In this document: positions 1 to 64,000 of the stretch, one piece after another
Layout of the letters: the number at the start of each line of letters is the position of its first letter
How positions within the stretch are numbered: the stretch's first letter is position 1
Source: Flavobacteriaceae bacterium
Lineage (GTDB): Bacteria; Bacteroidota; Bacteroidia; Flavobacteriales; Flavobacteriaceae
Reading direction: 5' to 3'
DNA: 64,000 nucleotides
Assembly: GCA_016649715.1 (NCBI GenBank)
Contig: JAENXC010000015.1
Coordinates: forward strand, 1 to 64,000
Position numbers and translations under genes: made by a program
Notes under the pieces: generated by a model
The model's input: only the letters and a program-made list of their open reading frames with translations
Told to the model about the DNA's origin: nothing
Database searches by the model: none

Positions 1-57
1 CACAGGATCGACCTCAAAGGGGAATCCTTAAGAAAAGGAGCTTTAAGGAACGAATAA
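1..57 (+). CDS. istB: IstB-like IS21 helper ATPase, C-terminal end only
   Basis: The first 18 codons are open from the window edge to a TAA at 55-57 and read HRIDLKGESLRK followed by six residues. From memory of the family, IS21 helper proteins (IstB, the AAA+ ATPase that assists the IstA transposase) end with a motif like AYRIELTGESMRK, which this matches. Only the tail is inside the window, so the ATPase motifs cannot be checked. It is followed within 85 bases by what looks like the right end of the element. Confidence 0.6.
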   Translation, partial: HRIDLKGESLRKGALRNE

Positions 58-141
58 CATTTAATTTTTATATAATTGTAGTATCTTTTAAAGTGGCACG
101 GTTTGACCGAAACAGGTGGCACCATCACTCCGAAATAGCCA
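1..141 (+). mobile_element. Right end of an IS21-family insertion sequence
   Basis: After the istB tail there are two direct copies, 23 bp apart, of GTGGCAC-N7-CCGAAA (93-112 and 116-135). Multiple internal repeats near the ends are typical of IS21-family elements, which end in CA. A CA at 140-141 lies exactly where the coding sequence of the neighbouring gene (142-252, minus strand) stops matching its family. The right boundary is therefore placed at 141. The left end, IstA and any target duplication lie outside the window. Confidence 0.6.
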
Positions 142-252
142 TAGCGCTGCCTTCGTTGGGTTGTAGGGTGCTCCATAGCCTGTGATGAAGCTGATCTGGC
201 TGTAAAAGTTGGCTACGTTTTTTGCGTGGCCTGTTTCTGATGTTGAACTCAT
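88..252 (-). pseudogene. GHAKNVANF-family gene truncated by the IS insertion
   Basis: The minus strand from the ATG at 250-252 reads MSSTSETGHAKNVANF, then continues to YNPTKAAL at about position 142. This is the conserved N-terminus of a family of hypothetical proteins of roughly 200 residues in Bacteroidota (family recalled, function unknown). After codon 37 the frame enters the insertion-sequence end and stops at 88-90, giving 54 codons. The 3' part of the gene is not present in the window. The ORF as it stands is a broken gene with an IS-derived tail. Confidence 0.7.
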
Positions 253-548
253 GATATTATGTTTTTAAGATTAATAGGTATAAAATTAAAAATGATTTTA
301 ATATGAGTCAAGAGGAAAAACCCTGTTTTTTTAGGGGGATTTCCCCCTTTTTTTGATGTTTGTTGTTTGTTGTCTGGTGTGGGTTTGTATGTTGTTGGTT
401 TGATTGGTTGTTTGGGGACAGGGGTGGGAGGCCTGCGGCGAGGGCTTTATTCCACTTCAACAATACCAGGAAAGATTTTGTCAAAATTTAATGAAGAAAA
501 TGCTTTGTTTTTACGTCAGTTCTTTGTTGTGTGCAGCCTTTTCTGTTT
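253..548. other. Gene-free stretch upstream of the truncated gene
   Basis: No credible gene is seen. The T- and G-rich plus-strand frames at 367-631 have low-complexity composition and overlap the end of the next real gene. The left part (253-310) is the AT-rich leader of the truncated GHAKNVANF gene. A terminator-like hairpin lies at 333-354. Confidence 0.5.
333..354 (+). terminator. Terminator-like hairpin
   Basis: AGGGGG (333-338) pairs with CCCCCT (343-348) around a 4-base loop and is followed by a T run. It has the shape of a plus-strand intrinsic terminator, but no plus-strand gene is visible before it, so its role is unclear. Confidence 0.35.
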
Positions 549-1214
549 TCAATCTTTTAAAAATTCTGCCATACTTGATTTATAACCTTTTAAAAGCTTA
601 TAAAGATTTTTTCCAACATAAAACATATTAAATGAATAATCAACTTTTTTCTCCATTGATAATTCAGCTGTTTTAGAAATTAAAGTTGTCATTCTAAAAG
701 TATCTTCTGTTTCAGTTCGTGTATTATTTAAAAAAATATGTTCATTGGAAAAGTGGATAAACCCGCTTGTGTTTTGGTATAAGTTTTTAAATTCCGGAAA
801 AATTTTGTCCAATTTGTCAGCAAGATAAGCGTCTGTCATTTTTTTTCCATCTCCGTCTTTTAGATTTCTTATATGAGTGCCTTTCATAACTTCTTCGTAA
901 AAGTCTCTTCGATTTTCTACAAGACTTAAGGCAAATAGTCGCATACAATTGTCCGCTTGAAGTCTAATTAAGGTTATTGCAGTAATATAATTATTTACGT
1001 TAGTCAAGGTTTTATATGCTCTGTTCAATTCGATTGCTCGATGGACAATAGAGAAGCAATAATGACTTGCTTTATAAAGCACTTTTTTATCAGTTTCGTT
1101 TTTAAATATCTCGGACGCGACTTTGCTCAATTCTAAATTAAGTTCATCTAATGATTTAAATATTAGCGCTAAATCTTCTTCTGTAACTTCTTTATTAATT
1201 GGCTGTTTATTCAA
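549..1214 (-). CDS. Hypothetical alpha-helical protein, DUF5677-like
   Basis: A 221-residue soluble protein with no signal peptide or membrane segment. It appears all-helical. The central part reads ITAITLIRLQADNCMRLFAL and later SGFIHFSNEH. A helical protein with an xxRLQxD helix and a later conserved His resembles the DUF5677/HEPN-like families, but this is a weak inference. The gene sits in the accessory end of the window, directly downstream of a 190-bp palindromic spacer. Function is not known. Confidence 0.7.
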   Translation of the reverse strand: MNKQPINKEVTEEDLALIFKSLDELNLELSKVASEIFKNETDKKVLYKASHYCFSIVHRAIELNRAYKTLTNVNNYITAITLIRLQADNCMRLFALSLVENRRDFYEEVMKGTHIRNLKDGDGKKMTDAYLADKLDKIFPEFKNLYQNTSGFIHFSNEHIFLNNTRTETEDTFRMTTLISKTAELSMEKKVDYSFNMFYVGKNLYKLLKGYKSSMAEFLKD

Positions 1215-1238
1215 TTGCGATGGTTTATTTTAGGTGTT

Positions 1239-1425
1239 GCCAACGTTTATGTATATCTTGAGCTGTGGCGTGTCTCGGCACGAACCTCTCCAAACCTACC
1301 TGCCGGCAGGCAGGCAAAAACTGGCTTTGGAAAATCCGTCTACGAAAGTTGAAGCTTTAGCGTAGGTTTTAGGATTTTCCAAGTGAGGACAGACCAAGCC
1401 ATAGCTTATATACTGCTTTGTTAGC
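1239..1425. repeat. Long imperfect inverted repeat between orphan genes (attC-like layout)
   Basis: The spacer starts with GCCAAC (1239-1244) and ends with GTTAGC (1420-1425). The arms stay imperfectly complementary for about 35 bases: GTATAT, AGCTGTGGC and GTGTC on one side match GTATAT, AGCTATGGC and TGGTCTGTC on the reverse complement of the other. An internal hairpin lies at 1329-1380 (GGAAAATCC paired with GGATTTTCC, plus an inner CTACG/CGTAG and AAAG/CTTT stem). The heptamer TGTTGCC is repeated directly at 1235-1241 and 1426-1432. This resembles the folded recombination sites between integron cassettes, but no integrase is seen. Confidence 0.55.
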
Positions 1426-1464
1426 TGTTGCCATTTTATTTTTTTGAATCTTAAATTAATTAAA

Positions 1465-2040
1465 TTACGAGTCCAATTTTCTATTTTGACTTTTTTTCGG
1501 ATTTTCTGGATTCGAATAGCCCTCTATCCAAAGTTTATGCATTTGAGCACCTGTCTCAAAGAAATTCTTTGCGGTTTGGTGATAGCTCCAATTCTCGTCA
1601 TTTTGATTCGCGTGGGCTTGAGGGGAGTAATTTCTTTGAATCGAAGTTTGTTTTAGTTTCTGATAACCCAAAGATTGAGCCATTTCAGAAAGAAGTTCAG
1701 TCCGTAATAAGTCCCAAGTCTGAACAGCATTGCTTAGATTGTTGTTTCCTAATGACTCATAGAGTTTCTCCCAAGAAACCAAAACTTTTTCTTCGTCCTG
1801 AAAAACAATGTCAATTTGGTTTAGACCATTTACGAAGTCATAATGAGTTGGATTACCACGAAGAGAAAAAAGTGTTAAGAACAAGTCTCGTTTGGCATTA
1901 TATTTATTTTGTTCGTTATCAAGTTTACGCCCTGTTTCAACCGCTCTTATTGGACTCGTGGCAATCCAATAAACGGTTACTCCTAAAATTCCTAAACTAA
2001 CTAACCAATATGCAATTTCAAAATAGTCTTTCGGTGTCAT
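1465..2040 (-). CDS. Membrane-anchored hypothetical protein, DUF6680-like
   Basis: 191 residues. One N-terminal membrane helix (about residues 8-28, IAYWLVSLGILGVTVYWIA) is followed by a cytoplasmic domain with KRDLFLTLFSLRG and NGLNQIDIVFQDEEKVLVSW. The order helix, 'xxLFxTLMxxR', 'ALNxIDxxF' is what I recall for DUF6680, whose function is unknown. The C-terminal 45 residues are polar and probably disordered. It lies between palindromic spacers in the accessory region and shows no operon link. Confidence 0.7.
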   Translation of the reverse strand: MTPKDYFEIAYWLVSLGILGVTVYWIATSPIRAVETGRKLDNEQNKYNAKRDLFLTLFSLRGNPTHYDFVNGLNQIDIVFQDEEKVLVSWEKLYESLGNNNLSNAVQTWDLLRTELLSEMAQSLGYQKLKQTSIQRNYSPQAHANQNDENWSYHQTAKNFFETGAQMHKLWIEGYSNPENPKKSQNRKLDS

Positions 2041-2271
2041 ATGTTATTATTATTTAAAATGTTTGTCTTTTTTGGTGTTCGTTAAGGCACATAGTTTACA
2101 AAGTTAAAGTCACATGCTTTACACTAGATTTTGACTTAGTCTAATTGATACTTGTTTTTTTCTTATTTTTCTAAATGACAAAACAAAAGATTTATTGATC
2201 TTGCTAATACGTCTGAAAAATTGGAGTTAACACTTAATTGTCCTATTTTTTTATAAGCTTAGCAAATGTTT

Positions 2272-2721
2272 TTATTCCGCTTTGTCTTTAAAATAACCAA
2301 TAATTCTGTCGTTTATTCTTGACAATTCGTTCATAATATATTTTTGGTTATTATTAATAGCTTTCATTTTTTCGACTTGAACTGCATTGATTTGTTTTAC
2401 TTTCTCAACTTTATCATATTCCGTTTTTGCAAATTGTCCAACCAATTTATCTGTTTCCATAATTTTCTGTTGTAGAAAGTTGAAAATTATAAATGCGATA
2501 TTTACGCAAATAATTGTGGTTGTCAATTTAGAGTTTTCTGCGTTTTCATCAAGATTGAGCCACACCACAATCGTTATCGGTAGAATGTAATATACTATAG
2601 TTAAAATTCCTTGATAATCTTTTTCCGTTTTGAAAATGAAACCAAAAAATAGCTTAATCAAAACTGCTATTAGGGTTAAGATAATTTTATCAAAATAAGG
2701 ATTAGTAGTTATATTTTCCAT
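2272..2721 (-). CDS. Small membrane protein with cytoplasmic coiled coil
   Basis: 149 residues. Hydrophobic segments lie at about residues 11-31 (KIILTLIAVLIKLFFGFIF), 38-54 and 67-86, so about three membrane helices. A charged helical tail (residues 88-149) with heptad-like spacing follows. No family was recognised. It lies 13 bases after the gene at 2735-3019, which also encodes a small three-helix protein, so the two are probably co-transcribed. Confidence 0.65.
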   Translation of the reverse strand: MENITTNPYFDKIILTLIAVLIKLFFGFIFKTEKDYQGILTIVYYILPITIVVWLNLDENAENSKLTTTIICVNIAFIIFNFLQQKIMETDKLVGQFAKTEYDKVEKVKQINAVQVEKMKAINNNQKYIMNELSRINDRIIGYFKDKAE

Positions 2722-2734
2722 TTAGTTAGAGTTT

Positions 2735-3019
2735 CTAATTTATTAGAAGTGCGATTAGAGTAAAAACAAACATAATTGATATTATTATTATGTAGGTTTT
2801 GTTGTTCCATTTTCCAGCGAACAATCTATAAATCAAATAAAAAATAGATCCAAAAATCAAGCTGGTAAAGAGTGTTCCTATAGTCCAGAATATCAATCCA
2901 TATTTTTCATAACCTTGCATTTCTGGAAGTCCAAAAATGCTATAAATTAAAATTGAACAAACAGCCATAATAAGCCACCACAAGTAAAAGTCTTTGGAAA
3001 AAATCGGATGTAATTTCAT
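2735..3019 (-). CDS. Small three-helix membrane protein, unknown
   Basis: 94 residues with three hydrophobic segments: about 13-30 (LWWLIMAVCSILIYSIF), 42-68 and 75-93. There is no signal peptide and no recognised family. It starts just downstream of the repeat at 3039-3082 and leads into the gene at 2272-2721 with a 13-base gap. Confidence 0.6.
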   Translation of the reverse strand: MKLHPIFSKDFYLWWLIMAVCSILIYSIFGLPEMQGYEKYGLIFWTIGTLFTSLIFGSIFYLIYRLFAGKWNNKTYIIIISIMFVFTLIALLIN

Positions 3020-3038
3020 TCAGGTTGGTTTTTTTAAA

Positions 3039-3082
3039 TGTTTGCTAACGTTTATATATAGCTTGTATACCGTGTTGTAGTG
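3039..3082. repeat. Second copy of the cassette-boundary-like sequence
   Basis: TGTTTGCTAACGTTTATATATA-GCTTG here matches TGTTGCCAACGTTTATGTATATCTTG at 1235-1260. In both places the copy lies just upstream of the ATG of a minus-strand orphan gene. The inverted partner arm is not obvious at this copy. Confidence 0.45.
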
Positions 3083-3097
3083 CTTTTTTCTACGTAA

Positions 3098-3511
3098 TCA
3101 ATTCAGGTTTTTTGATGTCCAATCTACATATTCATCGTATAATATTTGTCCTCTTACCATCTTTTTGGCATTTCCATCTTGAAAACTCTCAAGTTGTAGT
3201 TTAATACCTTTAATATACTTCTCGGAAAAATTGGTTCCAAAGCCTTTTCGCATATCATTTAATAAATCAGTATCAACTTTTTCTGCATCGGAAAGGGCTT
3301 TTTTCATTAGCTCTTCAAATGATTCTATTCTATTTCGCTCAACTATTCCTTCATCCCCCGAATTCATAACTTTTACAGCCATATCGCTATATTCTTTCGA
3401 GCTATTTACAAGAGCTATTTGGTTTTTCACTCTATCTTCGATTGATTCTCTACTTTCTTCTTTGCAAGAAAACAACACTATAAATGCGATAATTAGAAGT
3501 TTAAATTTCAT
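3098..3511 (-). CDS. Hypothetical lipoprotein
   Basis: 137 residues. The N-terminus MKFKLLIIAFIVLFSCKEE is a lipoprotein signal peptide with the lipobox LFSC and acylated Cys at residue 16. The mature part is short, helical and charged, with no recognised domain. It probably sits in the inner leaflet of the outer membrane or in the periplasm. Nothing in the context indicates a role. Confidence 0.65.
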   Translation of the reverse strand: MKFKLLIIAFIVLFSCKEESRESIEDRVKNQIALVNSSKEYSDMAVKVMNSGDEGIVERNRIESFEELMKKALSDAEKVDTDLLNDMRKGFGTNFSEKYIKGIKLQLESFQDGNAKKMVRGQILYDEYVDWTSKNLN

Positions 3512-3738
3512 TAGTTTTAAAATAATTTGGTCGTTATAATCTTCAGAATTTAGTTTTTTTCAAATGCACCACAACATGTGTATAAATACAATATTGCATT
3601 TATTCCTATTATATATTTAAAACCTGTATTGATTTCTTACTTCCAAATATAATCCAAAAACCTCTCTTTTTAAAGATTTTTATGGAAAGGAGCTATTTTT
3701 TAGGCTTTAGGCAATAACCACTAAGTATTAGGTTTTTT
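3512..3738. other. Intergenic stretch without recognisable features
   Basis: AT-rich spacer upstream of the lipoprotein gene. No ORF, RNA or strong hairpin is seen. It ends where the type IX sorting-domain relic begins. Confidence 0.4.
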
Positions 3739-3987
3739 TTACTTCTTAACTATTTTTTCAACATAAAAACCATCCTCAGTAATTATATTCAGTATATAAA
3801 TTCCCTTGCTTAAGGCAGAAATGTCCAGCGTTAATTCGGCTATATTATTTGCGGAAGTTGTTAGCAGGGTTTTTCCCGAAAGGTCTGAAATGACACTTTT
3901 TATTTCCTTATAGGTTTTATCAAATTTTAGGTTTAGGTTTAGGTTTCCGGAGGTATTGAAGTTGAAGTTATCGTTTTTTGAAACTGC
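3739..3987 (-). pseudogene. Orphan type IX secretion C-terminal sorting domain (relic)
   Basis: The minus strand reads, in one open frame ending in TAA at 3739-3741: SGNLNLNLKFDKTYKEI, then VISDLSGKTLL, LDISALSKGIYILNI and VEKIVKK. This is the end of a type A sorting domain used to target proteins to the type IX secretion system. The usual YPNP start of the domain and the whole cargo protein are missing. The relic abuts, in the +1 frame, the 3' end of the methyltransferase gene and shares its last 20 bases, so it looks like a deletion junction. Confidence 0.75.
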
Positions 3988-4579
3988 AAAATAGGAAATT
4001 CTGTATTGTACCGAATGGGGTTTTGTGATCTTCGGTTTTGCAACTAATTTTTTCGAATCCTTGTTTTAAACTTGCAGTCAGTCGCTCCTCGGTGTATTGT
4101 TTGATTTCGAGACCGCTGCATTTTGTGGGGCCGTTTTCTGAAAAGGTTCCTATTATTAAATAACCAGTAACAGCGTTGGTGGCTGTTTCGATATATTTTT
4201 CGATATGTTCGGGCGTTGTCAAGAAATGAAAGGCCGCTCGGTCGTGCCAGACATCGAAAGTTGTTTTGGGTTTAGATTCTGTGATGTCGCTTACAATCCA
4301 CGTTACCTTTTTTGCGCGGTCGCCGAGTCTTGTTTGTGCTTTTTCGAGAGCTTTTGCAGAAATGTCGAGGACGGTAATGTTTTCAAAACCCTCATCCAGC
4401 AAGCAGTCCACGAGTTTACTGTCGCCGCCACCGATGTCTATGATTTTGGCGGTTTTTTTTAGTTTAAACGAATTGATAAAATCCAATGAAGTTTTCGGCA
4501 CTTCCTGCGTCCAGCTTACTTGGTCTGGGGTTTTGGTATTGTAAACTGTTTCCCAATGGGACTTTTTGTCTGTTTGCAT
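3968..4579 (-). CDS. Class I SAM-dependent methyltransferase
   Basis: 203 residues. The N-terminus HWETVYNTKTPDQVSW is typical of a methyltransferase subgroup that starts 'HWexvY'. The SAM-binding loop IDIGGGDSKL is at about residues 47-56, the acidic residue ending strand 2 is in VLDIS (about 70-74), and VWHDRAAFHFL follows at about 109-119. The last third contains GTFSENGPTKCSGL, a substrate-side segment recalled from the same subgroup. The substrate is unknown. The gene ends inside the relic of an unrelated secreted protein. Confidence 0.85.
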   Translation of the reverse strand: MQTDKKSHWETVYNTKTPDQVSWTQEVPKTSLDFINSFKLKKTAKIIDIGGGDSKLVDCLLDEGFENITVLDISAKALEKAQTRLGDRAKKVTWIVSDITESKPKTTFDVWHDRAAFHFLTTPEHIEKYIETATNAVTGYLIIGTFSENGPTKCSGLEIKQYTEERLTASLKQGFEKISCKTEDHKTPFGTIQNFLFCSFKKR

Positions 4580-4602
4580 ATCTTATTGAGTTTTGTGATT
4601 TA

Positions 4603-4641
4603 AAAACCTCTCTTTTCAAGGTTTGTGAAAAGAGAGGTTTT
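4603..4641 (-). terminator. Intrinsic terminator
   Basis: A perfect 15-bp stem (AAAACCTCTCTTTTC with GAAAAGAGAGGTTTT) and a 9-base loop lie between two minus-strand genes. It most likely ends the transcript of the lipoprotein gene at 4684-5523. Confidence 0.75.
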
Positions 4642-4683
4642 ATAAATGCCCAACTGATGGCGAAATTTTAAATTATCGAGGTT

Positions 4684-5523
4684 TTATCTTGTGTATTCTA
4701 TGGTGTATTGTGATGAGTCTCCGTAATACTCTTCATTTACGTCTGTTGGATACTCTTCAGCGTCATACATATAGGCGTATGAGGCTACTGGTATATTGTT
4801 TTCTTTGATAGCGGTAATGTTGTTTTTTTGGTAGGGGAAGCTGTAGCCGTCCATTCCGCTAACATAGATGCCATCAAACTTCCAAAAGAACTCTATGAAA
4901 CGCTCTATATAAACGGATTTGAACTGGCCGTAAAACGGGTTTATTTTAGCGTCATAAGTTATGGTGAAGGCAGCTATTGGGTTGTCGCTATTGTCAAAAG
5001 ATTCGGCACTAGTCATATTTCCAGTGCTGTCATACTGAAATATTGTGTATTGGTTGGTTTCAGTAAACTTGGTGATTAGACCGTTGGCGTCTAGCTCCAG
5101 TTGTGCTGTGGCGTTTGCGTTACCTTCAATGGTTCCGGTCAAGGTTACATTGTTTGCTGTGTAGGTTAGGGTTACGTCTTCTGAAGGGCCGATATATTTG
5201 GAAAGGCGACCTTGGGCGTCATAGGTAAAGTTTTGTTCGGTGGTTGAGGGGAATTGGCCAGTTTCTTCTTCTTTCCACTTTGTTAGGTTGTTGTCTGAAT
5301 ATGTGAAGGTTGACTCATAACCAAAATTTGGATAGGTGCCTATGGCTTTGGATAAAATGCCTTCTGTGTTGTATTCATAATCTATTTTTAGGTTTTCAGA
5401 TGCTTTTTCAGTTTTTACAAGTTTTAAGGTTTCTACTGGATCGCCTGGATTGTCGTCAGAGGAACAAGAGATTGATAGCATGCTAATTAAAAGAGATGTG
5501 AGGAGGAATTTGGAATTTTTCAT
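4684..5523 (-). CDS. RHS-like repeat lipoprotein, cell surface
   Basis: 279 residues. MKNSKFLLTSLLISMLSISCSSDD is a lipoprotein signal with acylated Cys at 20; the following SSDD is the acidic motif that tends to send Bacteroidota lipoproteins to the surface. The body consists of repeating units such as YEYNTEGILSKAIG, FTYSDNNLTKWK and FTYDAQGRLSKYIG, i.e. short RHS/YD-like strands. Function is unknown. It is followed by a terminator at 4603-4641 and preceded by the DMT family gene, 23 bases upstream. Confidence 0.75.
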   Translation of the reverse strand: MKNSKFLLTSLLISMLSISCSSDDNPGDPVETLKLVKTEKASENLKIDYEYNTEGILSKAIGTYPNFGYESTFTYSDNNLTKWKEEETGQFPSTTEQNFTYDAQGRLSKYIGPSEDVTLTYTANNVTLTGTIEGNANATAQLELDANGLITKFTETNQYTIFQYDSTGNMTSAESFDNSDNPIAAFTITYDAKINPFYGQFKSVYIERFIEFFWKFDGIYVSGMDGYSFPYQKNNITAIKENNIPVASYAYMYDAEEYPTDVNEEYYGDSSQYTIEYTR

Positions 5524-5546
5524 ATAATGTATTTGGGTTTATTGTT

Positions 5547-5915
5547 TTACTTTTTAAACATAAAATATACCGCAAGTATAAGTAATATAAAAGAAATTAC
5601 ATGGTTTACCCGAAACGTTTCCGTTTTAAAAACCAACAGCGTGAAGCCTACGAAAACTACGAGGGTGATTACTTCCTGTATCACTTTTAATTGCAAGAGC
5701 GAAAAAGGGCCGCCGTTGCCGCTGTAACCAATGCGATTTGCCGGAACCTGAAACATATACTCAAAGAGCGCGATGCCCCAGCTTATAAGTATAATGGAAA
5801 TAAGGCCGAGTTTGTTGAACCATTTCCATTCGGAAAATTTGAGATGGCCGTACCAAGCGAGGGTCATAAAGGAGTTGGAAAGTACGAGGAGGCAGACGGT
5901 GAGAATTGCTTTCAT
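5547..5915 (-). CDS. DMT-superfamily small membrane protein (DUF486)
   Basis: 122 residues with four membrane helices (about 4-22, 36-52, 78-97, 104-120). The signature AWYGHLKF near the start and FEYMFQVPANRIG plus QLKVIQEVITL in the middle are characteristic of the DUF486 family of drug/metabolite-transporter-like proteins. No substrate is established for the family. The next gene downstream lies 23 bases away. Confidence 0.85.
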   Translation of the reverse strand: MKAILTVCLLVLSNSFMTLAWYGHLKFSEWKWFNKLGLISIILISWGIALFEYMFQVPANRIGYSGNGGPFSLLQLKVIQEVITLVVFVGFTLLVFKTETFRVNHVISFILLILAVYFMFKK

Positions 5916-6012
5916 ATTTTATAATTTTATGATACAAGAGCGATATTTTGGAAGGTGATTTAATCTATGCTTTTTTCTATTTCTAATTTTAATTTCGAAG
6001 GTTTTAAAAATC

Positions 6013-6594
6013 TTACCCGTGTATGGATTGATGCTTGCCGAGATCTTTCATTACTTCGGCTTCAAAGGAAAGAAGATCGCTCCATTTTTGGTCAACCTCT
6101 TTTCTGTCGCCGTATTGGCGGGCAAAACCGAGGAACATAGTGTAATGGTTTGCCTCGCTGACCATCAGTTTTCGGTAAAATTCAGCAAGTTCTTTGTCTT
6201 CCAGTTCTTCGCTTAAAAGTCTAAACCGTTCACAACTGCGGGCCTCTATAAGTGCTGCATACAGTAAACGGTTAACCAATTGGGTTGTCCTGCTTCCACC
6301 TTTTGGGAAGTATCGCACAATCTGAAGCACGTATTCATCTTTCCTATCGCGACCCAAAACCCAACCGTGTTCCAAAATTTTGTCGTGCACCATTTTAAAA
6401 TGGCTTATTTCCTCTTTTATCAAGACGACCATTTCCTGTACTAAATCTGTGTATTCCGGAAAGCCCACAATAAGCGAAACCGCTGTGGAAGCCGCTTTCT
6501 GTTCACACCAAGCGTGATCGGTAAGAATGTCCTCTATATTTTTTTCAACTATATTGACCCAACGCGGGTCTGTGGGAAGTTTTAAACCTAACAT
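6013..6594 (-). CDS. miaE: tRNA-(ms2io6A)-hydroxylase
   Basis: 193 residues. This is a ferritin-like di-iron enzyme that hydroxylates the isopentenyl group of ms2i6A37 in tRNA. Iron ligands can be read from the four-helix pattern: E31 in AWCEQKA, E61-E62 and H65 in IKEEISHFKM, E118 in LIEARSCERF, and E147-x-x-H150 in SEANHYTMF. Length and motifs fit MiaE. It starts with ATG at 6592-6594, 83 bases downstream of dnaX on the same strand. Confidence 0.92.
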   Translation of the reverse strand: MLGLKLPTDPRWVNIVEKNIEDILTDHAWCEQKAASTAVSLIVGFPEYTDLVQEMVVLIKEEISHFKMVHDKILEHGWVLGRDRKDEYVLQIVRYFPKGGSRTTQLVNRLLYAALIEARSCERFRLLSEELEDKELAEFYRKLMVSEANHYTMFLGFARQYGDRKEVDQKWSDLLSFEAEVMKDLGKHQSIHG

Positions 6595-6599
6595 ATTAA

Positions 6600-6627
6600 A
6601 GTTTCAAGTTTCAGGTTTCAGGTTTTT
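6600..6627. repeat. Short word-repeat patch
   Basis: Three near-tandem copies of the 7-base word GTTTCAG/A fill the spacer between dnaX and miaE. Similar patches with other words occur at 8509-8542, 17217-17255, 38839-38949, 48172-48275 and 58421-58457. Confidence 0.5.
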
Positions 6628-6677
6628 TTTGAACAGATTACGGTTGTTGGGCGGAGCCGAAACGACCCAGCTTACAG

Positions 6678-8501
6678 CTATACGTCTAAATCAAATTCTT
6701 TGCGCAGTCTTTCAATCAGGGGGTTCATTTCCTTCATTTTTTCAAATTTTTCGCGGGGGCTGTAGGCATATCGTTTTTCGGAGGTTTCGTTTACGGTGAT
6801 GTCCAGGTCTATATCGTAATTCTGAAGTTTTTCGCGCAGAAAACCGAGCAGTTCAAATTTTGCCCGTTCCACTTCGGTTTTTATGGTTTGGTTTGGAAAT
6901 TCAAGGTGAATGATGGAACCGTCCAACCTTGGAATGCCCATCGTCAAGTGTGAAAGGAGGTTAAATTTCCCGTCGATTTCAACATTGGCAGTATATTCAG
7001 ACCACGCAGCTTTCATATCTTCTTCGGAAAAATCAATGACGGGCAGGTTTTTCGCATCGGGCTGGTTGGCCACCAATTCCTGTTTCATTTCCTGCTTTTT
7101 TTGAACGCTTTTCATGGAAAGGGCCGAAACTTTTTTGGCGTTTCTTTCGGCTAAGATCTGTGGGCGTTCAATTACTTTAATCGGTTGTTCGTTGTTAGTT
7201 GTCTGTTCTCGGTTGTCGGTTTTAGGTTGTGTGTTCTCAGTGCCAAGCTCTTCGGAAGGTTCGCTAACTTTTCCAACTTCATCTTCAACTTCGACTTCAA
7301 CTTCAACTTCATCTTCAATTTTATTTAAAGATTGAGGAGAAATGCTTCCTGCGGAAGTTATCTTTTCCGAAGTAATTTTTTCACTTTTAAAATAGGAGGG
7401 AGGAATTACGAAACGCTCGTTGTCATTAAACTTTTTTTTTTCGCCCTGAAAAGTAAGGGAAGCAAGCTGCATTAGGCAAAGTTCAACCAAAAGCCTTTGG
7501 TTTTGGCTGTTTTTATATTTTAGATCGCAGGTGTTTGCAAGGTCAATGCCGTCAATCAAAAACTGCGTACCCGTTTTTTGCGATTGTTCAAAATACATTG
7601 TTTTTACCTGTTCGCCAACTTCCAATAATTCTATGGTTTCTTGGTTTTTGCTCACCAAAAGGTCGCGGAAGTGGGAGGCAAGGCCCATAATAAAATGGTG
7701 GCCATCAAATCCTTTGGAAAGAATATCGTTGAAAGTAACCAAAACCTGGGGAATGTTGTTTTCCAAAAGCAAGTCGGTAATCTGAAAATACCATGTGTAA
7801 TCCAGCACGTTTAGGTTTTCGGTAACGGCTTGACGGGTTAAATTTTTTCCTGCGAAACTAACCACCCTATCAAAAATGGAAAGCGCGTCGCGCAAAGCGC
7901 CGTCTGCCTTTTGGGCAATGATGTGCAGGGCGTCGTCTTCAGCTTCTATTCCTTCGGCTTTTGCAACTTCGGCCAAATGCTCTTTTATATCACGGACGCC
8001 AATTCTTCTAAAATCGAAAATCTGGCAACGCGAAAGTATGGTTGGGATTATTTTGTGTTTTTCGGTTGTTGCCAAAATGAAAATGGCGTGTTTGGGCGGT
8101 TCTTCCAAGGTTTTCAAAAAGGCGTTGAAAGCTGCTGCGGAAAGCATATGCACCTCGTCAATGATATAAACCTTGTAATTTCCAACCTGTGGTGGGATTC
8201 TAACTTGGTCTATTAAATTCCGGATATCGTCCACTGAATTGTTGGAAGCCGCATCCAGTTCAAAAATGTTGAAGGCGAAATCCTCATCTTCCTTTTCAGT
8301 GCCGTCTTGGTTTATTTTTTTGGCAAGAATACGAGCACAAGTGGTTTTCCCAACACCACGTGGGCCCGTAAAAAGCAATGCTTGGGCAAGATGGTTGTTT
8401 TCTATGGCGTTTTCCAAGGTATTGGTAATTGCCTGTTGCCCAACAACGTCTTTAAAAACGGTGGGACGGTACTTTCGGGCTGATACAATGAAGTGTTCCA
8501 T
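6678..8501 (-). CDS. dnaX: DNA polymerase III subunit gamma/tau
   Basis: 607 residues. This is the clamp-loader ATPase of the replicase. Seen: Walker A GPRGVGKT (46-53), Walker B IIDEVHML (113-120), LDAASNNSVDDIR (83-94) and the arginine-finger motif LSRCQ (156-160). The stretch between Walker A and LDAASNN is short and lacks the four-cysteine zinc module found in most bacteria. I recall this as usual in Flavobacteriia. After about residue 370 comes a low-complexity linker with EVEVEVEDEV and a TDNREQTTNNEQ segment, then a conserved C-terminal domain (about 500-607). A TATATTTG -7 box lies at 8569-8576. Confidence 0.95.
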   Translation of the reverse strand: MEHFIVSARKYRPTVFKDVVGQQAITNTLENAIENNHLAQALLFTGPRGVGKTTCARILAKKINQDGTEKEDEDFAFNIFELDAASNNSVDDIRNLIDQVRIPPQVGNYKVYIIDEVHMLSAAAFNAFLKTLEEPPKHAIFILATTEKHKIIPTILSRCQIFDFRRIGVRDIKEHLAEVAKAEGIEAEDDALHIIAQKADGALRDALSIFDRVVSFAGKNLTRQAVTENLNVLDYTWYFQITDLLLENNIPQVLVTFNDILSKGFDGHHFIMGLASHFRDLLVSKNQETIELLEVGEQVKTMYFEQSQKTGTQFLIDGIDLANTCDLKYKNSQNQRLLVELCLMQLASLTFQGEKKKFNDNERFVIPPSYFKSEKITSEKITSAGSISPQSLNKIEDEVEVEVEVEDEVGKVSEPSEELGTENTQPKTDNREQTTNNEQPIKVIERPQILAERNAKKVSALSMKSVQKKQEMKQELVANQPDAKNLPVIDFSEEDMKAAWSEYTANVEIDGKFNLLSHLTMGIPRLDGSIIHLEFPNQTIKTEVERAKFELLGFLREKLQNYDIDLDITVNETSEKRYAYSPREKFEKMKEMNPLIERLRKEFDLDV

Positions 8502-8508
8502 ATTTTTT

Positions 8509-8542
8509 AGTAGTCAGTATTCAGTGGTCAGTAGTCAGTGAC
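8509..8542. repeat. Short word-repeat patch (AGTCAGT)
   Basis: Four degenerate copies of AGTCAGT / TTCAGTGGTCAGT in the leader of dnaX. Confidence 0.5.
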
Positions 8543-8568
8543 CAAATCAGGGAATATTGACTTGCTAG

Positions 8569-8576
8569 CAAATATA
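8569..8576 (-). promoter_or_regulatory. -7 promoter element of dnaX
   Basis: TATATTTG on the minus strand matches the Bacteroidota -7 consensus TAnnTTTG. No clear -33 TTTG is seen at the normal distance. The predicted start of transcription is about 65 bases before the dnaX ATG. Confidence 0.5.
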
Positions 8577-8640
8577 AAGATGTACAATGGTTTTTTAAAA
8601 AATAGCTGTTTGTATTTTCCCATATTTATTAACATTGGAG

Positions 8641-8648
8641 TACTTTTG
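8641..8648 (+). promoter_or_regulatory. -7 promoter element of rnpB
   Basis: TACTTTTG fits the TAnnTTTG consensus exactly and ends 4 bases before the first base of the RNase P RNA pairing stem, the right distance for transcription to start there. Confidence 0.65.
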
Positions 8649-8651
8649 CGC

Positions 8652-8976
8652 AGCAGGCCGCCTTATCGCTGCCGAAGTCAATTCGGGAGAGGAAAGTCCG
8701 GACACCATAGGGAAGCATAGCGGCTAACGGCCGTCATCCTCCATAGCTTTTGCGAAGGAGGAGAGGACAAGTGCAACAGAAAGGATGTACAGGTAATGCT
8801 GTAGTGAAATCAGGTAAACTCTATGCGGTGAAATGCCACGTAAACCTGTGCTTGAGGGTACCCGCCCGATGCAGGAGGGTAGGCAGATGGAGCGTTTCGG
8901 TAACGGAACGCCTAGATAAATGATAAGGCCCCAATGTTAAATTGGGGACAGAACCCGGCTTACAGGCCTGCTTTTT
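8652..8976 (+). ncRNA. rnpB: RNase P RNA, class A
   Basis: Catalytic RNA that removes the 5' leader of tRNA precursors. The 5' strand of helix P1, AGCAGGCC (8652-8659), pairs with GGCCTGCT (8965-8972) at the other end. Conserved blocks are present: GAGAGGAAAGTCCGGACA (CR I), ACAGAAA, and AGAACCCGGCTTACAGGCC near the 3' end. A T run follows P1 and serves as terminator. It is transcribed divergently from dnaX. Confidence 0.95.
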
Positions 8977-8990
8977 TTTAAAACGAAATT

Positions 8991-9380
8991 TTAGTTTTCT
9001 TCTTCTTTGGCAATACATTCAGCAACCCACTGTTCTGCTTCTTCTAGGCTTTTAAACACTTCAAAAGGCCAATTGTAAAATGATTTTTCGAAGCGCGCAT
9101 TCTTGAAACAGCTTTCCGTGTAGCAAACAATAGCGAGGCATACCATTTTTGGATATCTGATATTGTAGAGTTCAGGGCTTAGATTTATGGCATGTTGGTT
9201 TATACGATTATCAATGTATCCGAAATTTCTATCGAAATAATATTTTCCAAATACCTCGTGGATTTCGGCAACGTGCTCTATTCCAATCAAAACACCTTCC
9301 TTTACTGTTGCAACTACGCAATGTTCAGTTAATTCCAAGCGAACGAAATCTAACTCAATGATTTTGTTTGTAAACGACAA
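8991..9380 (-). CDS. STAS/SpoIIAA-like hypothetical protein
   Basis: 129 residues, soluble. An N-terminal beta segment (IIELDFVRLELTEHCVVATVK) is followed by HVAEIHEVFGKYY, and the C-terminus has WPFEVFKSLEEAEQWV. A final helix with 'FxSLEEAxxWL' is typical of STAS/SpoIIAA-like proteins of Bacteroidota. Function is unknown. It is the last gene of the run 11388-8991 that includes rsmD and ends facing the terminator end of rnpB. Confidence 0.7.
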   Translation of the reverse strand: MSFTNKIIELDFVRLELTEHCVVATVKEGVLIGIEHVAEIHEVFGKYYFDRNFGYIDNRINQHAINLSPELYNIRYPKMVCLAIVCYTESCFKNARFEKSFYNWPFEVFKSLEEAEQWVAECIAKEEEN

Positions 9381-9392
9381 ATTGGTTTTTAT

Positions 9393-9926
9393 TTAATTAA
9401 AAAAACTGAATACGGAACTTCCGTACTTACGGGCTTCAACAAAATGTGGAAATGAGGAAAGATCATTCTGCTTTGCGTGTTCAATAATAAATATTCCTTC
9501 GGGTTCTAACAAGGAATTACCGAAAATATCCTCAATCAAATTTTTCAAAACTTCTGAGGTGAACTCATAGGGTGGGTCAGCAAAAATGATGTCGTATTTT
9601 CCGGAAGCGTGTTGCAAATACTTGTTTACTTCAGATTTTATTGCGGTAATTGGAAAGGAAAATTCCTCCGAAACTTTGTTGATGTACTGAATGCAACCGT
9701 AGTGTGCATCAACAGAAGTTATGTTAGGAACGCCCCGCGAAGCGAATTCAAAACTGATGTTTCCCGTACCACTGAAAAGGTCTAACACCGTAATTTCCTC
9801 AAAATAATAGCGAACGCGAAGTATGTTAAAAAGGGCCTCTTTGGCAAAATCAGTCGTTGGGCGAACGGGTAGGTTTTTTGGCGCTGTGAGTCTTCGGCCT
9901 TTATATGTGCCTGAAATTATTCGCAT
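9393..9926 (-). CDS. rsmD: 16S rRNA (guanine-966 N2)-methyltransferase
   Basis: 177 residues. It methylates G966 of 16S rRNA during small-subunit assembly. Seen: N-terminal MRIISGTYKGRRL, the SAM site LDLFSGTGNISFEF (about 49-62) and the catalytic IIFADPPYEF (about 114-123, the N-methyltransferase [D/N]PPY motif). Length and motifs match the family. The ATG lies directly against the stop of the DUF3822 gene, so they are translated from one message. Confidence 0.93.
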   Translation of the reverse strand: MRIISGTYKGRRLTAPKNLPVRPTTDFAKEALFNILRVRYYFEEITVLDLFSGTGNISFEFASRGVPNITSVDAHYGCIQYINKVSEEFSFPITAIKSEVNKYLQHASGKYDIIFADPPYEFTSEVLKNLIEDIFGNSLLEPEGIFIIEHAKQNDLSSFPHFVEARKYGSSVFSFFN

Positions 9927-10748
9927 TTAAAGTGTGTTTTGTAAAATAAAGTGACGGTGTAGCTTTTCTTCGGAATCAATCTTTATTTGGGAAGTATTTG
10001 TTTCAGCAAATTCAATATTGCGAATATAAATGTAGGCAATTTTATAATTATCATCATCTTTTTCAATTTCACCACAAAGTAATACGGGAAGATTTTCTGG
10101 GTTCAGGTTTAATTGTTCCATACAGAAAAGTGTGTAATAGATAAAATCTTCAGGGGTTTTATAGGTGTAGCTGTTGCAAAGTTGAAGGTTTCCATTTTTC
10201 AAAACGATGCAATCAAAACTGTTTTTTTGAAAGTGGAGGTACATTCTGGGCAACGACTGTTTTTCATTTTCGAGAATAGTTTTTAATAGTATTGTAATGG
10301 AATGGAAATAGCTGAAAGAACCGTATTTCTCAAAGAAAAAATTGTTGATGTTCATAAACGGCACATAAACCACAACAATTTCCTGGTTTTCCAAAACATC
10401 ATGCGACATATAATCATTGGCCAAAATTTTTGAATTGAATTTTAAATATTCGCTTGCCTTTGTTTCGTCAAAAAGAGAAACCGGCACGAGGCTATAAACA
10501 GGTGTGGAATAGATAACCGTTACTTCGAAAAAGCTTCCGTTCAAAATATCATTTTTGAACATGATGGATTCAATATCCATTAACAGTTCCTCTGGCGTGG
10601 TGCTGTGGTCCAGCGTTTTTTCAGTAAAAAAGACCACTTCAGCACTTTCGGGGTCTGTTACCAAAAAAGAAAGCCCGTTCAAGGAAACTTGAACGGACAG
10701 TCTGTTTAATATTGTATTTAGTATGTTACTTTTCTTTTGCAGCATCAT
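9927..10748 (-). CDS. DUF3822 family protein
   Basis: 273 residues, no signal or membrane helix. The N-terminus LSVQVSLNGLSFLVTD, the 'VxVxxxPxxFFFEKYGxF' part (VVYVPFMNINNFFFEKYGSF) and the C-terminal LLCGEIEKDD are what I recall for DUF3822, a Bacteroidota family with an actin-like ATPase resemblance and a fixed place beside rsmD. It overlaps the upstream gene by 23 bases and abuts rsmD. Function is unproven. Confidence 0.85.
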   Translation of the reverse strand: MMLQKKSNILNTILNRLSVQVSLNGLSFLVTDPESAEVVFFTEKTLDHSTTPEELLMDIESIMFKNDILNGSFFEVTVIYSTPVYSLVPVSLFDETKASEYLKFNSKILANDYMSHDVLENQEIVVVYVPFMNINNFFFEKYGSFSYFHSITILLKTILENEKQSLPRMYLHFQKNSFDCIVLKNGNLQLCNSYTYKTPEDFIYYTLFCMEQLNLNPENLPVLLCGEIEKDDDNYKIAYIYIRNIEFAETNTSQIKIDSEEKLHRHFILQNTL

Positions 10749-11388
10749 AAATTTTTGGCCAGTTTCCGGAAGTATTCACGTCTTCCAAAGAACCTACTTT
10801 AATGTCCGGCCCATTAACACCATCTACAGATTGAACTTGCATTTCCTGCGCCAAAAGGTCTTTGTTTAAATCGCCCAACACAACTTTTTTTGAAACTTTG
10901 GCTTCAAAAACGGAATAGGTGGCATCGTTCCTTTCTATTCTTCCAGATTTAAGGTCAAACTTAGCATTTACGCCTTCCACAGGTACGTTCATCATTGTTT
11001 TGTAGCGGTCTGAATTTTTGAAAAGTGAATCCTTAACGGGAGTAAAGCCCAAGGTATCAATTAACGACTTTTCAATAAAATAACCTTCACTGATTCCGAA
11101 AGCCTTGTTTTTGGCAACGTCGGCATAACTTGTGTCGCGTCTTTGTGTGATTGCAAATTTTGCAGTTTCAACAAAATTCACCAAACTATCCCAGTCTCCA
11201 GTAAAACGTCCTTTGATTTCCTTGTGAGCAAGCTCTGCGGCCTGAATATCTTTCAAATTCTCAATTACTTTGGCGTAGCGTGCTTCTTTAACTTTGTTGA
11301 ACTCTACGGGGCCCATAACCGAGTTCCATAATTTCCATCCCAAAAAGATGATGACAATCCAAAGAACAATCTGAATTACTAATTTCAT
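10726..11388 (-). CDS. Membrane-anchored periplasmic protein, unknown
   Basis: 220 residues. A single N-terminal helix (about residues 3-20, LVIQIVLWIVIIFLGWKL) acts as anchor. It is followed by a helix with KVIENLKDIQAAELAHKEIKGRF, which resembles the helix-plus-GxF start of pseudopilin-like proteins. A beta-rich remainder follows. It is the first gene of the run with DUF3822 and rsmD, overlapping the former by 23 bases. A TAGATTTG -7 match lies at 11431-11438 on the minus strand. Confidence 0.7.
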   Translation of the reverse strand: MKLVIQIVLWIVIIFLGWKLWNSVMGPVEFNKVKEARYAKVIENLKDIQAAELAHKEIKGRFTGDWDSLVNFVETAKFAITQRRDTSYADVAKNKAFGISEGYFIEKSLIDTLGFTPVKDSLFKNSDRYKTMMNVPVEGVNAKFDLKSGRIERNDATYSVFEAKVSKKVVLGDLNKDLLAQEMQVQSVDGVNGPDIKVGSLEDVNTSGNWPKIYDAAKEK

Positions 11389-11512
11389 TATTGATAGTGT
11401 TTAAGTGTTGATTTACTAAAAGGTCTATCGCAAATCTACAATTTTTTTTTGTTCGTAAAAGTATAATGCGAAAAAATCATACCTATCTTTAAACCCTCAT
11501 TGATAGCAGCAA

Positions 11513-12937
11513 ATGATGAATGTATCAGAATTTTATAGTTTTTTAAAAAAGGATTTTCCACATAAAACAACCACCAAACAGGATATTGCACTCCAATTGT
11601 TGGCCAAATTTGTGTTGAGCACGAACAAAAATGAAACGTTTTTGCTGAAGGGATATGCGGGCACTGGAAAAACCACGATTGTAGGTTCGTTGGTAAAAAA
11701 TTTGCCGAAAGTAAAAAAACGCTCGGTATTGTTGGCGCCAACGGGAAGGGCGGCAAAAGTTATCAGCAACTATTCAAACAAACAAGCTTTTACAATCCAT
11801 AAAAAAATATATTTTCCGAAGGTGGAAAAGGGCTCTGTATCCTTCAAGTTGCAGGAAAACAAGCACCGCGACACTATTTTTATTGTGGATGAAGCCTCCA
11901 TGATTCCAGACATCAATCAAGATTCAAAACTTTATGACAACGGGTCGTTGCTGGATGATTTGATGCAGTACGTTTACAGTGGGAACAACTGTAAATTGTT
12001 GTTGATAGGCGATTCGGCGCAGTTGCCACCAGTTCATCTTTCCATAAGTCCCGCACTGGATGCTCGGGTTTTGGAAAACCAATACAACCGCGAAGTAATC
12101 CTTCTTGAACTAGATGAAGTGGTTCGTCAACAAAAGGACAGTGGTATTTTGGAGAATGCCACAAAAATCAGGGAGCGTTTGGACGATGAATTGTATGATG
12201 CCTTTAAGTTTTCAGGGAAAAATTTTCCGGACGTTATTCGCCCAATAGATGGCCAGGGAATTATGGATGCTATCAATGACAGCTATTCCGCCTTGGGAAA
12301 TGAAGACACGGTGATTATTGTGCGTTCCAACAAACGAGCAAACCTGTACAACCAAAGCATTCGCGAACGCATTTTGTTTCAGGAATCGGAACTTTCGGCA
12401 GGCGATTATTTAATGGTGGTAAAGAACAATTATTTTTGGGTGGACAATACCAGCGAGGCCGGATTTATTGCCAACGGCGATATAGTGGAGGTTTTGGAAA
12501 TCTTCGCTTTTAAAGAATTTTACGGTTTCCGTTTTGCGGAAGTAAAATTAAGAATGGTGGATTATCCAAATATGAAACCACTGGAAACCGTGCTGCTTTT
12601 GGACACACTTACTTCCGAAAGTCCTTCGCTCACTTATGATGAATCCAATAAACTATATCAGGAAGTGATGAAGGATTACGCTTCCGAAAAATCCAAATAC
12701 AAGAAGTTTTTGGCAGTGAAGAACAACAAATATTTTAATGCGCTGCAAGTGAAATTCAGTTATGCCATAACCTGCCACAAAAGTCAGGGAGGGCAGTGGA
12801 ACACCGTTTTTGTGGAGCAGCCGTACCTTCCCAACGGGATTGACAAAGAATACCTGCGCTGGTTGTACACTGCCGTTACCCGCGCACAGGAAAAATTATA
12901 TTTGATAGGTTTTAAGGATGAATTTTTTACGGAATGA
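11513..12937 (+). CDS. RecD-like ATP-dependent DNA helicase
   Basis: 474 residues, superfamily 1 helicase. Seen: Walker A GYAGTGKTT (47-55), LLAPTGRAAKV (motif Ia, about 73-83), IFIVDEASM (Walker B, about 122-130), LLLIGDSAQLPPV (motif III, about 163-175) and near the end YAITCHKSQGGQW (motif V region) and YTAVTRAQEKLYL (motif VI). The layout matches the short RecD-like helicases of Bacteroidota, which lack the long N-terminal domain of RecD2. Two start codons are possible (11513, 11516). A TATCTTTA sequence lies 22 bases upstream as a possible -7 box. Confidence 0.9.
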   Translation: MMNVSEFYSFLKKDFPHKTTTKQDIALQLLAKFVLSTNKNETFLLKGYAGTGKTTIVGSLVKNLPKVKKRSVLLAPTGRAAKVISNYSNKQAFTIHKKIYFPKVEKGSVSFKLQENKHRDTIFIVDEASMIPDINQDSKLYDNGSLLDDLMQYVYSGNNCKLLLIGDSAQLPPVHLSISPALDARVLENQYNREVILLELDEVVRQQKDSGILENATKIRERLDDELYDAFKFSGKNFPDVIRPIDGQGIMDAINDSYSALGNEDTVIIVRSNKRANLYNQSIRERILFQESELSAGDYLMVVKNNYFWVDNTSEAGFIANGDIVEVLEIFAFKEFYGFRFAEVKLRMVDYPNMKPLETVLLLDTLTSESPSLTYDESNKLYQEVMKDYASEKSKYKKFLAVKNNKYFNALQVKFSYAITCHKSQGGQWNTVFVEQPYLPNGIDKEYLRWLYTAVTRAQEKLYLIGFKDEFFTE

Positions 12938-13012
12938 CAGATGTTCGGTGTTGGATGACCGATGAAGACGAAATTTGTATTTTTATAACTCCTCAACACT
13001 TCAACTAAAAAA

Positions 13013-13591
13013 ATGGACACATTCAATATAATCATCAGCATTTTTCTCGGCATCGGCCTTGCGGCGGCGGTTGGGTTCCGTGTGTTTCTGCCTTTATTGG
13101 TATTAAGTTTGGCAGGTTTTTATGACGTCATTCCTTTAAACGAAAGCTGGCAATGGGTGGGCAGTCTTACTGCTGTTATCACAATGGGTGTAGCCACTTT
13201 GATTGAAATTTTTGGATACTATATTCCGTGGTTGGACAATCTGCTGGACACCATTGCCCTGCCTTTGGCGACTTTAGCCGGAACCGCCGTTATGGTTGCC
13301 ACAGTTACAGATTTGAGTCCGGTAGTAACTTGGACTTTGGCCATAATTGCCGGTGGGGGGACCGCGGCAGCAATAAAAGGGAAAACTTCAGCGGTGCGCC
13401 TAACTTCCAGTACAACCACTGGGGGGCTTGCAAATCCAGTATTGACCACCGTGGAAACGGGTACTTCCGTAGTTATGGCGGTGGCTTCCATCTTTATTCC
13501 TATTATAGCTTTTGTCTTGGTTTTGTTTCTGTTTTTTATAATTTTCAGATTTTATAAAAAGCTTCGGAAAAAACGATTGCCACGAACATAA
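13013..13591 (+). CDS. DUF4126 family membrane protein
   Basis: 192 residues with about five membrane helices. The N-terminus GIGLAAAVGFRVFLPLLVLSL and the segment AGGGTAAAIKGKTSAVRLTSSTTTGGLANP (split over about residues 119-148) are the diagnostic parts of DUF4126. The C-terminus is a membrane helix followed by a basic tail. Function is unknown. It lies between the helicase and the KDO gene on the same strand. Confidence 0.85.
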   Translation: MDTFNIIISIFLGIGLAAAVGFRVFLPLLVLSLAGFYDVIPLNESWQWVGSLTAVITMGVATLIEIFGYYIPWLDNLLDTIALPLATLAGTAVMVATVTDLSPVVTWTLAIIAGGGTAAAIKGKTSAVRLTSSTTTGGLANPVLTTVETGTSVVMAVASIFIPIIAFVLVLFLFFIIFRFYKKLRKKRLPRT

Positions 13592-13627
13592 TCTTCTTAT
13601 TTTTGAAATCATTTTAAAAACTTTGTC

Positions 13628-15460
13628 TTGAAAATAATAGCAATGATTCCCGCGCGCTACGGTGCGTCCCGCTTTCCCGGAAAATTGATGCAGGATTTAG
13701 CAGGTAAACCTGTAATTGTTCGAACGTATGAAGCCGCTAAGGCCACAAATCTCTTCAATGAAGTTTATGTGGTTACGGACAGCGACGTGATTTTTCAGGA
13801 AATAGAAGCCAATGGCGGAAAGGCCATTATGAGCCAAAAAGAGCACGATTGCGGCAGCGACCGAATTGCCGAGGCCGTTGAAAATATGGATGTGGACATT
13901 GTTGTGAACGTGCAGGGCGACGAGCCTTTCACAAGCCGCGAAGGACTAGAAAAAGTTTTGGCCGTGTTCAGCGAACCCGATGCAGACAAAATAGATTTGG
14001 CTTCATTAATGACCGAAATCCACGACTGGAAAGAAATCAGCGACCCCAACTGCGTTAAGGTCATTGTTGATAAAGACAATTTTGCGCTTTATTTTTCGCG
14101 TTCGCCCATTCCGTATCCGCGCGATAAAAATGTGGATATGCAATACTATAAGCACAAAGGCATTTACGCTTTCAGGAAACGGGCCATTATGGATTTTTAC
14201 CGTTTGCCGATGCGCTCTTTGGAAGCGGTGGAAAAAATAGAGTGTATTCGATATTTGGAATATGGGAAAAACATTAAAATGGTCATTTCCAACACCACGG
14301 GGGTTGAGATAGACACACCGGAGGACTTGGCGAGAGCAAACAAAATATTGAAAGAGAACAAACCCGGCGGGACCGTCAACAATAAGTTCAGGAATTTTCC
14401 GATGGTGCCCAAAGTGATTTTTGGCGAAGGATGTTTTGACCAACTTTCATCTATCCTCTCTTCCCAAAAGCAGGAAAAAGCTCCGTTTATATTTTTGGTG
14501 GATGACGTTTTTAAAGAAAATACAGCATTTACCGATAGAATAAATCTCCGTTTCAACGATAAATTGGTTTTCGTTTCCGCCGAAAAAGAGCCAACAACTT
14601 CACAAGTTGACGATCTGGTGAAAGACATTAAATCTGAATTCACTTATACCCCTGCGGGAATTATAGGCATCGGTGGCGGCACCGTGATGGATATGGCAAA
14701 AGCAGTTTCCATAATGCTCATAAGCAAAGGCAGTGCTGCAGACTATCAAGGCTGGGATTTGGTTAAACAGAAAGCGGTTTATCACGTGGGTGTTCCAACT
14801 ATTTCAGGTACTGGGGCTGAAGTTTCCAGAACCACTGTTTTAACGGGACCCGTCCGAAAATTGGGAATCAACAGCGATTTTACACCTTTTGACCAAGTTA
14901 TTTTGGATCCCGAATTGACCCAAGGCGTTCCAAAAAACCAATGGTTTTTTACGGGGATGGATTGTTTTATCCATTGTGTGGAATCTTTGAATGGTACCTT
15001 TTTAAACGCCTTCAGCCAGAGTTATGGCGAAAAGGCTTATGATTTGTGCATGGAAATATTCTTGGGCGATTCCCTTTCCGAAGAAGAATCGCGCGCCAAA
15101 TTGATGATGGCCTCTTGGCACGGCGGAATGAGCATTGCCTATTCGCAAGTGGGTGTGGCGCATGCCATGAGCTATGGTCTTGGCTATGTTTTGGGAACCA
15201 AGCACGGTGTGGGCAACTGTATCGTTTTTCAGCATTTGGAAGAATTTTATCCCAAAGACGTGGTGCTTTTCAAACAAATGGTGACAAAACATGGGGTGGC
15301 AATTCCGAAAGGAATATGTAAAAACCTTTCCGATGGACAGATGGACACAATGATTACCGTGGCTATGGGAATGGTTCCCCTTTGGGAAAATGCGCTTGGA
15401 AATAATTGGGAAACCATCATTACCCGCGAGAAACTGAAAGAACTTTATTTAAAAATGTAG
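13628..15460 (+). CDS. Fusion: CMP-KDO synthetase + KDO 8-oxidase (KdsB-KdnB)
   Basis: 610 residues with two domains. Residues 1 to about 242 are KdsB, which couples KDO to CMP for lipid A core synthesis: [13 protein letters not shown] at the start, NVQGDEP (94-100) and [10 protein letters not shown] (225-234). Residues about 252-610 are an iron-type alcohol dehydrogenase: [13 protein letters not shown], the nucleotide-binding [12 protein letters not shown] (347-358), [14 protein letters not shown] and HAMSYGLG / KHGVGN. The closest known role is KdnB, which oxidises C8 of KDO before amination to 8-amino-KDO in Shewanella. The frame runs through without stop or internal ATG at the junction (near 14357). 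Confidence 0.88.
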
Positions 15461-15480
15461 TTTCGAGGATTACTTCTTTT

Positions 15481-16017
15481 ATGGGAATCACAAAATTTAT
15501 TTTTGAGAAATTGATGGGCTGGAAAATTGTGGGATCCTTTGATTCAATAGTTAAAAAAGCAGTCATAATTGTAGTTCCGCATACTAGTTGGCACGATTTC
15601 TATCTTGGATTATTTACGCGTAGATTGACAAAAACCCAAGTTAATTACATCGCTAAAAAGGAACTATTTAAATGGCCTTTTGGTTGGTATTTCCGATGGA
15701 CTGGAGGTGAAATGATAGATCGAACGCCCGGACAGAATAAGGTAGAGGCAATTGCAGAAATCTTTAAAAACAAGGAAGAATTTCGCTTGGCATTGGCGCC
15801 GGAAGGCACCAGAAAAAAAGTTTTGGAATGGAAAACAGGTTTCTATTATATCGCTTTGGCTGCAAATGTTCCCATAATCTGCGTTTCTTTTGATTATGGC
15901 AAAAAGACAATAACTATTAATGAACCCTTTTACCCAACTGGTGATATTGGTTTGGATATTGAAAAGCTTCGTGCTTATTTTAAAGGAGTGGTCGGCAAAA
16001 ATGCTGAATCTTCCTAA
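15481..16017 (+). CDS. 1-acylglycerol-3-phosphate acyltransferase-like (PlsC family)
   Basis: 178 residues from the ATG at 15481; an upstream TTG frame would overlap the previous gene and is rejected. Seen: the acyltransferase catalytic motif HTSWHD (HX4D, residues 34-39), WTGGEMIDR and APEGTRKK (motif III). It probably transfers an acyl chain to a glycerophosphate or lipid precursor at the inner membrane. It follows the KDO fusion by 20 bases, so a lipid or LPS role is likely but unproven. Confidence 0.85.
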   Translation: MGITKFIFEKLMGWKIVGSFDSIVKKAVIIVVPHTSWHDFYLGLFTRRLTKTQVNYIAKKELFKWPFGWYFRWTGGEMIDRTPGQNKVEAIAEIFKNKEEFRLALAPEGTRKKVLEWKTGFYYIALAANVPIICVSFDYGKKTITINEPFYPTGDIGLDIEKLRAYFKGVVGKNAESS

Positions 16018-16058
16018 ACTCAAGAAATCATCATTTTTTTACTTATTGGAGATAAATT

Positions 16059-16793
16059 TTATTCCTCCGAAGATTCTTCCATTGTGTGATAAACATTCTG
16101 CACATCATCATCTTCTTCTAGCCTTTCGAGTAGTTTTTCAACATCGGCGGCTTCTTCTTCAGTTAACTTTTTGGTTACTTGCGGAATACGTTCAAAGCCT
16201 GAAGAAATAATTTCAATATTATTTTCTTCTAAATAGGCTTGTATTGCTCCAAAGCTTTCAAACGGCGCATAAATCATTACGCCTGGTTCATCTTCATCTT
16301 CGTTTCTAAAAATTTCCTCAACGCCGTGGTCTATTAATTCTAATTCTAGCTCTTCTATGTCAAAATCATTGTCTTTCACCCTAAAATTGCACGTATGGTC
16401 AAACATAAATACAACGGAGCCTGAAGTTCCTAAGCTACCATTACATTTGTTAAAATTCATTCGTACGTTGGCTACGGTTCTTGTATTATTATCGGTCGCA
16501 GTTTCAATAAGTACAGCAATTCCGTGTTGTGCATAACCTTCAAAAAGGATTTCTTTATAATCGCCCAAGCTTTTGTCGCTGGCGCGTTTTATGGCACGTT
16601 CCACGTTGTCTTTGGGCATATTCACTGCCTTCGCATTTTGGATAACGGCACGCAACCTGGAATTAGCGGCCGGATCCGGCCCCCCTTCTTTTACTGCCAT
16701 CACTATGTCTTTCCCAATACGCGTAAAAGCTTTGGACATTGCGGACCAACGCTTCATTTTTCTTGCTTTCCTGAATTCAAAAGCTCTTCCCAT
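16059..16793 (-). CDS. yebC: YebC/TACO1-family regulatory protein
   Basis: 244 residues. The N-terminus MGRAFEFRKARKMKRW and the segments GGPDPAANSRLRAVIQNAKAVNMP (about 38-61) and LFEGYAQHGIAVLIE match the family. Members act as transcription regulators or as translation factors that relieve ribosome stalling. The acidic C-terminus is usual. A TATATTTG -7 box lies at 16847-16854. It faces the PlsC gene across a 41-base gap. Confidence 0.92.
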   Translation of the reverse strand: MGRAFEFRKARKMKRWSAMSKAFTRIGKDIVMAVKEGGPDPAANSRLRAVIQNAKAVNMPKDNVERAIKRASDKSLGDYKEILFEGYAQHGIAVLIETATDNNTRTVANVRMNFNKCNGSLGTSGSVVFMFDHTCNFRVKDNDFDIEELELELIDHGVEEIFRNEDEDEPGVMIYAPFESFGAIQAYLEENNIEIISSGFERIPQVTKKLTEEEAADVEKLLERLEEDDDVQNVYHTMEESSEE

Positions 16794-16846
16794 ACTATTA
16801 TTGTCTATTGTTATTTATTATTGTTTATTCTTAAAATTGGAAGGGC

Positions 16847-16854
16847 CAAATATA
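16847..16854 (-). promoter_or_regulatory. -7 promoter element of yebC
   Basis: TATATTTG on the minus strand matches TAnnTTTG, 54 bases before the ATG. It partly overlaps the hairpin at 16856-16914. Confidence 0.45.
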
Positions 16855-16855
16855 T

Positions 16856-16914
16856 AAAATTCCAAATTTCAAAACCTAAATTCCAAAAAGAAGACCTTTG
16901 GAATTTGGAATTTT
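16856..16914. terminator. Inverted repeat, possible terminator after the pterin dehydratase gene
   Basis: AAAATTCCAAATT (16856-16868) pairs with AATTTGGAATTTT (16902-16914), with an inner TTCCAAA/TTTGGAA stem (16881-16903). It lies between two minus-strand genes and is built of the words ATTCCAAA and TTTGGAAT. Confidence 0.5.
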
Positions 16915-16927
16915 ATTTTTGGAATTT

Positions 16928-17209
16928 CTACCCAATGAGTTTATCAATAATTTTCGCCAACTCAAAATCCTTTTCGGTAACGCCATCGGCATCGTGGGTG
17001 GAAAGATATATTTCCAGTGAATTGTAAACATTGCTCCATTCAGGGTGATGTTGTAGTTTTTCTGCTTCAAAAGCAATCCGGGTCATTGCTGAAAATGCTT
17101 CCTTAAAATCCTCGAATTCAAAAATGGTGTGCAACGCACCTTCCTGATACTCCCAACCTTCAAATTCTTTTAGTTTTTCCTTAATTACTTTTTCTGATAG
17201 TGCTTTCAT
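16928..17209 (-). CDS. 4a-hydroxytetrahydrobiopterin dehydratase
   Basis: 93 residues, the normal size for PCD/DCoH enzymes, which recycle the pterin cofactor after aromatic amino acid hydroxylation. Seen: GWEYQEGALHTIFEFEDFKEAF, then EAEKLQHHPEWSNVYN containing the catalytic His pair, and LSTHDADGVTEKDFELA with the third catalytic His. All expected residues are present. Confidence 0.93.
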   Translation of the reverse strand: MKALSEKVIKEKLKEFEGWEYQEGALHTIFEFEDFKEAFSAMTRIAFEAEKLQHHPEWSNVYNSLEIYLSTHDADGVTEKDFELAKIIDKLIG

Positions 17210-17216
17210 TTTATTA

Positions 17217-17255
17217 AGACGTTAGATGTTAGACAATAGATGTTAGATTACTGGA
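17217..17255. repeat. Short word-repeat patch (TAGATGTTAGA)
   Basis: Three degenerate copies of GTTAGA / TAGATGTTAGA in the leader of the pterin dehydratase gene. Confidence 0.5.
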
Positions 17256-17266
17256 TGGTTCAAAAT

Positions 17267-18124
17267 TTATTTTATAGATATAATCTCTTCGTTTAGACTA
17301 CACTCCTCAACAACCTGTGAAACAGAGATTTGATATGGAGCAGGTAGCTTGTTTTTCTTCGGAATAATTGCGTTGTATCGGTCATCATTGCTGTTAAAAA
17401 CACTTTTAAAGATAGGCATTTTATCGCCCATTTTTGAACTGATTTCCCTAAAAAGGTCTTCGTGATGCACCATATCATTGCTCGCCAAATGAAAAATTCC
17501 GCGTAACGAGTGGTTAATTATATAATGAATTTGCTGACAAACTTTGTTAATGGTCGTCGTGGTGATTACCAAATTCGGAAAAACTTCAAACGTGGCTTTA
17601 TGTCGAATACATTGGCGAAGGTGAAGAATATCTGGTGAATTGATGCCTAAAACCATCGGCAATCTCAAAATTGCGGTTTGCTGCGGAATGTTTTCCAACA
17701 ATAATTTTTCAATAGAAATCTTGAATTTTCCAACAGCCGTTTCGGAAAGGGTCACATCATTTTCATAAGAAGGATGCTTAAACTTACCGTCAAAAACTTC
17801 GGATGATGAAACGTATAACAAGGAACAACTTTGATTGAGTAACGCATAATTGACGATTTGCTGATGCGCTTCAAACTGACTTTTGAAATCCCCATCTATC
17901 GCCGATATAATAATCGTCGGTTGGATTTTGTTCAGCAGCAAAAGCATTGAATCTTCTTCAACACAATAATTGTGGAAGACTTGATTTTCTGAAAATGCGC
18001 CGTGCTGTTGGCAATAGGTACAATGTACTTCAAAATAGGAGAGGAGCTCTTTGTATAGGGCATTCCCGACGAACCCGCTACCGCCCAAAATCAAAATCCG
18101 TTGCTTTTCTTCTCTCTTATACAT
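17267..18124 (-). CDS. RmlD-like NAD(P)-dependent sugar-nucleotide reductase (SDR)
   Basis: 285 residues. An N-terminal Rossmann site ILILGGSGFVGNALY (about 10-24) is followed by YVSSSEVFDG (about 103-112) and a short SDR core. The family reduces 4-keto sugar nucleotides such as dTDP-4-dehydrorhamnose. The catalytic Tyr-x-x-x-Lys appears altered: the expected place reads AVGKFKISIEKLL. That makes a classical reductase activity uncertain. It lies 22 bases after glsA in the gcvT-glsA run. Confidence 0.75.
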   Translation of the reverse strand: MYKREEKQRILILGGSGFVGNALYKELLSYFEVHCTYCQQHGAFSENQVFHNYCVEEDSMLLLLNKIQPTIIISAIDGDFKSQFEAHQQIVNYALLNQSCSLLYVSSSEVFDGKFKHPSYENDVTLSETAVGKFKISIEKLLLENIPQQTAILRLPMVLGINSPDILHLRQCIRHKATFEVFPNLVITTTTINKVCQQIHYIINHSLRGIFHLASNDMVHHEDLFREISSKMGDKMPIFKSVFNSNDDRYNAIIPKKNKLPAPYQISVSQVVEECSLNEEIISIK

Positions 18125-18146
18125 TAAAATCTTTTTCTTGTTTTTT

Positions 18147-19061
18147 TTAAAAAATAGACAATTTCGTTTTCGTAGTAAATTGCTCCAAAGCTTGCATTCC
18201 CAAATATGAATTTCCTTTTGGGTTCAAGGCAGGTGCCCAAGTTGCAATGGTAAAAAAATGCGGCAATAGTGCCACAATTCCACCGCCAACGCCACTCTTT
18301 CCAGGCAGTCCCACTTCGAAGGCAAATTCGCCTGCTTCGTCATAAAAGCCGCATGTAAGCATTATTGCATTAATTCGCTTTGCTTGGCTGGAAGTTAAAT
18401 GCTGAACATTTTTCAAACATTTTCCCTTATTAGCAAAAATGAAAAAAGCATTCGTAAGTTGCTTACAATCCATTAATATGGAGCATTGGTGGAAATAAAA
18501 ATCCAAAACATTTTCAACACTGTTGTTTAAATTGCCATAAGCTTTCAAAAGATTTGCCGCAGCGTAATTATTGAAACCTGTAACTCTTTCAGATTCGGCT
18601 ATTTTGTTGTTGTATGAAATGGTATTATCGTGCGTCAATTCACGAACAAAATTCAAAAAATCTTCTTTCGGATTTTTTAAGTGTGAAAGCAAAACATCAG
18701 CAACCACAATAGCTCCCGAATTTATAAGCGGGTTTCTGGGAATTCCATTTTCAAGTTCCAAAAGTGAAAGATGGTTGAAAGGATTGCCCGAAGGTTCTAC
18801 ATCAACGCGCTCCCACAAATCATTACCAACAAGTTGAAAAGCTTTGGCTAGTGATAAAACTTTTGAAATACTTTGGATTGAAAATTTTTCAGAAGCATCC
18901 CCAACTGCATAGTTTTCACCAGTATTTAATTGAAGATAAATTCCAAATTTATTTTTTGGAACATTCGCCAATTCCGGAATATAACTGGCGACTTCACCTG
19001 TATTTTCCACATTTTTTAGCGAAGTGTGAATCTCTCCTAAAATAGTTTGGTAATCCAGCAT
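18147..19061 (-). CDS. glsA: Glutaminase
   Basis: 304 residues, the usual size. It hydrolyses glutamine to glutamate and ammonia. Seen: FSIQSISKVLSL with the catalytic Ser-x-x-Lys, EPSGNPFNHL, PLINSGAIV, and GLPGKSGVGGGIVALLP near the C-terminus, all in the serine-type glutaminase order. Its ATG overlaps the gcvT stop by one base (TAATG), so translation is coupled. Confidence 0.94.
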   Translation of the reverse strand: MLDYQTILGEIHTSLKNVENTGEVASYIPELANVPKNKFGIYLQLNTGENYAVGDASEKFSIQSISKVLSLAKAFQLVGNDLWERVDVEPSGNPFNHLSLLELENGIPRNPLINSGAIVVADVLLSHLKNPKEDFLNFVRELTHDNTISYNNKIAESERVTGFNNYAAANLLKAYGNLNNSVENVLDFYFHQCSILMDCKQLTNAFFIFANKGKCLKNVQHLTSSQAKRINAIMLTCGFYDEAGEFAFEVGLPGKSGVGGGIVALLPHFFTIATWAPALNPKGNSYLGMQALEQFTTKTKLSIF

Positions 19062-20143
19062 TACCCTTTATAAAACGGGGTTTTCACAATAGTTGCCCCA
19101 ACAGGTTTGTTTCTTATTTGAATAAAAATTTCTGTTCCCGGCGCACTGTTTCCTATAGTTACATAACCCATTCCGATACCTTTATTTAAGGAAGGAGCCA
19201 TCGTGCCACTGGTAACAATGCCAATATTTTTGCCGTCTTTATCAACAATTTCATAGTCGTGGCGCGGGATGCCGCGTTCGTTCAATTCAAAGCCGATAAG
19301 TTTTCTTTTAATGCCTTCTTCTTTTTGCTTTTTCAGGTTTTCTGAATTGACAAAATCTTTAGTGAATTTCGTGATCCAACCCAAACCTGCTTCCAAAGGC
19401 GAAGTAGTGTCTGTTATATCATTTCCGTAAAGGCAGAAGCCCATTTCAAGTCGCAAAGTATCGCGGGCGGCCAAACCGATTGGTTTAATGCCGTAATTTT
19501 TTCCAGCTTCCATCACTTTGTTCCACACTTGCTCTACTTCGTTGTTTTTGCAGTAAATCTCAAAACCACCGCTTCCGGAGTAACCCGTGGCGCTGATAAT
19601 TACATGTTCGATTCCTGCAAAATCGGCCACTTTAAAATTGTAGAATTTTATGGCGCTCAAATCTTCGGAAGTCAATGACTGCATCGCTTCAAGAGCTTTC
19701 GGCCCTTGAATGGCGAGCAGTGAATAGCCTTCGGAAAGGTTGCGCATAGTGGCGCCCATACTGTTGTGTTTTTCAATCCAAGCCCAATCTTTATCTATGT
19801 TTGATGCGTTCACGACCAGTAAATATTCTTCGTCCTTAAGTTTGTAAACAATCAAATCGTCCACAATGCCGCCAATTTCGTTTGGCAAACAGCTATACTG
19901 TGCTTGGCCATCCACAAGTTTTGAGGCATCGTTGCTGCTTACTTTTTGTATCAAATCCAGCGCTTTTGGGCCCGTAATTAAAAATTCGCCCATATGCGAA
20001 ACATCAAAAACGCCCACGCCCTTGCGTACGGTTTCGTGTTCTGCGTTTACGCCTTCGTAGGAAACGGGCATATTGTAGCCTGCAAACGGGACCATTTTGG
20101 CACCCAATTGTTCGTGTATATGTGAGAGAGCTGTATTTTTCAT
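19061..20143 (-). CDS. gcvT: Glycine cleavage system T protein (aminomethyltransferase)
   Basis: 360 residues. It takes the methylene group from the aminomethyl-lipoyl H protein to tetrahydrofolate and releases ammonia. Seen: [57 protein letters not shown] and a C-terminal [21 protein letters not shown]. All are family hallmarks. A TACATTTG -7 match lies at 20161-20168, giving a short leader. Confidence 0.95.
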
Positions 20144-20160
20144 CGAATAAAAGATTTTCG

Positions 20161-20168
20161 CAAATGTA
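20161..20168 (-). promoter_or_regulatory. -7 promoter element of gcvT
   Basis: TACATTTG on the minus strand fits TAnnTTTG and lies 18 bases before the ATG. Confidence 0.45.
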
Positions 20169-20247
20169 TTACAATACCCAAAAGTTAACGAGTGTTTGTG
20201 GGGTTTATTTTCAAATTATAAATAGGAAAGTGAAGAATTAAAAGAAA

Positions 20248-20291
20248 CACGAATTCACGAATTATTTTAAAAAAATATTCGTGAATTCGTG
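20248..20291 (-). terminator. Intrinsic terminator
   Basis: A perfect 15-bp stem, CACGAATTCACGAAT with ATTCGTGAATTCGTG, and a 14-base AT-only loop lie 13 bases after the stop of the BNR protein gene. Confidence 0.6.
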
Positions 20292-20303
20292 GCAAATAAT
20301 AGA

Positions 20304-23300
20304 TTATCCTTTTTTCAAAAATTCCGCTTTGCTTTGAATTTCAGGTTTTGGGATGTTGTTTTTTTCTAAAAATGAATCGAATTTTTTTCCTTCTTTCTCC
20401 TTTATTTCGGCAAATCGCTTTTTTTCATTTGAAAAATTTTCGGAAATCAATTCAAAATTTGCTTGGGAAGCACCAGAAACCTTGTTGAAATTTGATGCTA
20501 CACTACTGTAAAGATCTGCCATTTTTTCGCGTAATTCTGGGTCGGCGGAAGCTACGTAATTATCGCCAGTCGTGATAACCAGATCTTTCCGAAGATTTTC
20601 CAACGCATCATAAAGTTTCTGTGCATCTTTTTTCCCTTTCGGATTGTTTGCAATTAATTCGGAAGCTTTTGCTTGGGTTTCGGTAATTTCATAAACCATA
20701 TAGGCCAAATCCTCCACCATATCGTAAAGTTTTTTGGTAAGGGCTTCCTGCTCTTTACGTTGTGCCAAAGTGGTAACGGATTTTTCGTCATATTTCACTT
20801 CAATGTCTTGAATGAAGGTTTCCTTTCCTTTTGTCATCACAACTTTATACTTTCCAGCAGGAACACGGGGTGCAGTAAAACCACTGTAAGCAAGTGTTTT
20901 GGCTTGGGCTACTTTTGGATTTATACCTGTAAAATTCCAAGACACAATGTTTATTCCCTTAGATTTCCCGGGAGTGATGGAAGTTATTCTGTTGCCTTCC
21001 ATATCCTGAATTTCCATTTCCATTTTTCCGAAGGTGTGGCGTTTTTTCAGATAATAAACTATTCGGGCATCGGTGTTTTTGTTTTCCCCGACGAATTGTG
21101 TTTCGGTGCCAAAACTTCCGCTGAAACCACTGTTTTCAGTCATAGTGAAGGGTTTTGTTTCAAAAAAATGAACTTCTTCGTTCAAAATTTCTGGAGTCAA
21201 TTCACGCAGTGGACTTATATCGTCAATTATAATTACCCCACGGCCGTGAGTGCCCATCACCAAATCATTCGTGCGTTTTTGAAGGTCAATAAAATGTACC
21301 GCGACCGGCGGCATATTGTTGGTAAATTGCGACCAATTCTTTCCACCGTCAATTGTGATGTAAAGGCCAAATTCGGTTCCGAGGAAAAGCAAATCCTCGT
21401 TCACATAATCTTCTTGAATATTTCTGACGAATGCTTTGGAATCTATATCTTCTGAAATTATTGATTTCCATGTTTTACCGAAATCTTTTGTTTTCAATGC
21501 GTAGGGTTTCATATCGCCAGAACTATGGCCTTCAAAAACGGCATAAGCAGTGCCTTTTCCGTGAACACTAGCTTCAATGTGATACACCCAGGTATTTTTA
21601 GGAATTCCGACTAGATTTGCGGTAAGATTAGTCCAAGTTTTGCCGCCGTCTGTGGTTAATTGAACGTTTCCGTCATCGGTCCCCACCCAAATAATATTTT
21701 GGTCTAAAGGCGATTCGGCAATTGTAAAAATTGTGGTGTATTTTTCTGCACCGCTATTGTCCACAGAGAGTCCGCCGGATTTCGCCTGGTCCTGTTTGGT
21801 TTTATCATTGGTGGTCAAATCGGGTGAAATGATGGTCCAACTATCGCCCATATCGTCTGAACGGTGCAGAAACTGACTTCCCATATAAAATCTATCGGGA
21901 ACGAAGTTGCTCACGGCCATAGGTGAATTCCAATTAAAACGCAGTTCTGGATCTCCTTTTTTGGGTTGCGGCTGAACGGTCGTGGTTCTATTTCGATCTA
22001 CATCGTAACGCCAAACGTTAGCTGCGCCCTGCATTTCGGAATAGATAATATTTTTTGTGGGATGTTTTAAAACCCTAAAACCATCGCCGTAGCCAACACT
22101 GTTCCAATCACGAGCAGTAACGCCTCCAGGAGCGGAGGATGGCCCATACCAACAGCCATTGTCCTGCAAACCACCGTAAACATTATAAGGTTCGGCATCA
22201 TCTGTACTAATTTGATAAAATTGTGAAAGCGGCAGGTCTTCAACAATTTCAAAGGTGGAACCGCCATTCCACGAACGATATACACCGCCATCTGTTGCAG
22301 CATAAATAACATCGCTATTATTTATATCGAAAACAATGTCGTGAATATCACTGTGCATATTTCCGAGATTTTTAAATGTTTTTCCGCCATCACGACTGAT
22401 AGAGCCTGTTAGACCACCTTTCATAACAATGTCTGGATTTTTTGGGTCAACGGTAATTCTCGAAAAGTAAAACGGACGAACTGTTAAACCGAAATCACTG
22501 TTCAAATGCTCCCAGGAATTTCCTGCGTCTTTTGATTTCCAAAGACCGTTTGTGTTTTTTTCTCCTGTTTCAATAACTGCGTAAATTATTTTGCTATTGC
22601 TTGGCGCCATTGCAATTCCTATTCTACCCAGTTTTCCGGTTGGAAGGTCTTTGGTCAATTTGTTCCATGTTTTTCCGCCATCGGTAGATTTGTAAATGGC
22701 GCTATTTTCGCCTCCGGAATTGAATCCCCAAGCCGTTCTTCTGAATTGCCACATAGAAACGAGCAGAACATTTGGATTGTTTGGGTCCATCAAAATATCT
22801 GAAACGCCTGTTGAGGGGCCCACGTAAAGATTTTTGTTCCAAGTTTTTCCGCCATCGGTGGTTTTATATACGCCGCGATCTTCGCTGTCGCTCCACAATG
22901 CGCCCAAAACACCCACGTAAACTTCATCTGTATTGTTCGGATTTATAACGATGGATGAAATTCTTTCAGAATTTTCAAAACCTGGAATTTCTTTCCAATT
23001 GTTTCCGCCATCGGTACTTTTATATAATCCATTTCCTACTGAAACCGAATTTCGCGTCCAAGTTTCACCAGTACCAACCCAAATAACTTCATCGGGGTTT
23101 TTTGGATCCAGTTTTACAACTCCAATGGATTGGGCGTGTTCATCAAAAATAGGGGCGAAGGTGGCGCCACCGTCCCCAGATTTCCAAACGCCACCACCAG
23201 CGGCACCCACGTAGAGGATGCGTGCATTTGTGGGGTGATTTTCTATGTCGTTTACACGGCCACTCATTAGGGCAGGACCGATGTGCCGGGCTTTCATATT

Positions 23301-23396
23301 TCCGAAAAGTTCTTTTCCTTTTAATGAAGTTTCCTGGGCTTGAATGAAGGTTAATGATGAAACGATTGCGAGAAATGTAAAGATGGACGTTTTCAT
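20304..23396 (-). CDS. Secreted BNR/Asp-box beta-propeller protein (VPS10/sortilin-like)
   Basis: 1030 residues. A signal peptide (MKTSIFTFLAIVSSLTFIQA, cleavage before Q21) is followed by many Asp-box repeats: STDGGNNWKE, TTDGGKTWNK, STDGGKTWNK, SRDGGKTF, TTDGGKTWTN and TIDGGKNWSQ. These form one or two beta-propellers over about residues 30-740. The C-terminal 270 residues are a beta domain plus a long charged helical region. It resembles the 'WD40/YVTN/BNR-like' exported proteins annotated as glycosyl hydrolases in Bacteroidota, but no glycosidase active site was identified. No type IX sorting domain is present. Confidence 0.88.
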   Translation of the reverse strand: MKTSIFTFLAIVSSLTFIQAQETSLKGKELFGNMKARHIGPALMSGRVNDIENHPTNARILYVGAAGGGVWKSGDGGATFAPIFDEHAQSIGVVKLDPKNPDEVIWVGTGETWTRNSVSVGNGLYKSTDGGNNWKEIPGFENSERISSIVINPNNTDEVYVGVLGALWSDSEDRGVYKTTDGGKTWNKNLYVGPSTGVSDILMDPNNPNVLLVSMWQFRRTAWGFNSGGENSAIYKSTDGGKTWNKLTKDLPTGKLGRIGIAMAPSNSKIIYAVIETGEKNTNGLWKSKDAGNSWEHLNSDFGLTVRPFYFSRITVDPKNPDIVMKGGLTGSISRDGGKTFKNLGNMHSDIHDIVFDINNSDVIYAATDGGVYRSWNGGSTFEIVEDLPLSQFYQISTDDAEPYNVYGGLQDNGCWYGPSSAPGGVTARDWNSVGYGDGFRVLKHPTKNIIYSEMQGAANVWRYDVDRNRTTTVQPQPKKGDPELRFNWNSPMAVSNFVPDRFYMGSQFLHRSDDMGDSWTIISPDLTTNDKTKQDQAKSGGLSVDNSGAEKYTTIFTIAESPLDQNIIWVGTDDGNVQLTTDGGKTWTNLTANLVGIPKNTWVYHIEASVHGKGTAYAVFEGHSSGDMKPYALKTKDFGKTWKSIISEDIDSKAFVRNIQEDYVNEDLLFLGTEFGLYITIDGGKNWSQFTNNMPPVAVHFIDLQKRTNDLVMGTHGRGVIIIDDISPLRELTPEILNEEVHFFETKPFTMTENSGFSGSFGTETQFVGENKNTDARIVYYLKKRHTFGKMEMEIQDMEGNRITSITPGKSKGINIVSWNFTGINPKVAQAKTLAYSGFTAPRVPAGKYKVVMTKGKETFIQDIEVKYDEKSVTTLAQRKEQEALTKKLYDMVEDLAYMVYEITETQAKASELIANNPKGKKDAQKLYDALENLRKDLVITTGDNYVASADPELREKMADLYSSVASNFNKVSGASQANFELISENFSNEKKRFAEIKEKEGKKFDSFLEKNNIPKPEIQSKAEFLKKG

Positions 23397-23446
23397 TAGG
23401 GTTGGTTTTTGGTTATACTTTTGAAAGGGCGGAAATTATATTGAAA

Positions 23447-23476
23447 AAAAAATCCCCGAACGAGCAGGGATTTTTT
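23447..23476 (-). terminator. Intrinsic terminator
   Basis: AAAAAATCCC (23447-23456) pairs with GGGATTTTTT (23467-23476) around a short loop. It follows the stop of the LolA-like gene by 14 bases. Confidence 0.75.
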
Positions 23477-23490
23477 GTAATAAATAGTTG

Positions 23491-24249
23491 TTATTCCTTT
23501 TTCACTGAATCGGTTGCAGGAGCTGGAAATACAAACATCGACTCGTCAATTTTAGGGTTTAGCACCACTTCTTTTAATTGAATTGCTTGTCCGCCCATAG
23601 ATAGTGCGAAAGGAAAATACAATCCGTCAACTTCCTGATAATCGCTCATCGTGCTAACGTTCATCTGGCCTTTCATTGGACCTTGTTTCAATTCAGTTTC
23701 CGTAACAATTGGCACATAGGTTTCTGGGTCAAAATAATAGTACGAAACGTTAGGTTGTTCCACACCATCAACCATTACTGGCGATTGCGTAAGTTTTATT
23801 TTATATGTTTCGGTACCGTCTTTGGTTTCTTTCCCCATATATTCCACGCTATAGCCTTTTTCTTTATAGTTCAAAAAAGGAGAAGGGAAATCTTTTATCT
23901 CTTTCTTCATATTTTCAGTGGTTTCGGCATCGCTTTTTTCGGGCTGCATGGTCATAAAGTTGGTGGTCCACATGGTGTTTCCGTCAAAAGCAATTTGGGT
24001 AATATCCTGCCCTTGAAAATTAATTTTGACCAATTGTTTTCCATCTTTGGTTTGATAGATTTCCACCGGAATTTCCATTCCCTGCGTATTTGCAGTGGCC
24101 GTCATTTTTAATCCGTCCAGTTTTCCCCATGCTGCTTTTCCACCGGTATTTTCAAAATAGTTATTGATAATCTCGTCCGCAGTCTGTGCAGATACGGGAG
24201 CAATGGCTGTTAATAAAAAAGCGATGATAAGTGTTTTCAAGATTTTCAT
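23491..24249 (-). CDS. Outer membrane lipoprotein-sorting-like (LolA/LppX fold) periplasmic protein
   Basis: 252 residues. Signal peptide MKILKTLIIAFLLTAIAPVSAQ, then TADEIINNYFENTGGKAAWGKLDGLKMTA, the typical start of LolA-like proteins of Bacteroidota, in which 'xxxGGxxxW' precedes a beta half-barrel. YYYFDPETYVPIVTET lies in the middle and is followed by strands ending YLFP-like (DGLYFPFAL). A role in carrying a lipid or lipoprotein is inferred from fold only. Confidence 0.8.
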   Translation of the reverse strand: MKILKTLIIAFLLTAIAPVSAQTADEIINNYFENTGGKAAWGKLDGLKMTATANTQGMEIPVEIYQTKDGKQLVKINFQGQDITQIAFDGNTMWTTNFMTMQPEKSDAETTENMKKEIKDFPSPFLNYKEKGYSVEYMGKETKDGTETYKIKLTQSPVMVDGVEQPNVSYYYFDPETYVPIVTETELKQGPMKGQMNVSTMSDYQEVDGLYFPFALSMGGQAIQLKEVVLNPKIDESMFVFPAPATDSVKKE

Positions 24250-24380
24250 AAATGATTTTTTAAGTTTTGGTAAATATAAGTCTTACTCACATAAAATAAG
24301 TTACAGGCAAAATATTTTTTAGGGGGTTTCCATAAGAGGTATCTTTACAGAATAGAATTTACTGAAATGAAAGTCGGGAA

Positions 24381-24420
24381 GATTTCCACATTCCGCAAAT
24401 GGATTATACAAGATAAATAA
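24381..24420 (+). repeat. Degenerate duplicate of the next gene's 5' end
   Basis: GATTTCCACATTC-CGCAAATGGAT at 24381-24403 resembles ATTTTCACACTCGCAAATGGAT at 24437-24458, the start of the thioesterase gene. The upstream copy encodes only a 17-codon ORF (from ATG 24367) ending in TAA at 24418-24420, in which TFRKWI parallels HTRKWI. Confidence 0.4.
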
Positions 24421-24432
24421 ATTTTTTAAACT

Positions 24433-24822
24433 ATGAATTTTCACACTCGCAAATGGATAAAGCCAGAAGATTTAAACCCCAACGAAACCCTTTTCGGCGG
24501 AAGATTGCTGGAATGGATTGACGAGGAAGCGGCGCTATACTCTATTATTCAACTTGAAAACCCACGAACGGTTACTAAATTTATGAGCGAAATTAATTTT
24601 AGGAGCTCCGCAAAAAAGGGGGATATTATTGAAATTGGTTTGGAAGTAAGCAAATTTGGAAAAACTTCACTCACGCTTTCCTGCGAAGTGCGAAACAAAA
24701 TGACGCGGGAAGTGATTATAAGCATAGACAAAATTACGATGGTAAGTTTGGACGAAGCGGGCAACCCTTCGCCGCACGGAAAGACCGAAACAGAATACGT
24801 TAAGGACCGTTTGCAGCAATAG
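24433..24822 (+). CDS. Acyl-CoA thioesterase, hotdog fold
   Basis: 129 residues. It hydrolyses acyl-CoA to free acid and CoA. Seen: NPNETLFGGRLLEWIDEEAAL with the hotdog helix and its conserved 'N-x-x-x-x-LFGG-x-L-x-x-x-D' pattern, FMSEINFRSSAKKGDIIE and VRNKMTREVI. Motif order and length match YciA/cytosolic acyl-CoA hydrolase proteins. A TATCTTTA sequence at about 24341 may be its -7 box. It is convergent with the MscS gene, 2 bases apart. Confidence 0.9.
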   Translation: MNFHTRKWIKPEDLNPNETLFGGRLLEWIDEEAALYSIIQLENPRTVTKFMSEINFRSSAKKGDIIEIGLEVSKFGKTSLTLSCEVRNKMTREVIISIDKITMVSLDEAGNPSPHGKTETEYVKDRLQQ

Positions 24823-24824
24823 TT

Positions 24825-26087
24825 TTAAGCCAATGCTTGAATATCCTTCCCTGTTGGCAATTCAAAAATCTCCAAATCGAAATAGGGGATGGCGGCCAGC
24901 AAATGGTCAAAAATATCCGCTTGAATATGTTCGTAATTCACCCAGCGTTTGTCTTTGCTGAAACAAAATATTTCAATCGGGATTCCTTTATCTGTAGGAG
25001 CTAAATGGCGCACCATTAAAAACAAATCTTTATTGATGGCAGAGTTTTCATTTAAAAAAGCATCGGTATAATAGCGGAAAACGCCGAGGTTTGTTTGGTT
25101 TCGGCCGTTTATCAATAATTCTTTGTCAATTTCGTTTTTCTTGTTGAATTTGTCCACGTCTTTTTGGCGATGTTCCAAATATGGTTTAATCAGTTGAATT
25201 TTCTTTAACCTTTCAACATCTTCCGCAGAGAGAAAACGGATGGAAGATTGTTTAATAAAAATGGAACGTTTTATTCTTCTGCCGTCGCTTTCCTGCATTC
25301 CGCGCCAGTTTTGGAAGGAATCGGCAATCAGGCTGTAAGTGGGAATGGTTGTAAAAGTATTGTCCCAATTCTGCACGCGAACCGTGGCGAGGTTTATTTC
25401 GGTAACGTAACCATCTGCGCCAAATTTGCTAAAGGTAATCCAGTCGCCAATGCGCACTATATCGTTCACCGAAACCTGAATGCTCGCCACAAAACCGAGA
25501 ATGGTATCTTTAAAAATCAATAGGGTTACGGCAGATGCCGCGCCAAGTGTGGTAAGGCTTACCACGGAAAAACCCGTGAGAAGTTGGATAATCCAAAAAA
25601 TACCAATTCCCCACGCAAAAATCATCATTACCTGTACGTAGCTTTCCATCGGTTTGTCCTTAAACCGTTCACTTTCCTCAAGGAAATTACGGGTGCTTCG
25701 CAAAATACTCCTGAAAATATACACAAAGAGTATTACCGAAAAAACCTTTATAGCCACCAACAATAAGTTTGTAAGCAATGGCGATTCAATAAAAATGATT
25801 GGAATTAAATTCCACAAAACGACTAAAGGCAAAATGTGTGCAACAAACCGTGGGAAGTTGCTTTTCGCCAAATAATCATCAAAAGTGTTTGTAGTTTTGT
25901 CGCTGAAGGCTTTGAAGGCTTCAACAATAAATTTTCTGAAAACAACGTCAAAGATGAAAACACTTGCAAAGACTATAATACAGTTTACAACAATGTTAAG
26001 AAAAATGGCCCATTGCAAGGTCATTCCCTCGTTAACAAGGTATTCCTGAAGCAGACAACTGTATTGCTGGAGTGTTTCTTTGTTCAT
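24825..26087 (-). CDS. MscS-family mechanosensitive channel, YbdG-like
   Basis: 420 residues. Four or five N-terminal membrane helices, then the pore-lining TM3 and beta domain: LTTLGAASAVTLLIFKDTILGFVASIQVSVNDIVRIGDWI (spread over about 175-215), followed by DGYVTEINLATVRVQNWDNTFTTIPTYSLI. The length and the insertion after the beta domain resemble E. coli YbdG rather than the short MscS. It opens under membrane tension. Its ATG abuts the stop of the DUF3817 gene. Confidence 0.9.
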   Translation of the reverse strand: MNKETLQQYSCLLQEYLVNEGMTLQWAIFLNIVVNCIIVFASVFIFDVVFRKFIVEAFKAFSDKTTNTFDDYLAKSNFPRFVAHILPLVVLWNLIPIIFIESPLLTNLLLVAIKVFSVILFVYIFRSILRSTRNFLEESERFKDKPMESYVQVMMIFAWGIGIFWIIQLLTGFSVVSLTTLGAASAVTLLIFKDTILGFVASIQVSVNDIVRIGDWITFSKFGADGYVTEINLATVRVQNWDNTFTTIPTYSLIADSFQNWRGMQESDGRRIKRSIFIKQSSIRFLSAEDVERLKKIQLIKPYLEHRQKDVDKFNKKNEIDKELLINGRNQTNLGVFRYYTDAFLNENSAINKDLFLMVRHLAPTDKGIPIEIFCFSKDKRWVNYEHIQADIFDHLLAAIPYFDLEIFELPTGKDIQALA

Positions 26088-26357
26088 TTATAGATATTTT
26101 CGTTCCACATAAAAAGGACCGAAGGGGAGCACCGAACACATAACGACGATGAATAAATCGGCAACGGACCACTGCAGTTTTTTGAACAGGTAGATTGCGC
26201 CACCCACATAGAGCACGAACAAAACGCCGTGCGCCATTCCCACCATCTGTGGCATATGCCAAATATATTTTAACGGCATAGCAATTCCCAAAAGGACGAG
26301 AAATGAAATAGCCTCCAATGTGCTTATCAATCTGAATGATTTTACTGAAAGTTCCAT
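26088..26357 (-). CDS. DUF3817 family small membrane protein
   Basis: 89 residues from the ATG at 26355-26357; the longer frame from 26405 adds a polar leader without support. Three membrane helices. The signature FRLISTLEAISFLVLLGIAMPLKYI and GMAHGVLFVLYV is typical of DUF3817, with PFGPFYVERKYL at the end. It abuts the MscS gene and is probably its operon partner. Confidence 0.85.
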   Translation of the reverse strand: MELSVKSFRLISTLEAISFLVLLGIAMPLKYIWHMPQMVGMAHGVLFVLYVGGAIYLFKKLQWSVADLFIVVMCSVLPFGPFYVERKYL

Positions 26358-26492
26358 AGTTTTTATATTCTTTTTTACCTGCTGGCAGAATTCGCAAAGA
26401 TACATGTTGTAGACTGCCCCACTAAACTTTAAGATTTATTTATACGAAGAATTCTTTTGCGAAGAATCACTATCTTTAAAAGAAAAAAGTTT

Positions 26493-27416
26493 ATGATTTC
26501 ATTAATGCAGTCGCCATCCGAGACTATTCAAAATTCCCTTGAAACCTATTACGAAGGATTTCTAAAAATGCTTCCTCGGGTTGCCTTGGCCATTTTGGTA
26601 ATAATTTTGGGCATTTTACTGGCCCAGTTGCTCACCAATTTTTACAAACGCCGTTTCCAACAAAAATCTGAAGACCCTTTGATGTCTAAATTTTTGGCGA
26701 AGGCAATAAAAATAATTTTGATTTTAATAGCCATAATGATCGCCCTACGTGTGGCAGGTCTGGACGGAATTGCAACTGGACTCTTAACCGCCGTTGGCGG
26801 GGGTGCCATCATTTTGGGTTTCGCATTTCAGGATATAGGGAAGAATTTTTTGGCGGGAATCATCCTTGCTTTCAATAGACCTTTCAATATAAACGACACG
26901 ATTAAAATTGACAATATCTTCGGAAAGGTGAAGGAGTTGAGTTTTCGTTATTCGCACATAAAAACTTTTGACGGCCGCGATATTTACATTCCCAATAGTG
27001 ATGTACTCACCAAACCCGTTGAAAACTATACCGCAGATGGGTTTTATAGGGTAGATTTTACCGTGGGAATTGGTTATGAGGATGATATTGAGGCTGCCAA
27101 AAAAGTAATTCAAGATATTTTAGATGCAAACAAAGAAATAATCCGTGACGCCGACCACGAAAATTTTGTGATTGAAGATGAGCTTGCTGCCAGTACAGTG
27201 AATTTAAAAGTCTTTTTTTGGGTAGATACAGTTGATTATCGCAGGGCTTCGCGAGTTTTAAGAGGTTTGATCATCAAACAAGTAAAAGAAGCTTTGGCCG
27301 CAAAAGATTTCAATCTTCCATCTGATGTGGTTGAGCTGAAACTTTATAAAAACACTCCCGAAATTCCTTTCAAATTCAGCGGAAATGCCGAAAAAGAACT
27401 TCCAAAGAAGGAATAG
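26493..27416 (+). CDS. MscS-family small-conductance mechanosensitive channel
   Basis: 307 residues from the ATG at 26493; the ORF also has an ATG 36 bases upstream but a TATCTTTA promoter-like box lies between the two. Seen: about three N-terminal helices, GLLTAVGGGAIILGFAFQDIGKNFLAGI in TM3 and DTIKIDNIFGKVKELSFRYSHIKTFDGRDIYIPNSDVL in the beta domain. It resembles E. coli MscS in length. It is the second of three MscS paralogues in this 6-kb stretch. Confidence 0.9.
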   Translation: MISLMQSPSETIQNSLETYYEGFLKMLPRVALAILVIILGILLAQLLTNFYKRRFQQKSEDPLMSKFLAKAIKIILILIAIMIALRVAGLDGIATGLLTAVGGGAIILGFAFQDIGKNFLAGIILAFNRPFNINDTIKIDNIFGKVKELSFRYSHIKTFDGRDIYIPNSDVLTKPVENYTADGFYRVDFTVGIGYEDDIEAAKKVIQDILDANKEIIRDADHENFVIEDELAASTVNLKVFFWVDTVDYRRASRVLRGLIIKQVKEALAAKDFNLPSDVVELKLYKNTPEIPFKFSGNAEKELPKKE

Positions 27417-27423
27417 GTAATTT

Positions 27424-28059
27424 TCAATCACACGGCAGTGGAACATTCAGAGTTTTGTAGCTCCAGTTTTTTCGGAAGCTGAAATGCCACCATTCCGTGC
27501 GGATGGTATTGAAACCAAATTTCCGCATTCCTTCAAAAAGCAGTTTTCGATGGGCGAGTATTTCTTTTGAAAAATTGTAATAATCAATATGCGCTTCCCT
27601 TCCGAAGTAATCGTAATCGCTGCCCATTTCTATATAACAACCGTCCAAGGTTTCCAAAGTAATATCTACCGCTGCGCCTTTGTTGTGAATTGAGCCATTG
27701 CCATAAGGATTGCCAACATAGGTTGGTCGAGGGATTTTTGCCCACATCTTTTTTTGAACGTCTAAAGGTCTATAACAATCATAGACTTTTATGCGGTATC
27801 CTTTTTCGCAGAAATATTGGTTGGCCTGTAAAAGTGCTTCTGCAACTTCGGGTCGCAATAGGCAAACGGGACAGTCATAAAGTGTTTCGCCTATAAAATT
27901 GTATGGAGTGGCATAACGTATTTGATAGCTGAATTCCGTTGAAAGTTCATTGAGATTTACTAGAGGGTCCTGCGGTTTTTCCTGCCTGCCGGCAGTCACG
28001 GCTTCGGAAGAAAAGCTGAAGAACAGCAATGTGATAAAGAGTATTTGCAAAAACTTCAT
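27424..28059 (-). CDS. M15 D-Ala-D-Ala dipeptidase (VanX/DdpX-like), exported
   Basis: 211 residues. Signal peptide of about 20 residues (MKFLQILFITLLFFSFSSEA). Zinc site: SIHNKGAAVD (SxHxxGxAxD) and EWWHF, with YDCYRP upstream providing the catalytic Arg. It hydrolyses D-alanyl-D-alanine dipeptides from peptidoglycan turnover. The codons just after the signal peptide lie in a CCTGCCTGCCGGCAG palindromic repeat (27986-28000). A TAAATTTG -7 match only 5 bases before the ATG would give an almost leaderless message. Confidence 0.9.
   Translation of the reverse strand: MKFLQILFITLLFFSFSSEAVTAGRQEKPQDPLVNLNELSTEFSYQIRYATPYNFIGETLYDCPVCLLRPEVAEALLQANQYFCEKGYRIKVYDCYRPLDVQKKMWAKIPRPTYVGNPYGNGSIHNKGAAVDITLETLDGCYIEMGSDYDYFGREAHIDYYNFSKEILAHRKLLFEGMRKFGFNTIRTEWWHFSFRKNWSYKTLNVPLPCD
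27986..28000. repeat. Dispersed palindromic repeat CCTGCCTGCCGGCAG within a coding region
   Basis: The same palindrome appears in reverse order (CCTGCCGGCAGGCAGG) at about 1299-1314 in an intergenic spacer. Here it encodes part of the linker after the M15 signal peptide (VTAGRQEK). Confidence 0.5.
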
Positions 28060-28129
28060 TCTTCAAATTTAAGCAGAATTTAATAACATTCGCTTTGGCT
28101 ATTTGTAACTTTGGGAAAAACGAAAAACT

Positions 28130-28855
28130 ATGAATAATTTAGGAAACAAATCCGCACTGGTTACTGGCGGTACTAAAGGAATAGGATACGGAATAGCCGA
28201 AGCATTACTGAAAGAAGGCATTAACGTGGCCATAACCGGAAGAACAAAAGCAACGGCTGAAGAAGTCGCCAAACAACTAAACTCCCAAGGGAATGATAGG
28301 GCACAGGCCATTGGTTTGGAAGCCGATGTGCGCAGTTATGAAAGCCAAGAAAAAGCGGTTAGCGAAGCCGTTGATAAGTTTGGTTCATTAGATATTGTTA
28401 TTGCAAATGCGGGGCTTGGCCACTTTGGCTCCGTTGAAGATATAAGTATTGAGCAATGGAAGGAAACCATAGATACAAACCTTTCGGGACCATTCTATTC
28501 GTTGAAAGCGAGCGTTGACCAATTGAAGAAAAACAAGGGCTATTTTATAACTATATCCAGCTTGGCGGGCACTAATTTCTTTAAGGGAGGAAGTGCTTAC
28601 AACGCCAGTAAATTTGGCTTGACTGGTTTCACCCAGGCCGCAATGCTCGATTTGCGCGATCACGGAATAAAAATAAGTACAATTATGCCAGGTTCGGTTT
28701 CCACGCATTTTGCAGGGCACGAGCCTAATGAAAAGGATGCGTGGAAAATTCAGAAAGAAGACATTGGAAAATTGGTTGTTGATTTATTGAAAATGAACCC
28801 GCGCACACTGCCAAGCAAAATTGAGGTGCGACCAACAATGCCTCCTTCTAAATAA
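28130..28855 (+). CDS. Short-chain dehydrogenase/reductase
   Basis: 241 residues. Classical SDR: TGGTKGIGYGIAEAL (about 11-25) nucleotide loop, NAGLG (about 91-95), the catalytic Ser in ISSLAGT, and Y-x-x-x-K as YNASK followed by FGLTGF. It is close to 3-oxoacyl-ACP reductases, but the substrate is unknown. TAACTTTG at 28106-28113 is a good -7 element. It stands alone. Confidence 0.9.
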   Translation: MNNLGNKSALVTGGTKGIGYGIAEALLKEGINVAITGRTKATAEEVAKQLNSQGNDRAQAIGLEADVRSYESQEKAVSEAVDKFGSLDIVIANAGLGHFGSVEDISIEQWKETIDTNLSGPFYSLKASVDQLKKNKGYFITISSLAGTNFFKGGSAYNASKFGLTGFTQAAMLDLRDHGIKISTIMPGSVSTHFAGHEPNEKDAWKIQKEDIGKLVVDLLKMNPRTLPSKIEVRPTMPPSK

Positions 28856-28917
28856 GGTATTGGGCATTAGGAATATGAATATTTGAGATTCTTATTCTTT
28901 TATGATGATGAGAAAAA

Positions 28918-28951
28918 AAAAGGCGGTTCATCTTTAAGATGAACCGCCTTT
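28918..28951. terminator. Bidirectional terminator
   Basis: AAAGGCGGTTCATCT pairs with AGATGAACCGCCTTT, 4-base loop, A run on one side and T's on the other, between the convergent SDR and OmpA-lipoprotein genes. Confidence 0.85.
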
Positions 28952-28973
28952 ACCATAGTTATTTACTTTCTTT

Positions 28974-29816
28974 TTAGTTGGCAGAAAGCAAGGCCAAGAA
29001 TTTATCAAGGTTTGGCAAGATTACAATGCGCGTTCTTCTATTGGTTGCGCGGCCTTCCTTGGAATCGTTTTCTGTTAGTGGATGAAAACTGCTTCGTCCA
29101 GCTGCTATCAACTTTTCAGGAGCTACACCGTACTTATCTTGCAATGTGCGGATAACGGCACTGGAACGTTCAACGCTCAATTCCCAATTGTCTTTAACAT
29201 AGGCACCTGGCTTTACGGTCTGGCTATCTGTGTGGCCTTCAACCATTACCTCCAGTGCAGGTTCGCTGTTTATTACCTTGGCAAGACGCTCTAAAAGCGG
29301 ATTTGCTTTTGGGTTAACACGAGCACTTCCAGAATTGAACAATAATTTGTCAGAAATGGTAATCATTACTACCGTTTCATCAATATCAATCTTGATGTCA
29401 TCTTCTTCGCCTTCGCCAACTAAACTGTTGTCTAGGTTTTTCTTAAGATTGTGGGAAACGATCAGATTCATTGAATCTTTAAGAGTTCTTGCCTGTGCCA
29501 ATTCTTGGGGATCTACATTGGCGAGGGCTTTCCTCATATTCTCTTTGTCATTTTCTGAAACCACGACGCCTTCAATCTCTTGCAAGCGGTTATTGTTGCT
29601 ATCAGTCAACGATTGGATCTTTGAATTGTAGCTAGCAACGCGCTCTTCAATCTTGGCGTATTTGGCTTCAATTTCTTCTTTTTCAAACTGGGTTTTAGTT
29701 AATGTAGAGCGGGTATCGTTGTATTGATTTTCCAGTTCTACATACTTCTTTTTCGATACGCAGGAGGTCGCAATCAATGCGCCCGCAAGCATGGTTAGTG
29801 CAATAACTTTTTTCAT
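28974..29816 (-). CDS. OmpA-family outer membrane lipoprotein
   Basis: 280 residues. Lipoprotein signal MKKVIALTMLAGALIATSC (Cys 19). Residues about 20-120 are a coiled coil and the C-terminal 130 residues are an OmpA/MotB peptidoglycan-binding domain: LLFNSGSARVNPKANPLL, VMVEGHTDSQTV and GRATNRRTRIVI. It tethers the outer membrane to peptidoglycan. TATATTTG at 29845-29852 (minus) is a good -7 box about 30 bases upstream of the ATG. Confidence 0.93.
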   Translation of the reverse strand: MKKVIALTMLAGALIATSCVSKKKYVELENQYNDTRSTLTKTQFEKEEIEAKYAKIEERVASYNSKIQSLTDSNNNRLQEIEGVVVSENDKENMRKALANVDPQELAQARTLKDSMNLIVSHNLKKNLDNSLVGEGEEDDIKIDIDETVVMITISDKLLFNSGSARVNPKANPLLERLAKVINSEPALEVMVEGHTDSQTVKPGAYVKDNWELSVERSSAVIRTLQDKYGVAPEKLIAAGRSSFHPLTENDSKEGRATNRRTRIVILPNLDKFLALLSAN

Positions 29817-29844
29817 AATACTAAGTTTTTAAAGGTTTGTTAAG

Positions 29845-29852
29845 CAAATATA
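29845..29852 (-). promoter_or_regulatory. -7 promoter element of the OmpA lipoprotein gene
   Basis: TATATTTG on the minus strand matches TAnnTTTG. Confidence 0.55.
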
Positions 29853-29909
29853 ACTGCCATACACACCAAAAAATTAGTTAATGGATGCTATTGTTTTGTT
29901 AAATGAAGT

Positions 29910-30050
29910 TTAACTGAACCAATCAAACACATAGCCCAACAGTACATAAAGTATTATGAAAACAACGATGGTGCCAATGCAGCCGCACTTGCCGCCGCCA
30001 ATTTTCTTGGCGCCCCAGCCGGCGAGTAAAATTCTGAGTAATTTTTTCAT
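29910..30050 (-). CDS. 46-residue membrane protein, conserved in flavobacteria
   Basis: Below the usual ORF cut-off but convincing. From the ATG at 30048-30050: MKKLLRILLAGWGAKKIGGG, then KCGCIGTIVVFIILYVLLGY and a short tail. A basic amphipathic N-terminus, a glycine/cysteine turn and one membrane helix (about 25-42). I recall close relatives of this short protein in flavobacterial genomes, function unknown. It lies between an MscS gene and the OmpA lipoprotein gene, same strand. Confidence 0.75.
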   Translation of the reverse strand: MKKLLRILLAGWGAKKIGGGKCGCIGTIVVFIILYVLLGYVFDWFS

Positions 30051-30074
30051 GGCTTAATGTTTAAGGTTGATTAT

Positions 30075-31034
30075 TTAATTGTCACTTTCTTTTTTGTTAT
30101 CGCCAGAACTTTTATCGATAGAAGGTTTTACCCACTCTTTGGAAGATTCTTCGCGTGGCTCCATTCGCAGTTTGTTCTTTCCAAAATCCAAGGTTCGGAT
30201 TGGGAAAGGAATGTTGATGCCAGCCTCGTCAAAGTTTTTCTTGATGAGTTTTATGGCCTTATGCTGGGCTTCCAACTTTGGTTTTGGCTTTTGGCTTTGG
30301 ATCCAAAATCGTGTTATGAAGTTGATGGAGCTGTCCCCGAATTCAGTAAAAAAGAACTCTATTCCTTCATCTTGATTTTGCTCAAAATTTTCAGAAATTA
30401 TTTTTAGAACCAGATCCTCCACTTTTTGAAGATCGCTTTCATAGCCTACACCACAACTTACGGAAATCCTGGAGCGCTCCGTCCAGGAATAATTGGTGAA
30501 GGGGTTTTCCACAAATATTTTATTCGGAATGATTACGTAATCATTATCGGGTTGGCGAATCGTAACATTTCTTAAATCTATCTCTTCCACGTAACCACTT
30601 TTTCCCTGTGCGTCAATAAAATCCCCGATGCGCACTTTTGGTTGAAAGGAGAGCATAAAGCCCGAAACGGTATTGCTCAAAGTACCTTGCAAAGCAAACC
30701 CAATGGCCAGTCCCATTACACCCGCACCAGCCAATACCGAGGTAAGCACTTTGTCTAGTTGCATAACTCCAAGGGCAACAAAAAAGCCTATAAGTATAAC
30801 AATGGTATAAATTAATTTTGACATTACCTGTTTGATGGACTCATCGCTTATTTTCCTAAAAAGGACTTTATGGGAAAGCTTTTTCAAACCTTTTGCTAGA
30901 AAGTAAAAGACAACCATAACGAGTATGGCAACTGCCAGGTTTGGCAATTTTAGAATTATGGCGTCCAGCCAGCCGTCAAGCTTGTCCCATAAACTTGTAA
31001 TTGAGTCTTCCACCGAAAATTTTTCTGTTGTCAT
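30075..31034 (-). CDS. MscS-family mechanosensitive channel
   Basis: 319 residues. Three N-terminal helices, then TSVLAGAGVMGLAIGFALQGTLSNTVSGFML (TM3 region, about 95-125) and PKVRIGDFIDAQGKSGYVEEIDLRNVTIRQPDNDYVIIPN. The pattern matches MscS. It ends with a long polar C-terminal tail (about 285-319). Third MscS paralogue in the window. It is 10 bases after the SLC13 permease gene, so probably co-transcribed. Confidence 0.92.
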   Translation of the reverse strand: MTTEKFSVEDSITSLWDKLDGWLDAIILKLPNLAVAILVMVVFYFLAKGLKKLSHKVLFRKISDESIKQVMSKLIYTIVILIGFFVALGVMQLDKVLTSVLAGAGVMGLAIGFALQGTLSNTVSGFMLSFQPKVRIGDFIDAQGKSGYVEEIDLRNVTIRQPDNDYVIIPNKIFVENPFTNYSWTERSRISVSCGVGYESDLQKVEDLVLKIISENFEQNQDEGIEFFFTEFGDSSINFITRFWIQSQKPKPKLEAQHKAIKLIKKNFDEAGINIPFPIRTLDFGKNKLRMEPREESSKEWVKPSIDKSSGDNKKESDN

Positions 31035-31044
31035 ATAAAGGAGT

Positions 31045-32871
31045 TTATAATAAAGTTGAAAGCATAAATGTACCTAAAACCCATAAAATAATGGAAAGTA
31101 CACCCCCGATAAAAAAGAAATGTTTGAACTTGTAAAAGCCCATTCCGTAAATCAAAGTGTTGGTTTGATAGCCCATCGGTGTGAAAAAACTAAAATTGGC
31201 GCCAAACAAAACAGATAGAATAAAGGGTTTCATAGAAAGGTCCAACCCAACTGCAACTGCTATGGCAATGGGTGTCATTATAATTGCGGTTGCATTGTTG
31301 CTCACCACGCTGCTCATTAACATCGTTATCAAGAAGATAAGCCCAATAACTATTAGGTTTGATTGCCCGCTTAAAATGTTTAATAAATGGTCCGAAATCC
31401 ACTTGTCTGCACCGGTATTGTTCATTGCAACGCCCAGCGGAATCATTCCTGCAAGTAGAAAAATTACCTGCCAGTTTATGCGATGGTACACATCATTCAA
31501 ATCTAAACATCGGGTTAACAACAATAGACAGACACCAGTTATTGCACTTATTAAAATGGATAAAATTCCGCTTGCAGCCAATCCAATGACAAGCAGCAGT
31601 ATTGCGAAGGAGATGGTTCTCTTTGTGATGTTTACTGATGGCTTGGTTTTGTGTTCCCTTAAAATTGCCACATTCTCCATTTCGTAAAGTTGGTTAATTT
31701 CGTTTTTGGGAATTTCCACCAACAACCTGTCCCCAGGCTTTAAGGTTATTTGTTCTATGTTTTTCCGAACCAAGCGCTCTTCGGTGTTCCTGATGTTTCT
31801 TCGTTTTTTTATCGCGATGGGCAAAGCATTGTGAAAGGTTTGTTTTCTGAGTTGTTTCAATGTTTTTCCAATCAGGATGGAACCGGGTAAAATCAATAGT
31901 TCCACAAACCCCAGTTCGTCCTGTTTCTTTACGCTTTCACCTTCTTCCTCGTTTTCTGTTTCCAGTCTCTTTTTGTCTTTTTCCTGTGTTTTATGAATGC
32001 TCAAGTCTTTGGCATCGTTCAGTTTTGCAAGGGTTTCAATATCGCACATCAAAACCAATTTGTCGTTTGCCTTTAATGTAATATAACGGCCTGGGGCGTT
32101 GGTTATCTGTTTGTTCCGTGTAAGTTTTAATATTGAAATTTCAGGATTGGTATAAAGAAAAGTGTCTTCAATGTTTTTGTCAATCAATTGAGAATTTTTG
32201 CTGATTGTTACTGTTGTAATGTAATTTTCCAAATTGTATGCCTCTTGCAGGTTTTCTTTGGAATCATTCGGAAGCCATCTTGAAGTAATCGTTACTACAA
32301 TTATGCCTACAATTAAGAAGATTACCCCGAAGGAAGAAAATTCAAAAAAACTGAATCGTTCCGCTCCCAAATCTTTTGCAACTGAGTTAACAATAAGGTT
32401 GGTTGAAGTTCCCATCAACGTGCAACTTCCCCCTAATATACCAGCAAAAGAGATGGGCAAAAGCAGTTTGGATTGCGGCAGGTTGAAGCGTTTGGCTAAT
32501 TCTGCAATAATTTTTATAAATACAATCACAACCGCCGTAGTATTTATGAATGCTGAAATACCGCCCGTTATAAACATAAAAATAGGTAGCAAGAGAAATA
32601 GCGGAAGAATATGAAGGTTTTTTAGAAAACGAGTCAATGATGCTATTACACCGTTGTCTTCGAGCGCCAGCGCAATAATCATCAAAGAGAGTACTGTGAT
32701 AGTTGCGGTATTTGAAAATCCGGAAATTGCTTCTTCTGGTTTCACCAAACCAGTCAAGGCTAGGGAAGCAATAATTAACATCGCTATTTTATCTACGGAA
32801 AAGACTTCAAAAGCAAAGAGGATAATGGTAATGAACAGAATAGAAAAAACGAGAATTATTTCTGTGGTCAT
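31045..32871 (-). CDS. SLC13/DASS-type anion permease with two TrkA-C domains
   Basis: 608 residues. About twelve membrane helices in two halves, with TNLIVNSVAKDLG in the first repeat and SNNATAIIMTPIAIAVAVGL in the second, and the central hydrophilic part (about 215-400) holding two TrkA-C-like regulatory domains (GRYITLKANDKLVLMCD and ITLKPGDRLLVEIP). Such SLC13/CitT-like proteins move sulfate, phosphate or dicarboxylates with sodium; the substrate is not readable here. Confidence 0.88.
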   Translation of the reverse strand: MTTEIILVFSILFITIILFAFEVFSVDKIAMLIIASLALTGLVKPEEAISGFSNTATITVLSLMIIALALEDNGVIASLTRFLKNLHILPLFLLLPIFMFITGGISAFINTTAVVIVFIKIIAELAKRFNLPQSKLLLPISFAGILGGSCTLMGTSTNLIVNSVAKDLGAERFSFFEFSSFGVIFLIVGIIVVTITSRWLPNDSKENLQEAYNLENYITTVTISKNSQLIDKNIEDTFLYTNPEISILKLTRNKQITNAPGRYITLKANDKLVLMCDIETLAKLNDAKDLSIHKTQEKDKKRLETENEEEGESVKKQDELGFVELLILPGSILIGKTLKQLRKQTFHNALPIAIKKRRNIRNTEERLVRKNIEQITLKPGDRLLVEIPKNEINQLYEMENVAILREHKTKPSVNITKRTISFAILLLVIGLAASGILSILISAITGVCLLLLTRCLDLNDVYHRINWQVIFLLAGMIPLGVAMNNTGADKWISDHLLNILSGQSNLIVIGLIFLITMLMSSVVSNNATAIIMTPIAIAVAVGLDLSMKPFILSVLFGANFSFFTPMGYQTNTLIYGMGFYKFKHFFFIGGVLSIILWVLGTFMLSTLL

Positions 32872-32973
32872 TTGGATGGATGGTTGATCTTATAAAGATA
32901 ACCGCAGAAATAAAACCCGTTCCTAAGAATTTCATAAAATATTGGCGGCGCCAATATTTTTAACATTTTGTGT

Positions 32974-33840
32974 TTAGCCTAAATACTTCTTCAATATGTG
33001 GCTTTTTGAAGTTTGGCGCAAACGGCGGATTGCCTTTTCACGGATTTGGCGCACACGCTCGCGGCTCAAATCAAAAGTATCGCCTATTTCTTGCAGCGTC
33101 ATTGGCGGTTGGCCACAAAGACCAAAATTTAGTTTCACGACGTCTGCTTCGCGGGGCGCCAAAGTATCCAGCGCACGGTTTATTTCAATACGAAGTGATT
33201 CGTGCATCAAATTTTTGTCTGGGTTTGGGCTTTCACCTGAACTCAAAACATCATATAGGTTGTTGTCGTTTTCACCTTCTTGGAATGGCGCGTCCATGGA
33301 AAGACTTCGCGTTGAATTTTTAAGTGAACTTTTCACTTTGGCCTCACTAAAATCCAGTTCTTGGGCTATTTCAGAAGCCGTGGGAATACGCTGAAATTTT
33401 TGTTCCAAATGAATGGAAGCTTTTTTTATTTTATTGATGTCGCCAATTTTGTTCAACGGCAAACGCACTACGCGCGATTGTTCCGCAATGGCTTGCAGAA
33501 TGGCTTGTCTTATCCACCAAACTGCGTAGGAAATAAATTTAAAACCTCTTGTTTCGTCAAATCGTTTAGCGGCTTTTACCAAACCTACGTTTCCTTCATT
33601 AATAAGATCGGGAAGACTGAGGCCTTGGTTTTGATATTGTTTTGCCACGGAAATCACAAATCGCAAATTTGCCCTGCTCAGTTTGTTTAAAGCTTCCTGA
33701 TCTCCTTCACGAATACGCTGTGCCAACTCTACTTCTTCTTCGGCCGTTATCAAATCTATCTTGCTAACATCCTGTAAATAACTGTTTAAAGATTTGGTTT
33801 CCCGGTTGGTTACCTGCTTCGTGATTTTAAGTTGTCTCAT
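32974..33840 (-). CDS. rpoD: Primary RNA polymerase sigma factor (Bacteroidota RpoD)
   Basis: 288 residues from [14 protein letters not shown], the conserved start in this phylum; the 14 codons upstream are rejected. Seen: region 1.2 [15 protein letters not shown], region 2 [27 protein letters not shown] and [13 protein letters not shown], and region 4 at the end with [27 protein letters not shown]. Shorter than the E. coli protein because it lacks region 1.1 and the non-conserved insert, as usual here. This is the sigma that reads the TTTG/TAnnTTTG promoters seen across the window. Confidence 0.97.
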
Positions 33841-33968
33841 ATATTTTTTATGTTTTTTAAATAACACGGCATAGTAAGACATTTTAAGGGATTTTCCAAA
33901 TAGTTAACACAACTTGTTAAAATTTGATAGCTAAATAATTTTTTACTTACTTTAAGGGAAAAAATAAG

Positions 33969-34178
33969 ATGAAAAATAAAAAAGCCCTTCTATTTATAAT
34001 TGGTTGCGTGTTTCAGATCAGTGTTTATGCCCAAAAACCAACGGAAGTTCCAAAACCAAGTGAAAAACCAATTGATTTAACCAATCCTGCCGATATAATA
34101 ATTTATATTGTTTTGCCTCTGTGTGCTGTTCTGCTCTTTTTCCTATGGAAATCAAAGCAAAAGAATAAAAAAATATAA
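33969..34178 (+). CDS. Small inner-membrane protein, unknown
   Basis: 69 residues. MKNKKALLFIIGCVFQISVYAQ is a signal peptide; a Pro-rich stretch (KPTEVPKPSEKP) follows, then a membrane helix IIIYIVLPLCAVLLFFLW and a basic tail. I recall near-identical small proteins in flavobacteria, sometimes mislabelled adenylosuccinate synthetase. Function unknown. Confidence 0.75.
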   Translation: MKNKKALLFIIGCVFQISVYAQKPTEVPKPSEKPIDLTNPADIIIYIVLPLCAVLLFFLWKSKQKNKKI

Positions 34179-34262
34179 TTTTTTGGGACAATTGAAATTT
34201 ATAACCAATTGAATACTACTTTTGGTGCAATTATTGTTACAAGGTTTTGAAAATTTAAAGCT

Positions 34263-34916
34263 ATGAAGAAGACATTCTTACTAATTGGTTTTTTCGTTCT
34301 ATCAGGAGCTGCTTTTGCGCAAATTGATTTGCCGAACAATTCTGTAAAGTTCGATTCTTCCCAATCAAATGTGGACAGCCCCACAGGTTTTGAGATTCCC
34401 GCAGTTAAAGCTCCTTCAATCTCAAACAACAAAAATCCAAACACCCCCAATAATTCCGATTTGGGAAAGGAAAAGGAAAAACAGATAGACATGCAAAATG
34501 GGGATGGTTTGCTTACATACACTGGCACGAACAAAGCCCCAAAATACTTTTCAAAAGATAAAGAAGAAAAACCCGAATACGGCAAGGATCAATATTTGGG
34601 CGATTTTAAAACAACGGCAAAAACAGCCACTATTATGTACCGCGACCACGAGTTTGTGGATGGCGATATGATACGTGTTTATGTAAATGGCGATATTGTG
34701 ATTCCACAAGCAAGACTGGAAGGCAGCTTTCGTGGGTTTGATCTTCCGCTAAAAGTTGGCTTTAATAAAATAGATTTTGAAGCCTTAAACCAAGGTTCTT
34801 CCGGTCCCAACACTGCGCAATTGAATATCTACGACGAAATTGGCAATCTGCTCGCTTCTTACGAATGGAATCTTTTGACTGGGAACAAAGCCACTGCTAT
34901 TTTGGTAAAACAATAA
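34263..34916 (+). CDS. Secreted hypothetical protein
   Basis: 217 residues. Signal peptide MKKTFLLIGFFVLSGAAFAQ. A disordered polar part (about 25-85) is followed by a compact beta domain (about 110-217) with YRDHEFVDGDMIRVYVNGDIVIPQ and a C-terminal NLLASYEWNLLTGNKAT. The beta segment looks like a periplasmic or surface binding module. No family was recognised. It stands alone between rpoD and the poxB run. Confidence 0.65.
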   Translation: MKKTFLLIGFFVLSGAAFAQIDLPNNSVKFDSSQSNVDSPTGFEIPAVKAPSISNNKNPNTPNNSDLGKEKEKQIDMQNGDGLLTYTGTNKAPKYFSKDKEEKPEYGKDQYLGDFKTTAKTATIMYRDHEFVDGDMIRVYVNGDIVIPQARLEGSFRGFDLPLKVGFNKIDFEALNQGSSGPNTAQLNIYDEIGNLLASYEWNLLTGNKATAILVKQ

Positions 34917-35026
34917 TTTATATTTGATTCTTTAATTTTTCTTCTCCGTTAAACTTCCCTTAATAATCCTTCATATTCTTAAAAATTCTTTTGAAGGTCT
35001 GTAATTTTATGAAAAATTGCAGCCAT

Positions 35027-36775
35027 ATGAATGTTTCCGAACAAATTCTCCAAATCCTTAAAAATGTAGGCGTAACCCAAATTTGGGGTGTAACCGGCGA
35101 TGCTCTCAATACTTTTACAGATGCCCTCCGCGATGATGATGATATAAAATGGATTGCCGTGCGCCATGAAGAAAATGGTGCGTTTGCAGCAGGAGCCGAA
35201 GCGCAAATGACAAACAATCTCGCCGTATGCGCTGGCACCGTTGGGCCAGGAACACTTCACCTTATAAATGGCTTGTACAATGCCAAAAAAGAACGCGTTC
35301 CCGTGCTTGCTATCAGCGGGCAAGTGGCGCGCGTAAATATGGGGACCAACTATTTTCAGGAAGTGGGCCTCACCAAAATTTTTGACGACGTTTGTGCCTA
35401 CCAAGCTGTAATCCGTTCTGCGGAAGAAGCGCCCAGGGTTGTGTTGCGCGCCATTCAGATTGCGTTGGAGCAACGCGCAGTGGTCCGTGTGGAAATTCCT
35501 GTGGATATTGCAAAGGAAGAAGCAAACGGAAAACACTATATGCATCCCGTATTTCGTGGAAATGCTGTTTTGGTTCCTTCCGACGAAGATGTGAATAAAA
35601 TAGCAAATGCAATAAACGAAGCCGAAAATATTACTATTCTCGCTGGCGCTGGCTGCCGTAATAGTAGGGAACAGGTCTTGGCGCTCTCAGAAAAAATAAA
35701 AGCCCCAATTGTACATACCCTGCGCTCTTCCGATGTGATCCATAACGACGATAAGAATGCGGTTGGTCTGACGGGGCTCATCGGGAATCCATCGGGTTAT
35801 CACGCCGTGATGAAAGCGGATTTGCTGTTGATGCTGGGGACCGATTTTCCATACAGCAATTTTTTGCCAGACGATGTTAAAATCATTCAAGTTGACAAAC
35901 GCATTGAAAACATTGGTAATCGCGTGAAAGTGGACATAGGTGTACAGGGCGATTGTTTGGCGACCCTTCAAAAACTGGATGCGAAAATTCTTCCGAAGAA
36001 AAATTCTGAATTTTTGGATAAATTGGTTGAAAGTTTCAACAAATGGAAGGAACATAAAAGGGACAACAGCAGTTTAAAGATGGACGAAGAACCTTTGCAT
36101 CCCCAACTTTTTATGAATGTTTTGAACAAAAAGGCTTCGGACGATGCTTGTTTTACCGTTGATGTGGGCGAGAGCGCCATTTGGGTGGCACACCATTTAA
36201 CGCTTTACGGAAAGAGAAGATTATTGGGCTCATTTAATCACGGCTCCATGTCGGTTGGCTTTCCAGCTGCTATGGGAATTCAATCCGTAAATCCCGGTAG
36301 GCAGGTTTGGGCAATTGTTGGCGACGGCGCTTTTGGGATGTGCATGAACGATTTTATTACCGCAGTTCGATACAATTGGCCTGTTAAAATTTTGGTTTAC
36401 AACAACAGCCAGCTCGGTTTCGTGAAAATTGAAATGGAAGAAGCTGGCTACGCGATGGCAGATGAGGCACTCCAGCTTCAAAACCCAAATTTCGCCGAAT
36501 ATGCCAAACTCTGCGGTGGTGATGGAATAAGGGTAGAACACGCCGCCGATATTGAAGGGGCAATAGAAATGGCAATTGCTTCCCCCAAACCTTTTATAAT
36601 AGATGCCGTAACCACCCCGGGAGAGCTTTCGTTACCGCCACATATAACTATAGAAGAGGCTTGGGGTTTCGGAAAATCTAAAGTGAGGGAAATCCTGCTG
36701 GCCGTTACAGGCGAAACGGAACAAAAGAAAAATTTGATGGACGAGATTAAGGCGTTCTTTCACAATTCAAAATAA
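35027..36775 (+). CDS. poxB: ThDP-dependent pyruvate oxidase/dehydrogenase (quinone), PoxB-like
   Basis: 582 residues from MNVSEQILQ; upstream starts at 34991 (TTG) and 35009 (ATG) add a leader absent from relatives. Seen: the N-terminal ThDP domain with AVRHEENGAFAAGAEAQ (Glu activating ThDP), the central FAD-like domain with NITILAGAGCRNS, and the C-terminal ThDP-binding IVGDGAFGMCMNDF, the GDG...NN motif. The closest role is decarboxylation of pyruvate to acetate and CO2, with electrons passed to quinones. The C-terminal amphipathic helix KKNLMDEIKAFF fits membrane attachment. First gene of a run with 36798 and 38346. Confidence 0.88.
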   Translation: MNVSEQILQILKNVGVTQIWGVTGDALNTFTDALRDDDDIKWIAVRHEENGAFAAGAEAQMTNNLAVCAGTVGPGTLHLINGLYNAKKERVPVLAISGQVARVNMGTNYFQEVGLTKIFDDVCAYQAVIRSAEEAPRVVLRAIQIALEQRAVVRVEIPVDIAKEEANGKHYMHPVFRGNAVLVPSDEDVNKIANAINEAENITILAGAGCRNSREQVLALSEKIKAPIVHTLRSSDVIHNDDKNAVGLTGLIGNPSGYHAVMKADLLLMLGTDFPYSNFLPDDVKIIQVDKRIENIGNRVKVDIGVQGDCLATLQKLDAKILPKKNSEFLDKLVESFNKWKEHKRDNSSLKMDEEPLHPQLFMNVLNKKASDDACFTVDVGESAIWVAHHLTLYGKRRLLGSFNHGSMSVGFPAAMGIQSVNPGRQVWAIVGDGAFGMCMNDFITAVRYNWPVKILVYNNSQLGFVKIEMEEAGYAMADEALQLQNPNFAEYAKLCGGDGIRVEHAADIEGAIEMAIASPKPFIIDAVTTPGELSLPPHITIEEAWGFGKSKVREILLAVTGETEQKKNLMDEIKAFFHNSK

Positions 36776-36797
36776 TTCAAAATATAAATTTTTCAAA

Positions 36798-38321
36798 ATG
36801 AGAGAAGCAATACAGTTTACGTTTATAGCCTTGGGAATAATTGCAATAATAACTTGTACCGTCATTTGGCCAGTTTATGGTTTTTCAATTTTAGGCGTTT
36901 TGATTTTCGGAATTGGCATTTATGATCTGTTTCAGAAAGAACATTCCATCCTAAGAAATTTCCCGGTTTTGGGACATATGCGGTTTTTGTTGGAAATGAT
37001 CGGGCCCGAACTTCACCAATACTTTGTAGAAAGTGACACCGATGGAAAACCGATTGACAGAAATCACAGAACTTATGTTTATGGTCGGGCCAAGTTGGGG
37101 AAGGAAACCCATCCCTTTGGGACTGAACTGAACGTTGAGGAAGAAAACTTTAAATGGATGAAACACAGTATTTATCCAACGCCAATGTTAGCAGAGCCGC
37201 CACGGGTACTTATAGGAGGGCCAGATTGCAAACAACAATACAGTGCCAGTCTTTTTAATATTTCTGCTATGAGTTTTGGAGCGTTGAGCAAAAATGCCGT
37301 GATGGCTTTGAATCTTGGCGCAAAAGCAGGAAATTTTTTTCACGATACTGGCGAAGGTGGAATTTCGGAATACCACTTAAAAGGGGGTGATTTGGTTTAT
37401 GAAGTGGGTACAGGTTATTTTGGATGCCGTACAGATGACGGAAACTTTTCCCCAGAAAAATTTAAGGAAAAAGCCGCCTTGCCATCGGTAAAGATGATTG
37501 AAATAAAAATATCACAGGGTGCCAAGCCAGGCCATGGTGGTGTTTTGCCAGCAGTAAAGAACAATGACGAAATTGCGGAAATTAGAGGAATAAAACCACA
37601 TATAGACGTTATTTCCCCACCGGGCCATACTGCGTTCAGCGATGCCGAAGGTTTGCTCCGGTTTGTGAAACAAATGCGCGACCTGAGCGATGGAAAACCA
37701 ATTGGATTTAAACTCTGTATTGGAAGCAAGCAAGAGTTCATTGACATTTGCGAAAAAATGCTGGAAACTGGAATAAAACCAGACTTCATAACCGTTGATG
37801 GTTCCGAAGGCGGCACGGGAGCGGCCCCGATTGATTTTACAAACTATGTTGGAATGCCATGGGAAAAGGGGCTCGTTTTTGTGGTTGACACTTTGAACGG
37901 TTTTGATTTAAAGAAAGACATCAAAGTGATTACTGCCACGAAGATATTTACTGCTTTTGATATCTTTAAAGCCTTGTCCATCGGAGCTGATGTCTGCAAT
38001 TCCGCACGGGGAATGATGCTCGCCTTGGGTTGTATTCAAGCCTTGAAATGCGATACCAATAAATGCCCTACGGGAATTACTACCCATAATCCCAGTTTGG
38101 TTCGAGGGCTTGTTGTCGAGGACAAATGGAAGCGGGTACAAAACTATCACGCTAGGACCTTAAATAGTTTTTTGGAACTTTTTGCCGCAGCTGGCTGCAA
38201 AACTCTTTCAGATTTGAATAGAAGTTATATCTTTAAGCAAATAGAAACAGATATTAAATGCTATGAAGAGATTTATCCTCCGGTTTTTGAAGGGCAATTT
38301 CTTCAGAAGTCAAGTTTGTGA
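36798..38321 (+). CDS. FMN-binding glutamate-synthase-like protein
   Basis: 507 residues. Two N-terminal membrane helices (about 6-45), then a GltB central/FMN domain: ISAMSFGALSKNAVMALNLGA, GEGGISEYHLKGGDLVYEVGTGYFG and VDGSEGGTGAAPIDFTNYVG, with KCPTGITTHNPSL near the end. The glutaminase domain of true GltB is missing. Proteins of this type occur widely; the substrate is not proved. It follows poxB by 22 bases and precedes uspA by 24, so one operon. Confidence 0.88.
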   Translation: MREAIQFTFIALGIIAIITCTVIWPVYGFSILGVLIFGIGIYDLFQKEHSILRNFPVLGHMRFLLEMIGPELHQYFVESDTDGKPIDRNHRTYVYGRAKLGKETHPFGTELNVEEENFKWMKHSIYPTPMLAEPPRVLIGGPDCKQQYSASLFNISAMSFGALSKNAVMALNLGAKAGNFFHDTGEGGISEYHLKGGDLVYEVGTGYFGCRTDDGNFSPEKFKEKAALPSVKMIEIKISQGAKPGHGGVLPAVKNNDEIAEIRGIKPHIDVISPPGHTAFSDAEGLLRFVKQMRDLSDGKPIGFKLCIGSKQEFIDICEKMLETGIKPDFITVDGSEGGTGAAPIDFTNYVGMPWEKGLVFVVDTLNGFDLKKDIKVITATKIFTAFDIFKALSIGADVCNSARGMMLALGCIQALKCDTNKCPTGITTHNPSLVRGLVVEDKWKRVQNYHARTLNSFLELFAAAGCKTLSDLNRSYIFKQIETDIKCYEEIYPPVFEGQFLQKSSL

Positions 38322-38345
38322 AACTAACCATTAACAATTATTATC

Positions 38346-38804
38346 ATGAAAAAAGTACTGATTACCCTAGATTATAACCCCAATTCCGAAAAAGTTGTGA
38401 ACATGGGATATGAACTTGCACAATTGATGCAAGCCGAAGTCTGTTTGTTTCACGTGCTGGCCGAAGTGCGTTATTACGGAATGCAATACGAACCTTTTAT
38501 GGGCTATGAAGGATATGCCTTTCCGGTGGATTATAAAATTCAAGAGGAATTTGTGAAGGTGGCGCAGGATTATCTTGACAAAACTAAAACACATTTAAAA
38601 GGTGACAATATTTCAACTCGTATGGAAGAAGGTGATACTGCAAAAAAGATTTTGGAATACGCCGAAGAGTGGAAAGCAGATTTAATTGTAATGGGAGCGC
38701 ACAGTCATGGTACTTTGGAAAAGATATTCTTGGGTACAGTAGCTTCGAGTGTTTTGGAGCGCACAAAAATTCCTGTTTATATGATTCCAACGGGTGAAAA
38801 ATAG
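38346..38804 (+). CDS. Universal stress protein, UspA family
   Basis: 152 residues. Starts MKKVLITLDYNPNSEKVV; the ATP-binding site MGAHSHGTLEKIFLGTVASSVLERTKIP fits G-2x-G-9x-G(S/T). It binds ATP and is induced under starvation or low oxygen in other bacteria. Third gene of the poxB run, followed by the word-repeat palindrome at 38839-38949. Confidence 0.9.
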   Translation: MKKVLITLDYNPNSEKVVNMGYELAQLMQAEVCLFHVLAEVRYYGMQYEPFMGYEGYAFPVDYKIQEEFVKVAQDYLDKTKTHLKGDNISTRMEEGDTAKKILEYAEEWKADLIVMGAHSHGTLEKIFLGTVASSVLERTKIPVYMIPTGEK

Positions 38805-38838
38805 GAGAGAAGTGATTAATAATGATGCAAATGTCGAA

Positions 38839-38949
38839 GGACTGTATGACGTAAGACTTAGGACAAAAAATCTTAATTATTTTACTTTAAAATTAGTGGG
38901 AATATAAAATGGAGACATCTTATATCTTACGTCTTTTAGTCTTATGTCA
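38839..38949. repeat. Inverted word-repeat (GTAAGACTTAGGAC)
   Basis: GGACTGTATGACGTAAGACTTAGG (38839-38862) faces TCTTACGTCTTTTAGTCTTATGTCAG (38924-38949), each built of near-heptamer words. It follows the uspA stop and may act as a terminator. A second member of the type lies at 48172-48275. Confidence 0.55.
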
Positions 38950-39026
38950 GATTAAACTAAATTAGACTTACTGGGATGGTACTATATAATGAAACCTAAA
39001 TATCAATACCTTTACAAAAATAAAAT

Positions 39027-39335
39027 ATGGCTTTAAGCAATAACGATATAATGAAAAAACTTCGCGTAGCCCATAAACTGCGTGATGAGGATATTGTGAA
39101 AATATGTTCGTTGGTTGATTTTGCAGTAACAAAAAGCGAACTTGGCGCCATTTTCAGAAATGAAAACCACGAGAAATATATGGAATGCGGTGATCAATTT
39201 CTTCGCAATTTTTTAAATGGGTTGGTAATTCATCTGCGCGGACCGATGCCAGAAAAGAAAGCGCAACCGCCAAAGGCCATACCGAAAGCCAAGCCGTATC
39301 CACTTTCGAAAAATAAACCAAATCCAAAAAAATAA
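39027..39335 (+). CDS. DUF1456 family protein, single-repeat form
   Basis: 102 residues. LSNNDIMKKLRVAHKLRDEDIVKICSLVDFAVTKSELGAIFRNENHEKY and FLRNFLNGLVIHLRGP are the DUF1456 (YehS) repeat. The E. coli protein has two copies and about 150 residues; here one repeat is followed by a Pro/Lys-rich tail. Function unknown. Confidence 0.85.
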   Translation: MALSNNDIMKKLRVAHKLRDEDIVKICSLVDFAVTKSELGAIFRNENHEKYMECGDQFLRNFLNGLVIHLRGPMPEKKAQPPKAIPKAKPYPLSKNKPNPKK

Positions 39336-39339
39336 AAAA

Positions 39340-39365
39340 GCTGGATCAAATTTCTTCAATCCAGC
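39340..39365 (-). terminator. Terminator of the micro-ORF cluster
   Basis: GCTGGAT / ATCCAGC stem with a T run only on the minus-strand side (A run at 39331-39339). It therefore ends minus-strand transcripts, i.e. those carrying the three micro-ORFs, 28 bases after the last stop. Confidence 0.6.
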
Positions 39366-39392
39366 CTCAGTTGTTTTCGGTCTTTATTTGTT

Positions 39393-39527
39393 TCAATAAA
39401 CGTATCTGCATGTTTTTCTGATTGTGGGATCTTCAAACAAGTGTTGGTTTCCGTTTAGGTAATTCAACGTGTGCTGTCTTTGCGATCCGCATTTAATCCG
39501 ATTTTGAATGTTTCGTAAGGTTTTCAT
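39393..39527 (-). CDS. Micro-ORF A, 44 residues, basic
   Basis: From ATG 39525-39527. Starts MKTLRNIQNRIKCGSQRQ and ends CRYVY, with two Cys. Distant in sequence from micro-ORFs B and C, but shares the start M(K/R)TL and the position in the series (34-base spacer, same strand). The peptide is rich in Arg, Asn and Gln. Function unknown; coding is inferred from the company of B and C. Confidence 0.5.
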   Translation of the reverse strand: MKTLRNIQNRIKCGSQRQHTLNYLNGNQHLFEDPTIRKTCRYVY

Positions 39528-39561
39528 AGTTAATTTGATTTTTTGGTTAAAGTGAAAGGAC

Positions 39562-39648
39562 TTATTTATAGCGCCTTTTCATATTCCAAGTATAAGCTTT
39601 GGAATCGAGGGGTCTGTGAATGTTTTCGTTACTGTTTAATGTTCTCAT
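39562..39648 (-). CDS. Micro-ORF B, 28 residues, paralogue of C
   Basis: From ATG 39646-39648. Starts MRTLNSNENIHRPLDSK and ends AYTWNMKRRYK. It aligns end to end with micro-ORF C (MRTLNSN at the start, SKAY-S/T-WN-L/M-KRR at the end) while the DNA differs at many positions, so the peptide seems to be under selection. Function unknown. Confidence 0.6.
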   Translation of the reverse strand: MRTLNSNENIHRPLDSKAYTWNMKRRYK

Positions 39649-39683
39649 GATTTTTAAATTTTAATTGTTTAAGTTTTAATTTA

Positions 39684-39770
39684 TTAGCGAAACCTTCTTT
39701 TCAAATTCCAAGAATAGGCTTTAGAGGTTTTCATTTTTTCTGTTAATTGATTGCTATTTAAAGTTCTCAT
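39684..39770 (-). CDS. Micro-ORF C, 28 residues, paralogue of B
   Basis: From ATG 39768-39770. Starts MRTLNSNQLTEKMKTSK and ends AYSWNLKRRFR. Spacing to B is 35 bases and B to A is 34 bases, an even tandem layout. Upstream on the minus strand lies an AT-rich region with possible promoter words (TACCTTG near 39845). Function unknown. Confidence 0.6.
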   Translation of the reverse strand: MRTLNSNQLTEKMKTSKAYSWNLKRRFR

Positions 39771-40053
39771 TGTAAATTAATTTTTTGGGTTATACTTAAA
39801 AGACGCAAGAACTTTTATTTTGTTACAGTACTATGTAATGCAAGGTATTAGTTTAACGAAAGATTAACATTTATGAATTCTGTAGGAACTCAATTTCGAT
39901 TGAAAGTAGGCACGTGATTAATCGCGCGCCTACCGTTGATTTGGAATATATGTGTTTAACATACCATTAACCGTGAATGCTTTGCCAAAGAGTTGTAGGG
40001 TAGGGGCTTTAGCCATATATTTGCACTTTGAATTTTTTGTATCCCAAATTGAA
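39771..40053. other. Divergent promoter region between micro-ORFs and the VTT gene
   Basis: No gene. It holds a sequence with TTACAGTACTATGTAATGC (39818-39840), containing an inverted TACTATGTA-like word, and the promoter of the VTT-domain gene at 39993-40023. Confidence 0.4.
39993..40023 (+). promoter_or_regulatory. Promoter of the VTT-domain gene
   Basis: TTG (39993-39995), 20 bases, TATATTTG (40016-40023): a good match to the Bacteroidota -33/-7 consensus. It also decides the start of the gene at 40054 over the longer frame from 39952. Confidence 0.65.
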
Positions 40054-40668
40054 ATGAACACCGTTAGAAAAACCGAAACCAATAAATTAAAGCGCGCCCA
40101 TTTGTATTATAAATACACTGGGTTTTACTCTTTTGTGGGACAAACTCTTAAAAAGGCCATCATCCCGTTATTTCTGATTATTGCGGCCCTTATTGTTTTG
40201 GACCTTTATGTGATTGATTTCAGTAATCTTTTCACTTATATCACCGAAACCTATGCACCTCTAAACATTTTGCTGGTCTTTCTTGCTTCGGAATCATTGT
40301 TGGGGCTCGTTCCGCCGGAAATATTCATAGCTTGGAGTGATAAGATGCCAGAACCACTTCTTTATTTGACGCTTTTGGCAACTCTTTCCTATTTGGGTGG
40401 AATTATTTCTTACTTCATCGGAAAATGGATTTTTACCATTCCACGGGTTTATGATTATATGGAAGGCAAGATGAAGAAACACCTTAAACAAATCCGCAAA
40501 TGGGGTGGTTTCCTGATTGTGGTTGGCGCACTTTTGCCAATTCCGTATTCTATGACCAGTATGGCTGCTGGAATGATTCATTATAAATTCAGTAACTATT
40601 TATTGTTTGGGTTACTTCGGTTTGTTCGGTTTTATCTTTATGCCATTGCCATATTCAGTTTGCTGTAG
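40054..40668 (+). CDS. VTT/DedA-family membrane protein
   Basis: 204 residues from MNTVRKTETNKLKRAH. Helices at about 34-52, 64-84, 106-130, 148-166 and 180-203. The VTT core shows as SYLGGIISYFIGKWI and GGFLIVVGALLPIPYSMTSMAAGM. DedA-type proteins help flip lipids or keep membrane potential. The promoter at 39993 places transcription start after the longer ORF's start, supporting this ATG. Confidence 0.85.
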   Translation: MNTVRKTETNKLKRAHLYYKYTGFYSFVGQTLKKAIIPLFLIIAALIVLDLYVIDFSNLFTYITETYAPLNILLVFLASESLLGLVPPEIFIAWSDKMPEPLLYLTLLATLSYLGGIISYFIGKWIFTIPRVYDYMEGKMKKHLKQIRKWGGFLIVVGALLPIPYSMTSMAAGMIHYKFSNYLLFGLLRFVRFYLYAIAIFSLL

Positions 40669-40740
40669 TACATTTGTTTTGCCGAAGCGGTTTGCTTTGG
40701 AAGAAATAACTTTTCACTTTAAAACAGCACCATCTCTTCA

Positions 40741-42003
40741 ATGAAGAAAGACCCCTACGCCGCATTACGATTTCGGGAGTTTAATATATTTCTTTTGGTG
40801 CGGTTTGCTATGGTGTTTGCGTGGAGCATGCAATTTGTGGTCATAGAGTGGGAAGTTTATAGCATTACCAAAAATCCGCTTTCTTTGGGAATCATTGGTT
40901 TGATGGAGGTTATTCCTGCAGTTTCCATGGCGCTTTTTGCAGGACATATAGTGGATCAACACGAAAAACGCGGACTTCTTTTTAAATGTATTTTTGGGTT
41001 TTCAGTTGTGAGCCTTGGCCTTTTCTTGCTTACTTGGCCACGGGTGGTTGGCGATATTTCCACTAATACCGTGCTTTACGCTGTTTATTTCTTGGTTTTT
41101 CTTGGCGGGATTGTTCGGGCGTTCTTGGGCCCCACTATTTTTTCGCTTTTTTCTTTATTAGTTCCTAAAAAAATATATCCCAATGCCGCAACTTGGAGCA
41201 GCTCGGTTTGGCAGATGGGCTCTGTTGTTGGACCTGCAACGGGAGGTTTCTTTATCCATTGGATTGGCGTTCATTGGTCCATGTGCTTTGTGTTTGCGTT
41301 TTCGCTGATGGCTTTGTTGCTGTTGCTTCAAATTCCGAAGAAGCCAATTATGAACCCAAATATTGGCGAACCTATAATGAAAAGTTTAAAGGAAGGGATA
41401 AAATTTGTAAAAAACACGCGGGTAATTTTGGGGGCCATTACGCTCGATATGTTTGCAGTTCTTTTTGGTGGTGCTGTGGCGCTCTTGCCCATTTACGCAC
41501 AGGACATTCTTAAAGTGGGTCCTGAAGGTTTTGGAATATTGCGTGCCGCTCCCGCTGTTGGCGCATTGCTGATTATGTTTACTTCGGCATATTTTCCACT
41601 TAACAAAAATGCAGGGTATAAACTGCTTACCGCCATTTTTGGGTTTGGGATTTGTATAATTATTTTTGGGGTTTCCACTTGGTTTTGGCTTTCTGTAATT
41701 GCACTCTTTTTAAGCGGGGTTACCGATGGAATTTCAGTAATTATCCGCCAGACTATTTTGCAACTTCGCACGCCGGACCATATGCGCGGGCGTGTAGCTT
41801 CCGTTAATTCAATGTTTGTAGGTTCTTCCAATGAGCTGGGTGCTTTTGAGAGTGGGCTCACAGCTAAATTGATGGGAACTGTTACCGCCGTTGTTTTTGG
41901 CGGCGGAATGACGATACTTACCGTGCTCGGAACAGGAGCATTTTTCCCCAAACTTCGGAAGTTGGATTTGCGGAAGGATTTGGAGGAGCATGAGCGGGAA
42001 TAA
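40741..42003 (+). CDS. MFS transporter
   Basis: 420 residues, about twelve helices. EKRGLLFKCIFGFSV in the loop 2-3 region and LRTPDHMRGRVASVNSMFVGSSNELGAFESG in the second half are typical of the MFS_3/enterobactin exporter-like group. The substrate is unknown, probably an efflux substrate. Confidence 0.9.
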   Translation: MKKDPYAALRFREFNIFLLVRFAMVFAWSMQFVVIEWEVYSITKNPLSLGIIGLMEVIPAVSMALFAGHIVDQHEKRGLLFKCIFGFSVVSLGLFLLTWPRVVGDISTNTVLYAVYFLVFLGGIVRAFLGPTIFSLFSLLVPKKIYPNAATWSSSVWQMGSVVGPATGGFFIHWIGVHWSMCFVFAFSLMALLLLLQIPKKPIMNPNIGEPIMKSLKEGIKFVKNTRVILGAITLDMFAVLFGGAVALLPIYAQDILKVGPEGFGILRAAPAVGALLIMFTSAYFPLNKNAGYKLLTAIFGFGICIIIFGVSTWFWLSVIALFLSGVTDGISVIIRQTILQLRTPDHMRGRVASVNSMFVGSSNELGAFESGLTAKLMGTVTAVVFGGGMTILTVLGTGAFFPKLRKLDLRKDLEEHERE

Positions 42004-42056
42004 TTTTGGGATTTGTGAATTTGGGAATCGTTATTATTAAGAAAGTTGCTACTTTC

Positions 42057-42626
42057 TTATACTCTCAACGCCCCTCGAAATCCTCTCCCAGCATAATAAG
42101 ATTCCGCCCCGTTGTGATAAGTGAAGACAGTATCATAACGAAAATCCCCAAAAATGGCACCGCCAAGTTTTCTGATGTTTTTCGGAGTTTTTAACCAACT
42201 GGAGGTTTTGGTGTCATATTTTCCTAATTTTTGCAGATTTCTATATTCTTCCTCTGTTAAAAGTTCAATACCCATTTCCGCAGCCATATTCATGGCGCTG
42301 TTTTTAGGCTTGTGTTCTTTTCTTGCTATCAGAGCCTCGTTGTCATAACAAAAGCTTCGGCGAACTTTGGGGCTTTCTTCGGAACAATCACAGAAAATAT
42401 ATATGTTTGTTTTTTCATTAAAGCCAACAACATCTGGTTCTCCTCCGGTTTCTTCCATTTGGTGGAGCGACCAAAGTTTTTCGGAACTGGCTTCAAGTTT
42501 TTCCTGAACTTTGGACCATTCGATCCCCGAGTGTCGTTTTGTGTTTTTTTCAAAACGGGTTTTCAATATTTTCAGCAATTCTTCGCACTGCTTCGGGGTA
42601 AGTACTTTTTTACTTGCTCTTTGCAT
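42057..42626 (-). CDS. DUF4256 family protein
   Basis: 189 residues, soluble. LWSLHQMEETGGEPDVVGF, FCDCSEESPKVRRSFCYDNEAL and GGAIFGDFRYDTVFTYHNGAESYYAGRGFRG are family hallmarks. Function unknown. Convergent with the MFS gene. Confidence 0.9.
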   Translation of the reverse strand: MQRASKKVLTPKQCEELLKILKTRFEKNTKRHSGIEWSKVQEKLEASSEKLWSLHQMEETGGEPDVVGFNEKTNIYIFCDCSEESPKVRRSFCYDNEALIARKEHKPKNSAMNMAAEMGIELLTEEEYRNLQKLGKYDTKTSSWLKTPKNIRKLGGAIFGDFRYDTVFTYHNGAESYYAGRGFRGALRV

Positions 42627-42711
42627 AACGGATAATCTAAATTGCTTGATTTGTATTCATCCTTTGGTTATTATACAACTTGTATATGCACAAACATTTA
42701 GAACGTGATTT

Positions 42712-44388
42712 TTATTGTTTTCTTCCTTCAATGATTTGCGCTGCCCTTTCGGATGCCTTTTCTATACTATTCGTTAAATTTTCCTTGCTAAGTACAGAAT
42801 AGATGTTGCTCTTTTCCAAATCTTTCAAAACATTATCATTTACGCCAGATAGTATAATGTCGGTGTTCTGGTCTGCGAATTTTTTGATTATTTCTATCAG
42901 CCTATAAATACCAGTTGCATCGATAAATGGAACATGGCGCATCCTCAAGATCAGTACTTTTGGCCTATCCTGCAGCCGGCTCATGGTATCTTGAAATGTT
43001 TGTGTTGCCCCGAAAAACAATGGCCCGTGTATTTCATACATTGTTACCCCTTTAGGCAAAACAGGCAGTTCGTCCTCGAATAATTCCTCAGGATTGTCAT
43101 TATTCGAAAAAAGATCGGTTGCCAGTTGAACGGTGGTGTTGTCGCTCATTCTTTTCATTAAAACAAAGCTGGAAAGTACGATTCCAATTTCAATGGCAAT
43201 CACCAAATCGAAAATGACGGTAAGAAAAAACGTGACCAACAATATCATCACATCGGATTTATTACCTTTTAATAAGGACCGGAATTGCCTCCATTCGCTC
43301 ATATGATATGCCACTACGATAAGGATACCCGCCAGACACGCCATCGGGATCAATTTTGCATAGGGGGCAAGTAGCAACATAATGATCAAGAGCACAAGTG
43401 CGTGGACTATTCCGGCAATGGGTGTGCGTCCGCCATTCTTAACATTTGTTGCGGTTCTTGCAATTGCGCCTGTGGCAGGAATTCCGCCGAACATTGATGA
43501 AAAGCAATTGGCAACCCCTTGTGCCACTAGCTCTGCATTGGAACGATGCCGACCCCCGATCATACCATCACTTACCACAGCTGACAGCAGGGATTCTATA
43601 CCTCCAAGTATGGCGATGGCAAAAGCTGGCTGGATCAGTTTTTGAACTGTTGCAAAGTTTATATGCGGAAATTGGGGCATTGAAAGATTGCTTGGAATTT
43701 CGCCAAATACCGTCTCTATTGTAGCTACGGGAATATCGAAAAAGTAAACTGCCAAAGTGCTCAAAAGGATGGCCACAATGGAACCGGGTATCTTTTTGCT
43801 TATCCGGTGAAAGTTAAACGCCAATAGGATGGTGCCAGTTGCAATGGCAACAGCGGCCCAATTGATACTGCTAAAATGCAAGGCGTAAACCTTCCATTTC
43901 TCGATAAAGTCGGCAGGTACAGTTTCAATGGAAAGTCCGAAGAAATCTTTAATTTGGGAAGAAAAAATGATTATCGCAATCCCACTGGTAAACCCAACAA
44001 TAAGAGGATGGGGAATAAATTTTAATAGGTTGCCCAGTCGCGCGAGCCCCATTGCAATCAATATAATTCCCGCCATGAAGGTGGCAATGATAAGCCCATC
44101 TACCCCAAACTCCTGCACAACGGCATAGACAATAACAATAAAGGCGCCCGTGGGACCTCCAATTTGAACGCGGCTGCCGCCAAGGACAGAGATTACCAGC
44201 CCCGCAACAATGGCAGTGATCAATCCTTTGTCTGGCGATACGCCTGAGGCAATTGCAAACGCAATGGCCAAGGGTAGTGCCACAATACCAACAATCAATC
44301 CCGCTATTAAATCCTTTCGAAATTGCTCCTTGCTAATTCCTTTTTTTAAAATTGTGAATAACTTGGGTGTGAATTGGGATTCTTTCAT
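42712..44388 (-). CDS. SulP-family anion transporter with STAS domain
   Basis: 558 residues from MKESQFTPKL; the longer frame begins with TTG. About eleven helices with GLIVGIVALPLAIAFAIASGVSP and GPTGAFIVIVYAVV in the SulP core, and a C-terminal STAS domain (about 440-555) with PKVLILRMRHVPFIDATGIYRL. Transports sulfate, bicarbonate or a similar anion. A TATCTTTG -7 match lies at 44450-44457. Confidence 0.93.
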   Translation of the reverse strand: MKESQFTPKLFTILKKGISKEQFRKDLIAGLIVGIVALPLAIAFAIASGVSPDKGLITAIVAGLVISVLGGSRVQIGGPTGAFIVIVYAVVQEFGVDGLIIATFMAGIILIAMGLARLGNLLKFIPHPLIVGFTSGIAIIIFSSQIKDFFGLSIETVPADFIEKWKVYALHFSSINWAAVAIATGTILLAFNFHRISKKIPGSIVAILLSTLAVYFFDIPVATIETVFGEIPSNLSMPQFPHINFATVQKLIQPAFAIAILGGIESLLSAVVSDGMIGGRHRSNAELVAQGVANCFSSMFGGIPATGAIARTATNVKNGGRTPIAGIVHALVLLIIMLLLAPYAKLIPMACLAGILIVVAYHMSEWRQFRSLLKGNKSDVMILLVTFFLTVIFDLVIAIEIGIVLSSFVLMKRMSDNTTVQLATDLFSNNDNPEELFEDELPVLPKGVTMYEIHGPLFFGATQTFQDTMSRLQDRPKVLILRMRHVPFIDATGIYRLIEIIKKFADQNTDIILSGVNDNVLKDLEKSNIYSVLSKENLTNSIEKASERAAQIIEGRKQ

Positions 44389-44706
44389 AGCATGCAACGC
44401 AGCCTTCAATTCAAAGAATAATTTTCGGCACGTATCAGTTTAAGATCGGCAAAGATATTTAAAATGCGCCATAATCTATGCCTATTTAAAAAGCAAATTC
44501 ACATTCAAATATGAGAAATGAAACCTCCGATAAAATATATAATACATTTTTTAAGGACTTTAAATTTCAACAGCGACCACAATATTCAAATTTCGCATTG
44601 CCAAATTTTTTTAAATTGTTTCTTCCCTATTAATTTCAAACAAGACTTAACTATCAGATTCATAAAAGCTCCAAAAATATTTTTGATGTAGAACAAATTG
44701 AATCCA
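44389..44706. other. Gene-free stretch upstream of the SulP gene
   Basis: AT-rich, about 320 bases. No ORF or RNA seen. The only signal is the -7 element TATCTTTG (minus, 44450-44457), 62 bases before the SulP ATG. Confidence 0.5.
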
Positions 44707-45723
44707 CTACAATCTTGTATCTGGGTAGAGATGGTCTATATGCTTCAAAACAGTATCGCGTGCTTCTTCTCTTATCTTTATATTCTCAAAACCGGGATAG
44801 ATATTTTTATACTGAACGGTTTCCCCTTTATCATTCTTTCCTTGCAAATCGTACCTGAAAATCACTTTGGTCCCTAATGGTGCATAATAATAGACAATCC
44901 AGGCATCAGATTCTCTCAAACCAATACAGCCATTGGAAGAAGCTTTTTCCAAAGTTGCCAAGTTTGTCGTGGGATGGATAAGTTGGCCGAGGCTACGGCC
45001 ATTTATAGCAGGTTCCAACCATGGAATAGCGGGCAGAGAGGTCAGTTTTCCATCATCACGATATGTTTTTTTATATTTATGGTTATTCACGGGATTCATA
45101 TATGTGGGGTTTTTATTTACCCTGATTATTTCACCTATTCCGGGCATTGTCCTCATATCTACCTCTCTTTTGGCCATAGCCAAATACCTTTTGCTGTTTT
45201 TTCCAACCCTCACGGGAAACTTATATATTTCTTTTCCATCCTGAATGATCCGAAGCCTGAATTCTGGAATATTTAAATCTAGATATGTGTTGTCTAATTG
45301 CACTTTCAGTTGCTGCGTTTGCAAAGAATCTGGAATAACCAAAACCTGATCCTTTTGCAAAGCTATCAACGATTTGGGATCTTCATTAAAAACTCCTTTA
45401 TCCATTAAGTAATAATAATCTGTATGGGCCAAAGTGTCCAAAATCCAATTGTTGTGATGCACAATAATATACTCGTCAATAGGATAATTGAAGTTTTGGT
45501 TATGTTCTGCAACAATACTATCCATCCATTTAAAATAGGAGTGAATCTGCACATCTTTATTGATTACTATTTCAATTGGGATTGATGTTTCAGCTTGTTT
45601 TAAACTATCAGTTTGAACTAAGCCATTTTCGTTATTTGAATTCTCTTCAACTCTATTGATTTTATTGTTGTTTATGCAACCGATAAACACGAAAGAGAGA
45701 ATAAGTAGAAATATATTTTTCAT
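44707..45723 (-). CDS. L,D-transpeptidase lipoprotein (YkuD family)
   Basis: 338 residues from the ATG at 45721-45723; the longer frame has no support. Lipoprotein signal MKNIFLLILSFVFIGC (Cys 16). The catalytic YkuD motif reads HPTTNLATLEKASSNGCIGLRESD (split here: HPTTN ... SSNGCIGLR), with the active Cys in NGC. It forms 3-3 cross-links in peptidoglycan or attaches lipoproteins to it. A palindrome of the ATGAC-N4-GTCA type (45784-45797) lies 61 bases before the start. Confidence 0.9.
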   Translation of the reverse strand: MKNIFLLILSFVFIGCINNNKINRVEENSNNENGLVQTDSLKQAETSIPIEIVINKDVQIHSYFKWMDSIVAEHNQNFNYPIDEYIIVHHNNWILDTLAHTDYYYLMDKGVFNEDPKSLIALQKDQVLVIPDSLQTQQLKVQLDNTYLDLNIPEFRLRIIQDGKEIYKFPVRVGKNSKRYLAMAKREVDMRTMPGIGEIIRVNKNPTYMNPVNNHKYKKTYRDDGKLTSLPAIPWLEPAINGRSLGQLIHPTTNLATLEKASSNGCIGLRESDAWIVYYYAPLGTKVIFRYDLQGKNDKGETVQYKNIYPGFENIKIREEARDTVLKHIDHLYPDTRL

Positions 45724-45783
45724 AATTATTTCAGCACATTTTTTTAAAAAAAAGAAAACTATAAAAAATAAACACATTTGGCA

Positions 45784-45797
45784 ATGACATCGGTCAG
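45784..45797 (-). promoter_or_regulatory. Candidate operator 1, ATGAC-N4-GTCAG
   Basis: ATGACATCGGTCAG. Its centre lies 29.5 bases from the first base of the minus-strand -7-like TAGTTTTC (45754-45761). The same geometry holds for the two other sites, in front of the genes at 49768 and 50542. Confidence 0.5.
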
Positions 45798-45986
45798 TAT
45801 AAGAATTCATTTTGGTATTTTTTTCAAACTGATATTCATCATTTTTTTGCTATAGCGAACAAGTTTAAAAATAAGTTTTAAGCGAGCTTTCTAAAGGAAA
45901 ACAACATTTATAGAATGAATTTGAGAAGACAATTCAAATCGTGTTAAAAGAAAATATCCCGTGCATATAATGCAGGATTACGTGAA

Positions 45987-46013
45987 TTGGGCACATAATG
46001 TTTCTTACTTTTG
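45987..46013 (+). promoter_or_regulatory. Promoter of pta
   Basis: TTG (45987-45989), 16 bases, TACTTTTG (46006-46013). The -7 box is perfect, the spacing slightly short. It places the transcription start after the alternative ATG at 45998 and supports the pta start at 46028. Confidence 0.5.
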
Positions 46014-46027
46014 AGAAAATATTAAAA

Positions 46028-48121
46028 ATGAACAAAGCCATCTACATTGCCACAACAGAACCTGACAGCGGCAAGTCTATTGTCTCTTTGGGACTGATGC
46101 AATCGCTATTGGGGAAGGCAGCAAAAGTAGGCTATTTTAGGCCTATTATTGACGATGTAAAACCAGGAGAAATAGACAACCATATCAACACAGTTTCAAC
46201 CTATTTCAATTTGGATATCAAGTTTGAAGACGCATACGCTTTTAGCCGAAGCGAGGTAATTCGGAAAACAAATGAAAACAAAGACGATGAAATCATTAGT
46301 AGGATTATTGAAAAGTACAAAGCCCTTGAAGCGCGTTTCGATTTTGTATTGATAGAAGGCACTGGTTTTACTGGCGAAGGATCCATTAAAGAATTTGATA
46401 TTAATGTGCTAATTGCTAAGAATCTAGGTGTGCCTGCTATTATTCTGGCCAGTGGCATTGGCAAAACATTGGAAGAGTTTGTTGGAAGGTTACAAATGGC
46501 TTTTGATTCTTTTAAAGATAAAGGTGTTGAGGTTTTGGCTGTTATCGCCAATAAAGTAGAACCAAGAAATCAGGCATTAGTGATTTCTGAATTGGAAAAA
46601 TACTTGCCTTCAGAAGTAATTGTAAGTGCAATTCCGCTAAATCCTATTTTGGCAAATCCCTCCATTAAGGAAATAGTGGACACCTTAGACGCAAAGGTGC
46701 TTTTTGGCGAAGCCTATATTAACAATCAAGCTGGAAATTATAGTGTGGGCGCAATGCAACTGCATAACTATCTCCTTCATTTAAAAGAAAATGCCTTGGT
46801 AATTACACCCGGTGACAGAGCCGATATTATTTTAGGAGCCTTGCAGGCAAACATTTCTGGCAACTACCCATCTATATCCGGGATCGTGCTTACAGCTGGT
46901 TTGGTGCCCGAAGATTCAATTATTAAACTCATTGAAGGACTTTCAGATGTTGTTCCGATTATTTCAGTAAAAGGAGGGACATTTTCTGTTACCAATAGTC
47001 TCGGAAGCATAAAATCGCAGATTTATGCCGAGAATACGGAAAAGATAACTACCTCCATTAAGGACTTTGAAAAGTATGTAAAAGTAGATGCGCTGATAGA
47101 ACGTCTCATTACGTTCAAAACAAACGGAATTACGCCTCGAATGTTCCAGTATAACTTATTTCAAAAAGCAAAATCCAACAAAAAGCACATTGTTCTGCCC
47201 GAAGGATTGGATGAACGCATTTTAAGAGCCACAAAACGACTGATTGAACTGGATGCTATGAAAATCACATTACTTGGAGATAAAAAACAAATAGAAGAAA
47301 AAATAACTTCGCTTGATATTGCGCTGGATTTAAACAAAATTAACATTATAAACCCCAGTGAATCCGTTCATTTTGATTCTTATGCAGAAACTCTTTATGA
47401 ACTTCGTAAACATAAGAATGTCAATCTTGCAATGGCTAAAGATTTAATGGAAGACGTGTCCTACTTTGGGACAATGATGGTTTTTAAAGGCGATGCGGAT
47501 GGTATGGTTTCCGGCGCCGAACATACCACGCAACACACCATAGTTCCAGCACTTCAATTTATAAAAACCAAACCTGAAGCTTCCATCGTTTCTTCTGTGT
47601 TTTTTATGCTTTTGGAAGATCGCGTTTCTGTGTATGGAGATTGTGCAATAAATCCAAATCCTACAGCAGAACAATTAGCTGAAATCGCCATTTCGTCTGC
47701 AGCTACCAGTTTGGCTTTTGGGATTGAACCTAAAATTGCGATGTTATCCTATTCTTCAGGAGCCTCGGGTGTTGGGGCAGATGTGGAAAGGGTGCGAAAA
47801 GCAACAGAAATTGTCAGGACAAAAAGGCCCGATCTAAAAGTGGAGGGCCCTATTCAATACGATGCTGCGGTGGACATTGCCGTCGGTAAATTGAAAATGC
47901 CAAATTCTGAAGTTGCAGGACAAGCCAATGTGTTTATTTTTCCCGATCTCAATACGGGAAACAACACTTACAAGGCAGTGCAGCGAGAAACCAAAGCATT
48001 GGCCATTGGCCCGATAATTCAAGGCTTAAACAAACCCGTTAACGATTTAAGCCGAGGCTGCACCATAGACGATATTTTTAATACCGTTATTGTTACCGCA
48101 ATTCAGGCACAAGATTCATAA
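46028..48121 (+). CDS. pta: Phosphate acetyltransferase, long form
   Basis: 697 residues from MNKAIYIATTEPDSGKS. An N-terminal P-loop-like BioD/DRTGG regulatory part (about 1-360) precedes the catalytic PTA domain (about 370-697): KHIVLPEGLDERILRAT, SGAEHTTQHTIVPALQFIKT and VEGPIQYDAAVD. It converts acetyl-CoA and phosphate to acetyl phosphate. ackA follows after a 218-base palindromic spacer. Confidence 0.95.
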   Translation: MNKAIYIATTEPDSGKSIVSLGLMQSLLGKAAKVGYFRPIIDDVKPGEIDNHINTVSTYFNLDIKFEDAYAFSRSEVIRKTNENKDDEIISRIIEKYKALEARFDFVLIEGTGFTGEGSIKEFDINVLIAKNLGVPAIILASGIGKTLEEFVGRLQMAFDSFKDKGVEVLAVIANKVEPRNQALVISELEKYLPSEVIVSAIPLNPILANPSIKEIVDTLDAKVLFGEAYINNQAGNYSVGAMQLHNYLLHLKENALVITPGDRADIILGALQANISGNYPSISGIVLTAGLVPEDSIIKLIEGLSDVVPIISVKGGTFSVTNSLGSIKSQIYAENTEKITTSIKDFEKYVKVDALIERLITFKTNGITPRMFQYNLFQKAKSNKKHIVLPEGLDERILRATKRLIELDAMKITLLGDKKQIEEKITSLDIALDLNKINIINPSESVHFDSYAETLYELRKHKNVNLAMAKDLMEDVSYFGTMMVFKGDADGMVSGAEHTTQHTIVPALQFIKTKPEASIVSSVFFMLLEDRVSVYGDCAINPNPTAEQLAEIAISSAATSLAFGIEPKIAMLSYSSGASGVGADVERVRKATEIVRTKRPDLKVEGPIQYDAAVDIAVGKLKMPNSEVAGQANVFIFPDLNTGNNTYKAVQRETKALAIGPIIQGLNKPVNDLSRGCTIDDIFNTVIVTAIQAQDS

Positions 48122-48171
48122 ACCGATGATTTTTATAAACAAAATAAAACACGAGGATATGGACAAAATGA

Positions 48172-48275
48172 TATAGGACTTAGGACTAAATGACATAGGA
48201 CGTAGGACTGAATAAAAGGCAATAATTACAATAACATTAGTCCTATGTCCTACGTCTTACCGTCTTAAGTCCTTT
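48172..48275. repeat. Inverted word-repeat (ATAGGACTTAGGAC)
   Basis: Tandem words ATAGGACTTAGGACT...ACATAGGACGTAGGACT (48172-48209) face TAGTCCTATGTCCTACGTC...CTTAAGTCCTT (48238-48275). The two arms can pair over about 18 bases. Same type as 38839-38949. Lies between pta and ackA and may reduce ackA read-through. Confidence 0.6.
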
Positions 48276-48339
48276 CTAAATATGCATCAAATTAACAATT
48301 GGCAATCCTTCTAGCCATCCAAAAGAAAAAGATAATAAA

Positions 48340-49524
48340 ATGAATATATTGATAATCAATTCGGGAAGCTCTTCCATAAAATTTCAGTTAATAGAAATGC
48401 CTTCCGAAGTATTGATATGTAGTGGATTAGTAGAGCGCATTGGTCATAAAGATGCTGTTCTAAATTATAAAACAAAATCTACTTCCCTTCAGCAAACAGA
48501 TAACATAGAGACGCACAATCAAGGACTGCACAAAATCGTGGAAGTACTGCTTGATCCTGAAAAAGGGGTTATTGAGAACACAAATGAAATAGAGGTGGTT
48601 GGCCATCGCGTTGTACATGGCGGAAATTCATTTTCAAATACCACGTTAATCACTGCCGAAGTTAAGCAAGAGATCCAAAAGTATGCTACTTTGGCACCGC
48701 TTCATAATCCTGGTAATCTTGAAGGTATTCTTGTTGCTGAAGAATTTTTTCCTTTGGCAAAACAAGTTGCGGTTTTCGATACAGCTTTTCATCAAACCAT
48801 TCCGGAAAAAGCCAAAAAGTATGCAATTCCCAACAAGCTTTACGAAGAACAAGGTATTCAGGTCTATGGTTTCCACGGCACGAGCCACCAATATGTTTCT
48901 GAAAAAGCGATTGAATATTTAGGGCTCAAAACTTCCAAAATCATTTCCATTCATTTGGGCAATGGTTGCAGTATGACTGCGGTTGTAGATGGTAAGAGCA
49001 TAGATAACAGTTTAGGGTTTACACCTTCAAATGGTTTAATAATGGGCTCCAGAAGTGGCGATATAGACCAGGGCATAATTTTCTATTTGGTCAAAAATTT
49101 AGGCTACAGTCTGGATGAGGTGAAAGATCTGCTCACAAATAAAAGCGGAATGTTGGGCCTTACCGGATTCGCCGATTTAAGGGATATTGAGGCTGAAGCT
49201 GGGAAGGGAAATAGAAATTGCATTCTCGCTTTATCGATGAACGCTTATCGTATTAAAAAATATATTGGTGCTTATGCTTCCGCTATGAACGGTTTGGACG
49301 CCATTGTTTTCACCGCCGGAATTGGCGAAAATTCAAGTGTGATACGAAAACTTGTGTGTACAGATATGGATTTCTTCGGAATTGATTTGGATGAAGCCAA
49401 AAACGAATCAAAAGCCAAAGATTTACGGGAAATCAACACTACAACTTCCAAAGTAAAAATTTTGGTCATCCCTACAAATGAAGAACTGGAGATTGCAAAA
49501 CAAGCCTTTCAGTTGCTTAATTAA
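48340..49524 (+). CDS. ackA: Acetate kinase
   Basis: 394 residues. Makes ATP and acetate from acetyl phosphate. Seen: the start ILIINSGSSSIKFQL, GHRVVHGGNSF, VYGFHGTSHQYVSEKA, HLGNGCSMTAV, GSRSGDID and the C-terminal VFTAGIGENSSVIR. All catalytic motifs are in place. Forms the acetate pathway with pta and, indirectly, with the PoxB-like gene at 35027. Confidence 0.96.
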   Translation: MNILIINSGSSSIKFQLIEMPSEVLICSGLVERIGHKDAVLNYKTKSTSLQQTDNIETHNQGLHKIVEVLLDPEKGVIENTNEIEVVGHRVVHGGNSFSNTTLITAEVKQEIQKYATLAPLHNPGNLEGILVAEEFFPLAKQVAVFDTAFHQTIPEKAKKYAIPNKLYEEQGIQVYGFHGTSHQYVSEKAIEYLGLKTSKIISIHLGNGCSMTAVVDGKSIDNSLGFTPSNGLIMGSRSGDIDQGIIFYLVKNLGYSLDEVKDLLTNKSGMLGLTGFADLRDIEAEAGKGNRNCILALSMNAYRIKKYIGAYASAMNGLDAIVFTAGIGENSSVIRKLVCTDMDFFGIDLDEAKNESKAKDLREINTTTSKVKILVIPTNEELEIAKQAFQLLN

Positions 49525-49679
49525 TTTCTTCTTTCTCTACTGCTATTGCTGTCCTGACATAAAAACGGCAAGAACTTCCCGACCTAGAAATAGCATAAAT
49601 ATTAGTAAGATAATTCTTCAGGCTCTCATTGTTTTCCAATTTAATTCCGCAAAGTAAATGGATGGGAAAGAAATTTTGG

Positions 49680-49693
49680 ATGACCCAGATCAT
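49680..49693 (+). promoter_or_regulatory. Candidate operator 2, ATGAC-N4-ATCAT
   Basis: ATGACCCAGATCAT, with its centre 29.5 bases from the T of TAGCTTTG (49716-49723), a perfect -7 element for the gene at 49768. Start codon 75 bases downstream. Confidence 0.55.
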
Positions 49694-49767
49694 TTTGAGT
49701 AAGCTTCATTTTAATTAGCTTTGAAATAAATTAAACTTCAAAAAAGGAGTTTATAAACTATTTTGTA

Positions 49768-50274
49768 ATGAAGGTAAGTTGGAAAAAAATAATCGTCATT
49801 TTAATTGTTTTAATTATATCCATTTTTGGATTCCTGACTTGGTTTAAATACACATATTCCATGGGAATTGCGGAGCCTTTTGAGGTCAATAGCCCTCTAT
49901 TGGAGCAAAAAATATTAATAGCCACACAGAGCAGTGAATTCAAAGATAAAGTTGTTGACGGCTTAGTTGAGAGATTAAAAGATAGGTCTATTTATTTAAA
50001 AGTTATTGATATATCATCCTTGCCAAAAATTGAGGATGATGATTTTACAGCCATTGTCGTGCTCCATAACTGGGAGCTGCAAAAGCCACCTGAGGTTATA
50101 GAACAGTTTTTAAAACAATCAAAAAATACTGAAAAGATTGTGGTGTTGGCAACTTCTGGAGGAAGCGATACGTCCATGGAGGGCATCGAAGGCATAAGTG
50201 GCGAATCTATAATTAGTGAAATCCCAGAAAAGGCAGATCAACTTATGTCTAAATTAGAACAATTGTTAAAATGA
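49768..50274 (+). CDS. Membrane-anchored flavodoxin-like protein
   Basis: 168 residues. One N-terminal helix (about 7-26, KIIVILIVLIISIFGFLTW), then a flavodoxin-like alpha/beta fold: EQKILIATQSSEFKDKVVDGLVERL, DDDFTAIVVLHNWELQ and KIVVLATSGGS. The FMN phosphate loop of true flavodoxins (TxTGxT) is replaced by TQSSEF, so FMN binding is doubtful. Carries candidate operator 2. Confidence 0.7.
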   Translation: MKVSWKKIIVILIVLIISIFGFLTWFKYTYSMGIAEPFEVNSPLLEQKILIATQSSEFKDKVVDGLVERLKDRSIYLKVIDISSLPKIEDDDFTAIVVLHNWELQKPPEVIEQFLKQSKNTEKIVVLATSGGSDTSMEGIEGISGESIISEIPEKADQLMSKLEQLLK

Positions 50275-50365
50275 AATTCAATCATTTAAAATTGTAAAGA
50301 CAAGAAATTTTACTGCTTTCAGTAGGCCTTCAATGAAAGAGTATTCGTTAAACAATTGGAACCCA

Positions 50366-50407
50366 GAAAATCTCCTTACCCTTTAGAGCTAGGGTAAGGA
50401 GATTTTC
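50366..50407 (+). terminator. Strong hairpin, probable terminator
   Basis: A perfect 17-bp stem, GAAAATCTCCTTACCCT with AGGGTAAGGAGATTTTC, and an 8-base loop, 92 bases after the flavodoxin-like gene. The T run is short. Confidence 0.65.
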
Positions 50408-50470
50408 GGCAACAAGATGCTTCTCCATTATTCGCGTTATTAAATAATTGATTTCGGAAATTTTTTCAAA

Positions 50471-50484
50471 ATGACTTGGGTCAT
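50471..50484 (+). promoter_or_regulatory. Candidate operator 3, ATGAC-N4-GTCAT
   Basis: ATGACTTGGGTCAT, a perfect palindrome flanked by AAA/TTT. Its centre lies 29.5 bases from the first base of AACCTTTG (50507-50514), a one-mismatch -7 element. Start codon of the next gene 58 bases downstream. No -33 TTTG is seen. Confidence 0.55.
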
Positions 50485-50541
50485 TTTAAATATCGATGTA
50501 AAATTGAACCTTTGAATAGTTTATTTTAAAGAAATTATACA

Positions 50542-50928
50542 ATGGAAAAACAAGTTTTATACAACGACAATATGCATTTTGAACACCAAAAGTGGAAAGG
50601 AGAGATTGCTTTTTGGAAAGACGAATTAAAATCCTTCAACATAAGGTTGAATGAACTTATAACACGTTGGGCAAATAAAGAAGTGCTCGCTCAAATTGGG
50701 CATTACCAAAATCAGTTTATCGTTCACGGGGGTGTTATTGAAGATTTGCTTGAAACCATCGAACAACACGAAACGCGCATGGCCGTACAAAGCCAAGCGG
50801 GCACAGATGTGCTGGATACACAATTGTCCAAAACGCACATTGAGTTTAGAGATCAAATGGAAACGCAAAGAGAGATATACGCCGAACTTAAAAAGAGTTT
50901 TTTTAGGTTTCTTGAAAAATATTTGTAG
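50542..50928 (+). CDS. Coiled-coil hypothetical protein
   Basis: 128 residues, all-helical with strong heptads: HEHQK-like start (MHFEHQKWKGEIAFWKDELK), then NIRLNELITRWANKEVLAQIGHYQNQF, VIEDLLETIEQHETR and QMETQREIYAELKKSFFRFL. Resembles a four-helix bundle, but no metal-ligand pattern could be assigned. Function unknown. Carries candidate operator 3. Confidence 0.7.
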   Translation: MEKQVLYNDNMHFEHQKWKGEIAFWKDELKSFNIRLNELITRWANKEVLAQIGHYQNQFIVHGGVIEDLLETIEQHETRMAVQSQAGTDVLDTQLSKTHIEFRDQMETQREIYAELKKSFFRFLEKYL

Positions 50929-51215
50929 CCTTTTATACATTTTTTGGCTTTCCACTTAAAAAAGATCAATAAGTATTTTAAAAATATTTAGAATTTCTTA
51001 TCTTTTGATCAGGTTCACATATTAACGCGGTTAGAAAAGTAAACTTAAGAAAGCTCATATTTTTTGAGTATCAATAAAAGTGAGATTGAATTCCACGAGT
51101 GTTATATTGTGTAAATTCTAAGGAAGAAGATTTTCTAATCTCGTTTTTTACTAGTAAATTTCTTGTTTCTTATTAAGGATAAACATTCTTTTGGTTTCAA
51201 ATAAAGACTATAAAT

Positions 51216-52278
51216 ATGATTGATAAAATAGGGGTACTAGGTTTAGGGAAAGTGGGGAGTCTTGTTGCTACCTTACTAAGTTCAAAATATGTAGTAGAAG
51301 GTATGGACCAGGCTGAACCTGATGCTGCATTTCCTTTTAAAATGGTAAAAGGAGATGTTTCCAAAGACGAATCCATTCGCGAATTTCTTAAAAACAAGCA
51401 AGCTGTAGTTTCTTGTTTGCCTTATTTTCTCAATATAAAAATAGCCCAAACAGCAGCCGATATGGGCGTGCATTACTTTGATTTAACTGAAGATGTGCCC
51501 ACACTGAACACTATTCGTAAAATGTCAAAAAACAGCAAAGCCGTTTTGGCTCCACAATGCGGTTTGGCACCCGGATTTATCGGAATATTAGGTGCCGGAT
51601 TGTATTCCCAGTTTTCTGAAATTCGATCTGTGAAACTAAGGGTAGGGGCATTACCTCTGCACCCTATGGGGCAATTGGGATATAGTTTCACCTGGAGTGC
51701 CGAAGGGGTTATCAATGAATACCTCAATGATCCATAATAGTCAGCGTAAAATGGTAAGTTCTCTGGATGATGTAGAATCGATCAACATAAACGGACGCCT
51801 ATATGAGGCTTTCTCTACTTCAGGCGGGTTGGGAACCATGTGCGAAACTTTAGATGGTAAAGTGGATACCCTAAATTATAAAACCATGAGATATCCGGGA
51901 CATAGGGACGCCATTAAATTGTTGCTTTACGATCTACAGTTAAAAAACGATCGAAAGTTGGCAAAAGAAATCTTAAACAATGCCTTGCCTCTGGTAGATG
52001 AAGATATTGTATTGGTTTATGCCGCTGTGGAAGGAAAGATAAAAGGCAGCTTGAGAAGAAAAGAATTTAGCGAATCTTACCGCAGAATAAATTTGGATGG
52101 TAAAGATTGGCGAGCCATAAGCTGGACCACCGCATGCAGTATTTCAACTGTAGTAGATCTTGTTTCTGAAGGAAAATTAAAAAACAAAGGTTTTATTAAG
52201 CAGGAAGACATTCCGCTGGATATGTTTTTACAATCGCATTTCGGATCTATGTATGAAACATACAAAGACCCGAAATAA
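51216..52278 (+). pseudogene. Saccharopine-dehydrogenase-like oxidoreductase, frameshifted
   Basis: The N-terminal half (51216-51737) has the Rossmann start IGVLGLGKVGSLVATLL, YFDLTEDVP and LAPQCGLAPGFIGILGAGL, and ends abruptly after VINEYLNDP. The other half, in the +1 frame (about 51705-52278), continues with HNSQRKMVSSLDDVESI and YEAFSTSGGLGTMCETLDGKV. Together they equal one protein of about 350 residues of the saccharopine/lysine-6-dehydrogenase type. A one-base change near 51725-51740 breaks the frame. Either a recent pseudogene or a sequence error. Confidence 0.85.
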
Positions 52279-52351
52279 ATCGGAAAAGAGTTTTAATAAC
52301 GCGTTAAATCTGTGATTTATAGTTTTATGATATTTACAAAAAGGAAAAACA

Positions 52352-53116
52352 GTGAAAATAATCTCTTGGAATATTAATGGAATAAGAGCAATAACGAAAA
52401 AGGATTTTTTTGAGGACATCAATAAAATGAATCCAGACATCTTGTGCCTTCAAGAAACAAAAGCTCAAGACGGGGAAGTGGTAAAAGCCTTATCCCAATT
52501 GAGTAATTTTCATCAATATTATAATTCTGCCACGAGAAAGGGCTATTCAGGAGTTGCCGTGCTATCCAAGGTAAAACCAATAGCTGTTACTTATGATATG
52601 GGGATCGAAGAACACGATCAAGAAGGTCGTGTTTTATGTGCGGAATTTGATAAGTTCTATTTGGTAAACGTCTATGTTCCTAATTCCGGACAAGAATTGG
52701 ACAGGCTTGATTACCGAAAAACATGGGATGCAGATTTTCTCAATTATTTAAAATATTTGGAGAAAGCGAAACCCGTTATTGTCTGTGGCGACTTTAATGT
52801 AGCCCATCAGCCCATTGACCTTAAAAATGATAAAGCCAATTATAACAAGACTGCCGGCTACACTCAAATAGAAATTGACGGAATGGATAACTTCATCAAA
52901 GCTGGATTTATAGATTCTTTTAGATACTATCATCCCGATGAAGTTGCCTATACGTTTTGGAGCTATCGGTTTAAGTCCAGAGAGAGGAACACGGGTTGGA
53001 GGATCGATTATTTTTTGGTTAGTAAGTCATTGATTGGTAAAATAAAGTCTGTTGAAGTATTACCCGAATATTATGGCTCAGACCATTGTCCCATTCGGCT
53101 TGAGCTTGTGTTGTAA
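52352..53116 (+). CDS. xthA: Exodeoxyribonuclease III
   Basis: 254 residues, starting with GTG at 52352. Repairs abasic sites in DNA. Seen: MKIISWNINGIRA, LCLQETKAQ (Mg ligand Glu), YSGVAVLSK, VNVYVPNSG, CGDFNVAHQPIDL and a C-terminal GWRIDYFLVS and YGSDHCPIRLEL. All motifs of the XthA/APE1 family are present. Confidence 0.95.
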   Translation: MKIISWNINGIRAITKKDFFEDINKMNPDILCLQETKAQDGEVVKALSQLSNFHQYYNSATRKGYSGVAVLSKVKPIAVTYDMGIEEHDQEGRVLCAEFDKFYLVNVYVPNSGQELDRLDYRKTWDADFLNYLKYLEKAKPVIVCGDFNVAHQPIDLKNDKANYNKTAGYTQIEIDGMDNFIKAGFIDSFRYYHPDEVAYTFWSYRFKSRERNTGWRIDYFLVSKSLIGKIKSVEVLPEYYGSDHCPIRLELVL

Positions 53117-53177
53117 GTTGCGATTATTTTACCCTCTTTTTTCCGATCTCAGATTTCGAAAATTCACCCAAAGCTAG

Positions 53178-53510
53178 CAAAACATTGCAATCGTAGGCAT
53201 TGAAAATTGGGGATTTCCGCCTTTTAGGCAAGATGACGATTTAAAAAAAGCATTAAAGGAAGTTGAAGCTATTCCATTTAAGATTTTACTTTCCCACGAT
53301 CCTTCCCATTGGGATGCATAAGTTGCCCAATATACAAATATAGCCCTTACGCTTTCTGGCCATACCCATGGAATGCAGGCTGGGATCAATTTTATGGGGA
53401 AACAATGGAGCCCCATAAAATATAAATACAAACGTTGGGCTGGATTGTACTTCCCTATAAAAACCCACGCTATTGTCAAGCACATTTGCTTTTGTCCTTT
53501 TTACTTTTAA
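53178..53510 (+). pseudogene. Metallophosphoesterase relic
   Basis: One frame reads IVGIENWGFPPFRQDD, KILLSHDPSHWDA, a TAA, then TNIALTLSGHTHGMQ and WSPIKYKYKRWAGLY before ending in unrelated sequence. HDPSHW and SGHTHG are metal-binding motifs of calcineurin-type phosphoesterases of the YaeI-like kind. The 5' two thirds and the last residues are missing, and the internal stop replaces a codon expected to be Glu. It is dead. Confidence 0.8.
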
Positions 53511-53528
53511 TGGAATGGGCAAAACCAA

Positions 53529-53562
53529 AAAACCCTGCTAATTTTATGATTAGCAGGGTTTT
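53529..53562. terminator. Bidirectional terminator
   Basis: AAAACCCTGCTAAT pairs with ATTAGCAGGGTTTT around a 6-base loop, 24 bases beyond the 3' end of tRNA-Lys. It can end both the tRNA transcript (minus) and plus-strand read-through. Confidence 0.85.
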
Positions 53563-53586
53563 GATGTGGAATGGTACTTCTTTTTG

Positions 53587-53659
53587 TGACCTGGCCGGGG
53601 CTCGAACCCGGGACCACCTCCTTAAAAGGGAGGTGCTCTACCAACTGAGCTACCAGGTC
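53587..53659 (-). tRNA. tRNA-Lys (anticodon TTT)
   Basis: Acceptor GACCTGG with CCAGGTC, D arm GCTC-AGTTGGTA-GAGC, anticodon stem CCTCC/GGAGG around CTTTTAA (anticodon TTT), T arm CCCGG-GTTCGAG-CCCGG-type. Discriminator A; the CCA tail is not encoded. 73 bases. Confidence 0.96.
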
Positions 53660-53698
53660 TTCCTTTTTAATACTTGCCAGCCTTTCGGTAGGCGGGTG

Positions 53699-53730
53699 CA
53701 AATATACTATCATTAAATTTATTTTTCAAA
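53699..53730 (-). promoter_or_regulatory. Promoter of tRNA-Lys
   Basis: On the minus strand TTTG (53730-53727), 20 bases, TATATTTG (53706-53699). A consensus Bacteroidota promoter; the leader would be about 35 bases. Confidence 0.7.
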
Positions 53731-53887
53731 ACGAAAATCAATTAAATTTGATAAAAATTCAAAACAGTTGACAAACAGTCGTTCGCGGTTGTGTTTTTTG
53801 TTTAAAAAATAGTTTTGGATGGAGAATCGGTAAAATATTGGAGTTTGTTCGGTTCTTTTAAGATTAAATAATTGTACTTTGATTGTT

Positions 53888-54409
53888 ATGAAAATAGTCC
53901 TGATTGGTTATATGGGAAGCGGAAAATCTGCAGTAGGCAAAAAACTCGCTGCTGTTTTGGGACTTTCTTTTAAAGATATGGATACTGAAATTGAGAGAAA
54001 TGAAGGGGTTTCCATTCCAAATTTATTTTCAGAAAAGGGGGAAATCCATTTTAGAAAAATAGAAAATGAAATTTTAAAGAAAATCCTTTCTCGGCCTGAG
54101 GGCTTCGTTTTAGCAACTGGTGGCGGCACGCCTTGTTATGCTGACTCAATGGATTTTTTAACCAAGCAGAAAGATGTTGTTTCAATATATTTAAAAACCC
54201 CGCTAGACGTTTTAACAACGAGATTATTTTCAGAAAAAGAAAATAGGCCTTTATTGAAACATCTCAAAACAGAGGAAGAGCTCAATGATTTCATCAGAAA
54301 ACATCTTTTTGAAAGAGCATTTTATTACAATCAAGCAGGGCTTATTATTGAAAATGGAGGAGGAAGTGTCAGCGAAACCGTCGAAAAAATAATCTTGAAA
54401 TTATTCTAA
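53888..54409 (+). CDS. aroK: Shikimate kinase
   Basis: 173 residues from MKIVLIGYMGSGKS; the TTG three codons upstream is rejected. Phosphorylates shikimate in chorismate synthesis. Seen: Walker A GYMGSGKS (residues 7-14), MDTEIE (shikimate-binding Asp), ATGGGTPCY and the lid Arg in ENRPLL. The size is typical. Its last 9 bases overlap the convergent phosphoribosyltransferase gene. Confidence 0.94.
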   Translation: MKIVLIGYMGSGKSAVGKKLAAVLGLSFKDMDTEIERNEGVSIPNLFSEKGEIHFRKIENEILKKILSRPEGFVLATGGGTPCYADSMDFLTKQKDVVSIYLKTPLDVLTTRLFSEKENRPLLKHLKTEEELNDFIRKHLFERAFYYNQAGLIIENGGGSVSETVEKIILKLF

Positions 54410-54904
54410 AACTGCTCTGTCGTTATTCTTTTCAAAAATCACGGAAACATTTTCATTTATGGATGTTGAAAGTGAAATTCCTTTAAAATCGGCTTTCACT
54501 GGATATTTTTTGTGGTTTCTGTCCACAAGCACCGCGGTTTTGAATTGCTTCAACGGTACTTCCAAAAAATGTTTTACGCCATAAATCAAGGTGGTTCCAG
54601 AGTGCATCACATCATCTACCAGCAAAAGTGATTTGTTTTTGAAATCTTCAGCTTTTAAAGAAGTTTTTATTTCGTTGGTTGGATGCTTTTTATCAATAAT
54701 CACTTCGCATAGCAATACCTTTATAGGTGAAATTTTCTCTAATTCAGCTTTAATTTTTTTTGCGAGCAGGAAGCCGTTGTTCATAATACCAGCAATCACC
54801 ACCTCCTTTTCATCTACGTTTGTTTCATAGACTTGGTAGGCAATCCTTTTTATTTTATGGGCTATCTGTTTTTTATCGAGAATTACTGTGCTAATGTCCT
54901 GCAT
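54401..54904 (-). CDS. Phosphoribosyltransferase (PyrR/Hpt-like)
   Basis: 167 residues from MQDISTVILDKKQI; a TTG 18 bases upstream is rejected. The PRPP site LLLVDDVMHSGTT (about 96-108) and VIAGIMNNGFLLA early in the chain place it among PRTases close to PyrR and hypoxanthine PRTases. It could be a uracil or purine salvage enzyme or regulator; the base is not readable. Confidence 0.87.
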   Translation of the reverse strand: MQDISTVILDKKQIAHKIKRIAYQVYETNVDEKEVVIAGIMNNGFLLAKKIKAELEKISPIKVLLCEVIIDKKHPTNEIKTSLKAEDFKNKSLLLVDDVMHSGTTLIYGVKHFLEVPLKQFKTAVLVDRNHKKYPVKADFKGISLSTSINENVSVIFEKNNDRAVLE

Positions 54905-54928
54905 CTTCAAAAGTTTTTTCAAATATAG

Positions 54929-55318
54929 TTATTGCGCTTGGTTTTCGTCTTCGGGAGATTCCTTAAAATCGTCTAAATTCCTTCGGTCTTTTTTGGTGGG
55001 CCTTCCCACGCCTTTATTTCTGTAATAAGTTTTGGCGTATTGAAGCATTTCGTTGGTTTCAAATGCTTCCTTTGGGGTGGTGTCTTTTCTGTAAATATCC
55101 ACTAGCTTTGCGCCAACGCGACTTGGGGGTAGGTCAAGCACTTCCAGTTGATAGTTTATTTGCTCCTTCCGAAGTGTTATAACATCGCCCGGATACACAT
55201 CGCGCGATGGTTTCACAATGTCGCCATTTACGCGCACCGAACCTTTTTTACAAGTCTGGGTAGCTATATTTCGGGTTTTTAGATACCGAACACTCCATAA
55301 ATATTTATCAATCCTCAT
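54929..55318 (-). CDS. hslR: S4-domain RNA-binding protein, Hsp15-like
   Basis: 129 residues from MRIDKYLWSVRYLKTRN; the long ORF upstream of it (to 55759) is a shadow of the FKBP-like gene. The S4 domain runs over about residues 1-65 with KKGSVRVNGDIVKPSRDVYPGDVI. A basic tail contains GVGRPTKKDRRNLDDF. Hsp15 binds stalled 50S subunits carrying a nascent chain. It follows the phosphoribosyltransferase gene region on the same strand. Confidence 0.88.
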   Translation of the reverse strand: MRIDKYLWSVRYLKTRNIATQTCKKGSVRVNGDIVKPSRDVYPGDVITLRKEQINYQLEVLDLPPSRVGAKLVDIYRKDTTPKEAFETNEMLQYAKTYYRNKGVGRPTKKDRRNLDDFKESPEDENQAQ

Positions 55319-55396
55319 ATAAATAATACCAAAAACAACGTTAATGAAGTGTACAAAAATAGCGGAAAATTGTATCTTGCGCCCACAAAAAAATTG

Positions 55397-56293
55397 ATGA
55401 TGATAAAAATTAAATACGGAATTGCCTTGTTGATTGTAATGCTTTGCGTTACAGTTTCTTGCAAAAAAGATGCCCCAGCGCCTTATATAGTTCCTCCAAG
55501 GGATCGCGGGGAGGAAGCGGTACGAGCACAGGCAGAGATTGAAGCTTTTTTGGAAAACCACTTTTACAATTACGAAGAATTTCAGGCCAATCCAGAGAAC
55601 TTTAAATTGAAGTTTGACACCATTCCTAAAGGTAATACCACCATAATTCCTTTGAAGGATCAGGTTACTTTTAAGGAAGTAGTGGACCGTGTGGACAAGT
55701 CTGTTACCTATAAACTTTATTATTTGATAGTTAGAGAAGGTGGTGGTGATAAACCTCATTTTTCTGATTATTCCACAAACACCTATGACGGAAGATTGAT
55801 GAATCTTGATCTTTTTGATAGCTCCGTAATTCCTGTTAGGTTTGACTTAAACAGTATTGTTGCTGGCCTTCAAATGGTAATACCGGAATTTAAGGGAGCG
55901 GGGAATGTAATAACAAATCCTGACGGAACCCTTACCTTTGAGAATTATGGAATTGGGGCAGTATTTATACCTTCCGGATTGGGGTATTATCAATATCCTC
56001 CTGCTGGAAATTTGAAAGCTTACGACCAACTTATATTTTCATTTGAACTGTTCGCGACGGAACTCGCTGACCATGATAAAGATGGAATACCTTCGTATAT
56101 GGAAGATATTAATGACAATCAATTTCTGATAGACGATGATACTGATGGCGATGGTATATCCAATTTTGAAGATGTAGACGACGATGGCGATGGCAGGCTC
56201 ACAAAATTTGAAATTGAAATAATAAATGGCGTAATTACCTTTCCCGATAAAAACGGAAACGGTATTCCAGATTATTTAGATCCTTCTATTTAA
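55397..56293 (+). CDS. FKBP-like lipoprotein with C-terminal Asp-rich Ca-binding repeats
   Basis: 298 residues from ATG 55397 (or 55400). Lipoprotein signal ending in VTVSC, then CKKDAPAPYIVPPRDR. A FKBP-type fold in the middle: VRFDLNSIVAGLQMVIPEFKGAG and VFIPSGLGYY are typical of peptidyl-prolyl isomerases of flavobacteria. The last 70 residues hold DHDKDGIPSYMEDI, DTDGDGISNFEDVDDDGDG and DKNGNGIPDYLDP, thrombospondin-3-like calcium loops. Probably surface or periplasmic. Confidence 0.85.
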   Translation: MMIKIKYGIALLIVMLCVTVSCKKDAPAPYIVPPRDRGEEAVRAQAEIEAFLENHFYNYEEFQANPENFKLKFDTIPKGNTTIIPLKDQVTFKEVVDRVDKSVTYKLYYLIVREGGGDKPHFSDYSTNTYDGRLMNLDLFDSSVIPVRFDLNSIVAGLQMVIPEFKGAGNVITNPDGTLTFENYGIGAVFIPSGLGYYQYPPAGNLKAYDQLIFSFELFATELADHDKDGIPSYMEDINDNQFLIDDDTDGDGISNFEDVDDDGDGRLTKFEIEIINGVITFPDKNGNGIPDYLDPSI

Positions 56294-56312
56294 TCAATTT
56301 TTTTAAGAAATT

Positions 56313-56349
56313 AAAAAGCCCCGCTCAGTGAAGAGCGGGGCTTTTTTTT
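56313..56349. terminator. Bidirectional terminator
   Basis: AAAAAGCCCCGCTC pairs with GAGCGGGGCTTTTT, 6-base loop, T run, between the convergent FKBP-like and transketolase genes. Confidence 0.9.
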
Positions 56350-56366
56350 ATATCTGTAAATTGATT

Positions 56367-57320
56367 TTACTTTCTGGCATTTACCTTTTTAACAGCATTT
56401 ACAATAGCTGAAGCATTCAAACCGTATTTGTCCATCAGCTGCTCAGGAGTTCCCGATTCCCCAAAAGTGTCTTGTGTGGCTATAAACTCTTGCGGGGCAG
56501 GATGTCGAGTAGATAATAGACGAGCCACACTTTCGCCCAAACCACCAAGGAAGTTATGTTCTTCAGCAGTTACCACGCAACCTGTTTTTTTAACGCTTTT
56601 CAAAATTGTTTCGTCATCCAATGGTTTAATGGTGTGAATGTTTATCACATCGGCAGTAATTCCGTTTTCGTTTAAAGTTTCCGCAGCCTGCAGTGCTTCC
56701 CAAACCAAATGTCCGGTAGCTATTATGGTAACATCAGTCCCTTCCTGCAATTGCACCGCTTTTCCTATTTGAAAATTTTGGTCTGAAGGAGTGAAATTTG
56801 CAACCTTTGGTCTTCCAAAACGAAGATAGACAGGGCCTTCATAATCTGCAATGGCAATGGTTGCGGCTTTGGTTTGGTTGTAATCACAGGTATTGATAAC
56901 GGTCATTCCCGGAAGCATTTTCATCAAGCCAATATCTTCCAAGATTTGATGGGTTGCACCGTCTTCACCCAAAGTCAAGCCGGCGTGCGAAGCACAAATT
57001 TTTACATTTTTTCCGCTATAAGCAACGCTTTGGCGAATTTGGTCATAAACCCTTCCTGTGGAAAAATTTGCAAAAGTTCCCGTAAACGGAATTTTCCCGC
57101 CAATTGTCATTCCCGCTGCGATACCGATCATATTCGCTTCAGCAATCCCAATTTGAAAGAAACGTTCCGGATGATTTTCCTTGAAATCGTCCATTTTTAA
57201 GGAACCTGTAAGATCTGCACAGAGTGCAACTACATCTTTATTTTTCTTTCCAAGTTCCGTGAGTCCGTCCCCAAAACCTGAACGTGTATCTTTTTTACCT
57301 GTATCTGTATATCTTTTCAT
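56367..57320 (-). CDS. Transketolase, C-terminal subunit
   Basis: 317 residues from MKRYTDTGKKDTRSGFGDGL. It holds the Pyr-binding and C-terminal domains: FFQIGIAEANMIGIAAGMTI (Glu that activates ThDP), TFANFSTGRVYDQIRQSVAY, HAGLTLGEDGATHQ and a C-terminal AEEHNFLGGLGESVA. It pairs with the N-terminal subunit upstream to make one active site. Pentose phosphate pathway. Confidence 0.94.
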   Translation of the reverse strand: MKRYTDTGKKDTRSGFGDGLTELGKKNKDVVALCADLTGSLKMDDFKENHPERFFQIGIAEANMIGIAAGMTIGGKIPFTGTFANFSTGRVYDQIRQSVAYSGKNVKICASHAGLTLGEDGATHQILEDIGLMKMLPGMTVINTCDYNQTKAATIAIADYEGPVYLRFGRPKVANFTPSDQNFQIGKAVQLQEGTDVTIIATGHLVWEALQAAETLNENGITADVINIHTIKPLDDETILKSVKKTGCVVTAEEHNFLGGLGESVARLLSTRHPAPQEFIATQDTFGESGTPEQLMDKYGLNASAIVNAVKKVNARK

Positions 57321-57421
57321 AGTCCTCCCCAACCCCTCCAAAGGAGGGACTTATAACGGGTTGTATTTAAATTTTTAGTTTCATGTAGAGTTTTGAATTC
57401 CCCCTTCGGGGGTTAGGGGGC
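57321..57421. repeat. Intergenic repeats between the two transketolase genes
   Basis: GTCCTCCCC...CAAAGGAGGGAC (57322-57350) and CCCCCTTCGGGGGTTAGGGGG (57400-57420). Both are self-complementary C/G-rich words common in flavobacterial spacers, in an otherwise AT-rich region. May form hairpins between the co-directional halves. Confidence 0.5.
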
Positions 57422-58267
57422 TTAATAATCCCCCAAAGTCACCGGGTTTTGTGAAAGTGCGTTCTCCAATTGTTGGTCATTTGGAGCTTTGCCGTGCCAA
57501 TCGTGGGTGTGCATCATAAAATCAACACCGTTCCCCATTACTGTGTGCAGCAAAACGCAAACAGGTTTTTCGTTGCCGGTTTTTTCCTTTGCCTTCTTCA
57601 TTCCGGCAATAATAGCTTTCAGATCATTTCCTTTTTCAATATCCATCACATCCCAACCGAAAGCTTCAAACTTGGCTTTCAAATTCCCTAAAGGAAGTAC
57701 GTTTTTTGTAGCGCCATCAATCTGCTGCCCGTTCAAATCTACGGTAACAATCAAATTGTCAACCTTGTTTCCGGCGGCATACATAATTGCTTCCCAGTTT
57801 TGGCCTTCCTGCAATTCGCCATCCCCACAAAGTGTATAGATTAAATGTTTGTCTTTGTTAAGTTTTTTAGCAAGTGCCGCACCAATGGAAACTGAAATTC
57901 CCTGTCCCAACGAACCCGAAGCAATACGTATGCCCGGCAAACCTTCGTGGGTAGTTGGATGGCCCTGCAAGCGGGAATTTAATAGACGGAAGGTGTTCAA
58001 TTCTTCCACCGGAAAATATCCTGTCCGTGCCAAAACACTATAAAAAACTGGGGAAATATGCCCGTTTGAAAGAAAGAAAAGGTCTTCGTTTATGCCGTCC
58101 ATGGTGAAGTTTTCATTGCGCTCCATCAATTCACTATAAAGTGCGACAAAGAATTCGGTACAGCCCAATGAACCTCCCGGATGGCCTGAATTTACTTTGT
58201 GGACCTGCCTTAAAATATCCCTTCTTACCTGAATTACCAAATCCTCAAGTTCTTTGTAATCTGCCAT
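57422..58267 (-). CDS. Transketolase, N-terminal subunit
   Basis: 281 residues with the ThDP-binding (PP) domain: VNSGHPGGSLGCTEFFVALY, ASGSLGQGISVSIGAALAKK, CGDGELQEGQNWEA (GDG motif) and VDLNGQQIDG. ThDP and Mg binding residues are present. The first gene of the split transketolase; the partner follows after 101 bases. Confidence 0.94.
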   Translation of the reverse strand: MADYKELEDLVIQVRRDILRQVHKVNSGHPGGSLGCTEFFVALYSELMERNENFTMDGINEDLFFLSNGHISPVFYSVLARTGYFPVEELNTFRLLNSRLQGHPTTHEGLPGIRIASGSLGQGISVSIGAALAKKLNKDKHLIYTLCGDGELQEGQNWEAIMYAAGNKVDNLIVTVDLNGQQIDGATKNVLPLGNLKAKFEAFGWDVMDIEKGNDLKAIIAGMKKAKEKTGNEKPVCVLLHTVMGNGVDFMMHTHDWHGKAPNDQQLENALSQNPVTLGDY

Positions 58268-58420
58268 AATGTGTTTTAATTTTCAGTGTCAAAAGTAACG
58301 TATTCGTTAAGTGACTCAAAATTGAAACATATGCTTTTATTAACGATTTCAGGGTTTTGTTAACATAGTTGCTGAAAGACGGATGCAAGAAGACTGATGA
58401 AATAATAATGTTTCCGCAAT

Positions 58421-58457
58421 TCCCATCCGTCATCCGTCATTGGACATCGGACATCGG
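58421..58457. repeat. Word-repeat patch (CATCCGTCATCCGT, ACATCGGACATCGG)
   Basis: Two adjacent tandem words in the leader of tgt. Same style as the other patches in the window. Confidence 0.5.
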
Positions 58458-58465
58458 TGAAAAAT

Positions 58466-58499
58466 TTTGTTATTTGGAATTTAATAACTGTTACCTTTG
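58466..58499 (+). promoter_or_regulatory. Promoter of tgt
   Basis: TTTG (58466-58469), 22 bases, TACCTTTG (58492-58499). Consensus -7. It places the start of transcription after the long upstream reading frame from 58369 and supports the ATG at 58522. Confidence 0.65.
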
Positions 58500-58521
58500 C
58501 CCCCTCAATAAAAAATGCGGC

Positions 58522-59652
58522 ATGCACTTTAAGTTAGAAGCTACAGATTTACAAAGCAATGCCCGCGCGGGGACCATAACTACAGATCACGGGGTGATTG
58601 AAACACCAATCTTTATGCCGGTTGGCACGGTAGGGACGGTTAAAGGTGTGCACCAGCGCGAACTGAAGGAAGACATAAATCCAGACGTTATTCTTGGCAA
58701 TACCTATCATTTATACTTACGGCCACAAACGCCAGTTCTCGAAAAAGCGGGCGGACTTCATAAATTCATGAATTGGGACCGCAATATTTTGACCGATAGT
58801 GGGGGGTATCAAGTGTATTCGCTTTCGGCAAACAGAAAGATTAAAGAGGAAGGTGTAAAATTTAAAAGCCATATTGACGGCAGTTACCACGTTTTTACAC
58901 CCGAAAATGTAATGGAAATACAACGCTCCATTGGGGCGGACATCATTATGGCCTTTGACGAATGTACTCCCTATCCGTGTGAATACAATTACGCGAAACG
59001 CTCCATGCAAATGACGCACCGTTGGTTGGACCGCTGCATAAAACATCTGGAAAAAACGCCTTTGAAGTACAATTACGGACAAAGTTTTTTTCCGATCGTT
59101 CAAGGGAGTACCTATAAAGATCTTCGGAAACAATCTGCAGAATACATTGCTTCGGTTGGGGCGGAAGGCAACGCTATTGGCGGACTTTCTGTTGGCGAAC
59201 CTGCGGATGAAATGTATGAAATGACAGCCGTTGTCACAGAAATTCTTCCGAAGGAAAAACCGCGATATTTAATGGGCGTGGGAACTCCTGTGAATATTTT
59301 GGAAAACATCGCACTGGGAATTGATATGTTCGACTGTGTAATGCCCACCCGAAACGGCAGAAATGGTATGCTTTTCACTTCCGAAGGAATTATAAACATC
59401 AAAAATAAAAAATGGGAAGCCGATCTTTCTGTAATAGACCCTATGGGAATTACGTGGGTAGATACGGATTATAACAAGGCATATCTTAGGCATTTGTTCA
59501 CGGTGAACGAAATGTTGGGAAGACAAATAGCCACTATCCACAACCTTGGTTTCTATTTGTGGTTGGTTCGTGAGGCCAGAAAACATATCTTAGCGGGTAC
59601 TTTTGCCGAATGGAAAAACGGCATGGTCAAAAAACTAGATCAAAGATTGTAA
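58522..59652 (+). CDS. tgt: tRNA-guanine transglycosylase (queuine)
   Basis: 376 residues from MHFKLEATDLQSNARAG, the normal length; the frame from 58369 is rejected. Exchanges guanine 34 for preQ1 in tRNAs. Seen: TPIFMPVGTVGTVKGV, LTDSGGYQVYSL (catalytic Asp), IVQGSTYKDLRKQSAEYI, GGLSVGEP, RYLMGVGTP and DCVMPTRNGRNG (nucleophilic Asp). The usual Zn cysteine triplet CxCxxC is absent: the spot reads KKWEADLSVIDPMG. Downstream lies the LptF/G gene, 2 bases away. Confidence 0.94.
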   Translation: MHFKLEATDLQSNARAGTITTDHGVIETPIFMPVGTVGTVKGVHQRELKEDINPDVILGNTYHLYLRPQTPVLEKAGGLHKFMNWDRNILTDSGGYQVYSLSANRKIKEEGVKFKSHIDGSYHVFTPENVMEIQRSIGADIIMAFDECTPYPCEYNYAKRSMQMTHRWLDRCIKHLEKTPLKYNYGQSFFPIVQGSTYKDLRKQSAEYIASVGAEGNAIGGLSVGEPADEMYEMTAVVTEILPKEKPRYLMGVGTPVNILENIALGIDMFDCVMPTRNGRNGMLFTSEGIINIKNKKWEADLSVIDPMGITWVDTDYNKAYLRHLFTVNEMLGRQIATIHNLGFYLWLVREARKHILAGTFAEWKNGMVKKLDQRL

Positions 59653-59654
59653 CG

Positions 59655-60734
59655 ATGCTCAGCATACTGGACAGATACATACTTCGTAAATATTTGGGCA
59701 CTTTTTCGCTCCTGCTGTTGCTTTTTATACCTATCGGGATTACCGTTCACCTTGCCGAGAAGATTGACAAAATCCTTGATAACGAAGTGCCGATGACGGA
59801 GGTGATGATCTATCTTTATAATTTCACCATCTATTTTGCGAACCTGCTGTTTCCGTTGTTCCTCTTTCTTTCGGTTATATGGTTTACCTCAAAATTGGCC
59901 AACAATACCGAAGTTATCGCCTTTTTGAGCAGTGGGGTTTCCTATTATCGGTTTCTTCGTCCTTATATTATAGGGGCGACCCTTGTTTGTATTGCAGCAT
60001 TGGTTTTCAGTATGTATTTGGCGCCAAAAGCGAGCAAAGGCTTCAATGAATTTGCGTATGAATATTTAAAAACAGGAAAACAGGACCGGGAGCAAAGCAA
60101 CGTTTACACACAGATAAATGACAACGATTATATTTATGTGAGTTATTTTAATGTAAACGAAAAAATAGGTAGCAACTTCACTTTGGAACATTTCGAGGGC
60201 AATAAAATGACCTATAAAATTTCGGCAGGACAGATTAAATTTAATGATAAGGATAGCACCTATACACTCTTTAATTACCGCAAACGGAAAATAGGGGAAA
60301 CAGACGATATTTTGGAAAGCCAACACAAATTGGACACGGTTTTTACTTTTTCTATGGAAGATTTAACACCCGTAACCTACATTGCGGAAACGCTGAGTTT
60401 TACGGAACTCAACGACTTCATAAAAAAGGAAAAGGCGCGCGGTTCAGCCAATATCAACAGATATGAAGTGGTGCGTTACAAACGGTGGAGTTTGCCTGTT
60501 TCGGCTTATATTTTAACCATTATTGCCGTTGCGGTTTCCTCAGTAAAACGGCGCGGCGGAATGGGTGTTAACCTCGCTATCGGCATCAGTATTGGGATGG
60601 TTTTTATTTTCTTCGATAAAATTTTTGGAACTATGGCAGAGCAAAGTGATTTCTCTCCTTTTATTGCAACTTGGTTCCCCAATATTGTGTTTGGAATTTT
60701 GGCAATCTATCTTTTAAGAAATGCGAAACGATAA
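59655..60734 (+). CDS. LptF/LptG-family LPS export permease
   Basis: 359 residues from MLSILDRYILRKYLGTF. Helices at about 13-36, 53-76, 98-117 and three at the C-terminus, with a periplasmic beta-jellyroll domain between. The start 'LDRYIxRxxLxTF' and YRRWSLPV-like YKRWSLPVSAYILTIIAVAVSSVKRRGGMG mark the family. It moves LPS from the inner membrane to the Lpt bridge. Two bases after tgt and overlaps the next gene by 14 bases. Confidence 0.92.
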   Translation: MLSILDRYILRKYLGTFSLLLLLFIPIGITVHLAEKIDKILDNEVPMTEVMIYLYNFTIYFANLLFPLFLFLSVIWFTSKLANNTEVIAFLSSGVSYYRFLRPYIIGATLVCIAALVFSMYLAPKASKGFNEFAYEYLKTGKQDREQSNVYTQINDNDYIYVSYFNVNEKIGSNFTLEHFEGNKMTYKISAGQIKFNDKDSTYTLFNYRKRKIGETDDILESQHKLDTVFTFSMEDLTPVTYIAETLSFTELNDFIKKEKARGSANINRYEVVRYKRWSLPVSAYILTIIAVAVSSVKRRGGMGVNLAIGISIGMVFIFFDKIFGTMAEQSDFSPFIATWFPNIVFGILAIYLLRNAKR

Positions 60735-61623
60735 ACTCCTAAACTATCTCCACCTTCATTTTATAGTCTTCATCTGGGGTTTCACGGCCGTTTTGGGCGC
60801 GTTGATTTCATTGGAAGCCATTCCTCTGGTTTGGTACCGGATGCTTTTGGCAACCCTGATTATTTTCGTTTTTTTGAAATTCAGAAAAGAGAAACTGAAA
60901 TTTTCATTGAAAACTTTGGCAGGTTTTGCCTTGGCGGGAATTATTATCGCGCTGCATTGGCTTACGTTTTTTGGAGCGATAAAAGCATCGAATGTTTCGG
61001 TAACACTTGCCGTGCTTTCAACGGGAGCTTTTTTTGCTTCAATATTAGAACCTCTTATTTACGGAAGAAAAGTCATAATCTACGAAGTGTTGTTCGGGCT
61101 CATAGTTGTGGCGGGACTTTACATCATTTTTGATGTGGATTCTTCAAATACTTTAGGAATTGTTTTGGCACTCTGTTCGGCATTTTTAAGCGCCCTTTTT
61201 TCAGTAATAAACGGGAAATTTGTTTTGAAAAACAAAGCATCTGTCATTTCCTTTTATGAATTGCTGTTTGGCGTAATTGGAATAAGTATTTATTTGGCTT
61301 TTTCGGGGAAATTCACCACGGATTTTTTCACGGTTTCCGCCCACGACTGGATCTATTTATTGATTTTGGCATCGGCCTGCACGGCATATGCTTTTATAGC
61401 ATCCATACACGTTATGAAATGGATAAGCCCTTATACAGTAATGCTTACCATAAATATGGAACCCGTTTACGGAATCATTTTGGCACTCATCGTCTTGGGT
61501 GATTCTGAAAACATGAGCCCACAATTTTATTATGGTGCCGTTATAATCCTGCTTACCGTAATTACAAACGGAATCATCAAAATAACGCAGGAAAGAAAAC
61601 GTAGAAGATTGTCCAACACCTAA
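60721..61623 (+). CDS. DMT-family (EamA) transporter
   Basis: 300 residues with ten helices in two EamA repeats: [16 protein letters not shown] at the start and [23 protein letters not shown] in the second half, ending [13 protein letters not shown]. Exports amino acids or metabolites; substrate unknown. Overlaps the LptF/G gene by 14 bases. Confidence 0.9.
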
Positions 61624-61641
61624 AACAAAATTTTATCTTTG
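61609..61641 (+). promoter_or_regulatory. Promoter of accA
   Basis: TTG (61609-61611), 22 bases, TATCTTTG (61634-61641). The -7 box is perfect. Confidence 0.6.
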
Positions 61642-61675
61642 TACACCAATCCTTTACAAAACGAAGGAACTCATT

Positions 61676-62629
61676 ATGGAATATCTTGACTTTGAACTCC
61701 CCATAAAAGAACTGCAGGAACAATACGAAAAGGCTTGTCTTATTGGCCAAGAAAGCGATGTGGATGTCTCCAATACCTGCAAACAGATTGAAAAAAAGCT
61801 GAACGATGCCAAGAAGGAAATATACAAAAACCTTACCCCATGGCAGCGTGTGCAACTTTCCCGGCATCCGGACCGCCCTTACACCATGGATTACATAAAT
61901 GCGATTTGCGGCGATTCATTTCTGGAAATACACGGCGATAGAGGTTTTAAAGACGACAAAGCAATGGTTGGCGGCCTCGGAAAAATTGGCGACCAAAGCT
62001 ATATGTTTGTCGGCCAGCAAAAAGGCTATAATACAAAAACGCGGCAGTTCAGAAACTTCGGGATGGCAAACCCCGAAGGTTACAGAAAGGCGTTGCGATT
62101 GATGAAATCTGCCGAAAAATTTAATGTGCCCGTGGTTTGTTTTGTGGATACGCCAGGCGCATTTCCAGGATTGGAAGCCGAAGAAAGAGGGCAGGGAGAG
62201 GCCATTGCCCGAAACATTTTGGAAATGACACGGCTAAAAGTGCCGATTATTGTAATAATTATTGGTGAAGGTGCCAGTGGCGGCGCTTTGGGAATAGGCG
62301 TTGGCGATAAAGTACTGATGCTCGAAAACACGTGGTACTCGGTAATTTCGCCCGAAAGCTGTTCTTCCATTTTATGGCGAAGCTGGGAGTTTAAGGAGCA
62401 AGCGGCAGAAGCACTTAAACTTACCGCAACAGATATGAAAAAACTAAAACTCATTGACGAAATAGTAAAAGAACCTTTGGGCGGGGCACACAGCAATCGT
62501 GAGAAAACCTTTACAACCGTTGCGGCTGCAATTGTGAAGTCCTATGAAGCTCTAAAAATGTTATCCCCAACCGAATTGGTAAAAAATAGGATGGAAAAAT
62601 ATTTGGAAATGGGCGAGTTCAAAAGTTAG
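61676..62629 (+). CDS. accA: Acetyl-CoA carboxylase carboxyltransferase, alpha subunit
   Basis: 317 residues. Transfers the carboxyl group from biotin to acetyl-CoA in fatty acid synthesis. Seen: [73 protein letters not shown] and [16 protein letters not shown]. Fits the AccA family in length and motifs. Confidence 0.96.
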
Positions 62630-62654
62630 AATGAACCATAGCTTAACTTTACGT

Positions 62655-62683
62655 AAATCCGTGGTGGGAGCCTCGGATTTTTT
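62655..62683 (+). terminator. Possible terminator after accA
   Basis: AAATCCG (62655-62661) pairs with CGGATTT (62674-62680), followed by T's. Short stem. Confidence 0.5.
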
Positions 62684-62797
62684 CTTGGGTTATCAACAAT
62701 ATTTCGGACTTATTAACAGTTCAATTGTTGAAGAGTGGTTAATATCGAAGGAATAAAAATCCATACTTGCTCTTAACATTTTCTTTACATTCGCTTA

Positions 62798-64000
62798 ATG
62801 GAAAAAATCAAACCTCAAACTAGTTTTTCATCTCGCTCCCCGCAAGTCATATCACTTGAAAAAGGCAAAATACCGCCACAAGCTATTGATTTAGAGGAAG
62901 TTGTTCTTGGAGCTTTGATGATTGACAAAAAAGGGGTTGATGAAGTAATAGATATTCTACATCCAGAAGTTTTCTACAAACAAGCTCACCAATACATCTT
63001 TGAAGCCATTCACGATTTGTTTGAAGACAGCCAACCCGTGGACTTATTAACCGTTTCTGCCCGACTTAAGAAACAGGGGAAATTGGAAATGGCGGGAGGC
63101 GAGTTTTATTTGATACAATTGACCCAAAAAGTGTCTTCTTCGGCACATATTGAGTTCCATGCGCGCATTGTTCTTCAGAAATATATTCAACGGAGTTTGA
63201 TAAAAATATCAAACGAAATAATCGAGGATTCCTATAATGAAAGCACCGACGTTTTTGACCTTTTAGACACTGCCGAAGCAAAATTATACGAGGTAACACA
63301 GGGAAACATAAAACGATCTTCCGAAACGGCACAAAACCTCGTAATCCAAGCCAAGAAACGAATTGAGGAAATAGCCAACAAAGAAGGGCTTTCCGGAATT
63401 CCTTCCGGTTTTGCAAAAGTGGACAAACTCACTTCCGGTTGGCAGCCCAGTGATTTGATTATTATCGCCGCCCGTCCCGGTATGGGTAAAACTGCTTTAA
63501 CGCTTTCCATGGCGCGGAACATAGCCGTGGAACACAATATTCCAGTGGCTTTTTTCTCTTTGGAAATGTCGTCCGTACAGTTAATAACCCGTTTGATTTC
63601 TTCGGAAACACTTTTGAGTTCAGAAAAACTCCGAACCGGAAACCTTGAAAAACATGAGTGGGAACAGCTTAACGTAAAAGTAAAAGGCCTCGAAAAAGCG
63701 CCGCTTTTTATTGATGATAGTCCGTCGCTATCCATTTTTGATTTACGAGCAAAAGCTCGAAGACTTTCGTCCCAACACGGCATTAAACTCATCATTGTGG
63801 ATTATTTGCAGTTGATGACCGCGGGTGGAAGCCAAAAAGGAGGGAACCGCGAGCAGGAAATCTCTACCATTTCCAGAAACCTAAAAGCATTGGCGAAGGA
63901 ATTGAACATCCCTGTAATTGCACTTTCACAGCTTTCACGAGCCGTTGAAACCCGCGGTGGCAGCAAACGCCCATTGCTTTCCGATCTGCGTGAATCTGGG
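62798..64000 (+). CDS. dnaB: Replicative DNA helicase DnaB (5' part, runs off the window)
   Basis: 401 codons are in the window from ATG 62798 and the frame is still open at 64000. N-terminal domain: IPPQAIDLEEVVLGALMID and EVFYKQAHQYIFEAI. C-terminal RecA-like domain: SGIPSGFAKVDKLTSGWQPSDLIIIAARPGMGKTA (Walker A ARPGMGKTA), FFSLEMSS, LIIVDYLQLMT (Walker B) and IALSQLSRAVE. Unwinds DNA at the replication fork. The usual length is about 500 residues, so about 100 are missing here. Confidence 0.96.
   Translation, partial: MEKIKPQTSFSSRSPQVISLEKGKIPPQAIDLEEVVLGALMIDKKGVDEVIDILHPEVFYKQAHQYIFEAIHDLFEDSQPVDLLTVSARLKKQGKLEMAGGEFYLIQLTQKVSSSAHIEFHARIVLQKYIQRSLIKISNEIIEDSYNESTDVFDLLDTAEAKLYEVTQGNIKRSSETAQNLVIQAKKRIEEIANKEGLSGIPSGFAKVDKLTSGWQPSDLIIIAARPGMGKTALTLSMARNIAVEHNIPVAFFSLEMSSVQLITRLISSETLLSSEKLRTGNLEKHEWEQLNVKVKGLEKAPLFIDDSPSLSIFDLRAKARRLSSQHGIKLIIVDYLQLMTAGGSQKGGNREQEISTISRNLKALAKELNIPVIALSQLSRAVETRGGSKRPLLSDLRESG

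Follow-up and report, generated by a model that had tools for sequence, protein, structure and literature searches.

We propose that three palindromes in the window, as we call the whole 64,000-nucleotide stretch of DNA analysed here, are class-II boxes (around -41.5) of a low-oxygen regulon of the Flavobacteriaceae, and that they are read by a kinase-driven Crp/Fnr-type protein carrying a receiver domain (receiver-Crp). We give this explanation as a whole a probability of about 0.72. As oxygen drops, a FixL-like PAS kinase would phosphorylate receiver-Crp, the phosphorylated dimer would then bind HTGAY-N4-RTCAW, and the bound dimer would help RNA polymerase at TAnnTTTG promoters, activating rather than repressing the genes. 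The features concerned are the following.

44707-45723, minus strand: target 1, YkuD L,D-transpeptidase lipoprotein (LDT) gene, PF03734, E 3.9e-17
45754-45761, minus strand: -7 element of box 1, TAGTTTTC, 22 nt after the palindrome, 1 mismatch to TAnnTTTG
45784-45797, minus strand: box 1, CTGAC-CGAT-GTCAT (CTGACCGATGTCAT), read directly, preceding the LDT gene
45829-45842, no strand assigned: further palindrome, CTGAT-ATTC-ATCAT, in the LDT/pta intergenic region
49680-49693, plus strand: box 2, ATGAC-CCAG-ATCAT (ATGACCCAGATCAT), an exact composite WTGAY match
49716-49723, plus strand: -7 element of box 2, TAGCTTTG, 0 mismatches to TAnnTTTG
49768-50274, plus strand: target 2, gene of a 168-aa protein with a predicted N-terminal helix
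50471-50484, plus strand: box 3, ATGAC-TTGG-GTCAT (ATGACTTGGGTCAT), read directly
50507-50514, plus strand: -7 element of box 3, AACCTTTG, 1 mismatch to TAnnTTTG
50542-50928, plus strand: target 3, gene of a 128-aa protein, a putative coiled coil in the first-pass annotation

Direct reading of the letters bears out the first-pass annotation on the positions of the three palindromes, on the 29.5 nt that separate each centre from the first base of the -7 element downstream, and on the mismatches of the three -7 elements. These resemble the flavobacterial sigma-A box, which the available text of PMC9723704 places at -12 to -5 (TAnnTTTG), so that counting 29.5 nt back from its first T leads to -41.5. 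The fixed distance brings a TGA-N6-TCA core near this predicted position, as in Crp/Fnr sites, and supports the proposal of a putative Crp/Fnr-type activator box at about -41.5 before the three genes. The actual box is looser than first described: HTGAY-N4-RTCAW, then 22 nt, then TAnnTTTG. The C at the outer position of box 1, the LDT site, initially counted as a mismatch, is the most frequent base there in relatives (C 0.52, A 0.34).

The expectation that the boxes are conserved upstream of orthologues held well for one gene only. Box 3 is kept in 13 of the 18 orthologues of the 128-aa gene (own included; these are the genomes with at least 40% identity, out of 32/149 matching at E<=1e-5), and AACCTTTG or CACCTTTG was found again in three orthologues. 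For the 168-aa protein, conservation is moderate, with a box at 4 of 7 other homologues. It is weak for the LDT, with 4 of 22, and the closest LDT homologue, 62% identical, is without a box; the LDT was matched in 23 of the 149 genomes, own included, with a second LDT contig of G011 counted once. The description of the 168-aa protein as flavodoxin-like found no support: Pfam and NCBIfam searches gave no family, and a single-sequence model of its fold, of low confidence (pLDDT 56), had no PDB match at E <= 0.001. Looking at the genome that contains the window, the idea of a shared regulon stands while that of a small one does not, as 22 of its 27 sites (at most 1 mismatch) precede a gene start, judged by manual reading. 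Genes behind similar boxes include ccoN, hemN, RIC, a 2-oxoacid oxidoreductase, the nosZ cluster, four Usp genes and an MlaE gene. hemN and ccoN are typical low-oxygen genes, and RIC and nosZ usually go with responses to nitrogen oxides. The three window switches belong to a much larger flavobacterial gene set, probably of the low-oxygen type.

The regulator is probably of the Crp/Fnr type, as first suggested, but not a simple Fnr: our candidate is a receiver-cNMP-HTH_Crp protein encoded beside a FixL-like kinase, at C1:45077-46129 (domain search over C1:44990-46129), on a different contig from the window. Pfam detects an N-terminal receiver (PF00072, E 8.4e-29), and the cNMP-binding fold (PF00027, E 9.9e-18) and HTH_Crp_2 (PF13545, E 4.7e-13) that characterise the Crp/Fnr family. 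The phospho-acceptor Asp and the Lys of response regulators are present in 81/81 receiver-Crp receivers. Fold, box and -7 spacing are shared with FNR and the flavobacterial FNR-like proteins, and the DNA-reading helix (ATES-L-I-R) is near-identical to that of the latter (ATES-A-I-R). Unlike FNR, receiver-Crp has a receiver, forms a separate clade (support 99/97 in a 45-row tree) and is without Fe-S cysteines: in its Crp part, just one alignment column exceeds 20 Cys among the 81 proteins, with 28, and the own protein is not one of these, whereas all 30 FNR-like proteins examined have six Cys each. Nor does it correspond to FixJ, a receiver with a LuxR/FixJ-type HTH: the HTH of receiver-Crp is HTH_Crp_2, with no LuxR-type HTH in its Pfam list. 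The comparison with FixK, a Crp/Fnr protein that has no Fe-S cysteines and whose gene is activated by FixJ, is mixed: receiver-Crp is free of such cysteines, the NCBIfam FixK model scored 61/300 bits, far under its cut-off, and there is no FixJ step of its own since the receiver lies inside the same protein.

A PAS histidine kinase gene adjoins the receiver-Crp gene. Compared with solved structures, the PAS domain finds FixL best (E about 1e-16), FixL and DosP being its best solved relatives. In the kinase of the window genome, the haem-ligand His, His67, is kept and Leu stands in place of the distal Arg of FixL. Among 75 aligned paired kinases, His is present in 52, both His and Arg in 41, and His is missing in 23 (this comparison leaves out four of 78 kinases whose alignment does not begin near the N-terminus). 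We hold it possible, though rather unlikely, that receiver-Crp does regulate these genes but in response to something else than oxygen, for instance nitric oxide, a cNMP-fold ligand or the redox state, in which case the PAS domain would be no haem oxygen sensor. Such a signal would suit RIC and nosZ, as well as the kinases devoid of the haem His and the missing Arg of the own kinase; hemN and ccoN, the His retained in the own kinase and its kinship with FixL and DosP argue instead for oxygen.

Across 149 genomes, box counts track receiver-Crp and, separately, cysteine-bearing FNR, and the three window genes track receiver-Crp only. Receiver-Crp is present in 66 genomes (67 matches less the receiver-only G002), and FNR-like proteins in 88, by a chosen cut that excludes partial matches of 40-44% (G043, G020) and lower ones. 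The mean number of sites per genome is 8.31 with both regulators (n=35), 4.65 with receiver-Crp only (n=31), 4.17 with FNR only (n=53) and 0.77 with neither (n=30), which is roughly additive; after genome size, the effect of receiver-Crp is +3.87 sites (SE 0.49). One receiver-Crp-only genome, G098, has zero exact sites. Boxes are also present in FNR-only genomes and are thus no specific mark of receiver-Crp. The p-values that follow overstate independence because the genomes are related to one another: p=5e-9 for site counts with receiver-Crp only versus neither and, against a base of 65/148, p=6.6e-6 for the 128-aa protein at >=40% identity (16/17 other genomes have receiver-Crp), p=1.3e-5 for the LDT (19/22) and p=0.015 for the 168-aa protein (5/5), with no link to FNR presence for any of the three (p=0.80, 0.43 and 0.68 in the same order). 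At most 25 kb separate the receiver-Crp gene from the 128-aa gene in 7/17 cases, from the LDT in 10/22 and from the 168-aa gene in 4/7; for FNR, the distance to receiver-Crp covers 49 of 88 genes.

These distributions bear on two other readings. It is improbable, in our estimate, that the boxes are read by another Crp protein of the same genome, encoded on C8 beside a globin-like gene, at C1:21711 or at C32:21257. By eye, the reading helix of the C8 protein shows the E-x-x-I-R pattern of the other proteins, but the protein matches in 32/149 genomes and site counts are not raised where it occurs (-0.86, SE 0.56), so that co-distribution, examined for this one of the three, disfavours it. The C1:21711 gene lies downstream of the box-bearing MlaE gene, but its product is missing the reading-helix Glu, again by eye. 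We consider it very improbable that the boxes are relics of a former FNR regulon, now without a reader in a lineage that lost FNR. FNR-like proteins, widespread as they are, do go unmatched in the window genome at E<=1e-25, and likewise in the same-genus genome G027; however, receiver-Crp-only genomes hold as many sites as FNR-only ones, and it is receiver-Crp rather than FNR that the window genes go with.

The signal resides in the palindrome combined with spacing and -7 element, and in the relaxed consensus. A genome-wide scan gave no enrichment for the ATGAC-N4-GTCAT consensus of the first-pass annotation (62 matches in the own genome at up to 1 mismatch versus 88 for the reversed-pattern control; 7 versus 5 for exact matches), and in the window the palindrome alone at up to 2 mismatches is not unusual (27 matches versus 22.2 expected). 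Exact composite WTGAY sites number 679 versus 11 for the control in the 149 family genomes; in the own genome, composite sites number 7 versus 0 (exact) and 109 versus 55 (2 mismatches). The spacing is constant down to a single base, with 147 matches at one distance and 13 at the second-best. The window holds 4 sites made of ATGACNNNNGTCAT and TANNTTTG, each with at most 1 mismatch, at a gap of 22, namely the three boxes and the reverse reading of the 49680 palindrome; 100 simulated windows (Markov-1) averaged 0.05 such sites, and none had more than 1. With a matrix trained on other genera, boxes 1, 2 and 3 take ranks 1-3 of the window (25.7, 25.2 and 20.5). A chance coincidence of palindromes and -7-like strings in an AT-rich genome, to which the unenriched strict palindrome might have pointed, is refuted for the site class by these window and family counts, and its remaining probability is very low.

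The proposed receiver-Crp relay recalls the FixL-FixJ-FixK cascade and FnrN of rhizobia, as far as the available texts of PMC7888657 and PMC4999443 describe them: both would have a haem-PAS-type kinase, a Crp/Fnr protein on a 5-4-5 palindrome, a cbb3 oxidase target, and a second, FNR-type oxygen sensor on the same boxes. In rhizobia, however, the response regulator FixJ is a protein of its own and turns on fixK, whereas the flavobacterial receiver is fused to the Crp/Fnr module, and therefore one protein would perform both steps. The boxes differ as well (HTGAY-N4-RTCAW versus rhizobial TTGAT-N4-ATCAA), and the flavobacterial promoter is of the Bacteroidota TAnnTTTG type. We tentatively suggest, at somewhat less than even odds, that the Flavobacteriaceae reduced the relay to a FixL-like kinase plus one further protein, the receiver-Crp/Fnr fusion, that a single operator is read by this phospho-switched activator and by cysteine-bearing FNR, either interchangeably or stacked, and that part of the clade's kinases lost the haem pocket and so changed signal.

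Our search of the literature returned, in the texts available, no paper on a receiver-Crp regulator or an HTGAY box in Flavobacteriaceae, and none naming a low-oxygen gene regulator in this family. The available main text of PMC9723704 reports cbb3 induction at oxygen limitation with the regulator unnamed, and Fnr/Crp appears nowhere in it. In that of PMC8510549, the Crp/Fnr homologues of a Flavobacteriales genome are assigned to carbon sensing (MalR-like), a different view of what Crp-family proteins do in flavobacteria. Together with two candidate regulators, the box and its exact spacing provide an annotation rule for a major marine family, including the N2O reductase cluster of the window genome. 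Because genomes with one regulator, with both and with neither occur naturally, it can be tested how two different sensing modes ended up on one operator.

A box for the pta-ackA operon was also considered and rejected. The 45829-45842 palindrome gets a low matrix score whichever way it is read, the pta direction included, because the -7 element is missing at 22 nt, and the two receiver-Crp loci that contain pta (L254, L257) show upstream of this gene only a 1-mismatch palindrome 375 nt away. Of 80 named receiver-Crp loci, 78 offer enough sequence, and in 71 of these a box (no more than 1 mismatch) lies in the 400 nt that follow the stop codon of receiver-Crp. Altogether the receiver-Crp loci (1.25 Mb) hold 237 sites, versus 1 for the control.

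Direct reading of the window bears out the positions that the first-pass annotation had given for three palindromes, each upstream of a -7 element (TAnnTTTG):

45784-45797, minus strand: box 1, upstream of the YkuD L,D-transpeptidase lipoprotein gene (LDT)
49680-49693, plus strand: box 2, upstream of the gene for a 168-aa protein
50471-50484, plus strand: box 3, upstream of the gene for a 128-aa protein

Palindrome, spacing and -7 element were found together at 4 sites in the window, versus 0.05 expected and no more than 1 in any of the 100 simulated windows: boxes 1-3 with their spacing are far beyond chance. The strict palindrome alone, without spacing and -7 element, was not beyond chance in window or genome-wide counts. 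Using a matrix built from 324 distinct sites at 69 loci outside the genus, boxes 1, 2 and 3 ranked first, second and third within the window, and 9th, 11th and 13th among 311,618 positions (156 kb of own sequence), a ranking that is no test of the spacing, since the spacing rule was used in training. An additional palindrome, CTGAT-ATTC-ATCAT (45829-45842), lies between the LDT and pta genes and lacks a correctly spaced -7 element.

Spacing was tested with the palindrome core alone as query in 80 loci (922 core readings, each core being read twice because it is self-complementary). An exact TAnnTTTG occurred 147 times at one single distance, 13 times two bases further, and at most 6 times at every other distance. 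PMC9723704 places the flavobacterial -7 element at -12 to -5, which would put the box centre at -41.5.

In the own genome, the exact composite WTGAYNNNNRTCAW-N22-TANNTTTG matched 7 times versus 0 for the reversed pattern (109 versus 55 with up to 2 mismatches). Across 149 Flavobacteriaceae genomes, the exact composite was found 679 times versus 11 in the control, and was present in 127 genomes. The own genome has 27 sites when no more than 1 mismatch is allowed, and by our reading 22 of them lie upstream of a gene start, at 338 nt for L010 and within 250 nt for the other 21. These include L026, flagged inside a longer frame with a TTG start, yet an ATG stands after its -7 element. The remaining five are L023 (box 2 read in reverse), L025, L035, and L032 and L036, both within genes.

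Named by Pfam and NCBIfam, the genes downstream of own boxes encode four Usp proteins, proline dehydrogenase, MlaE, a 4Fe-4S ferredoxin-like protein, a zinc alcohol dehydrogenase, an E1-E2 ATPase, a patatin and formate-THF ligase, as well as, passing NCBIfam cut-offs, HemN, RIC, a 2-oxoacid:acceptor oxidoreductase (alpha), CcoN (behind a 75-aa ORF, presumably ccoS) and NosZ, which follows a cytochrome c gene on the same strand and was taken with it as one cluster. Such genes are known as low-oxygen genes. On one contig, relaxed boxes (ATGAY-N4-RTCAT) precede Usp genes, the oxidoreductase gene and the nosZ cluster. No Pfam family matched the genes at L018, L022, L026 and L034.

The first-pass annotation had proposed comparing orthologous upstream regions, and the box proved unevenly kept. 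Requiring a palindrome with at most 1 mismatch and a -7-like element with at most 2 at exactly 22 nt, we found it in 13 of 18 homologues of the 128-aa protein (own included) versus 1 of 12 distant paralogues, in 4 of 7 other homologues of the 168-aa protein, and in only 4 of 22 other LDT homologues.

Four HTH_Crp_2 matches, one under the curated cut-off, were found in the own genome. One of the four (contig C1, 44990-46129) joins a receiver, a cNMP domain and HTH_Crp_2 (receiver-Crp), and adjoins a PAS-HisKA-HATPase kinase gene whose PAS is closest to FixL. In the best 80 of at least 578 receiver-Crp loci (L191-L270), kinase homologues were present in 78 and Usp in 76, and a box directly follows the receiver-Crp gene in 71 of the 78 with enough sequence. 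A second candidate reader is a cysteine-bearing FNR-like protein. Twelve box-rich genomes were chosen for absence of receiver-Crp: ten encode an FNR-like protein that has a C-x-x-C in its N-terminal part as well as the helix GTATESAIR, G072 is an eleventh by the FNR identity cut, and none was found in G048 (82% complete). Separately, at L003 (C8:72753-75899), a gene that looks globin-like by eye is divergent to a Crp-family gene.

Full-length receiver-Crp was found in 66 of the 149 genomes and FNR in 88 (identity of 47% or more in matches that begin at the N-terminus). Mean sites per genome were 8.31 with both regulators, 4.65 with receiver-Crp only, 4.17 with FNR only and 0.77 with neither, this last class holding 23 sites, 13 of them contributed by two genomes whose completeness is 82% and 73%. 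Restricted to genomes of at least 3 Mb, the means were 8.09, 5.0, 4.39 and 0.5. Presence of the three window genes tracks receiver-Crp, not FNR, and in other genomes a good part of their homologues are found no more than 25 kb from it; in the own genome the three genes are on contig C4 and receiver-Crp is on C1. G027, of the same genus, has receiver-Crp and no match to the three genes at the cut-offs used, so that they look, from gene content, like an accessory module. Of the 88 FNR genes, 49 were checked for their distance to a receiver-Crp gene: it is about 2 kb in G110, G061, G121, G134 and G071, and 6.7 kb in G120; both candidate box readers can thus share one cluster.

A tree was built from 45 Crp modules, of which 17 came from receiver-Crp, 15 from FNR-like proteins and 13 from other proteins. 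Receiver-Crp formed one clade (99/97) and FNR-like proteins another (98/95), with deeper joins unsure because of long branches. Six cysteines were present in 30 of 30 FNR-like proteins examined, and the Crp part of receiver-Crp has none comparable. We aligned 75 kinases, the own one and 74 paired with receiver-Crp from L191-L270. The FixL haem His is kept in 52, together with the distal Arg in 41; 19 of the 23 without it have Phe at both haem places, and three residues nearby are missing in 21 of the 75. Judged by these residues, kinases without the His are likely a haem-less subgroup.

The nearest logic to two candidate readers of one box is the rhizobial FixK/FnrN pair with common anaeroboxes (PMC7888657). 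Within the text accessible to our literature search, no paper was found on the HTGAY-N4-RTCAW box or on the receiver-Crp fusion in Flavobacteriaceae.

Two other features of the window were seen. At 51216-52278, a saccharopine-dehydrogenase-like gene is seemingly split over two overlapping reading frames, the first part matching Pfam, and appears to be either a disrupted gene or the result of an error in the sequence. In the pta-ackA spacer (48150-48280), repeated GGACTTAGGAC-like units were noticed by eye.
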